NCBI GenBank assembly: GCA_018674655.1
Contig: JABGZQ010000044.1
Location: forward strand, 1 to 38,059
DNA: 38,059 bases
Source of the DNA: Fidelibacterota bacterium
Lineage (GTDB): Bacteria > Fidelibacterota > Marinisomatia > Marinisomatales > TCS55
Reading direction: 5' to 3'
The translations under genes were made by a program, and so were the position numbers. This document shows positions 1-38,059 of the stretch, in pieces; positions within the stretch are counted from its first letter, which is position 1; every line of letters begins with the position of its first letter. Under the pieces are notes generated by a model. That model was given only the letters and a program-made list of their open reading frames with translations. It did not search any database and had not been told where the DNA came from.

Positions 1-26
1 AAGTTAACAACATGGCTCGTTTCAAT

Positions 27-1214
27 TTAAGAAAGGACTCCTAAGTCATTCCCTACCTTTGTAAAGGCTAAAACGGCCCGGTCAAGATGATCTTTATCCA
101 TTCCGGCTGAAATCTGTACCCGAATTCGGGCTTCTCCTTTAGGTACAACAGGGAAGAAGAAACCGATCACATATATTCCTTCATTCAATAAAGCAGCGGC
201 CATGTCCTGGGCCAATACCGCATCATATAACATGATGGGTACGATGGGGTGCACACCTTCTTTTAAGTCAAATCCAGCATCTGCCATTTTGGATCGAAAG
301 TAGGATGTATTTTCTTCTAACAAATCTCTGAGTTCGGTCGTGGATGATAACAATTCAAATGCTTTTAATCCGGCGGCAACAATCGATGGTGCAACACTAT
401 TGGAGAAAAGATAGGGGCGAGACCGTTGCCTTAGTAAATCAATTATGTTTTGATTTCCGGATGTAAATCCACCCGAAGCACCTCCCAATGCTTTTCCAAG
501 AGTTGAAGTAAATATATCAATTTTATTTAATACGCCATTATGTTCGGCTGATCCACGTCCTGTTTTTCCTACAAATCCTGTAGCATGCGAATCATCTACC
601 ATAACAAGTGCATTGTATTTTTCCGCTAAATCTGTAATACCTTTTAAATTAGCAATATAGCCATCCATAGAAAAAACGCCATCAGTAGCAATAAGTCTAA
701 TCCGCGCATTTTTTGCTTCAATAAGTTTGGCTTCTAAGTCAGCCATATTATTATTGGTGTATCGAAATCGTTGTGCTTTGCATAACCGTATACCATCAAT
801 AATGGATGCATGATTCAAAGCATCGGAAATGATTGCATCTTCCGGCCCAAGAAGTGTTTCAAAAAGACCGCCATTTGCATCAAAACAACTGGTATATAAA
901 ATGGTATCGTCTGTACCTAAAAATTTTGAAATGGATGATTCCAGTGACTTATGTAAATTTTGTGTTCCGCATATAAATCTGACAGAAGCCATGCCAAATC
1001 CATGTTCATCTAACGCTTGTTTTGCCGCTTCAATCAATTCAGGATGATTTGCCAAGCCTAAATAATTATTGGCGCAGAAATTTAAAACTTCACCACCTTC
1101 TTTGGTTTTAATATCAATCCCTTGCGGTGTTGTAATGGTTCGTTCTTTTTTATATAGACCTTCAGCCTCAATTTGAGATAAAGTTTTAGCGAAATGTTGA
1201 TTAGCGTCATTCAT
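27..1214 (-). CDS. kbl: glycine C-acetyltransferase (2-amino-3-ketobutyrate CoA ligase)
   Basis: PLP enzyme that cleaves 2-amino-3-ketobutyrate with CoA to glycine and acetyl-CoA, the second step of threonine degradation after Tdh. The 395-residue product aligns almost end to end with E. coli Kbl as I remember it (398 aa). Recognisable segments are the [12 protein letters not shown] start of the core, [24 protein letters not shown], the PLP lysine in TLGKALGG (about K241) and a [10 protein letters not shown] segment near the C-terminus. I chose the ATG at 1214 because MNDANQHF matches the family N-terminus; an in-frame ATG at 1256 would add 14 residues. At 1214 the start overlaps the end of the upstream gene by 8 bases, so translation is probably coupled. 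A purine-rich AAGGA lies rather far upstream (about 19 nt). Cytoplasmic. Confidence 0.96.
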
Positions 1215-2073
1215 ATGCAATAAATAGGTTTTTTCCTTCAAATGTTTTTGTTCCATTGATATAACTAAAATATTTTCGGTTTTCACACGAAATGTATTCA
1301 ATATCAACGGGTGTCAATCGCCTTCGACTTGCTGGCCAATATTCATCTTGTAATTCAATCATTTTATCAATGGTTACATGATGGTTTTCTAGGCCGAGAT
1401 GGTTTTGCAATCTATCTAAGTATGGCTTTGCACCTATACCAGTAGGCACGGGACTTTCTGGACTTATGATATCAGGTCTAAACCAAGAAATATCAATCAC
1501 AGTCATAAATATTGGGAAATCATTCGTCATTTGAAAAGTTTGATTTATTGAGTTAGTTGCAGTGACAACATTGCCATTGGAAGATAAAATATTCTCCAAA
1601 AGAAAATCGATAATGGTAGAGAAAAGCTCGGTACATGCTTCCAACCTATCGTATTCAACGCCATCCCACATTACCGGTACAACAGGATAAGCTTCAGATG
1701 ACCATGGTTGGGGCATTTGATTTAACAGATTATCCTTCAGGTGTAATGAGTGCTTTAAATCTGAAGGACTTAGGCGTTTTAATGTTGTATGTTGGTTGCA
1801 CCAGCGAGCGAAGAATAGAGCGTGAATTAACTTTTCTAAAGAATTTTTGACAGGTTCGCAAAATTGTAATACAGCTTTAGATCCTTTGTCATCTTCTCTA
1901 AAAGTATTAAGAAAACGCCCTTGTTGAAAAATTGGATCAGACGTCCATGGCGACTTTTCACCATTTTTTCGTTTTATGCGTATATGCTCTCGTTCTTTAC
2001 ACCAATCAAAAAATGATTTTACAGGATCATCAATGTTTAAACCATCTAATGCATTTTCATATGGGTTTTTCAT
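1207..2073 (-). CDS. aGPT-pyrophosphorylase / HMUDK-helical family protein (putative base-modification enzyme)
   Basis: The 288-residue protein sits between tdh and kbl. It resembles the helical family of alpha-glutamyl/putrescinyl-thymine pyrophosphorylases and 5-hydroxymethyluracil DNA kinases (HMUDK_hel type). Visible signature parts are FFDWCKERE (residues 21-29), PWTSDPI with [10 protein letters not shown] (42-62), [11 protein letters not shown] (212-222) and a C-terminal VDIEYISCE (257-264). In phages, relatives act on phosphorylated hydroxymethyl-dU in DNA and replace the phosphate with an amine or amino acid. I know no tested function for chromosomal members. The ATG at 2073 leaves 31 bases after tdh; an in-frame ATG at 2136 would overlap tdh. 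The 3' end overlaps kbl by 8 bases. No hydroxylase, methylase or phage gene is nearby. The family call is by recalled motifs only. Confidence 0.66.
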
Positions 2074-2104
2074 AATCTTGGTGTGATGGTTATGCGGCCA
2101 TGAA

Positions 2105-3133
2105 TCAGAGTTGCCATTCCAACACAACTTTTCCACATTGCCCAGATTCCATTATGTCAAAACCTTTTTGAAATTCGTCTATGGGGAATGTATGAGTTAA
2201 AACGCCGGAAATATCTAAACCGCTCCTAAGCATTTGAGTCATTTTATACCATGTTTCAAACATTTCACGGCCATAAATCCCTTTGACGTGTAATCCTTTA
2301 AAAATTATATCATCCCAATTGATTTGTGTGGATTCCGGTAGTAAGCCCAATAATGCGATACGTCCACCATGATACATATTATTCAACATGGATTTGAAAG
2401 CTTCAGGATTTCCAGACATTTCGAGCCCAACATCAAAACCATTAGACATACCAAGGTCTGCAATTGCATCTTCAATTTGTTCAATAGAAACATTGAGCGC
2501 TTTGGTAGCACCCATTTGTTTTGCTAAATCTAAACGGTAATCATTCACATCTGTGATGACCACATGCCTTGCTCCAACAAAATTACAAATAGCCACGGCC
2601 ATAATACCGATTGGTCCTGCCCCTGTGATTAAAACATCCTCGCCCACCATTTCAAAGGAAAGTGCCGTATGCGCTGCATTTCCAAATGGATCAAAAAAGG
2701 CGGCAATTTCTGATGGAATTTCTTCGTGCACAGGCCAAACATTAAATTCAGGCATCACTAAATATTCCGCAAATGCGCCATCACGGTGAATCCCAATACC
2801 GATCGTCTTATGGCATAAATGTCGTTTCCCCGCTCGGCAATTCCGACAATATCCACATGTGATATGTCCTTCGCCAGACACGCGATCTCCGATTTTGAAA
2901 TGAGTTACGCCGGAACCTATTTCTTCCACAATCCCTACAAATTCGTGGCCAGTAACTAAAGGTGTTTCAATGTTTCGTTGAGACCATTCACCCCATTTAT
3001 AAATATGTAGGTCTGTGCCACATATGGCTGTGTGGGTGGTTTTAATTTTTACATCATTTGTACCACACTCGGGAATGGAGATGTCTTCCAGCCAAATGCC
3101 TTTTTCGGGCAATTTTTTAACTAATGCTTTCAT
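2105..3133 (-). CDS. tdh: L-threonine 3-dehydrogenase
   Basis: Zinc- and NAD-dependent medium-chain dehydrogenase oxidising L-threonine to 2-amino-3-ketobutyrate, the substrate of Kbl two genes downstream. At 342 residues it matches E. coli Tdh (341) nearly throughout. Catalytic zinc residues are visible as ICGTD (C38) and GHE (H63, E64). The structural zinc loop CGYCRNC...C supplies C93, C96, C99 and C107. The Rossmann glycine motif is GAGPIGIM, and the family segment [14 protein letters not shown] is intact. It is the first gene of a minus-strand tdh-(pyrophosphorylase-like)-kbl unit. It diverges from an amino-acid permease across 129 bases. No clear Shine-Dalgarno precedes its ATG. Confidence 0.97.
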
Positions 3134-3166
3134 TCAGTATTCGGTAAGTAAATTTAGATGTATGTA

Positions 3167-3195
3167 TTGAATGAAAAAATTTAATGAGTTATACT
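3167..3195 (+). promoter_or_regulatory. candidate sigma70-type promoter for the permease
   Basis: TTGAAT at 3167-3172 and TATACT at 3190-3195 are separated by exactly 17 bases. They match 4/6 and 5/6 of the -35 and -10 consensus. The site lies in the divergent tdh/permease gap and points toward the permease start at 3263, giving a leader of about 60 bases. The call is from pattern only. Confidence 0.5.
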
Positions 3196-3262
3196 TCCCA
3201 TACCCAAAGGAATAAAGCAGGCAAAATATGGACTCCAAATATAATTATTAATAATAGAAGAT

Positions 3263-4582
3263 ATGACTCAACTTAAAAAATCACTGGGCCTCTTTGACAG
3301 CATTGCACTCTTGGTGGGGATTACCATTGGTTCTGGCATTTTTGCCACACCTCAGATCATTGCGGGTTATTTGGATTCTTTTTCAACGATCATTTTACTG
3401 TGGGTTGGGGTGGCCATATTTGTTTTCACAGGCGCACTCATTTATGGAGAGTTGGGAAGCCGCTTCCCCAAAACAGGCGGTGAATATGTGTATATTCAAA
3501 AAGCATTCGGTCCATTTTGGGGATTTATATTTGGGTGGGCGCAGTTATTTATTATTCGCACCAGCCCCGCTGCAGGACTTTCGTTAATTACAGCAAATTA
3601 TATTGGATTCTTTTTTCCCATGGATCAGTCAACCAAGATGATAGTTGCCAGTGGCATCATTATCATATTTGGTTTCATCAATTATCTTGGTGTTGAGCGG
3701 GCAAGCCTGTATAACAAAATGTCGTCTTCAATCAAAATTGGAGGATTATTATTATTTGCAATCGTGGGTTTCATCATGATAAATGGCGATTATAGTCAGT
3801 TGTCCATTGCAGCAACGGCAACAGGGTCTTTAGGATCTACTGGTAATATTGTGGCGGCACTTATGCTTGTTCTTTTTTCATTCATTGGCTGGGATCGCGT
3901 CGGATATGTGGCTGGCGAAATGAAAAATCCAACAAAGGTGATTCCTCAAAGTATGATTTATGGAATTACAGTTATTATTTTGCTCTATCTTAGTGCCAAT
4001 ATTCTTTACCATAGTGCGTTAGGTATGGAGGTGATGCGTAATAGCGCCATTGTGGCTTCGGATACGGCCATAAAACTATTTGGACCTATTGGCGCCGGTT
4101 TGATTTCGCTAATGGTGATTGTTTCTGCCACGGGTAGCATCAATGGAACGATCATGTCAGCCAGTCGAGTGTATTATGCTATGGCCCGGGATGGGCTTAT
4201 GTTCAAGTGGCTGAATTATGTGGATGAAAAATATCAAACACCTTCCCATGCTATTATTGCGCACTGTATCTGGGGGATTGCACTTATTTTAATCCGACAA
4301 AATTTTGAAACAATCGTGGCGGGGATGGTCTTCGCCATCCTGATATTTTATGGATTTACCACGGTTGCATTTTTTAAGTTTCGGCAAGATAACACTGGCG
4401 AAGAAAATGGATATCGCTTGCCATTCTATCCGATTTTACCGGGAGCATATTTATTGGGAATTGTCATTTTAGTTTTATTGCGAGCCTATTATGAAACGGG
4501 AAAATCAGTTCAGGATCTGACATTTGTTTTAACAGGTATTCCGGTATATTTTCTTTTATTCAAAAAACGAATGAATCGCTAA
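3263..4582 (+). CDS. APC-superfamily amino-acid permease
   Basis: The 439-residue, very hydrophobic protein has about 12 predicted membrane helices. It carries the APC hallmark GITIGSGIF in the first helix (about residues 19-27) and a GALIYGELGSRFPKTGGEY segment in the second/third helix region. The conserved ALMLVLFSFIGWDRVGYVAGEMKNP region lies in the middle. These features fit the L-type (LAT/SteT-like) branch, which exchanges or imports neutral amino acids. Substrate cannot be read from sequence. Its divergent position next to tdh-kbl makes threonine, serine or glycine reasonable guesses. It acts in the inner membrane. Translation starts at the ATG at 3263 after a weak AGAAG-like site. 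Confidence 0.88.
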   Translation: MTQLKKSLGLFDSIALLVGITIGSGIFATPQIIAGYLDSFSTIILLWVGVAIFVFTGALIYGELGSRFPKTGGEYVYIQKAFGPFWGFIFGWAQLFIIRTSPAAGLSLITANYIGFFFPMDQSTKMIVASGIIIIFGFINYLGVERASLYNKMSSSIKIGGLLLFAIVGFIMINGDYSQLSIAATATGSLGSTGNIVAALMLVLFSFIGWDRVGYVAGEMKNPTKVIPQSMIYGITVIILLYLSANILYHSALGMEVMRNSAIVASDTAIKLFGPIGAGLISLMVIVSATGSINGTIMSASRVYYAMARDGLMFKWLNYVDEKYQTPSHAIIAHCIWGIALILIRQNFETIVAGMVFAILIFYGFTTVAFFKFRQDNTGEENGYRLPFYPILPGAYLLGIVILVLLRAYYETGKSVQDLTFVLTGIPVYFLLFKKRMNR

Positions 4583-4607
4583 TATTATTGGTAATAACAT
4601 TAACTGA

Positions 4608-4823
4608 AGGAGTTTTACTGATGTTGGGTCCATTGAATCAGATAAACTGGCCGATATGGTCATTTTAGACAAGAATTCACTTGTAAATTTTCGCAATACC
4701 AATACAGTGAAATACGTTATGAAAAATGGTTTTTTTTATAAAGCGGATTCCATGGATGAAATCTGGCCAAAAAGTAGTTCCTTGCCACCATTATGGTGGT
4801 GGAACGACGGACCAGAAAACTAG
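4608..4823 (+). pseudogene. C-terminal remnant of an amidohydrolase
   Basis: This stretch between permease and the next gene is the tail of an amidohydrolase (imidazolonepropionase/prolidase-like periplasmic type), with the rest of the gene missing. From 4623 the frame reads VGSIESDKLADMVILD, then NTNTVKYVMKNGFFY, then DEIWP and PPLWWWN before a TAG at 4821-4823. The GSIExxKLADxVILD...VKYVMKNG pattern is the usual end of that family. About 70 codons are open (an in-frame TGA precedes 4608), with no start codon at the expected place and no metal-binding HxH part. An ATG at 4621 in another frame gives only 15 codons. I read it as a decayed gene or deletion scar. Confidence 0.72.
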
Positions 4824-4841
4824 ATAATTCACCAGTTCCTA

Positions 4842-6971
4842 ATGCATATACGACCTTTTATTTTTTGCCTCATTATATCCTTATGTTCAATCGCTGCCCA
4901 GGATCGACCCGAGGTTGTGGCCATTCGAACGGAATTAACTATTAAGGTTGACGGTCTGTTAGATGAGCCTGTTTGGGCTACCATTAAACCGATTACTGAA
5001 TTCGTCCAACGACTCCCCTTGGATGGGGGTGAGCCAACGGAAAAGTCCGAAATGCGAATCCTCTATGATGATAATCATCTATATTTCGGATTTACTTTTT
5101 TTGATAGTGAACCTGAAAAAGTTCGTGCGACGATTCTTAATCGAGGTGGCTGGATTCATAGGGATGATAAGTTAGAAATTGCACTTGATACTTATTTAGA
5201 TCGAAGAAATGCGTATTTATTTGAAATGAATCCATTGGGGACACAAGATGATGCATTGATCTCTGATGAAAGTCTCCCAAGTTTAGATGAATGGGCTTGG
5301 GATGGTGTATATATAAGCGAAGGCCGAGTCACTGATTATGGTTGGGTATTAGAAGTGGCTATTCCATGGAATACCTTAAGATTCCCAAGTAAGGATGAAT
5401 TGACTATGGGATTAGCCGTAAAAAGATATATCAATAGAAAAAATGAGAGTGCAATTTGGCCACATATTGGTTTGGAATATAGTTCAGATGTTTATCAAGT
5501 CTCTCAATATGCCAATTTGACTGGATTAAAAAATATTAAGCGTGGGAATGATATTAAGATTAAACCTTTTGGTATTATAGGATCTCAAAAACAAATCTTA
5601 GAAGATGAAACTATATCTGATAATTTGGGAAATGGTGGGGTTGATCTTTACTATGGATTAAAATCTAACTTGACCCTCAATTTGACCTATAATACGGATT
5701 TTGCTCAGGTAGAATCAGATAATGCTCAAATTAACCTTACAAGATTTAGCCTATTTTATCCCGAAAAAAGAGAATTCTTTTTAACTAGATCTAAATTGTT
5801 TGGTTTTGGAAATTCGCGCCAAACAGAAGTGTTTTTTAGCCGAAGGATCGGGTTGAATCAGGATGTCGTTGGCGGTGCCCGCTTGTTTGGTCAAATTGGA
5901 AAAACATCCGTTGGCGCATTGAATATCCGTACTCGAGACGATGGAGATTTACCTGCAACCCATTATAGTGCAATTCGACTAAGGAAAGATGTTCGTGATC
6001 GAACAACGGTTGGAGCCATCATTACGGATGTGTCAAGTAAAGGGGTTCGTAATTCCGTTTATGGTATTGACGGTCAAATGAGGTTTTGGGGAAATAGCAG
6101 TGTTTCGGCCTGGTACAGTCAGGTGGATGATACAAGTCTTGTAGGACCTTCTGCTGCATCCATGATTAAGTTGGATTTGAGGAATGATCGTTATTTTTTA
6201 ACGACAGGTCAGCACCGTGTGGATAAAGATTTTCATCCTGCTCTAGGATTTGTCCAAAGAAATGATATGGTAGGTACTGGTGCGATAATGGGGTTTACGC
6301 CTAGAGTAGGGGATGGAGAAGAACTAATTCGCCAAATGAGATATACATTATACATAAGAGATGTTAAGAACCTTGAGGGCCTTAGTGAGACAAGTATTAT
6401 AAATGGTGGAATTGATGCTATTTTTGAATCTAGAGATCGTATTGGATTGAAAATTATTCAAGAGAAAGAAAAATTATCGAATGGTTTTACTTTAGGTAAT
6501 GGGCTTGAAATACAGAAAGGGAATTATAGAGATAGAAAAATTTCACTTTCTGCTAGAACAAATCAAAGCAGAGGTATTTGGGGTAACTTTTCTATTTCAA
6601 AAGGAGATTATTTTGGTGGAAATAAAACGAGTTGGGCTGGCTCCATTGGGAAACAGATTTCCAATCATTTGACCTTGTACGGATCTGCCAACCAAAATAT
6701 TATATTTATGTCCAACCAAGGCGAATTCACAGCAAATGTTTATGGATTTACTGCTGAAGTCGCATTAAACCGAAAATGGTTTGGGAAAGCCCTGATTCAG
6801 TATGATAATTTTTCAGAACAACTCCAATTGTATTGCCGCATTAATTGGATTCATACGCCGGGGAGCGATCTGTTTATCGTATTGAATCAACGCTATGATA
6901 TGGCCGGGTCAAAGTCCAGTTTGGTCCAAGGTACACAAGTGGTGAAGTTGACATATCTTTTTCAAATATAA
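4842..6971 (+). CDS. CBM9-like / DUF5916 outer-membrane protein
   Basis: Secreted 709-residue protein with a short signal peptide (hydrophobic residues 4-19, ending ...SIAAQ). Next comes a carbohydrate-binding family 9-like beta-sandwich at about 25-220: VDGLLDEPVWATI, YDDNHLYFGFTFFDSEP and DDKLEIALDT are typical. The rest (about 230-709) is beta-rich and matches DUF5916, with the conserved FNPxTDFAQVESD-like NLTYNTDFAQVESD and FFLTRSKLFGFG segments. It ends in an aromatic-rich outer-membrane-strand-like tail finishing TYLFQI. It probably forms an outer-membrane barrel with a periplasmic or surface CBM9 domain. Function is unknown; polymer binding or uptake is a guess. It starts just after the amidohydrolase remnant and is 77 bases upstream of parA. 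Confidence 0.85.
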   Translation: MHIRPFIFCLIISLCSIAAQDRPEVVAIRTELTIKVDGLLDEPVWATIKPITEFVQRLPLDGGEPTEKSEMRILYDDNHLYFGFTFFDSEPEKVRATILNRGGWIHRDDKLEIALDTYLDRRNAYLFEMNPLGTQDDALISDESLPSLDEWAWDGVYISEGRVTDYGWVLEVAIPWNTLRFPSKDELTMGLAVKRYINRKNESAIWPHIGLEYSSDVYQVSQYANLTGLKNIKRGNDIKIKPFGIIGSQKQILEDETISDNLGNGGVDLYYGLKSNLTLNLTYNTDFAQVESDNAQINLTRFSLFYPEKREFFLTRSKLFGFGNSRQTEVFFSRRIGLNQDVVGGARLFGQIGKTSVGALNIRTRDDGDLPATHYSAIRLRKDVRDRTTVGAIITDVSSKGVRNSVYGIDGQMRFWGNSSVSAWYSQVDDTSLVGPSAASMIKLDLRNDRYFLTTGQHRVDKDFHPALGFVQRNDMVGTGAIMGFTPRVGDGEELIRQMRYTLYIRDVKNLEGLSETSIINGGIDAIFESRDRIGLKIIQEKEKLSNGFTLGNGLEIQKGNYRDRKISLSARTNQSRGIWGNFSISKGDYFGGNKTSWAGSIGKQISNHLTLYGSANQNIIFMSNQGEFTANVYGFTAEVALNRKWFGKALIQYDNFSEQLQLYCRINWIHTPGSDLFIVLNQRYDMAGSKSSLVQGTQVVKLTYLFQI

Positions 6972-7014
6972 GTGACCGGCTTATTGTTTTCACAGGTTTG
7001 TCGCACCTAAATTA

Positions 7015-7040
7015 TTGACATATATTTCACTATATAGATT
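7015..7040 (+). promoter_or_regulatory. possible promoter region of the parA-to-atpC block
   Basis: A perfect TTGACA (7015-7020) lies in the 77-base gap before parA, followed by an AT-rich run with TATATA at 7031-7036 and TAGATT at 7035-7040. The spacing (10 or 14 bases) is shorter than the usual 17, so the -10 assignment is doubtful. It is the only promoter-like signal I see ahead of the 14-gene block. Confidence 0.25.
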
Positions 7041-7048
7041 CAATTTCA

Positions 7049-7813
7049 ATGAGTAGAATTATTTCATTAACAAATCAAAAAGGCGGTGTGGGCAAAACAA
7101 CCACCTCAGTCAATCTAGCTGTTAGCCTCGCTGTATCTGAGGTAAAAACGCTTCTGATTGATTTAGACCCCCAATCGAATGCGACCACAGGTGTTGAGGA
7201 ATTATTAATTAATACTGATAAAAACATCTATGATGCATTGATTCGGGGCACACCTACAAAAGAGGTTATTACTAAAACTCAATTAAGTCATCTAAATCTT
7301 ATTACCTCTACGAGCGATCTAGTTGGCGCAGAAGTTGAATTGGTGAGTATTATGGCTCGTGAGCATCAATTGGAAAAAGTTTTAAAACCTATTTTAAAAA
7401 AATATGACTACATCTTGATTGATTGTCCCCCTTCCTTAGGCTTGCTCACCTTGAATGCATTAACCTGTTGCGATACAGTTATAATACCAATCCAATGTGA
7501 ATATTATGCGTTGGAGGGGTTGGGTCAGCTATTAAATACGATTCGTTTGGTTCAGAAAAATTTGAATCCGAATCTGGAAATAGAGGGCGTACTTTTGACC
7601 ATGTTTGATGGAAGATTAAACTTGTCCAAACAGGTGGCTGATGAAGTGCGTGGTTATTTTGAAGATAAAATATTCAATACCGTCATACAACGAAATGTAC
7701 GATTGAGTGAGGCACCCAGTTTTGGGAAACCTGCTTTATTATATGATGCCAATTCTACTGGTGCACAAAATTATATGGCCTTGGCAGAGGAGATTTTCAC
7801 CCGTGACAACTAA
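7049..7813 (+). CDS. parA: chromosome-partitioning ATPase ParA (Soj)
   Basis: Deviant-Walker ATPase that binds DNA non-specifically in its ATP-dimer form and moves ParB-parS complexes during chromosome segregation. The deviant Walker A KGGVGKTT is at residues 11-18. [14 protein letters not shown] and [17 protein letters not shown] are the A' and B motifs. The Soj-type [17 protein letters not shown] follows. The 254-residue length is that of a chromosomal Soj with no N-terminal DNA-binding domain, unlike plasmid ParA. It is the first gene of a long co-directional run and overlaps parB by 11 bases. Confidence 0.95.
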
Positions 7814-8666
7814 ACGACTTGGGAAAGGGTTAGGTGCGTTGATTCGCCCACTTGAGAAACAGGACACATTACCCGCAGGCGTAACCAAGATTCCAATTTC
7901 AAAAGTAAAAATGAACCCCCATCAACCTCGTAAAACATTTGATGAAAAAGCATTAAGAGAATTAGAAGCATCCATTCGAGAAAAGGGTGTAATCACACCC
8001 ATTACTGTACGAGTCGATGGGGATTGGTATATCTTGATAGCGGGCGAAAGACGATTGCGAGCATCCAAACTGGCAAAGAAAAAAGAAATTCCCGCATATA
8101 TCATCGAAGTTACTAACGATGTTGAAATGATGGAAGTGGCGTTGATTGAAAATATTCAACGAGAGAATCTAAATCCATTGGAAGAAGCCGAAGCATATGC
8201 AGTATTACAAGGTGAATTTGGTTTGGCTCAGACAGCTATTGCAAAATCTGTGGGTAAGAATCGTTCAACCATCACAAATGCACTTCGATTATTACAACTG
8301 CCACCTGAAATAAAGAAGAGTATAAGAGACAATAAAATATCCGCAGGACATGGTCGGGCCATTCTGGCCATGAAAACCCAAGTGGGGATGAATAAACTTT
8401 GGCATTTAATCTTAGATCAGAATTTATCTGTTCGGGGTGCTGAGGCGATTGTAAAAGAAAAAACACAAACAAAACCCAAATCGAAACCATCAAGGCCTAA
8501 ACAAAAAAATGCAGCCATTCGCCAATTAGAAAATGAAATGATTTCCATTTTTGGTACAAAAGTACGTTTGACCCATAAAGGGAAAAAAGGTGGTTCAATT
8601 ACCGTAGATTATTATTCTGATGAAGATTTGGAACGCGTCTTAGATTTATTGCGTTCAATCAAATAA
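7803..8666 (+). CDS. parB: chromosome-partitioning protein ParB (Spo0J)
   Basis: CTP-hydrolysing DNA clamp that loads at parS and is moved by ParA. The GTG at 7803 is chosen because the N-terminus [11 protein letters not shown] is the family start and a GAGGAG lies at good distance inside parA; a longer reading frame upstream is the parA shadow. In the 287-residue form, the CTP-binding segment GERRLRAS is at 81-88 and [14 protein letters not shown] at 116-129. The HTH follows (about 141-165, [20 protein letters not shown]). A lysine-rich linker and a C-terminal dimerisation domain end the protein. No parS-like palindrome was found in the window. Confidence 0.95.
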
Positions 8667-8671
8667 ATGGG

Positions 8672-9448
8672 ATGAAACCGAGTCGATATACTTTTCTGAT
8701 TATTCCGGACCATGATGGTGAGAACAAACGTTTTTCTTTTTCTCGAATCATTGTACAGATTATATTGTTTTCATTCTTCTTTATTATAACCGGAATGGTC
8801 ATTTCATTGTTGTTCCTAACCCCGAGAGCCATTGATCATAAAAGTATGGAAAATCGATATAATGAATTAATGGGTGAACGGCAAAAAGTGTTGGAATTAT
8901 ATCGAGATTTAGAGCAGTTGAAACAAATGGAACTGGTCGTACAAAAAGCGTTGGGGACAGACTTAGATATGAGTCAATCAGAAGGAAGAGACTTAAATAA
9001 GATTTTGGAGGATGAACCACTCAGGTTTGGTTATCTGGATTATATACCCACATTGATTCCAGTTGATGGATACGTGACACAAAAAATGGTCGAAAATCAG
9101 AAGTCGGAAGATCGTCTACATTTTGGTATTGATATTGCCGTTCCTTTGGGTGAATCGGTAAAAGCATCTGGGGGTGGCCAAGTGGTTTTTGCTGGCATGA
9201 CTACAGAATTAGGTAATTTGGTGGTCATTTATCATGGAAATAATTATTTTACCTACTATGGACATAACGAAAAATTAAAGGTAGAACAGTACCAATATGT
9301 AAATCGTGGTGATTTAATTGCAACAACTGGGAGCTCAGGAAAAAGTTCTGGACCTCATTTGCATTTTGAAATATGGAAAGAGGGGAAAGCAGTGGATCCT
9401 TTGTTGTATTTTCCAGAATTGAATAAAACTAATATGAGCGTGGATTGA
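8672..9448 (+). CDS. membrane-anchored M23 family peptidoglycan endopeptidase
   Basis: Cell-wall metallopeptidase of the LytM type with one N-terminal membrane anchor (about residues 27-50), a coiled-coil-like stretch (about 57-95) and a C-terminal M23 domain (about 148-245). The zinc residues are readable: H150 and D154 in HFGID, H231 in GPHLHFE, and the catalytic-site histidines H198 (YYGH) and H229. The domain should face the periplasm and cut peptide cross-links. The gene starts 5 bases after parB and ends 1 base before bactofilin. M23 peptidase plus bactofilin is a recurring cell-shape pair (for example Csd1/CcmA in Helicobacter), so it probably acts at bactofilin-marked sites. Confidence 0.93.
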   Translation: MKPSRYTFLIIPDHDGENKRFSFSRIIVQIILFSFFFIITGMVISLLFLTPRAIDHKSMENRYNELMGERQKVLELYRDLEQLKQMELVVQKALGTDLDMSQSEGRDLNKILEDEPLRFGYLDYIPTLIPVDGYVTQKMVENQKSEDRLHFGIDIAVPLGESVKASGGGQVVFAGMTTELGNLVVIYHGNNYFTYYGHNEKLKVEQYQYVNRGDLIATTGSSGKSSGPHLHFEIWKEGKAVDPLLYFPELNKTNMSVD

Positions 9449-9449
9449 T

Positions 9450-9860
9450 ATGGCTAAAAATGAATATAAAGATGTACATACAATGATTGGTGCCGATGCG
9501 GTCATTCAGGGAAATGTTTCCTGTCAGGACGGTGTGGCAATTTATGGTAAGGTTTTTGGGGATGTGACCTCAGAGGGCCCTGTGCGAATAGCTCGCGGTG
9601 GAGAGGTTCATGGAAATGTACAAGCAGCTGAATCTCAGATTGGTGGAATTATTGATGGGAATGTCCGGGTAGAGGGTCGAGCTGTTTTGGGTGCAGAATC
9701 CCAACTCAAGGGTGATTTGATTTATCGAACTTTGGTTATTGAAGAAGGTGCCAAGTTCCAAGGCCATTGTGTGTTGGCAGGTAGTGAACCCACAGTTGAA
9801 CCGGATTATCAACCGGAACCACCACAGGGTGAAGATTATTCTGATCATCATGGCGAATGA
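9450..9860 (+). CDS. bactofilin (polymer-forming cytoskeletal protein)
   Basis: The 136-residue bactofilin has the right-handed beta-helix core at about residues 12-112 (IGADAVIQGNV, IYGKVFGDV, ARGGEVHGNV, IIDGNVRVEG, LKGDLIY). Repeats every 17-18 residues end in G-N/D-V/L. The N- and C-terminal tails are short and disordered, the latter rich in P, E and D. Bactofilins self-assemble without nucleotide on the inner face of the membrane. They position wall enzymes and, in Myxococcus, ParAB machinery. Here the gene is flanked by its M23 partner and by the ATP synthase genes, and overlaps the next gene by 11 bases. Confidence 0.93.
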   Translation: MAKNEYKDVHTMIGADAVIQGNVSCQDGVAIYGKVFGDVTSEGPVRIARGGEVHGNVQAAESQIGGIIDGNVRVEGRAVLGAESQLKGDLIYRTLVIEEGAKFQGHCVLAGSEPTVEPDYQPEPPQGEDYSDHHGE

Positions 9861-10092
9861 TCCTGATCATTTCTTAGGAAAATCCTTACACCAATTTCAG
9901 CGTTTTGTTCGCCAGTCTGGGGCCGCAGCCGGCGCAGCCTATACCTTAATGGGTGCCATCCTATTTTTGGGCGCATTGGGTTTTTTTTTAGATCAATATT
10001 TTCAATCCTCCCCTTTATGGCTTCTTTTGGGTTTAGGATTAGGTATTATGGTTGGATTTTATGAACTGGCCAAGACCGTTTTTAAAAAATGA
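9850..10092 (+). CDS. atpI: AtpI/AtpQ-like ATP synthase accessory membrane protein
   Basis: An 80-residue protein with two membrane helices (about 27-46 and 53-73). The pattern GAAAGAAYTLMGAILFLGALGFFLDQYF...WLLLGLGLGIMVGFYEL is that of the short F0F1 accessory family (ATPase_gene1/AtpI). It is thought to help c-ring assembly and/or Mg2+ handling. The ATG at 9850 lies inside the bactofilin end (11-base overlap); a longer in-frame extension upstream is the shadow of bactofilin. The stop overlaps the next ATG in ATGA. Position at the head of the atp genes supports the call. Confidence 0.82.
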   Translation: MANDPDHFLGKSLHQFQRFVRQSGAAAGAAYTLMGAILFLGALGFFLDQYFQSSPLWLLLGLGLGIMVGFYELAKTVFKK

Positions 10093-10433
10093 AACCAATC
10101 ATTTATTTAACAGCACTTGCTTTGGGCATTTTCGGCTTAGCTGCTGGCATTCAGCCTGATAATCAATTAGAAATATTTTGGGGGATTCTTATGCCCTGGG
10201 CGGTGTCAATAACTGAATTATTTTTTGTATTCAAAATGAAAGAAAAATCCCCTCAATTAACGACAAAAGTTTTGATGATTGGGTTTGGGGGTAAAATGAT
10301 TGTCTTTGGTTTGTATTTATTTACCATTATCTACTTTTATTCTTTTGAGCCTTACCCATTTATGTTTAGTTTCGCGGGCTCTTTTCTGGCGTTTCATACG
10401 TTAGAGGCGTTCGTGTTAAAATCACTTTATTAA
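10089..10433 (+). CDS. small four-helix membrane protein of the ATP synthase operon
   Basis: The 114-residue protein has four likely membrane helices (about 4-22, 31-48, 62-82, 88-108) and basic loops. It starts by a 4-base ATGA overlap with atpI and precedes atpB by 26 bases. Many bacterial atp operons carry such a second small hydrophobic gene (AtpI or AtpR type) at this place, implicated in c-ring assembly. I recognise no specific family motif, so the link is by position and topology only. Confidence 0.6.
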   Translation: MKPIIYLTALALGIFGLAAGIQPDNQLEIFWGILMPWAVSITELFFVFKMKEKSPQLTTKVLMIGFGGKMIVFGLYLFTIIYFYSFEPYPFMFSFAGSFLAFHTLEAFVLKSLY

Positions 10434-10459
10434 TCATAAGAAATTTTAAAGATACATAA

Positions 10460-11380
10460 ATGATATCAGGCGGCGAACAAGCTCACGGTTCTAGTGTAAT
10501 GGACCAAGTTGGCGACAATATAATCCATCACGTTTCGAACTCAGACATTCACCACCCTATTGTGCATTTGCCACATTTATTTGGGATTGACATGTCTGTT
10601 ACCAAGCACGTCATGATGTTATGGGTTGTTGCTGTATTGGTTTCTGTTGTGGTCATTATTCCTATTCGTAGATTTCTTCGAAAAGGGAGTGGTGTGCCAA
10701 CTGGAATGATCAATGCTATTGAGTCCATTGTAAAATTTATTCGAGATTCAATCGTAAAACCAAATGTTGGTTCAAAATGGGTCATGATGTGGACACCTTT
10801 ATTGCTTACCTTTTTCTTTTTCATTTTATTTGCCAATGCCATCGGAATGATACCTATTTTTGATGTCCTTGGGCTATCAGATCGTTTTCTATTTCACACA
10901 AACCCTGAATCTTTTTTAAATCGTCTACTTCATGGCGGTGTTACTGCTACAGGTAATTTTAATGTTACCGCCGGGTTGGCAACCATTACATTTTTCTCAA
11001 TCATGGTGGCGGGAACCTTGGCGCATGGATTTATTAATCATTGGAAAAACTTAGCACCCAAAGGGTTGGCATGGCCGGTCTATATAATTTTAATTCCCAT
11101 TGAGTTAATGGGATTATTGGTAAAGCCTTTTGCATTAACCATGCGATTGGCAGCCAATATGACGGGTGGTCATATTGCCCTACTGGCTCTTTTATCTCTT
11201 ATGGCCATTTTTGGCGAAATGTTTCATAGTACAGCCGCTGGAGTTGGCGTTGCGTTTATCTCCGTCCCCATGGCTGCTGCAATATCTGGATTGGAAATTA
11301 TTGTGGTACTGGTTCAGGCTTATGTCTTCACATTATTGACATCTGTATTTATTGGTATGGCAATTAACGTAGATCATTAA
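10460..11380 (+). CDS. atpB: F1F0 ATP synthase subunit a
   Basis: Membrane stator subunit forming the two ion half-channels beside the c-ring. The 306-residue protein ends in the usual helices, and the essential arginine is R229 in ALTMRLAANMTGGH. Another conserved helix is ITFFSIMVAGTLAHGF. The first 50 residues are an unusual histidine-rich extension (eight His, including HH pairs at 23-24 and 31-32), resembling subunit a of Bacteroidota. The first strongly hydrophobic helix starts near residue 50. SD is not obvious. It follows the small membrane protein and precedes atpE by 21 bases. Confidence 0.95.
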   Translation: MISGGEQAHGSSVMDQVGDNIIHHVSNSDIHHPIVHLPHLFGIDMSVTKHVMMLWVVAVLVSVVVIIPIRRFLRKGSGVPTGMINAIESIVKFIRDSIVKPNVGSKWVMMWTPLLLTFFFFILFANAIGMIPIFDVLGLSDRFLFHTNPESFLNRLLHGGVTATGNFNVTAGLATITFFSIMVAGTLAHGFINHWKNLAPKGLAWPVYIILIPIELMGLLVKPFALTMRLAANMTGGHIALLALLSLMAIFGEMFHSTAAGVGVAFISVPMAAAISGLEIIVVLVQAYVFTLLTSVFIGMAINVDH

Positions 11381-11401
11381 TCAAACATAAAGGAAATCAA
11401 A

Positions 11402-11617
11402 ATGGAAGCAACTGCATTTCTCCCAATAGGTATGGGGTTAATCGTTATCGGCGCCGGAATTGGAATCGGCAAATTTGCTGCAGCCGCAGCCGAAAGTATT
11501 GCACGTCAGCCTGAAGCTGCCGATAAGATCACGGGTGCTGTGAATCTGCCACTCTTTCTATTAGAAGGTGTTGCAATTCTCGCAGAAGTGTTCACGTTTT
11601 TAATGCTGATTCTTTAA
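11402..11617 (+). CDS. atpE: F1F0 ATP synthase subunit c
   Basis: The 71-residue hairpin proteolipid forms the rotor ring. Helix 1 carries the Gly/Ala-rich GAGIGIGKFAAAAAE and the polar loop has the canonical RQP (35-37). By spacing from RQP (20 residues, as in E. coli R41 to D61), the ion-binding carboxylate is E55 in FLLEGVAIL. The positions equivalent to the Na+ ligands Q32, S66 and T67 of Ilyobacter are I22, G56 and V57, so proton coupling is expected. A second buried glutamate, E62, lies two turns further. AAAGGAAATC just upstream is a good ribosome site. Confidence 0.95.
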   Translation: MEATAFLPIGMGLIVIGAGIGIGKFAAAAAESIARQPEAADKITGAVNLPLFLLEGVAILAEVFTFLMLIL

Positions 11618-11637
11618 TCAGAAAATAGCAAATAATT

Positions 11638-12153
11638 ATGGATCCCAGCGCACCGAATCCGTTAGTCCAATTAGATCCAGGCTTATTTATCTGGACAATT
11701 ATCACCTTTTTGGTGCTGTTTTTTGTCTTGGCTAAATTTGCCTGGAAACCATTGCTAAAAATGCTTCAAGATCGGGAAGATATGATTCGTAGTTCTCTTG
11801 ATGATGCTGAGAAAGCCAAGGTAGAATTGGAACGACTCAGCGAAGAATCAGAAGCAATCATGGCGAAAGCACGATCAGAGGCACAATCTATCTTAGCTGA
11901 AGGAAAAACTGCCGCAGAAAAGGTAAAAGGCGACATTATTGCAAAATCAAAAGAACAGGCGAATAAAATCCGTGAGGATGCTGGAAATCAAATTCAGGTC
12001 GAAAAAGAAAAAGCTATAGCCGAAATAAAGGGAGAGGTTGTAAACCTGACCCTTTCGGTAGCAGAAAAGCTAATTCAAAAAAACCTGAGTGATGCAGATA
12101 ACAAATCTCTGATCGAAGCATCATTAAAAAAAGTGAAACCATATGAAGCTTGA
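11638..12153 (+). CDS. atpF: F1F0 ATP synthase subunit b
   Basis: Peripheral-stalk subunit of 171 residues with one N-terminal membrane helix (about 13-33, LFIWTIITFLVLFFVLAKFAW) and the conserved WKPLLKMLQDRE after it. A long Ala/Glu/Lys-rich helix follows to about residue 150. It holds subunit delta and the alpha/beta hexamer against rotation. There is one b gene and no separate b'. It overlaps atpH by 11 bases. Confidence 0.94.
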   Translation: MDPSAPNPLVQLDPGLFIWTIITFLVLFFVLAKFAWKPLLKMLQDREDMIRSSLDDAEKAKVELERLSEESEAIMAKARSEAQSILAEGKTAAEKVKGDIIAKSKEQANKIREDAGNQIQVEKEKAIAEIKGEVVNLTLSVAEKLIQKNLSDADNKSLIEASLKKVKPYEA

Positions 12154-12682
12154 GTCTAGGGCAAAAAACTTTGCCGAAGCCCTTTTGAATGTGGCGGAGA
12201 AATCCGGTTCAGAAAAAGCGGTAAAAGACTCTTTGGACTTGGTCAATCGTACCATGCGGATTTCTCCTGAATTTCGAGCCTTTCTCTTATCCAAACGGAT
12301 AAGTGAATCTCAAAAGTCAGAAGCAATCAAGGCAGCGCTTGGGGACAAATGCCACCCAGTTGTATCCGAATTTTTAGGACTTATTACGGGTGAAAATCTG
12401 ATTAAACTACTTACGGAAATAAGCAAAGCATATAATATTAAATTTGCTGAAGCCATGAATTACGTATCAGTGACGGCACATGTAACAAGTGAATTGTCCG
12501 ACAGCGGTGAAGCAGAACTCAAAGCTTCGTTGGAATCGGTTCTCGGGAAATCAACAGATTTGAAGATCAATGTTGATCCATCTTTGATTGGTGGTATTAA
12601 GCTTCGCGTTGGAAACAAATTCTTGGACGCATCTATCCAGAATCAATTGGAAAATATGCGTCTTACACTACTAAAAGTATAA
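12143..12682 (+). CDS. atpH: F1F0 ATP synthase subunit delta
   Basis: The 179-residue OSCP-type subunit joins the b stalk to the top of F1. The N-terminal helical domain (AKNFAEALLNVAEKSG) is followed by the conserved C-terminal element DPSLIGGIKLRVGNKFLDASIQNQL (written here in parts: DPSLIGGIKLRVG and DASIQNQLENM). The start lies within the end of atpF, indicating coupling. Length and order are normal. Confidence 0.93.
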   Translation: MKLESRAKNFAEALLNVAEKSGSEKAVKDSLDLVNRTMRISPEFRAFLLSKRISESQKSEAIKAALGDKCHPVVSEFLGLITGENLIKLLTEISKAYNIKFAEAMNYVSVTAHVTSELSDSGEAELKASLESVLGKSTDLKINVDPSLIGGIKLRVGNKFLDASIQNQLENMRLTLLKV

Positions 12683-12700
12683 CCTATTTTAAAGGAAACT

Positions 12701-14224
12701 ATGGATATCAAAACGGATAATATCACAGCCCTACTGAAGGAACAGATTGCCAAATTCGATCTGTCTGTAGATGTATCAGAAGTGGGCGAAGTTTTGGAAG
12801 TTGGTGACGGTGTCGCTCGCGTTAGCGGATTAGAAAACGTCATGAGTTCCGAACTTGTAGAATTGCCAAATGGCGTTTATGGCATGGCCTTAAACCTTGA
12901 AGATGACAATGTAGGATTGGTGTTATTCGGCGATTCACGTCTTGTAAAAGAAGGTGACTTGGCAAAACGAACCGGCCGGGTTGTGGAGGTTCCAGTTGGG
13001 GAAGCCATGCTGGGTCGCGTGGTGAATCCTTTGGGTCAACCAATTGATGGGAAGGGCCCTATAGATACAAATGACCATTTGGACATTGAACGGAAAGCGT
13101 TAGGTGTAATGGCAAGATCCCCTGTTAATCAACCGCTTCAAACAGGTATCAAAGCTGTGGACAGCATGATTCCGATTGGTCGAGGTCAACGTGAATTAAT
13201 CATTGGAGATAGACAAACCGGTAAAACCGCTGTTGCCATTGATGCAATTATTAATCAGAAAAATACCCACGATGGGGATGCACCTGTTTACTGTATTTAT
13301 GTGGCCATTGGTCAGAAAGCATCTACTGTTGCAACTATTGTGGCAGAATTAGAAGCCAATGGTGCTATGGAATACACGACCGTCGTTGCTGCGAATGCAT
13401 CTGATGCTGCTCCGCTACAATATATTGCACCTTATTCTGGTTGCGCCATGGGTGAACATTTCAGAGACAATGGTCAACATGCACTCATTGTGTATGATGA
13501 TTTATCAAAACAGGCTGTAGCTTACCGTCAAATGTCTTTGGTATTACGTCGTCCACCGGGACGTGAAGCATTCCCGGGAGATGTATTCTACCTTCATAGT
13601 CGGCTATTGGAAAGAGCATCTAAACTTTCGGATGATTTAGGTGGTGGTTCATTAACGGCCTTGCCGATCATTGAAACGCAGGAAGGTGACGTATCCGCCT
13701 ATATTCCAACCAATGTAATTTCCATTACAGACGGCCAGATTTATCTGGAAAAGAATTTGTTTAACTCTGGTGTCCGTCCTGCCATTGATGTAGGAATTTC
13801 CGTTTCCCGTGTGGGAGGAAATGCTCAAATCAAAGCCATGAAAAAAGTGGCGGGTACTTTACGTTTGGACTTAGCCCAGTATCGTGAACTAGAAGCATTT
13901 GCAAAATTCGGTTCAGATTTGGATAAAAATACACAAGCGCAATTGACCCGTGGTGAACGGATGGTTGAGATTTTAAAGCAAGGCCAATATACCCCAGTGA
14001 GCGTGGAAAAACAGGTTGCGGTGATTTTTGCTGCTTCCAAAGGATATATCGATGGCGTCGATGTGGATAAGGTTTCAGAATATGAATCTAGTCTTTTTGA
14101 TTACCTTGAAGCCAATAGTGGGGATGATTTGAAGGAACTCGCTGCTGAAGGTGTCATTAGTGATGAAATGGAGAAACGGCTGGAAAAATCAATTGGTGAT
14201 TTTACAAAAGGATTTACTGTATAG
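12701..14224 (+). CDS. atpA: F1F0 ATP synthase subunit alpha
   Basis: Non-catalytic nucleotide-binding subunit of the F1 head, 507 residues as usual. The Walker A GDRQTGKT is at 169-176. [12 protein letters not shown] precedes it, and [20 protein letters not shown] (Walker B region) and [20 protein letters not shown] follow. [19 protein letters not shown] and the C-terminal helical domain are intact. AAAGGAAAC lies 6 bases ahead of the ATG. Next gene atpG starts 3 bases after the stop. Confidence 0.97.
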
Positions 14225-14227
14225 GTT

Positions 14228-15082
14228 ATGGCCAATCTAAAGGATATTCGTGACCGGATTAAATCGGTCAAAAGCATCCAAAAAGTAACCAAGGCAATGA
14301 AAATGGTTGCGGCTGCCAAAATGCGCCGTGCCCAAGAAAATATGGAGCAGGCAAGACCATATTCCAGTCGGTTAACGGAAATAATTCAAAATTTACTCCC
14401 GGATGTGGATCGTGGTTTATTACCATTGCTTAATGTACGAGAAGTAAAACGAGTTGCTTATGTGGTTGTCACATCCGATAAAGGATTGGCAGGGTCATTC
14501 AACAGTAGTGTTCTTCGGAAATCTCAAAATGAAATTGATGAATTGGGAAAAGAAAATGTGGATGTCTTTTGCATTGGGAAAAAAGCCAGAGACCATTATA
14601 AATCCCGTGGATATACTATTATTGAGTCACATGTGGATTTCTGGAGTAATCTCAATTTCAACCACGCCATCAAAATCGGGAATGGTATTGTCAGTTATTT
14701 TTTGAATGGAAATGTGGACGAAATTCGTGTGGTTTATAATCAATTTGTCAATGTAGCATCTCAAATGGTGCTGACGGAACAACTGCTACCATTGGAATAT
14801 GAAGCAGATCAAAATACTGTTGTTGATAGACTTTATGAACCATCCAAAGATGATATTGTGAAGTCATTGGTGCCGAGACATCTCAATGTTCAGATGTGGA
14901 AATATTTATTGGAATCATACGCCAGTGAACAAGCGGCACGTATGGTGGCCATGGAAAATGCCACCACTAACTCAGAAGATATGATTAAAGATTTAACATT
15001 AGAATTTAACAAAGCACGGCAAGCAACGATTACGACAGAAATGTTAGAAATCGTGAGCGGTGCAGAAGCGCTAAAAGGATAA
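14228..15082 (+). CDS. atpG: F1F0 ATP synthase subunit gamma
   Basis: Central-shaft subunit of 284 residues that turns inside the alpha/beta ring. The N-terminal helix reads DIRDRIKSVKSIQKVTKAMK with VAAAKMRRAQ. SDKGLAGSFN is the family loop, and the C-terminal helix contains ARMVAMENATTNSEDMI and an ARQATITTEMLEIVSGAEAL end. All are typical of bacterial AtpG, with no redox-insert as in chloroplasts. It lies between atpA and atpD with 3- and 12-base gaps. Confidence 0.96.
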   Translation: MANLKDIRDRIKSVKSIQKVTKAMKMVAAAKMRRAQENMEQARPYSSRLTEIIQNLLPDVDRGLLPLLNVREVKRVAYVVVTSDKGLAGSFNSSVLRKSQNEIDELGKENVDVFCIGKKARDHYKSRGYTIIESHVDFWSNLNFNHAIKIGNGIVSYFLNGNVDEIRVVYNQFVNVASQMVLTEQLLPLEYEADQNTVVDRLYEPSKDDIVKSLVPRHLNVQMWKYLLESYASEQAARMVAMENATTNSEDMIKDLTLEFNKARQATITTEMLEIVSGAEALKG

Positions 15083-16495
<1,413 letters not shown>

Positions 16496-16499
16496 ATAA

Positions 16500-16895
16500 A
16501 TGAGCGCATTCACCTTAGAAATTGTAACACCAACACAGATCCTTGAAGCAGAAGAAGTATCCTATGTTCGCTGTCCCGGGACCGATGGTTCTTTTGGTAT
16601 AATGGCAAGTCATCGTGAAGCGGTGATTGGATTAGATGTAGGGGAGATAAAAATCACCCAAGGCGGTAAAGATTCTTTCTATGCCACCAGTGGTGGGTTT
16701 GCTGAAATTACAAAAGAAAAAGTTCAATTATTGGTGGAGACGGTAGAAAAAGCTGATGAAATTGATTCCGGTCGGGCTGAGGCATCCTTAACACGGGCAA
16801 AAGGGCGCGTTTCGGGCACAGATGGTTCTGATTCAAAAAGGGCAGAGACAGCACTTTTTAGAGCAGTAAATAGACTTCGGGTTTCAAAACGATAG
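16500..16895 (+). CDS. atpC: F1F0 ATP synthase subunit epsilon
   Basis: The 131-residue foot subunit couples gamma to the c-ring and can restrain hydrolysis. The N-terminal beta-sandwich has the conserved CPGTDGSFGIMASHREAV and the SGGFAEI segments. The C-terminal two-helix part (about 85-131) is full length and rich in R and A (RAEASLTRAKGR, RAETALFRAVNRL). It is the last gene of the block; the intrinsic terminator begins 31 bases after its stop. Confidence 0.94.
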   Translation: MSAFTLEIVTPTQILEAEEVSYVRCPGTDGSFGIMASHREAVIGLDVGEIKITQGGKDSFYATSGGFAEITKEKVQLLVETVEKADEIDSGRAEASLTRAKGRVSGTDGSDSKRAETALFRAVNRLRVSKR

Positions 16896-16925
16896 ATTTT
16901 TTTAAAATTAGAGACTTGAAATATT

Positions 16926-16960
16926 AAACTCGAAACGGTTCTCGTTTCGAGTTTTTTATT
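16926..16960 (+). terminator. intrinsic terminator of the atp block
   Basis: A perfect 12-base-pair stem (AAACTCGAAACG at 16926-16937 with CGTTTCGAGTTT at 16943-16954) closes a GTTCT loop and runs into a T-rich tail (16952-16963). It follows atpC by 30 bases and is the clearest terminator in the window. Confidence 0.9.
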
Positions 16961-16970
16961 TTTAAATTGT

Positions 16971-17131
16971 ATGATGAGTTTTAAAGAAACAGAAACAGAT
17001 GAAAGCTATTTTTGGTTAAATATTCTTGGTGAATCCGATATTATTCAAAACAAAAATTAAAAGAAATAATGGTTGAATCAAATGATCTGGTTGCCATTTT
17101 TGTATCCATATCAAAACGAAATAAGAAATGA
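16971..17131 (+). pseudogene. frameshifted remnant of a four-helix-bundle (S23/IVP-type) protein
   Basis: The gap between atpC and aspS holds the C-terminal half of a four-helix-bundle protein of the kind encoded in 23S rRNA intervening sequences. From 16971 the frame reads KETETDESYFWLNILGESDII and stops at 17058. The continuation lies in another frame from 17057: LKEIMVESNDLVAIFVSISK, stopping at 17129. The pattern ...ADESLYWLELLxE...LxxExxELVAIFVSxIK is the usual end of that family. One frameshift separates the parts and the N-terminal helices are missing, so it is a broken copy. No ribosome site is seen. Confidence 0.66.
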
Positions 17132-17170
17132 CCTTTCAAGTCTCATTGTTTCAACTTTCAAAGTTTACAA

Positions 17171-18931
17171 ATGAATAAACGAACACATACTTGCGGTGAA
17201 TTGAATGCCAACCATGTTGGCGAATCTGTTGTTTTAAACGGTTGGGTGAATACGGTTCGTCTCCACGGCCAAGTGGTTTTTGTGGATTTACGGGACCGCT
17301 ATGGCAAAACCCAGATCGTATTCAATTCAGAAGACTATCCCGGCGATTTTGATGCGGTGAAAAAACTTTCCATGGAGGATGTCCTTTCTGTAACCGGAAC
17401 TGTCCAGAACCGAGGAGAAGGGGCGGTGAATCCTGATTTGTCCACGGGAGAGATCGAAGTCATGATCTCCAAAATGGAGATGCTCAACGAAGCAGCCCCA
17501 TTACCCTTTATTATAAGCGACCGCCACAGCGCTGAAGAGGATTTGCGTTTAAAATATCGTTATATAGAATTGCGGACCGATGAGCTCCAAAATAATTTGA
17601 AGATTCGCCATAAGACCTATCAGGCAGTGCGTTCATATTTATCCGGTCAGGATTTTATGGAAGTGGAAACACCGGTTCTTATGAAATCCACACCTGAAGG
17701 CGCTAGAGATTATCTTGTCCCCAGTCGAATACACCATGGTCGGTTTTATGCTCTGCCTCAGTCACCTCAGATTTATAAACAGATTTTGATGATTTCAGGA
17801 TATGACCGTTATTTTCAGATTGTGAAATGTTTTCGAGATGAAGACCTCCGGGCGGATCGCCAACCGGAATTCACTCAAATTGATATTGAAATGTCCTTCG
17901 TGGATGAAGAAATGATTTTCGCCCAAATGGAAGGCTTGACTTGCAATGTATTCAAAGAAGTAATCGGTGTTGATTTGCCCAAATCGTTCCCGCGACTTAC
18001 TTGGGACGACGCTATGGATACATTTGGTTCCGATAAGCCGGACACGCGATTTGATCTATTCCTTCAAGATGTTAAACCATTTACCGATCAATCAGACTTC
18101 AATGCATTCAAGTCTGCAGAAATAGTCAAAGGATTGGTAGTCCCCGGTGGTGCCAAATATTCCCGAAAGAATATTGATGGATTCACATACTTTGTGAAAA
18201 AATACAAAGCCAAAGGATTGGCCTGGATGAAGGCCGATGGCGGCCAGCTCACAGGCGGTATTTCAAAATTCTTTGATGAAGAAGCACTTCAGAAAGAATT
18301 GATTACTGAAACAGGTATGAATGATGGAGATATTATTTTCATTATTGGTGATGAAAAAGAAATAACCCTAACAGCCCTTGGTGCTTTACGGGTTGAGATT
18401 GGTAAAGCGGAAGGATTTTCTAATACAGGAGAATTCAAGCCCATATGGGTGACAGACTTCCCCATGTTTGAATATGATGCTGAAGCTGATCGGTATATTG
18501 CTATGCATCATCCTTTCACAGCACCATCTTCTTCTGATATTAAAGATTTGGAAACCGATCCCGGTTCGCTTAAATCCCGTGGGTATGACTTGACCATGAA
18601 TGGGTACGAAATTGCCGGCGGCTCCATCCGAAACCATAAACCGGAATTTCAAGCCAAAATATTTGAACTATTGGGTATGGATGAAGCGGAAGCCACTGCA
18701 AGATTTGGTTTTTTAGTTGAAGCCTTGAAATACGGTACCCCGCCCCATGGTGGGATTGCATTTGGGTTTGACCGTCTGGTGATGCTTTTAGCCGGGACCA
18801 GTAATATCCGAGACGTCATTGCCTTCCCAAAAACAACCTCCGCCACATCTCTTATGGATGAAGCACCCAGCTCCGTTACGAACGATCAATTGGCGGAACT
18901 AAATATCAGAATTGTCAATAAAAAAAAATAA
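17171..18931 (+). CDS. aspS: aspartate--tRNA ligase
   Basis: Class IIb aminoacyl-tRNA synthetase of 586 residues, the bacterial form. The N-terminal anticodon-binding OB domain has LNGWVNTVRLHGQVVFVDLRDRYGKTQ. Class II motif 2 is FRDEDLRADRQPEFTQIDIE (about 218-237). The bacterial GAD insertion follows (about 300-420), and motif 3 is GIAFGFDRLVMLLAG near the C-terminus. Active-site segments GARDYLVPSR and AGGSIRNH are present. Cytoplasmic. Whether it discriminates Asp from Asn tRNA cannot be read here; no gatCAB genes are in view. It is a single gene between the atp terminator and its own candidate terminator. Confidence 0.97.
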   Translation: MNKRTHTCGELNANHVGESVVLNGWVNTVRLHGQVVFVDLRDRYGKTQIVFNSEDYPGDFDAVKKLSMEDVLSVTGTVQNRGEGAVNPDLSTGEIEVMISKMEMLNEAAPLPFIISDRHSAEEDLRLKYRYIELRTDELQNNLKIRHKTYQAVRSYLSGQDFMEVETPVLMKSTPEGARDYLVPSRIHHGRFYALPQSPQIYKQILMISGYDRYFQIVKCFRDEDLRADRQPEFTQIDIEMSFVDEEMIFAQMEGLTCNVFKEVIGVDLPKSFPRLTWDDAMDTFGSDKPDTRFDLFLQDVKPFTDQSDFNAFKSAEIVKGLVVPGGAKYSRKNIDGFTYFVKKYKAKGLAWMKADGGQLTGGISKFFDEEALQKELITETGMNDGDIIFIIGDEKEITLTALGALRVEIGKAEGFSNTGEFKPIWVTDFPMFEYDAEADRYIAMHHPFTAPSSSDIKDLETDPGSLKSRGYDLTMNGYEIAGGSIRNHKPEFQAKIFELLGMDEAEATARFGFLVEALKYGTPPHGGIAFGFDRLVMLLAGTSNIRDVIAFPKTTSATSLMDEAPSSVTNDQLAELNIRIVNKKK

Positions 18932-18933
18932 AG

Positions 18934-18985
18934 CGATTGGTTCTTTGGAAGAATGAAATTCTTCCAATCGTTACCTTTTTAATTT
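18934..18985 (+). terminator. candidate terminator after aspS
   Basis: TTGGAAGAAT (18945-18954) pairs perfectly with ATTCTTCCAA (18958-18967) around a GAA loop, and the outer CGATTGG/CCAATCG can also pair. A T-run follows at 18976-18980 after an 8-base spacer, so termination may be weaker than at 16926. The rest of the gap to 19132 shows nothing else I can name. Confidence 0.55.
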
Positions 18986-19132
18986 TTAATGTTGGGTATT
19001 GAGAAATACACTTCGTGCCATGTAATTTTCCGAAAACCAGTGCTCATAAATAATTGCACACAATACATTTTGAATACTCACTGTGCGGGAATCACATGAT
19101 TCCTCATGACCCCATTAACCAGGAGAATAACT

Positions 19133-19825
19133 ATGGTACGCTCCAGATTGATGATGAAATTGTTACTGATGATAACAGTGGTTTTTTCCCAAAAACCCGA
19201 TTGGATTATTCAAGCTGAAAAAATGATTAATGAACAAATTGTCATCCGAGGTATAACAGATCAAAATGTGCTGAAAGTATTGAGCACAACTCCCCGCCAT
19301 CAGTTTGTTCCACCGGAAGTGGTCAAATATGCCTATGATGATAATCCACTTCCTATTGGTGAAGGCCAAACAATTTCCCAACCCTATATTGTGGCATTTA
19401 TGACGGAAATTCTTGAGATTGATTCGAGTCATACCGTATTGGAAATTGGCACCGGGTCGGGATACCAGGCAGCGGTACTCAGCCCCTTAGTTAAACAGGT
19501 ATATTCCATCGAAATTATAAAAGCGCTTGCAGACCGGGCAGACCGAACCTTACAAAAATTGGGATATAAAAATATTAACGTTCGCTGGGGCAATGGCTAT
19601 GCAGGCTGGCCCGAAAAAGCGCCCTTTGACCGCATCATCGGTACAGCGGCGCCACCAGAAATCCCACCAGTATTAATAGATCAACTCAAACCGGGTGGTA
19701 TAATGGTTTTACCTATTGGAAAAAAATGGCAGGAATTAGTGGTCGTGAAAAAAAGTAATTCAGGAACGGTTAGCAAAGAGACTGTATTGCCGGTCCGGTT
19801 CGTGCCCATGGTGCATCCGGAATAA
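19133..19825 (+). CDS. pcm: protein-L-isoaspartate O-methyltransferase with signal-like N-terminus
   Basis: SAM-dependent methyltransferase that methylates isoaspartyl residues so that damaged proteins can revert. The ATG at 19133 has a perfect AGGAG 7 bases upstream (19121-19125); the longer in-frame start at 19106 lacks one. In the 230-residue form the family motifs are PRHQFVP, the pre-SAM GEGQTISQPYIVAFM, the SAM loop VLEIGTGSGYQAAVL and DRIIGTAAPPEIPPVLIDQLKPGG. The first 20 residues (basic VRSR, then MMKLLLMITVVFS) look like an export signal, so the enzyme may be periplasmic. A mere hydrophobic N-terminus is the alternative. Confidence 0.93.
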   Translation: MVRSRLMMKLLLMITVVFSQKPDWIIQAEKMINEQIVIRGITDQNVLKVLSTTPRHQFVPPEVVKYAYDDNPLPIGEGQTISQPYIVAFMTEILEIDSSHTVLEIGTGSGYQAAVLSPLVKQVYSIEIIKALADRADRTLQKLGYKNINVRWGNGYAGWPEKAPFDRIIGTAAPPEIPPVLIDQLKPGGIMVLPIGKKWQELVVVKKSNSGTVSKETVLPVRFVPMVHPE

Positions 19826-19882
19826 AGTTATATAAAATTCTCTTTCTTTAATTAATCAAATTGTATATTTCCTTTGATTCTT

Positions 19883-20812
19883 ATGAAGGAAATCGCCATC
19901 ATTTGTAACTTGACTGCTGGAAGCGGTCAGGCCGAAAAGCGCTGGGAAAAATTCCAAATGGAGCTGGGTTCGGCATCGATTGATTATACCGTTCACTTTA
20001 CCGAAGCACCCAACCATGCCACAGAACTCACAAAAAATGTTATTAATAATGGTGCAAAGCGAATCGTTTCTTTTGGGGGAGATGGTACTCTTAATGAAGT
20101 CATTCAGGGGATTATTTCTACATCACCAGGGTTCAGGGGAGACTTGGAATTGGTGGTGTTGGGTGCAGGCAGCAGTAATGATTTTGACAAGACGTTTGAA
20201 AAAATACCATGGATAGAAAAAATTCAGGGAGATAAAATCATTCCCATAGATTTGGTTCGCTTGGACTATATTAATTTTAATGGCGAATCGGCTACACGGT
20301 TTTTTGTGAATAATTCTAGTATTGGTGTAATCAGTCAAGCTGGAGATCGATTTAATAAAGTGAAAGGATTAACTAAGATAATTAAAAAAATTAGTGTGGA
20401 TACAGCTGCTGTTTTGGCCGGTGTCCAAACTATTGCAACCTGGAACCCAATGAAAGTTATACTAATCGTCGATGGAGATACCGAAACGGATGTAACACTT
20501 AGTAATTTGACTGTTTACAAAAATCCATTTATCGCTGGAGATATGTATTACAATCGATGCGTAGATCGTGGGGATGGAAAACTTAGTGTCGCGTTGGTTG
20601 AATTAGAATCAAAATTGAAATTGATGGCAGTTATTCCTTCGTTGTTTACGGGGACAGCATTAGACAAAGATGGAACAAGATATATTGAATGCGAATGGTT
20701 AGAGTTGCAAACAGATCATAATGTGGTGATCGAAACTGATGGGGAGATTGTAGGACACCCTCCAGTACGATATACCATTTTGAAACATGCCATTCATACG
20801 GTGATTGGCTAA
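19883..20812 (+). CDS. diacylglycerol/sphingosine-kinase-like lipid kinase (YegS/DgkB type)
   Basis: The 309-residue protein has the DAGK catalytic fold. The nucleotide loop GGDGTLNEV is at 65-73 and GAGSSNDF at 94-101, where the family usually has GTGNDFAR. The second beta-sandwich domain contains NNSSIGVISQAGDRFN and a C-terminal ETDGEIVGHPPVRYTI. Such enzymes phosphorylate diacylglycerol, ceramide or related lipids at the inner membrane. The true substrate is not readable. The ATG at 19883 was chosen over a TTG 9 bases earlier. The stop overlaps the next ATG by one base (TAATG), the first link in a four-gene cluster. Confidence 0.85.
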   Translation: MKEIAIICNLTAGSGQAEKRWEKFQMELGSASIDYTVHFTEAPNHATELTKNVINNGAKRIVSFGGDGTLNEVIQGIISTSPGFRGDLELVVLGAGSSNDFDKTFEKIPWIEKIQGDKIIPIDLVRLDYINFNGESATRFFVNNSSIGVISQAGDRFNKVKGLTKIIKKISVDTAAVLAGVQTIATWNPMKVILIVDGDTETDVTLSNLTVYKNPFIAGDMYYNRCVDRGDGKLSVALVELESKLKLMAVIPSLFTGTALDKDGTRYIECEWLELQTDHNVVIETDGEIVGHPPVRYTILKHAIHTVIG

Positions 20813-21645
20813 TGGATTATTCGCAATTTTGTGCAGAAAATGTTTCTTGGGAAACGACATTTATTCCTGTAAGAAAAGGAGTGAAACTATTTGAAATTCA
20901 TTTTATGCCTCCAAAGCCATCACCTTTTCCACCGGTGATTTTTCTCGCTGGTTGGGGATCATTAATTTATAGTTGGGAAATAGTGTTAAAGGAAATGACA
21001 AAAGATTTTGAAGTTTACTATGTGGAGACACGAGAAAAAGGGTCGGCGATTCATCATGGTAAACAGGATTTGAGTATTGACTCGCTTGGTTCGGATTTGG
21101 ATCCTATTGTCGCGCACCATAACCTATTGGGTAGGTCATACATCATGTTTGGCAGTTCATTGGGAGCGACAGTAATTCTCGATGCCATGAGTCAAGATAA
21201 AATTAACCCATCCTATTCTATCCTAATTGGCCCAAATGCAGAGTTCAAAGCGCCATGGTTTTGGATTTTGATCGCGAGAATAACACCACCATTTTTATAT
21301 CACGTTATTAAACCAGTGATTATATGGTACATGAAAAAGAATTATTTGGATACAGATTCGGACCCGGAGCAATATCAAAAATATGTTCGGTCTTTGAATG
21401 AAGCACACCCGCAAAGGCTGCGACGGTCTGCGCTCAATTTTTCTAAATATAAAATTTGGGATCGATTAGGCAGTATTCATCAAAAAGTATTAATATTTAC
21501 TGGTTCAAAAGATGTGATGCACGGATTTGAAAATACGGTTAAAATAGCAAAATCACTCTCTCAATGTGATTTGGTTGATTTGGGAACCAATGCCAAAACC
21601 CATAGTGTTGACATGGTAGACCAAATGCGTCAATATTTAGAGTAG
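20812..21645 (+). CDS. alpha/beta hydrolase
   Basis: The 277-residue alpha/beta-hydrolase fold protein has an oxyanion region FLAGWGSL (44-51). The nucleophile elbow is GSSLG (114-118, S116), the acid is probably D in TGSKDVMHG, and the histidine is H264 in AKTHSVDM. There is no signal peptide. Esterase, lipase or acyltransferase activity is possible; the substrate is unknown. Its start overlaps the lipid-kinase stop by one base, so the two products are made together, which hints at a lipid substrate. Confidence 0.82.
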   Translation: MDYSQFCAENVSWETTFIPVRKGVKLFEIHFMPPKPSPFPPVIFLAGWGSLIYSWEIVLKEMTKDFEVYYVETREKGSAIHHGKQDLSIDSLGSDLDPIVAHHNLLGRSYIMFGSSLGATVILDAMSQDKINPSYSILIGPNAEFKAPWFWILIARITPPFLYHVIKPVIIWYMKKNYLDTDSDPEQYQKYVRSLNEAHPQRLRRSALNFSKYKIWDRLGSIHQKVLIFTGSKDVMHGFENTVKIAKSLSQCDLVDLGTNAKTHSVDMVDQMRQYLE

Positions 21646-21652
21646 GAAAACA

Positions 21653-21925
21653 ATGGATAAAATAACGGTTAAACATATTTTAGAAAATGAAATTCAGGAG
21701 AAAGAGATTCGAACGTGGTCCACTTGGTCTTGTAATAAATCCGAATTTCCATGGGAGTATAGCGAAAGAGAATCCTGCTATATCTTAGAGGGACAAGTTG
21801 AAGTCACAACTGATGATGGCGATGTAGTCTCATTTGGTCCTGGCGATTTTGTTGTATTCCCTCAAGGATTGAAATGTACATGGAAAGTGAAACAGGCCGT
21901 TTATAAATACTTTTTATTTGGTTGA
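21653..21925 (+). CDS. small cupin-domain protein (DUF861/cupin_3 type)
   Basis: The 90-residue single-cupin protein begins with a W-rich TWSTWSCNKSEFPWEY. Next are the core strands SCYILEGQVEVTTDDG and VVSFGPGDFVVFPQGLKCTWKV, the pattern of the DUF861/EutQ-like cupins with xxPGDxxxFPxGxxxxW. The usual metal His pair is largely replaced, so it may bind a small ligand rather than catalyse. It begins 7 bases after the hydrolase. Function is unknown. Confidence 0.8.
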   Translation: MDKITVKHILENEIQEKEIRTWSTWSCNKSEFPWEYSERESCYILEGQVEVTTDDGDVVSFGPGDFVVFPQGLKCTWKVKQAVYKYFLFG

Positions 21926-21953
21926 TATAGCCGAAATACATCTACTTATTTAA

Positions 21954-22532
21954 TTGAACTTTGTATTCCTAACAGCTTTAAAAGCTGAAGCAATTCCGAT
22001 TATTAAGACATTTGGGTTAATAAAAGATCCCAATTCTCATTTATATCAAAATAATAATATTTTTCTTTGTATTACAGGGGTCGGGAAAGAAAAGACTACT
22101 TACCGATTAGAAAAAGTATCCCCATTTTTGAAGGAATTAGATTCAATCGTTATTATCAATATAGGAATTGCAGGCGGTAACCCTAGAAAAACAGTTATCG
22201 GAAATATGTATTTAATTCGATCAATTATTGATGATGAAACGAATAAAACGATAACCTTAAATCGATTTGAGAATCATCCTTTTGAAGAAATCGAATTGTC
22301 TACTGTTTCAAAGGGTGTTACCGATAAAGGGAAACAATATAAAGGGTTGGTTGATATGGAGGGGAGCTCGATTTATGATGTGATGACAAGGAAAGTTTCA
22401 CCCGATCGAATGCTTTTTTTGAAAGTGGTTTCAGATCATATGGATGTAAAGGACTGGTCCAGTATTGATGCTACGGGACTAATCGTAAAGCATTTGCATT
22501 CTATAAAAACACACATTATAAAAGCAATTTAA
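21954..22532 (+). CDS. short nucleoside phosphorylase / MTA-SAH nucleosidase-like protein
   Basis: The 192-residue protein has the purine phosphorylase (PNP/UDP) fold. It begins FVFLTALKAEA with E12 at the place of the MTAN catalytic Glu12. Then come TGVGKEKT (41-48), INIGIAGGN (68-76), VDMEGSS (133-139, E136) and KVVSDHMD (157-164, D161 equivalent to the MTAN proton donor). The family is usually 220-250 residues, so this is a short member. A TTG start at 21954 is forced, because the next ATG lies within the fold. Substrate (adenosine-type nucleoside, hopanoid-type intermediate or other) is unknown. Last gene of the cluster. Confidence 0.72.
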   Translation: MNFVFLTALKAEAIPIIKTFGLIKDPNSHLYQNNNIFLCITGVGKEKTTYRLEKVSPFLKELDSIVIINIGIAGGNPRKTVIGNMYLIRSIIDDETNKTITLNRFENHPFEEIELSTVSKGVTDKGKQYKGLVDMEGSSIYDVMTRKVSPDRMLFLKVVSDHMDVKDWSSIDATGLIVKHLHSIKTHIIKAI

Positions 22533-22568
22533 TTCCCTCTTTTTTTAGGAGATGAAACCATGGTGTAT

Positions 22569-25500
22569 TTATTCCGGAATAATAATAACTGGGAATCCCT
22601 CTTCTTTATAAAGCCGATTAAATTCTCCAACTTCGTTATCCATAATTTGATTCAATTTTTCCTTATAGGTTTGCCAGTCTTCAGAAAGATCAACAAAACG
22701 TTCCCGCTGGCCTTGAGTTAAGGGAGGATCAGAACCATCAATCGTACTGAGCAAACTTAACATATGTGAATTTAGACGGTTGAGAAAATTAACCACATCT
22801 TGGAAAGTTTCCATTTTGGTTTGAACCACATTTCCTTCCCACATGTCGATCGCATCGATGGCTGCCTCCCCTGCTTTAATTAAATCTTCAACTTTATTTT
22901 TCTCTTTTAAGCGTCCATTCATTTTTTGAATCTGGTTACGAATGCTACGTGCTTTTACAATTGAACTGTGTAGGTCGTTGATTTGACCATACAAGTCCGC
23001 CATTAATGTTTGATGACTATTAAAATCATGGTCACGAATATCAACCTTTGGATCCGGTTCAATTTTAAATGGCTGCGTCATGGATGCTTCACCCATCGTT
23101 AATCGAGCATAATACTGACCCGGTCCGATACGATATCCAGCATAACCACCATAAAATGATACATCAGGTACCAGGGTTATATCGTCAACTCGAAAATTCC
23201 AGACAAATCGATTTACGCCTTTTTTGGCTGGTATTTTAGGCGATTGATAATTTTCCCCAAACGTTTTGGCTGAAGATCCTTTTTTGTTTGTAATGGTACG
23301 TATAATGGAATCATTATCATCCAAAATTTCCAATTTAACTTCACTGTCTTTTTCTATTTCATCAGCGATATGATAAATAACCACAGTACCTGTTGGAGGA
23401 TTTTGACCGATCAAGGGAGAATTTTTACTTCCACCGGATATCCTAACAGTTGTCCGAGGCGTATATAAATGAAAATCTTTTTTAATATCTTCTTCATTGA
23501 ATTGATGAATAAAAGTTAAATCATCCAAAATCCAAAATGCTCTTCCCTGAGTTGATGCAATCAAATCATTGTTACGAATGGTGAGATCGGTAATGGGAAC
23601 TATGGGAAGATTTAATTGAAATTTTTCCCAGTTTTTCCCACCGTCGGATGACAAATAAAGTCCTGTTTCTGTACCCGCATATAAGAGATTATTTTTTATC
23701 GGATCCTCTCGAACAACACGAACAAAAGCATCTTTTTCAATTCCTTTTGTTTTTAGTGTCCAACTTCTGCCATAATTGGTTGTCTTATAAATATATGGAG
23801 ACAGGTCACCAAATTTGTAGCGGGTAAATGCCACATAGGCAGTGCCGAGATGATGGGGGGATAGTTCTATTGCATTCACAATACCTTCATCCATGCCTTT
23901 TGGGGTAATATTTTCCCAGTTTTCACCGCCGTCTTTTGTCATATGAATTAAACCATCATCTGAACCTGCCCAAAGGATGCCAGCTTCATGAGGTGATTCA
24001 ACCAAATACATGATAGTGTTGTACACTTCGCCGCCAGCAGCCTCATTAGTGAAAGGAATACTCCCTAAATCCTGTTTGTGAATTTCATTTCGTGTCAAAT
24101 CTGGGCTGATAATATCCCAGGAGTCTCCTCCACTCTGAGTTTTAAATACAACATTCCCAGCATGGTAAACCGTATTTGGATCATGTGGGGAAGCCACGAT
24201 AGGTGCGTTCCAATTAAATCTAAATTTTTGATCTTTTGCCACAGAACCTAAACCAAGATATTCATAGGCCATGATACTGCGGCTTTTTTTAGTGATCACA
24301 TTGAATTTTTCTATCAAACCCTGATAACATCCGCCATAGACATCAATGGGATTATCAGGATCGAAAGCCAAGTAAGCACTTTCACATCCAGCGACCCGAT
24401 ACCAATCGGACCAATCGATACCCTGTCCACTGGTTGCACTAGGGATTGCGACACTAGAATTATCCTGTTGACCACCATAAACGTAGTATGGGAATCGATT
24501 ATCTGTAATCACGCGATAAAATTGTGCAGTAGGTTGATTTTTTTGAGATGACCATGAATTGCCACCGTTAAATGAAATATTGGCGCCGCCATCATTGGCG
24601 TTAATCATATTCTTATTATTATGGGGATTAATCCAAAGGCCATGATTATCACCGTGCGGTACATTAATCTTTTGAAAAGACTTGCCGCCATCGGTGGATT
24701 TCATGAAGGGTGCATTGAGAACATAAACGGTATTCTCATCTTGTGGATCTGCAAACACATGAATATAGTACCAGCTGCGTGCAATAAGAACACGATTACT
24801 ATTGACACGTTTGAAGTTTTCCCCCCCATCATCTGAACGAAAGAGACCACCCGTTTCAGCTTCTGCAATCACATAGACTCGCTTGGGATTTGCAGCAGAA
24901 ACACTGACATCAGTTTTACCCATATTCTCCGGAAGGCCTTTGGTTAGTTTATCCCATGTATCACCGCCATCAGTTGATTTATAAATACCGCTGCCGTCAC
25001 CACCGCTTCGCATTTGCCAGGGCTGTCGTTGGTGATCCCAAAAAGATGCAAATAGAATACGGGGATTGGTTCTGTCCATACTCAGACCGCTCACGCCTGA
25101 ATGATCATTAACAAATAATACTTTTTCCCAATGTTTTCCACCATCACTCGAACGATAAATTCCACGATCTTTACTGGCTGTATACTGGTCCCCTTGAACG
25201 GCTACATATACTAATTCTGCATTTTTTGGATGAACAATGACTTGGGAAATCGTTCGTGATTTTTCTAACCCGATATGGGACCAGGTATCACCTGCATCCA
25301 TGGATTTATAAATGCCATCGCCATGAGAAGTCATGACCGGGCGGATACAAGCTTCACCCATACCTGCGTAAATAATATTAGGATCAGATTCAGCCACAGC
25401 CAATGCACCGACTGAACCTGTTTTAAGGAACCCGTCAGATACATTCTTCCAAACGATACCACCGTCAGTCGTTTTCCATATTCCACCCCCAACTGAACCA

Positions 25501-25670
25501 AAATAATATGTGAGAGGATCATTGGGACTGCCAACAGCAGTCAATGACCGACCACCACGAAAAGGACCAATATTCCGCCATTTCATTACATCTTTAACAG
25601 TTGTATCAAGTGATTCTGCCGATGTTATTCCGACACAGAAAAGAACAACGAATAAATAAAATTTTTTCAC
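22569..25670 (-). CDS. secreted sortilin/BNR-repeat protein
   Basis: A 1033-residue exported protein with a signal peptide (KKFYLFVVLFCVGITSAES) and about ten Asp-box/BNR repeats, such as KTTDGGIVWKNV, KSMDAGDTWSHI, RSSDGGKHWEKV, KSTDGGDTWDKL and MTKDGGENWENI. They form tandem beta-propellers over about residues 30-740. The remaining C-terminal 290 residues are a beta domain plus a helical tail. The family is annotated as glycosyl hydrolase or VPS10-like in FCB genomes, but no glycosidase catalytic set is visible. It is likely a surface or periplasmic binding protein. It starts at GTG (25668-25670) with a perfect AGGAGG 8 bases upstream. It is 46 bases downstream of the CBS gene and may share its transcript. 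Confidence 0.88.
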   Translation of the reverse strand: MKKFYLFVVLFCVGITSAESLDTTVKDVMKWRNIGPFRGGRSLTAVGSPNDPLTYYFGSVGGGIWKTTDGGIVWKNVSDGFLKTGSVGALAVAESDPNIIYAGMGEACIRPVMTSHGDGIYKSMDAGDTWSHIGLEKSRTISQVIVHPKNAELVYVAVQGDQYTASKDRGIYRSSDGGKHWEKVLFVNDHSGVSGLSMDRTNPRILFASFWDHQRQPWQMRSGGDGSGIYKSTDGGDTWDKLTKGLPENMGKTDVSVSAANPKRVYVIAEAETGGLFRSDDGGENFKRVNSNRVLIARSWYYIHVFADPQDENTVYVLNAPFMKSTDGGKSFQKINVPHGDNHGLWINPHNNKNMINANDGGANISFNGGNSWSSQKNQPTAQFYRVITDNRFPYYVYGGQQDNSSVAIPSATSGQGIDWSDWYRVAGCESAYLAFDPDNPIDVYGGCYQGLIEKFNVITKKSRSIMAYEYLGLGSVAKDQKFRFNWNAPIVASPHDPNTVYHAGNVVFKTQSGGDSWDIISPDLTRNEIHKQDLGSIPFTNEAAGGEVYNTIMYLVESPHEAGILWAGSDDGLIHMTKDGGENWENITPKGMDEGIVNAIELSPHHLGTAYVAFTRYKFGDLSPYIYKTTNYGRSWTLKTKGIEKDAFVRVVREDPIKNNLLYAGTETGLYLSSDGGKNWEKFQLNLPIVPITDLTIRNNDLIASTQGRAFWILDDLTFIHQFNEEDIKKDFHLYTPRTTVRISGGSKNSPLIGQNPPTGTVVIYHIADEIEKDSEVKLEILDDNDSIIRTITNKKGSSAKTFGENYQSPKIPAKKGVNRFVWNFRVDDITLVPDVSFYGGYAGYRIGPGQYYARLTMGEASMTQPFKIEPDPKVDIRDHDFNSHQTLMADLYGQINDLHSSIVKARSIRNQIQKMNGRLKEKNKVEDLIKAGEAAIDAIDMWEGNVVQTKMETFQDVVNFLNRLNSHMLSLLSTIDGSDPPLTQGQRERFVDLSEDWQTYKEKLNQIMDNEVGEFNRLYKEEGFPVIIIPE

Positions 25671-25716
25671 TTTTAATTCCTCCTAATTTATTTCATTTTT
25701 GACAGGATAAATTATT

Positions 25717-26100
25717 TTACTGAATAGCTTTTAGCACGTCTCGTCGGCTGACTTGTCCTACCAAAATACCATTATCTACTACGGGTAAGCGTCGGAAGTG
25801 TTTTATTTGAAAAATTTCAGCCAGATCTACAAGTCCCATTTCAGAATTAACAGTTGTTATTTCTGTGGACATAAAATCTTCAACACTGCCACCAGAATCA
25901 CTGTAATATAAATCCTGAATGATTGTTGACATACAATCAATTTCAGATAATACACCAACCAGATTACCATTTTCATCCACAACGGGGGCACCTGAGATTT
26001 TATGTTTTAATAGAGATTCAATCGCAGCTCTGACTCGCATATCGGATTGAAATGTGACCAGTTTTTTTGTCATGATATCCTTGACGGCACGAGGTCTCAT
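25717..26100 (-). CDS. tandem CBS-domain protein
   Basis: A 127-residue stand-alone CBS pair. The first CBS (about 8-62) has VRAAIESLLKHKISGAPVVDENGNLVGVLSEIDC. The second (about 70-127) reads MSTEITTVNSEMGLVDLAEIFQIKHFRRLPVVDNGILVGQVSRRDVLKAI (key parts FRRLPVVD and GQVSRRD). Such modules bind adenine nucleotides and act as energy sensors. The partner here is unknown. Its ATG overlaps the stop of the GerW/YtfJ gene by 4 bases, so the two are translationally coupled. Confidence 0.92.
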   Translation of the reverse strand: MRPRAVKDIMTKKLVTFQSDMRVRAAIESLLKHKISGAPVVDENGNLVGVLSEIDCMSTIIQDLYYSDSGGSVEDFMSTEITTVNSEMGLVDLAEIFQIKHFRRLPVVDNGILVGQVSRRDVLKAIQ

Positions 26101-26480
26101 TCTGTTTCTCCCTCGTTGGGTTTATCCGTGTCACTATTTCCCACATATTCTTTTACTGATTCAATAACCGACGGGGCTAAATCCATTAATTTACCTGTCA
26201 GACTTTCTTTATCTCCAATGGTCATAAGTTTTGCGCCATCTTCACCCACGACCACAAATGCAACTGGTTCAATAGACCATCCACCGCCCACACCTTGCCC
26301 GTTTCCTTTTTTGCCTTTTTCATCACCTTCGCCACCGCCGCCGGCAAAGCCAAACATCACTTTTGATACGGGAATTACTGTATGGGTATCCGTTTTGATG
26401 GGTTCCCCAACCACTGTTTTGGATGTCATTAATTCCTGTGCTTCTTTAAGCGTATTTTTAATTAATTCTGCTATACTCAT
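26097..26480 (-). CDS. ytfJ: GerW/YtfJ family protein
   Basis: The 127-residue protein begins IAELIKNTLKEAQELM. Then come VVGEPIKTDTHTVIPVSKVMFGFAGGGGEG, a glycine-rich centre and GGWSIEPVAFVVVGEDGAKLM, the full pattern of the GerW/YtfJ sporulation family. In Bacillus the gene product is needed for spore germination. Here there is no other sporulation gene, so the role is different and unknown. It lies between DUF2953 and CBS genes; a 10-base gap and a 4-base overlap make a tight unit. Confidence 0.88.
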   Translation of the reverse strand: MSIAELIKNTLKEAQELMTSKTVVGEPIKTDTHTVIPVSKVMFGFAGGGGEGDEKGKKGNGQGVGGGWSIEPVAFVVVGEDGAKLMTIGDKESLTGKLMDLAPSVIESVKEYVGNSDTDKPNEGETE

Positions 26481-26490
26481 ATTATTCCTT

Positions 26491-27072
26491 TCACTTCTTG
26501 AATTTAAAATAAGTTTTGATAGCCTGCCACAAAACTTTCCCCGGTATAAATTTCATTCTAAATCGACCATTAATGTCTGTTTCAAATTGATTATTAAATC
26601 GTGGGTTGATTACAATATCTACCTTTCTACCCCTAATTAACCTACCGATCGATTGACTCCATCCATAGATTATTCCGGTATACATTGGATTGGGAAACCC
26701 CAAATTACCATTTAACAAAAAGTGGTCAAAATGGATTTCTCTTAAGGCTGCCATTCCAATTTTTATATAGGGAATGTTCGACTTATTTTTCTTTTTTAAT
26801 TTCCTATTTTTATGGTTTGGTTTTTTATTTTGTGGAAGAGAAAAAGAAAATAATGGTTTATCAAAACGGCCAATACCAATTCGGATGGATGGAAATGGGG
26901 AAATAGATATACCGCGATGAATACCCCCTAAATGGATATGAGAATTTCCTGATTTATCCTGTGCCATCCATTGAATATTTCCTGAAACTGCGAGTCGATA
27001 TGGAATAAAAAGAATTAATAAGAAAAAGCTGATTAAAGCAAATAAACCCCACAGTATAATATTTAAATCCAT
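26491..27072 (-). CDS. DUF2953-like membrane-anchored protein (YtfI type)
   Basis: A 193-residue protein with one N-terminal membrane helix (about 5-27) and a basic, Lys-rich middle (about 105-125). The conserved-looking C-terminal region is NPMYTGIIYGWSQSIGRLI, then KVDIVINPRFNN (about 140-172). This is the DUF2953 pattern of B. subtilis YtfI, which is also directly upstream of ytfJ. Function is unknown; a membrane partner of YtfJ is the natural inference. The assignment rests on these short motifs plus gene order. Confidence 0.68.
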   Translation of the reverse strand: MDLNIILWGLFALISFFLLILFIPYRLAVSGNIQWMAQDKSGNSHIHLGGIHRGISISPFPSIRIGIGRFDKPLFSFSLPQNKKPNHKNRKLKKKNKSNIPYIKIGMAALREIHFDHFLLNGNLGFPNPMYTGIIYGWSQSIGRLIRGRKVDIVINPRFNNQFETDINGRFRMKFIPGKVLWQAIKTYFKFKK

Positions 27073-27115
27073 GGTCTAATTTGAGTCATTGAGAAGGATA
27101 TCTGCCAGTAAAAAC

Positions 27116-27997
27116 CTATTCGAATAAAGATGATTCCATTGCAAGAAGGGTTTTGGCTTTTTCCTGCTCATTTAAATTTTCAGGAGATACATCTGGCAAT
27201 AGGGTTGGATCCGATTGAAGAACAAACTGTAAATCTTTCACAAATAATTCGCGATTACCACTTTTGGTGTGAAGGTATTGTGCACGAATCACATATGTAC
27301 CCAAATAATTTGGACTGCCGGAAATTGAATACTCGAAATTATTGATTGAATGAATAAGATCTACACCGGGCAGTCTGGCATAGATGCCGCCAAATATTCT
27401 ATTTGCACCATGATAATAAAAATTGGGGTTTAGGGATAAAATTCGGTGTAATGCTGTTTCAATAATTTCTCTTTGGCTCAACCGCTCCATAACCGGCTTT
27501 GTGACAAGATATCGAGAAAAGTTTGCTACCCACCAATACAAATATGGAACCAATTCTTGAGATGTATTTTCGATACCACCAATTATTTTTGCTGTGGAGT
27601 CGCCATTCGTCAATGCATATCCTTCTTGGTAAGAATCTGTAGCTATAATAAAATCCCAGGCAGATTCTATACCTTCCATAAATAATAAATCAGACTTAAA
27701 AGGATCCGTTTCAATGTAATAACCAATATAGTGGCATGCTCTGGAATAAAGTTCCGCCACATCTCCATTGTTAGGATCCTGATCATAGGCTTTGGATAAA
27801 AACAATCGAGCCATTTTTGCATCTTCCGGGTTAACGCGCTTTTCCCAATGAGATTGTCCTTTTTCAACTAAAAATTGGATATTTTGATCCGTAGAGGTAT
27901 ATGCACCAAAGGATCCAGTTTTTATTGTACAACCGGACACGATCAAGCAGGTTCCAATTAAGATAATATAAATTTGGTTTTTCATGTGAATCATCAT
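27116..27997 (-). CDS. TatT-like lipoprotein (TRAP-transporter-associated TPR-type)
   Basis: The 293-residue lipoprotein has a signal peptide ending in the lipobox VSGC, C23 being lipidated. The helical body resembles the TatT family, with LVPYLYWWVANFSRYL, a LNPNFYYHGANRIFGGIYARLPG turn (similar to DPxYFYGGAHRxLGxxYAxxPG) and SPNYLGTYVIRAQY. TatT proteins are periplasmic partners of some TRAP transporters and form trimeric TPR-like structures. No TRAP transporter genes are visible in this window. Starts at 27997 or, 12 bases later, 27985. Ends 43 bases before the DUF2953 gene on the same strand. Confidence 0.72.
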   Translation of the reverse strand: MMIHMKNQIYIILIGTCLIVSGCTIKTGSFGAYTSTDQNIQFLVEKGQSHWEKRVNPEDAKMARLFLSKAYDQDPNNGDVAELYSRACHYIGYYIETDPFKSDLLFMEGIESAWDFIIATDSYQEGYALTNGDSTAKIIGGIENTSQELVPYLYWWVANFSRYLVTKPVMERLSQREIIETALHRILSLNPNFYYHGANRIFGGIYARLPGVDLIHSINNFEYSISGSPNYLGTYVIRAQYLHTKSGNRELFVKDLQFVLQSDPTLLPDVSPENLNEQEKAKTLLAMESSLFE

Positions 27998-28072
27998 GCC
28001 GGATCAAGGCTGATGAATTACTCCTGAAATTGGTTAAATTCCTCCTATAAGTTAATCAATATTATAGGGTAA

Positions 28073-29011
28073 ATGGAAAAGACTATTGAAATGAAAGGTA
28101 TGGATCTGGGCATGTTATTTGGTCCGGCAGATGCAAATTTGAAACTGGTTGAAGGTGCCTTTGCCAGTAAAATTATTGTGCGAGGCAATATTATCAAAAT
28201 TGACGGGGATGAAAAAGAAGTTCCTGTGATTCATGAAGTATTCCATGAAATGGGATCAACGCTCAATCGAAAAGGATCCCTCACTCAGGAAGATGTAAAA
28301 ACATTGATTCGTGTTTCTGCTGTACAAAATGGGCATGAAACGCAGCAATTGGATACGGTAGTTCATTATGGGCGAAAAGGCGCCATTACCGCTCGGACGG
28401 ATGGGCAAAAAACATATATTCAAACTGTTAGAAAAAATGATATCGTTTTTTCAGTTGGGCCTGCCGGAACAGGAAAAACATACTTGGCTGTGGCATTTGC
28501 TGTGGCTGCTTTGGATAATCGCGAAGTGGATCGTATTATTCTCTGTCGCCCGGCGGTAGAAGCAGGCGAAAACCTTGGATTCCTCCCAGGCGATCTCAAA
28601 GAAAAAGTCGACCCTTATTTAACTCCCCTTTATGATGCATTGGGTGATATGATGCCCGCCACGCGTTTGAAGCCACTTTTGGCTAACAATACGATTGAAA
28701 TCATTCCTTTGGCTTATATGCGGGGTCGGACCCTTAATAATGCGTTCATGATTTTGGATGAAGCCCAAAATGCCACCACCATACAAATGAAAATGTTTCT
28801 CACGCGATTGGGCGTGAATTCCAGAGCGATTATTACGGGAGATATCACCCAGATTGATTTACCTTCAAAATCAAAATCGGGTTTACTGCAAGTGATCGAT
28901 CTATTACAGGGAATTGACGGACTTGGATTTTGCAAATTGGATGCATCGGATGTGGTGCGCCATAAACTGGTGAGGGATATTATAAAGGCCTATGATCATA
29001 AGGATGAGTAA
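28073..29011 (+). CDS. phoH: PhoH family ATPase
   Basis: A 312-residue PhoH-type P-loop protein. The N-terminal KH-like region (about 25-90) precedes the Walker A GPAGTGKTYLAV (129-140). ILCRPAVEAGENLGFLPGDLKEKVDPYLTPLYDAL is the family signature (key CRPAVEAGE and GDLKEKVDPY). FMILDEAQNATTIQMKMFLTRLG holds Walker B, and GDITQIDLP ends the core. It is cytoplasmic and implicated in RNA handling; the exact role is unsettled. It is divergent from the TatT gene. In many genomes phoH precedes ybeY, but here nothing of the kind follows. Confidence 0.92.
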   Translation: MEKTIEMKGMDLGMLFGPADANLKLVEGAFASKIIVRGNIIKIDGDEKEVPVIHEVFHEMGSTLNRKGSLTQEDVKTLIRVSAVQNGHETQQLDTVVHYGRKGAITARTDGQKTYIQTVRKNDIVFSVGPAGTGKTYLAVAFAVAALDNREVDRIILCRPAVEAGENLGFLPGDLKEKVDPYLTPLYDALGDMMPATRLKPLLANNTIEIIPLAYMRGRTLNNAFMILDEAQNATTIQMKMFLTRLGVNSRAIITGDITQIDLPSKSKSGLLQVIDLLQGIDGLGFCKLDASDVVRHKLVRDIIKAYDHKDE

Positions 29012-29241
29012 CCATCAAACCGTAATAATAAATGTCATCTAAATGCATTAAATAAAATCTAATAATCGTATTAACTTCTTGGCACTTTTGAAGGCTAAAT
29101 TTCGGTGTGTGCCCACCAAAATTATCTGAAATAAAAATAAGAAATATTGTTCATTGATTAAGCACATTCAATTTCGCGGCTTGCCCGTCTACTCAGCATT
29201 CGCTGACTATACCACTCTACCCAAAATATGAGAGATGATTT
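29012..29241. other. unexplained 230-base intergenic region
   Basis: Between phoH and the thiolase gene there is no open reading frame of note. I see only a small hairpin (TCAGC 29193-29197, loop ATTC, GCTGA 29202-29206) in a somewhat richer-GC patch (29170-29222). The patch does not fold as a tRNA on either strand, and the T-arm pattern is absent. A promoter for the thiolase unit is expected here but I cannot point to one. Confidence 0.4.
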
Positions 29242-30426
29242 ATGTCTGAATTAAGAGATGTCGTAATTGTTTCTGCCAAGCGTACACCCGTAGGCGCATT
29301 CCAAGGCTCATTGTCATCTATTGCAGCGCCACAACTGGGAGCTACGGCAATCAAGGCTGTTCTGAACGAAACAAAAATTGATATAGATTCTATTGATGAG
29401 GTAATCATGGGGAATGCCCTTTCTGCTGGGCAAGGTCAAGCACCCGCAAGACAAGCGGCATTGGGTGCTGGGTTACCTGATTCTGTTGAATGTTTGACCA
29501 TTAATAAAATGTGTGGCTCCGGATTGAAAGCGGTCATGCTGGCAACGCAAGCTATTCAGACAGGCGATGCGGATATTATTATCGCCGGCGGTATGGAAAA
29601 CATGACTCAGGCACCATATTTATTGCCGAAGGGTCGAGAAGGTCATCGATTGGGGCATGGTCAAGTTCTTGATTCTATGATTAAGGATGGTCTCTGGGAT
29701 GCATACAACGATAAGCATATGGGAAATTGTGCTGAATTGTGTGCCAGTGAAAAGAATTACAGTCGGGAAGATCAGGATGCATTTGCCAAAATATCCTATA
29801 CTCGCGCGCAATCTGCCTTGGAAAATGGCTCTTTTTCTGATGAAATAGTTTCTGTCCCTGTACCTCAGCGTAAGGGAGAACCAATCATAGTAGATGCTGA
29901 CGAAGAACCGAGTCGCGCCAATTTTGAAAAGATGGAATTCCTTAGACCTGCTTTCGAAAAAGACGGGACCATCACCGCGGCCAACGCATCCAAGATTAAT
30001 GATGGTGCTGCTGCTATTTTGATTATGTCGGGGGAAAAAGCGAAAGAATTGGAGTTAACTCCTTTGGCTGTTATTGGTGCGCAAGCGTCTGCAGCCCATG
30101 CGCCGGAATGGTTTACCACTGCCCCCAGCAAAGCTATTTCAAAAGTATTAGAAAAAGCGGGTATAAAAGCGGAAGCAATAGATTTATGGGAAATCAATGA
30201 AGCATTTGCTCCCGTAGCCATGGCGGCCATGGATGATTTTAATTTAAGCCACGATAAAGTGAACGTAAATGGGGGTGCCATCGCCATTGGTCATCCAATA
30301 GGCGGAAGTGGTGCACGCATTTTGACTACTTTAATTCATGCGATGAAAATTAGGGGAGCACATACAGGTTTGGCCACCTTGTGTATTGGTGGTGGGGAAG
30401 CTTCTGCCTTAATTCTTACGAGATAA
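29242..30426 (+). CDS. atoB: acetyl-CoA C-acetyltransferase (thiolase)
   Basis: A 394-residue thiolase II-type enzyme that condenses or cleaves acetoacetyl-CoA. The acylated cysteine is C91 in NKMCGSGLKAV. The second site has H351 in AIGHPIGGSG and C381 in CIGGGEA; NEAFAPVA carries the NEAF motif. GGMENMTQAPYLLP is typical of biosynthetic thiolases (AtoB/PhaA/ThlA). It lies 3 bases before an acyl-CoA dehydrogenase gene, so the pathway could be acetoacetyl-CoA, butyryl-CoA or branched-chain acyl-CoA metabolism. The exact chain length is not readable, and the gene symbol is by similarity only. Confidence 0.92.
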   Translation: MSELRDVVIVSAKRTPVGAFQGSLSSIAAPQLGATAIKAVLNETKIDIDSIDEVIMGNALSAGQGQAPARQAALGAGLPDSVECLTINKMCGSGLKAVMLATQAIQTGDADIIIAGGMENMTQAPYLLPKGREGHRLGHGQVLDSMIKDGLWDAYNDKHMGNCAELCASEKNYSREDQDAFAKISYTRAQSALENGSFSDEIVSVPVPQRKGEPIIVDADEEPSRANFEKMEFLRPAFEKDGTITAANASKINDGAAAILIMSGEKAKELELTPLAVIGAQASAAHAPEWFTTAPSKAISKVLEKAGIKAEAIDLWEINEAFAPVAMAAMDDFNLSHDKVNVNGGAIAIGHPIGGSGARILTTLIHAMKIRGAHTGLATLCIGGGEASALILTR

Positions 30427-30429
30427 AAT

Positions 30430-31575
30430 ATGGATTTTAATTTAACAGAAGAACAAGAGCTGATCCAAAAAACGGCACGAGAATTTGCCTTAGATCATTT
30501 ACGTCCTGGCGTCATTGAACGGGATGAAATAGCTGAATTCCCCGCCGAACAAATAAAGATAATGGGCGAACTCGGATTTATGGGCATGATGATCCCAGAG
30601 GAATATGGTGGGGCAGGATTGGATACAGTTTCATATTGCTTAGCGATGGAAGAGATATCCAAAGCGGATGCCTCAGCCGCCGTCGTGATGTCTGTGAATA
30701 ACTCCCTCGTTTGCCAACTTTTATATAAATATGCCAATGAAGAACAAAAACAGAAATATTTAACGAAATTAGCCAGCGGCGAATTACTGGGTGCTTTTTC
30801 ACTGTCGGAGCCTCAATCCGGTTCGGATGCCAGTAATATGCGAACATTTGCCGAACGAAATGGTGATAATTATATCGTTAATGGAACTAAGAACTGGGTA
30901 ACGAATGGAATTAGTTCAGATATTGTAATTCTTATGTGTATGACAGAAAAAAATGTGGGCTACAAGGGGATTTCCACTTTTATTGTTGAAAAAAGTAATG
31001 GAGGGTTTTCCACAGGAAAAAAAGAAGATAAGCTTGGGATTCGCGGTTCTGATACCTGTGAATTATATTTTGATGATTGCAAGGTACCCATCGAAAATCG
31101 ATTGGGAGATGATGGGGAAGGATTTAAAATCGCTTTAGGTACTTTGGATGGTGGCAGGGTTGGTATAGCCACCCAAGCATTGGGCATTGCAGCTGAATCG
31201 TTGGCTCGATCAATTGAATATGCGAAGGAACGCAAACAGTTTGGTAAAAAGATCGGACAATTTGGTGCGATTCAAAGCAAGTTAGCTCAAATGGCGATTC
31301 ATGTGGATGCAGCCCGTTTATTAATCCACCGTTCAGCAAAGTTAAAGGATGAAGGAAAACCGTTTGGAAAAGAAGCGGCTATGGCAAAAAACTTTGCATC
31401 AAAAGTTGCCATGGATGCCTCTACCCAATGTGTTCAAATTTTTGGGGGTACTGGTTATATGAAAGATACAGGTGTAGAGCGTCTCATGCGGGATGCCAAG
31501 ATAACCCAAATTTATGAGGGAACTTCTGAAATACAGGAAATGGTTATTGCGCGAGCTTTATTAGAAGGAAAATAG
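30430..31575 (+). CDS. acyl-CoA dehydrogenase (short/branched-chain type)
   Basis: FAD enzyme that introduces the alpha-beta double bond into acyl-CoA and passes electrons to ETF. The 381-residue length, the start FNLTEEQELIQKTAREFA, GAFSLSEPQSGSDASNM and IYEGTSEIQEMVIAR (catalytic base probably E363) fit the butyryl-CoA/short-chain branch (FGGTGYMKDTGVERLMRD also present). Isovaleryl- or isobutyryl-CoA use is possible given the aminotransferase next door. Starts 3 bases after the thiolase stop and ends 5 bases before the BCAT ATG. No etfAB in view. Confidence 0.9.
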   Translation: MDFNLTEEQELIQKTAREFALDHLRPGVIERDEIAEFPAEQIKIMGELGFMGMMIPEEYGGAGLDTVSYCLAMEEISKADASAAVVMSVNNSLVCQLLYKYANEEQKQKYLTKLASGELLGAFSLSEPQSGSDASNMRTFAERNGDNYIVNGTKNWVTNGISSDIVILMCMTEKNVGYKGISTFIVEKSNGGFSTGKKEDKLGIRGSDTCELYFDDCKVPIENRLGDDGEGFKIALGTLDGGRVGIATQALGIAAESLARSIEYAKERKQFGKKIGQFGAIQSKLAQMAIHVDAARLLIHRSAKLKDEGKPFGKEAAMAKNFASKVAMDASTQCVQIFGGTGYMKDTGVERLMRDAKITQIYEGTSEIQEMVIARALLEGK

Positions 31576-31580
31576 TGAAC

Positions 31581-32609
31581 ATGACAAAACAAAATATTGA
31601 CTGGGATGCCTTAGGGTTTGGCGTTTATCCAACCCGTAGTATGTGGCAAAGCACATGTCCCATAAACGGTGATTGGGCCGATGGCAGTTTAATTCCTTAT
31701 GGAAATATTGAAATTTCACCTGCGGCAGGCGTATTGAATTATGGTCAGGGTGTTTTTGAAGGCATGAAGGCATATCACTCTGCTAAAGATAGAATTGTTC
31801 TTTTTCGCCCAAATATGAATGGGAAACGAATTGCTAACTCAAGCCATAGATTATGCATGCCAGAGTTGAAGACAGATTATTTTTTGAATGCGGTTGAGCA
31901 AGTTGTTAGTGATAATTCTGATTTTATTCCTCCCTATGGAAAAGGCGGATTATATATTCGTCCGATCGTATGGGGTACATCACCGACATTGGGCGTAGCT
32001 CCTGCCAGCAAATATACATTTATGATATATACAGCACCGGTTGGCTCTTACTTTAAAGGGAATATAAAGCCACTAAACTTAATTGCTTCCGATTCCTACC
32101 ATAGAGCCGCACCTAAGGGGATTGGTAATGTGAAAGCTATCGGTAATTATTCAGCATCTCTTCGACCCGTCATCGAAGCGAAGACACAGGGGTTTGATGA
32201 AGTATTATATCTGAAAGCGGATGATGAACGATTGGTGGAAGAAGTGGGTTCAGCCAATATTTTTATGCGAAAGGGGAATCAATTGGTAACACCCAAATTA
32301 TCTGGCTCAATTCTACCTGGGGTGACGCGTGATTCTATTATTCAATTGGCCCAGGATCGATTGGGACTACAAGTTGAAGAGGGGGAATTGCTCTTGAGTG
32401 ATGTTTTTTCCGCAGATGAAATATTCTGCACCGGAACAGCAGTAGTGGTGACGCCAGTGGGTCAGGTGACATTTCGAGGTAAAACCCATACAATAAATGA
32501 TGGGAACATGGGTGAAGCAGCAACGGAATTAAGAAAAACATTATTGGGAATTCAACGAGAAGACATTGATGATCCATATGGTTGGGTTCATGAAGTTAAA
32601 ACTACATAA
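31581..32609 (+). CDS. ilvE: branched-chain-amino-acid aminotransferase
   Basis: PLP enzyme moving the amino group between Leu/Ile/Val and 2-oxoglutarate. The 342-residue product is the longer type II (eukaryote-like, BcaT) form: GVFEGMKAY, YIRPIVWGT, AAPKGIGNVKAIGNYSAS with the PLP lysine K185, and EEVGSANIFM. The ATG at 31581 has AGAAGGAAA at good spacing; a GTG at 31575 overlapping the previous stop is possible. Fold type IV. Tight linkage to the dehydrogenase suggests branched-chain catabolism, or supply of branched acyl-CoA primers; that is inference. Confidence 0.92.
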   Translation: MTKQNIDWDALGFGVYPTRSMWQSTCPINGDWADGSLIPYGNIEISPAAGVLNYGQGVFEGMKAYHSAKDRIVLFRPNMNGKRIANSSHRLCMPELKTDYFLNAVEQVVSDNSDFIPPYGKGGLYIRPIVWGTSPTLGVAPASKYTFMIYTAPVGSYFKGNIKPLNLIASDSYHRAAPKGIGNVKAIGNYSASLRPVIEAKTQGFDEVLYLKADDERLVEEVGSANIFMRKGNQLVTPKLSGSILPGVTRDSIIQLAQDRLGLQVEEGELLLSDVFSADEIFCTGTAVVVTPVGQVTFRGKTHTINDGNMGEAATELRKTLLGIQREDIDDPYGWVHEVKTT

Positions 32610-32620
32610 GTATATTTTTA

Positions 32621-33073
32621 ATGGGTAAAGAACATCCACGTCGATTGGGACGAAAAGTTGTCCTTGAAGCATTATATGCCTATGAAATATCAGGGGAAGA
32701 TCGTGCAAAGGTATTAAATGATGCCATACACCGAAAATCCTACGATGATAAAACGAAATTATTTATTGTAGAATTATTTGATGCAGCAATGGATCATAAA
32801 GAATGGTGTGAAACAGAAATAAAAACCAGACTTAATAATTGGGAGTTCGATCGCGTTGCCATCTTGGATCGTTTGCTTTTGGTTGAAGCAATGAGTGAAA
32901 TATATTTTATAGAGGATGTACCCCCAAAAGTTTCTATTTCTGAGGCAATTGAAATTGCCAAACAATACAGTACAGAAGAAAGTCCCGGCTTTGTAAATGG
33001 GGTATTAGATAATGTATATAAATCAATGGCAAAAAAAGCCAAGGAAAAAATTCATGATACAAAATTTGATTAA
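32621..33073 (+). CDS. nusB: transcription antitermination factor NusB
   Basis: All-helical RNA-binding protein that works with NusE (S10) at boxA of rRNA operons. 150 residues. The N-terminal RLGRKVVLEALYAYEIS and the family signature AILDRLLLVEAMSEIYFIEDVPPKVSISEAIEIAKQYSTEESPGFVNGVLD (key IPxxVxINEAIELAKxY-like and SPGFVNGVLD) are plain. Usual ribH neighbours are absent. It starts 11 bases after ilvE and overlaps secA by 20 bases. Confidence 0.95.
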   Translation: MGKEHPRRLGRKVVLEALYAYEISGEDRAKVLNDAIHRKSYDDKTKLFIVELFDAAMDHKEWCETEIKTRLNNWEFDRVAILDRLLLVEAMSEIYFIEDVPPKVSISEAIEIAKQYSTEESPGFVNGVLDNVYKSMAKKAKEKIHDTKFD

Positions 33074-36000
33074 AAAAGTTTTTGGCACCCGTTCGGATCG
33101 GGAAATGAAGCAGTTACTGCCATTGGTGGGTGAAGTCAATCAAATGGCCGAAAATCTTGTGTCAAAATCTGATGATGAATTAAGAGAGCGAGCCCAAGAA
33201 CTAAAAGAAGCCATCTTTGGGGCCAGGAAAAAGGCTGAGGAAAAAGCAGCCAAAGAAATAAATGATAAAGATGAAGCACATAAATTTATCTTATTAGCAG
33301 AACATGACAAACTGGAAGAAATCCTGCCGGAAGCATTTGCTATGGTGAAAGAAACGTGTCGGCGAATGTGTGGGACAAGTTGGAAAGTAGTTGGTCGGGA
33401 ATTGAGTTGGGAAATGGTACCGTTTGATGTTCAAATTATAGGTGGTATCATTCTTCATAGGGGAAATGTTACAGAGATGAAAACCGGTGAAGGAAAAACA
33501 TTGGTTGCGGCTTTTCCCATTTTCCTCAATGCGCTTACGGGTCGAGGGGTTCATTTAATCACAGTCAATGATTACTTAGCTCAGCGAGATGCGGAATGGA
33601 TGGGTGAGGTTTATAAACGGCTTGGTTTATCTGTCGGTTTCATTTTAAATAATATGACACCGGACCAAAGACGTGAAAACTACAATCGTGATATTACTTA
33701 CGGGACCAATAATGAATTTGGATTCGATTATCTCAGGGATAATATGTCTTTGCAGAAAGAAGACCAGGTTCAGCGGGATCACGCCTACGCTATTGTAGAT
33801 GAAGTAGACTCCGTACTTATTGATGAGGCGCGTACACCGCTGATTATCTCTGGAGCGGTAGATGCACCAGTGGATACATCTTTTAAAGACCTGCGGCCCC
33901 TTGTCCAAAATCTGGTTAGACAGCAAAATGCACTAATTTCCAAAATCGTTTCTGAAGGTGAAGCTTTCTTGAAAGAAGAGAAAGATCGGGATGCTGGATA
34001 TAAATTACTCCAAGCGTTGCGGGGACAGCCCAAACATCCAAAGGTTATGAAAATTTTCCAAGAAGCGGGCACCAAGAAATTAGCACATCAGGTTGAGTCA
34101 GAATTTTTACGAGATAAAAAACTCCATGAAGTTGATGATGATTTATTTTTTAGTATTGATGAAAAAACACATGTCATTGATATAACTGAAAAAGGGCGTA
34201 ATGCATTAGCGCCGGATTCTCCTGAAACGTTTGTCATTCCCGACTTGGGAGAGATGCTACATGATATTGATGAAAATGAATCCTTATCAAAGTTAGAAAA
34301 AGATCAGGAAAAAGAAAAAGCGCACCAACTACATGGGGATCGATCTGGACGAATACACAACATGACACAATTGCTTCGTGCTTATACACTTTATGAAAAA
34401 GATGTGGAATATGTCGTGCAGGATGGTCGCGTACAAATCGTGGATGAATTTACTGGTCGTATTCTCGCTGGTCGTAGATACAGCGATGGTTTGCATCAAG
34501 CATTAGAAGCGAAGGAAAATGTTACAGTTGAAAGGGAGACCCAAACTCTTGCCACCATTACGATCCAAAATTATTTTAGGATGTATGATAAACTGGCCGG
34601 CATGACCGGAACTGCTGAAACAGAAGCAGAAGAATTTGGATCCATTTATAACCTAGAAGTTGTTGTAATTCCAACCCATCGCACCATCGTCCGGGATGAT
34701 CGTGAAGATTTAATATATAAAACAACGAGAGAAAAATATAATGCAGTTGTTGAAGAAATTACATCTTGTCATCACAAAGGGCAGCCATCTCTAGTCGGGA
34801 CCATTTCTGTAGAAGCATCCGAATTACTTTCTCGTATGTTAAAACGAAAAGGAATTCCCCATAATGTGTTGAATGCAAAACAGCACAAAAGTGAAGCCGA
34901 AATTGTGGCGCGTGCAGGACAAAAAGGGGCTGTAACAATTGCCACAAATATGGCAGGTCGTGGTACAGATATTAAATTGGGTGAAGGTGTTCTTGATGCA
35001 GGCGGTCTCCATATTATTGGGACAGAGCGCCACGAATCCCGTCGGATTGACCTTCAGCTACGGGGCCGATCCGGCCGACAGGGTGATCCAGGATCCAGCG
35101 TATTTTACTTATCATTAGAAGATGATTTGATGCGCCTATTTAATAGTGAACGTATCGCCAGCATTATGGATCGACTTGGTGCGGAAGAAGGAGAAGTGAT
35201 TACCGCTAAAATGGTGACCCGTGCGATTGAAAATGCCCAGAAAAAAGTTGAACAGCGAAACTTTGGTATTCGCAAACATTTGTTAGAATATGATGATGTA
35301 ATGAACCAACAGCGTCAGGTGGTATATGATATTCGGAACCAATCACTTAATGATGAAGATATTTCCGATACAGTCACTGGTATGGTAGACGAATATGTGG
35401 ATGATGAACTGCGACGAATGGAAGATACAACTCCTCAAAATTGGGATTGGGAAAACCTAAGACAAAACCTCTCTTCCCATCTTTTGGTAGATGCTGACTA
35501 CGAATCTGTAAAGGAATTTTCTGAAAGCGATGAAGTTTCTATAGAGGATACGCGAAATTATATATTAAAACAGGCAAAAGAGGTTTACCAAACAAGGGAA
35601 TCGTTACTTCCAACAGATGTCATGCGTGGATTTGAAAAATTTGTCATGCTCCGTACCATTGATGAAAAATGGAAAGACCATTTATATGCCATGGATCAAT
35701 TACGCGAGGGGATTAATCTGAGAGCTTATGGTCAGAAAAATCCACTGTTAGAATATAAATCTGAAGGATTTCAAATGTTTCAGCAGATGATGATTGATAC
35801 CACAGAAGAAACAGTTCAGCGGTTATATAGAACGCAAATCCGAGGTATGGAAGCAGCACCTGAAATGCCCGCAAATCGTGCTCGAAATGTTCAAACTCAG
35901 CATGATGAAACCACGGGGATGGGGTTTTCTGGACCATCCATGCAAGAGCAGGCCGCCGCATCTTCCGGTGTTCCCAAACAACCCGTGCATGCAGATGAAA

Positions 36001-36110
36001 AAATTGGTCGAAACGTAAAAGTAAAATTGGTTAGCCCTAGCGGGAAACAAGTAGAAATTAAATATAAAAAATTACAGCAATATTTGAATCAGGGTTATAC
36101 CCAAGTCTAA
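33054..36110 (+). CDS. secA: preprotein translocase ATPase SecA
   Basis: Motor driving proteins through SecYEG, 1018 residues. The ATG at 33054, inside nusB, is chosen for MIQNLIKKVFGTRSDRE (typical start) and AAGGA 8 bases upstream. Walker A MKTGEGKT is at 142-149; then ITYGTNNEFGFDYLRDN, DEVDSVLIDEARTPLIISG (Walker B region), VDEFTGRILAGRRYSDGLHQA, NMAGRGTDIKLG and QLRGRSGRQGDPGSS. An FCB-like acidic/charged insertion lies in the first ATPase domain (about 285-420). The C-terminus begins KIGRN as in the zinc tail but continues VKVKLVSPSG and so lacks the CxCxS...CH/CC zinc site. Confidence 0.97.
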   Translation: MIQNLIKKVFGTRSDREMKQLLPLVGEVNQMAENLVSKSDDELRERAQELKEAIFGARKKAEEKAAKEINDKDEAHKFILLAEHDKLEEILPEAFAMVKETCRRMCGTSWKVVGRELSWEMVPFDVQIIGGIILHRGNVTEMKTGEGKTLVAAFPIFLNALTGRGVHLITVNDYLAQRDAEWMGEVYKRLGLSVGFILNNMTPDQRRENYNRDITYGTNNEFGFDYLRDNMSLQKEDQVQRDHAYAIVDEVDSVLIDEARTPLIISGAVDAPVDTSFKDLRPLVQNLVRQQNALISKIVSEGEAFLKEEKDRDAGYKLLQALRGQPKHPKVMKIFQEAGTKKLAHQVESEFLRDKKLHEVDDDLFFSIDEKTHVIDITEKGRNALAPDSPETFVIPDLGEMLHDIDENESLSKLEKDQEKEKAHQLHGDRSGRIHNMTQLLRAYTLYEKDVEYVVQDGRVQIVDEFTGRILAGRRYSDGLHQALEAKENVTVERETQTLATITIQNYFRMYDKLAGMTGTAETEAEEFGSIYNLEVVVIPTHRTIVRDDREDLIYKTTREKYNAVVEEITSCHHKGQPSLVGTISVEASELLSRMLKRKGIPHNVLNAKQHKSEAEIVARAGQKGAVTIATNMAGRGTDIKLGEGVLDAGGLHIIGTERHESRRIDLQLRGRSGRQGDPGSSVFYLSLEDDLMRLFNSERIASIMDRLGAEEGEVITAKMVTRAIENAQKKVEQRNFGIRKHLLEYDDVMNQQRQVVYDIRNQSLNDEDISDTVTGMVDEYVDDELRRMEDTTPQNWDWENLRQNLSSHLLVDADYESVKEFSESDEVSIEDTRNYILKQAKEVYQTRESLLPTDVMRGFEKFVMLRTIDEKWKDHLYAMDQLREGINLRAYGQKNPLLEYKSEGFQMFQQMMIDTTEETVQRLYRTQIRGMEAAPEMPANRARNVQTQHDETTGMGFSGPSMQEQAAASSGVPKQPVHADEKIGRNVKVKLVSPSGKQVEIKYKKLQQYLNQGYTQV

Positions 36111-36123
36111 GCGAAAGATTATA

Positions 36124-37296
36124 ATGACGAATCATAAAGATTGGAAATTCTCTACGAAGGCAATCCACATTGGTAATAAAGCAGACAAAGAATCTGGGTC
36201 TGTTTCACCCCCAATTCATTTAACATCGACATTTAAACAGGATGCGGTTGGACAAACCCGCGGGTTTGATTACTCCCGTGTATCCAACCCTACGCGCCAG
36301 CGATTAGAAGAAAACCTCGCATCCTTAGATAACGCTAAACATGCTATTTGTTTTAGCACTGGAATGGCTGCGACCACAGCTCTTTTTCAATTATTTGACT
36401 CAGGGGATCATATCCTCATTTCAAGGAATACATATGGAGGCACATATCGCATGTCCATGAATGTACTCCGGCGACAAGGGATAGAATTTGAATGGATTGA
36501 TACTCGAGATACGGAGAATGTAGAAAAACATATTCGTCCTAATACAAAACTGGTACATCTGGAGACTCCCACAAACCCGCTTTTAGAGTTATGTGATTTA
36601 ACCGCTATTTTAAACATTTGTAAAAAACACGACATTTTAATGAGTGTAGATAATACCTTTATGAGTCCTTATGGGCAGCGTCCATTAGAGTTAGGTGTAG
36701 ATGTAGTTATGCAAAGTTCAACTAAATCTCTATCAGGTCATTCAGATATTTTGGGAGGTGTATTAACCACCAATGATGACGAATTGGACGAACGGCTTCG
36801 ATTCTTACTGAAAGCGACGGGAGGCGTACCCAGCTCATTTGATAATTGGATCTTATTGAGATCTACAAAAACATTGGGGCTTCGGTATCAAAAATCTTCG
36901 GACAATGCAACCGAATTGGCCCATTGGTTGGCCGATCAGGATATTTTAGATCGTGTTATTTATCCGGGACTAAAAAACCATCCACAACATGAGATTGCAC
37001 TGAAGCAACAAAAAACACCAAATGGTGAGGTGATATTTGGCAATATGATCTCTATTGATGTAGGGACGATTGAAGCACGGGACCGTTTTCTAGAACGGCT
37101 AGACGTGTTTACTCTGGCCGAAAGTTTGGGCGGGGTAGAAAGCTTGGTTTGTGTTCCCTATGATATGACTCATGCTGCCATACCTGTAAAAGCTAAATTG
37201 GAATTGGGAATCACCGAGACTTTAATTCGATTATCAATAGGAATTGAAGATGTGGGAGATTTGAAGGCTGATCTCCAGAATGCATTAAAGGATTAA
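36124..37296 (+). CDS. Cys/Met metabolism PLP enzyme (cystathionine gamma-synthase or -lyase type)
   Basis: Fold-type I PLP enzyme of the trans-sulfuration family, 390 residues. FDYSRVSNPTRQRLEENLASLDNAKHAICFSTGMAA is the family start (key YSRxxNPTR and FSTGMAA). The PLP lysine is K201 in QSSTKSLSGHSDILGG, with SVDNTFMSP (D176) before it. Cystathionine gamma-synthase, beta/gamma-lyase and related O-acyl-homoserine sulfhydrylase share these features; I cannot separate them here. The gene lies 13 bases after secA with the same direction, perhaps read through from it. Confidence 0.9.
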   Translation: MTNHKDWKFSTKAIHIGNKADKESGSVSPPIHLTSTFKQDAVGQTRGFDYSRVSNPTRQRLEENLASLDNAKHAICFSTGMAATTALFQLFDSGDHILISRNTYGGTYRMSMNVLRRQGIEFEWIDTRDTENVEKHIRPNTKLVHLETPTNPLLELCDLTAILNICKKHDILMSVDNTFMSPYGQRPLELGVDVVMQSSTKSLSGHSDILGGVLTTNDDELDERLRFLLKATGGVPSSFDNWILLRSTKTLGLRYQKSSDNATELAHWLADQDILDRVIYPGLKNHPQHEIALKQQKTPNGEVIFGNMISIDVGTIEARDRFLERLDVFTLAESLGGVESLVCVPYDMTHAAIPVKAKLELGITETLIRLSIGIEDVGDLKADLQNALKD

Positions 37297-37373
37297 CTTA
37301 CTTTATCTATTTCGAAAATCTGGATTGGAATGGTAATTTCCCCAGCTTTTTTAACAAAGTAAAAAGTAATATT

Positions 37374-37455
37374 GCCGCGGTGGTGGAATTGGTAGACACG
37401 CTGGTCTTAGGAACCAGTATCGCAAGATGTGAAGGTTCGAGTCCTTTCCGCGGCA
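37374..37455 (+). tRNA. tRNA-Leu (anticodon UAG)
   Basis: A class II tRNA cloverleaf is readable. The acceptor stem GCCGCGG (37374-37380) pairs with CCGCGGC (37448-37454), discriminator A at 37455. The anticodon stem CTGGT/ACCAG encloses loop CTTAGGA with anticodon TAG (Leu CUA/CUN). A long variable arm with TCGCAAGATG is present and the T-loop is GGTTCGAGTCC. CCA is not encoded. Confidence 0.95.
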
Positions 37456-37474
37456 CAACACACTCGGGTTAAAA

Positions 37475-38059
37475 TTGGAAAAACAACAGGCAACAAACCA
37501 AGTACCAGAAAAAAAATCCGTCCTTCGGGTCGTGATCCACAGTTTCTTTGTGGTACCATTAATTATTGCTATTTTTTCTGTCATCATATTTTTAGTGGTA
37601 CGAATCATTACTTCTGAGCCCAACACAGCTCAAGATTATTTAGAAGATGTTAAAATTGGTGGATCCACGAAACGGTGGCAAGGTGCGTTCGAATTATCTA
37701 AAATTTTATCCAATCCCAAAATGATCCCAAAGGATGATCGGTTTATTTTAGAAATGATTTCGTCATTTGAATATGCTTCAAATGATAGGGACAGCCGTGT
37801 CCGACAATACTTGGCATTAGCGATGGGAGCGACGAAAGATTCTCGGTATGTACCAACTCTTTTGGCGTCGTTAGACAGTTCTGAACCTGAGATGATTATG
37901 GCATCGATACATGCATTAGGAAATATAGGCGACAATGCTGCGGTTCAATCCATCATTAATATATTAGATCATGGCGAAGCAAAGGTTCGCCTTCAAGCGG
38001 TTATTAGTTTGGGAAAAATTGGAGACAAGTCATCTATATCCAATTTAAAAGAAATGATG
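37475..38059 (+). CDS. membrane-anchored HEAT-repeat protein (3'-truncated by the window)
   Basis: At least 195 residues; the frame is open to the window end. A short basic N-terminus is followed by a membrane helix at about 20-45 (VVIHSFFVVPLIIAIFSVIIFLVV). Then KIGGSTKRWQGAFELSKIL and HEAT-like repeats (SRVRQYLALAMG, PEMIMASIHALGNIGD, AKVRLQAVISLGKIGD) follow. The TTG at 37475 is the likely start; a later GTG (37532) is possible but would cut into the membrane-helix region. HEAT scaffold proteins of this design are often next to ABC-transporter genes in FCB genomes; the next genes are not visible here. It starts 19 bases after the tRNA-Leu end. Confidence 0.78.
   Translation, partial: MEKQQATNQVPEKKSVLRVVIHSFFVVPLIIAIFSVIIFLVVRIITSEPNTAQDYLEDVKIGGSTKRWQGAFELSKILSNPKMIPKDDRFILEMISSFEYASNDRDSRVRQYLALAMGATKDSRYVPTLLASLDSSEPEMIMASIHALGNIGDNAAVQSIINILDHGEAKVRLQAVISLGKIGDKSSISNLKEMM

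Follow-up and report, generated by a model that had tools for sequence, protein, structure and literature searches.

A gene for a DUF2953 protein and a gene for a YtfJ/GerW-family protein form the real unit at a locus of Neomarinimicrobiota, and the CBS-domain protein encoded directly behind them is a separable neighbour. The pair travels as a unit in the bacteria and archaea examined, and no sign of sporulation was found with two markers in the window's genome; it therefore probably fulfilled an older task at the membrane and was borrowed by spore-formers later. The two proteins are best described as a functional pair at the cytoplasmic membrane that is wider in distribution than sporulation and probably older, with its spore role in Bacillus as one deployment. 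Taken as a whole, the data are best read, with a probability of roughly 0.6, as an old DUF2953-YtfJ module on the cytoplasmic side of the membrane, which is not specific to sporulation and serves the envelope or the stress response.

The locus and its genes

The window, i.e., the whole 38,059-nucleotide stretch analysed here, corresponds to contig C82 of a 2.1-Mb genome that is 90.79% complete. The closest YtfJ matches listed in a scan of public genomes share 91-93% identity and belong to Candidatus Neomarinimicrobiota. The initial annotation had placed genes for a DUF2953, a YtfJ and a CBS protein next to each other, and all three are present and match their families, including the DUF2953 protein, which passes the PF11167 cut-off (Table 1) and reaches 28.1 bits in a profile search of the genome contigs. 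The genes for DUF2953 and YtfJ lie on the minus strand with a spacing of 10 bp. Overlooked at first was a gene for a lipoprotein of the TAtT family (TatT in the following), which lies 43 bp upstream of DUF2953.

Table 1. Genes and sequence features of the DUF2953-YtfJ locus, in positions of the window
Feature	Position	Strand	Length	Basis
Stand-alone two-CBS-domain protein	25717-26100	-	127 aa	PF00571, 105.9 bits in two stretches (cut-off 24)
ATGA overlap of YtfJ stop and CBS start	26097-26100	-	4 bases	from sequence
YtfJ/GerW-family protein	26097-26480	-	127 aa	PF09579, 78.1 bits, E 6.2e-22 (cut-off 25)
DUF2953 (YtfI-type) protein	26491-27072	-	193 aa	PF11167, 26.4 bits, E 7.4e-6 (cut-off 22)
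TAtT (TRAP T-component) family TPR lipoprotein	27116-27997	-		PF16811, 55.7 bits over residues 137-292 (cut-off 26.5)
PhoH-like ATPase	28073-29011	+		PF02562, 309.4 bits; divergent from the TAtT-family gene

An artefact involving the overlapping antisense open reading frames (ORFs) on the plus strand (197 and 73 aa) was considered and rejected, because the minus-strand proteins match their families. Promoter-like and terminator-like sites are not more frequent than in shuffled sequence, and a tblastn search of viral contigs yielded no relative of the DUF2953 protein.

DUF2953 and YtfJ as a conserved pair

Within a set of 101 genomes (the window's own and 100 relatives), YtfJ is present in 30 and DUF2953, as defined by Pfam, in 27, all of which are among those 30. 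This corresponds to 27/30 YtfJ-positive versus 0/71 YtfJ-negative relatives (Fisher p 1.6e-21, kinship ignored), and in the remaining three YtfJ-positive relatives a DUF2953-like ORF was found by BLAST. DUF2953 is located directly upstream of YtfJ and on the same strand at all 30 YtfJ loci, one of which (genome G056) was read from locus L094. The recurrence of this order in 30/30 YtfJ-positive relatives is far beyond chance.

A scan of public genomes with search patterns from Neomarinimicrobiota YtfJ gave 593 candidates, 521 of them confirmed, and the YtfJ ORF was recovered in 79 of the best 80 of these 521 loci. Among the matches listed, DUF2953 directly precedes YtfJ in 73/79, mostly in Clostridia and Neomarinimicrobiota, the latter contributing 9/79. 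The six exceptions among the matches listed include the archaeon Methanosalsum, in which the order is inverted, and at least one locus (L164) that begins at a contig edge. Bacillota carry DUF2953 in 114 of 149 genomes; when 30 of these 114 were read from the DUF2953 side, YtfJ followed just downstream in 28. The other two also have YtfJ on the DUF2953 strand, one separated by 197 bp and one with an ORF that was called too long. Within Halobacteriota, 34 of 120 genomes contain DUF2953, 42 contain YtfJ and 33 contain both. YtfJ immediately precedes DUF2953 at 32 of these 33 loci and in Methanosalsum (L102), whose genome we take to belong to the Halobacteriota of GTDB, so that adjacency amounts to 33/34 overall.

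The archaeal pairs thus consist of the same two families, adjacent and on one strand as in the window, but with YtfJ first and without a TatT or CBS string. Since their order is inverted, the conserved feature is adjacency and not order. The claim that the genes keep the order of Bacillus is correct for the Bacillota loci read and does not extend to the archaea. Likewise, the survey of the DUF2953-YtfJ-CBS order outside Firmicutes that had been proposed bore out the adjacency of the pair in Neomarinimicrobiota and archaea, but not a constant CBS gene or a constant order. No DUF2953 match was obtained in nine of the 42 YtfJ-positive Halobacteriota genomes, and the YtfJ scores there are weak. 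The YtfJ-like matches of these nine genomes (G105, G115, G122, G125, G132, G135, G144, G158 and G193) reach 31-41 bits and cover approximately the first 65 of 81 positions; they perhaps represent a separate subfamily.

The two genes also appear to be lost together. In G010 (locus L264), which belongs to the same genus as the window's genome, TatT is followed by CBS, and both DUF2953 and YtfJ are missing. Within the 83-bp gap between TatT and CBS, the start context of DUF2953 survives, and a handful of codons continue from it directly into the CBS start as a short scar ORF. This scar is the mark of a single deletion that removed both genes, in one genome that is approximately 76% complete and in which a mis-assembly is possible. 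The inseparability, patchy distribution and joint loss of the two genes could also point to a self-preserving cassette akin to a toxin-antitoxin system, in which each gene needs the other. This explanation is highly improbable: no toxin-antitoxin family is found among the Pfam matches, the pair follows the host groups in the tree described below, and single deletions of gerW, the Bacillus ytfJ, in B. subtilis and B. megaterium had no reported harm to germination or outgrowth, although its expression there is confined to the forespore (PMC4366231).

Sporulation status and origin of the pair

Neomarinimicrobiota are a Gram-negative marine phylum, and neither they nor Halobacteriota archaea are known to form endospores. 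Two sporulation markers, Spo0A_C and the SpoIVA ATPase, were searched for in the window's genome (90.79% complete), and neither gave a match, while the same searches find the B. subtilis control. As far as these two markers reach, the label of an apparent non-spore-former therefore stands. The YtfJ of the window scores 86.3 bits with TIGR02874, the equivalog model for GerW/spore_ytfJ, and fails its NCBIfam cut-off of 116.3, as do three other YtfJ proteins of Neomarinimicrobiota (84.9-91.7) and one archaeal YtfJ (101.1). In contrast, all four Bacillota proteins scanned are above it (171.6-204.1). An annotation as "sporulation protein YtfJ" in metagenomes must not serve as evidence of spore formation.

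A tree was calculated from concatenated YtfJ and DUF2953 sequences (323 columns) of 29 Neomarinimicrobiota, 34 Bacillota and 33 archaeal pairs by a quick method and is unrooted; the Bacillota pairs were drawn randomly, and loci L119, L121, L148 and L154 were left out due to short or misplaced DUF2953 ORFs. The Neomarinimicrobiota pairs form their own clade (100, starred), the Bacillota pairs likewise fall on one side of a branch (100, starred), and the archaeal pairs on one side of a branch with weak support (67). Because the clades are separate, the pair of the window is not a branch inside the sampled spore-formers, and horizontal transfer from these was rejected. A related proposal, that Neomarinimicrobiota imported the pair recently from spore-forming Bacillota and keep it as a relic with no old function, would agree with the gene order shared with Bacillota and with the patchy presence in 30/101 genomes. 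It is decidedly unlikely in view of the separate clade obtained by the quick method and of the equivalog cut-off, which divides the scanned Bacillota proteins from the others; moreover, intact copies in many genera speak for genes in use. The initial annotation had postulated an ancestral, non-sporulation membrane function. Its non-sporulation and membrane components agree with the presence of the pair in a Gram-negative phylum and in archaea and with the N-terminal helix of DUF2953, whereas an ancestral state is compatible with the tree but cannot be shown by it, since it is unrooted.

The role of YtfJ as a germination protein, which the initial annotation had taken over, goes back to a 2013 report on GerW that was contradicted in 2015 for B. 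subtilis and B. megaterium (PMC4366231). The passages covered of the later study locate GerW in the soluble spore fraction, and its authors call the role unknown (PMC4366231). As the loss of gerW has no germination phenotype, a function is demonstrated nowhere in the passages covered, and what YtfJ does in spores is treated as an open question in the literature (PMC4366231). In the excerpts covered of further studies, sigma-F lists of B. subtilis name both ytfI and ytfJ (PMC3097244), as does the sigma-B regulon table of B. cereus (PMC3788345), and a DUF2953 protein is listed among the spore inner-membrane proteins of B. cereus (PMC8624511). The ytfI-ytfJ (gerW) pair of Bacillus, as described in papers, thus comprises the same two families, is co-listed in one regulon and carries consecutive locus numbers in B. 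cereus (BC4641 and BC4640). While sigma-F or sigma-B controls the genes in Bacillus, the window has neither of the two sporulation markers searched for, a different gene string and a YtfJ below the equivalog cut-off. Among the passages retrieved by family names and identifiers, none was found that treats DUF2953 and YtfJ as a pair.

The CBS protein

A CBS gene follows the pair in 18 of the 30 Neomarinimicrobiota loci. In 13 of these 18, namely the window and 12 of the 17 others, it overlaps YtfJ by 4 bp. The ATGA overlap probably couples the translation of YtfJ and CBS, as judged from the sequence. A close CBS gene is present in 20/30 YtfJ-positive and 16/71 YtfJ-negative relatives (Fisher p 6.8e-5, kinship ignored); in two of the 20 YtfJ-positive genomes it is on another contig. 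Both CBS motifs of the window protein end with G-x-x-S-x-x-D, a ribose/phosphate-site pattern. Tandem CBS domains with such conserved ends are also found in MJ1225, MJ0100 and AMPK gamma, to which the window protein shows distant sequence matches; unlike this comparison set, it has no effector domain. It reaches 32.9 bits with the model of the c-di-AMP-binding CBS protein CbpB (NF041630) and fails the cut-off of 125.

These features could indicate a complex of DUF2953, YtfJ and CBS, in which CBS would read the energy state from adenine nucleotides and regulate the membrane pair accordingly. The distances of CBS and DUF2953 correlate with 0.77 after control for PhoH (n=17), which would be in line with such a complex. 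The partial correlation given PhoH is 0.30-0.51 for DUF2953 and YtfJ, and because DUF2953 shows such a correlation with CBS and with TatT as well, the mirror-tree approach is unspecific and was dropped as evidence. The three-protein complex is improbable because pair and CBS are separable in both directions. CBS is missing beside the pair in 12/30 loci, comprising the whole family f8, genus g6, family f12 and two others. Conversely, 16 genomes without the pair contain CBS, and in 15 of these the locus was read (G093 was left out): TatT-CBS was found in nine, TatT-PlsY-CBS in one and PlsY-CBS at the phoH locus in two, while in three CBS is elsewhere. CBS is thus kept at the same PhoH locus in 12 of the 15, including the congeneric G010, and eight loci read in family f7 show TatT-CBS without the pair.

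Outside Neomarinimicrobiota, matches to the CBS profile are rare and weaker than that of the window. They occur in one of 71 scan loci, among the matches listed, and in four of 33 archaeal loci (L216, L219, L223 and L229; E 1e-7 to 1e-11), which also hold DUF2953. These counts assign CBS to the local gene string and not to the pair, and CBS as an obligate subunit was rejected. A translational tie between CBS and the pair, as originally claimed, is probable for the window and the other loci with the overlap and fails where CBS is absent; the idea of CBS as the built-in sensor of the pair is supported by neither direction of the survey, which includes nine loci with CBS immediately behind TatT. 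An energy-sensing complex in the Neomarinimicrobiota lineage is possible, if weakly supported, and is not a general rule.

Protein features and a possible role at the membrane

For the DUF2953 protein of the window, a single membrane helix is strongly predicted at the N-terminus (about residues 3-23), with a hydropathy peak at residues 5-23; the basic, β-rich domain behind it has a net charge of +23. Of 46 DUF2953 proteins, 44 carry more K and R just behind the membrane helix than ahead of it, with a mean net charge after the helix of +14.7. According to the positive-inside rule, the K/R-rich side of a membrane helix faces the cytoplasm, and the excess after the helix therefore suggests that the main domain of DUF2953 is cytoplasmic. 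YtfJ is oppositely charged: its mean net charge is -7.3 in 29 Neomarinimicrobiota and -6.7 in 65 Bacillota proteins, and that of DUF2953 is +20.4 and +14.8, respectively. Pairwise covariation of these charges is not convincing (rho -0.02 in Neomarinimicrobiota; weak in Bacillota, with rho -0.26 and an uncorrected p of 0.04).

AlphaFold2 gives a confident model of DUF2953 (mean pLDDT 93.2). The YtfJ model, with an N-terminal helix, a long β-hairpin with a Gly-rich tip and an acidic tail, has low confidence (mean pLDDT 69.6), and any oligomeric state is therefore a guess. The Foldseek search with DUF2953 gave no match below E 0.001, and its best VIA-align Z was 5.5 (IspF, rmsd 5.3, 94 aligned); for YtfJ, the best Z was 4.8 (rmsd 3.4, 62 aligned), with no convincing structural match. 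As far as these models can tell, the searches show neither a shared nor a new fold. Searches of the PDB yielded no sequence relative of either protein; the YtfJ profile has two matches within E 1, both to designed helical barrels, and these were taken as chance.

Based on these features, DUF2953 would be anchored in the cytoplasmic membrane by its single N-terminal helix, with its basic β-rich domain in the cytoplasm, and the soluble, acidic and probably oligomeric YtfJ would dock on it. The module would then act on the cytoplasmic face of this membrane, most likely in the maintenance of the envelope or under stress. Bacillus would have placed the pair under the control of sigma-F (forespore) or sigma-B (general stress), and to this control the pair would owe its spore name. 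A bolder version is tentative: DUF2953 and YtfJ might constitute a membrane complex older than endospores and perhaps even older than the divergence of the archaeal from the bacterial lineages in which it occurs. DUF2953 would nucleate this scaffold or protective assembly at the inner leaflet, YtfJ oligomers would build it up, and Firmicutes would later have recruited it into the forespore membrane. Adjacency despite the inverted archaeal order would then reflect selection for a stoichiometric complex.

Fibrobacter succinogenes is a non-spore-former with a YtfJ protein. In the portions covered of the respective studies, this YtfJ is increased in acid (log2 2.1; PMC5442110), YtfJ of Ca. Methanoperedens is decreased with salt (PMC11337218), and YtfJ of Ruminococcus flavefaciens is named in the extracellular proteome (PMC3672088). 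This stress literature, as far as covered, is scattered over differing conditions and points in both directions. The near-constant pairing with a membrane protein, including in archaea and a Gram-negative phylum, suggests looking for the function of YtfJ at the membrane, together with its partner and in organisms without spores. Methanosarcina acetivorans, in which both families are present according to the control genomes of the profile searches, and B. subtilis are genetically testable hosts.

Neighbouring genes

The TatT gene is part of the pair's gene string in 24/30 loci, and a PhoH-like gene borders the string at nearly every locus compared and marks the syntenic locus. The TatT protein of the window matches the solved TPR protein 8g52 (E 2e-14) and shares its family (PF16811) with the T component of TRAP transporters, but it is a divergent paralogue without an adjoining transporter. 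A second TatT (124.1 bits) is encoded near DctM on contig C59 (G000:C59:7757-11249); DctM matches are present on C59 and C109 and absent from the window contig, and the TatT of the window is thus not beside TRAP permease genes. The pair may have been inserted into, or retained in, a string running from TatT to CBS beside phoH, with the CBS protein and TatT as neighbours that can be lost or kept independently of it. In several genomes of family f8 (L041, L044 and L053), in which TatT and CBS are missing, genes for a Na/Pi cotransporter and a PhoU-domain protein are located downstream of the pair.

Five loci (L032, L033, L268, L271 and L273) contain a divergent PlsY-like glycerol-3-phosphate acyltransferase gene before CBS at the phoH locus, assigned by PF02660 for the L032 copy and by eye for the others. 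It is inserted between YtfJ and CBS in two genomes and, in genomes without the pair, between TatT and CBS in one and between PhoH and CBS in two. The window also has a gene for a lipid kinase (DAGK_cat) in the vicinity, and LolA/LolB are among the weak fold-similarity hits. Together, this could mean that the pair takes part in membrane lipid homeostasis by handling lipids at the inner leaflet, where DUF2953 would be the domain in contact with them. Such a role is unlikely, because no conserved neighbourhood with lipid genes was seen in the other groups, and fold matches of this weakness may reflect only a common arrangement.

Downstream of CBS, at 22569-25670 on the minus strand, the window encodes a 1033-aa protein with Sortilin-Vps10/BNR matches, which is probably secreted and of the β-propeller type. 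An ORF of the same size is found at the equivalent position in several congeners (L043, L045, L057, L060 and L264).
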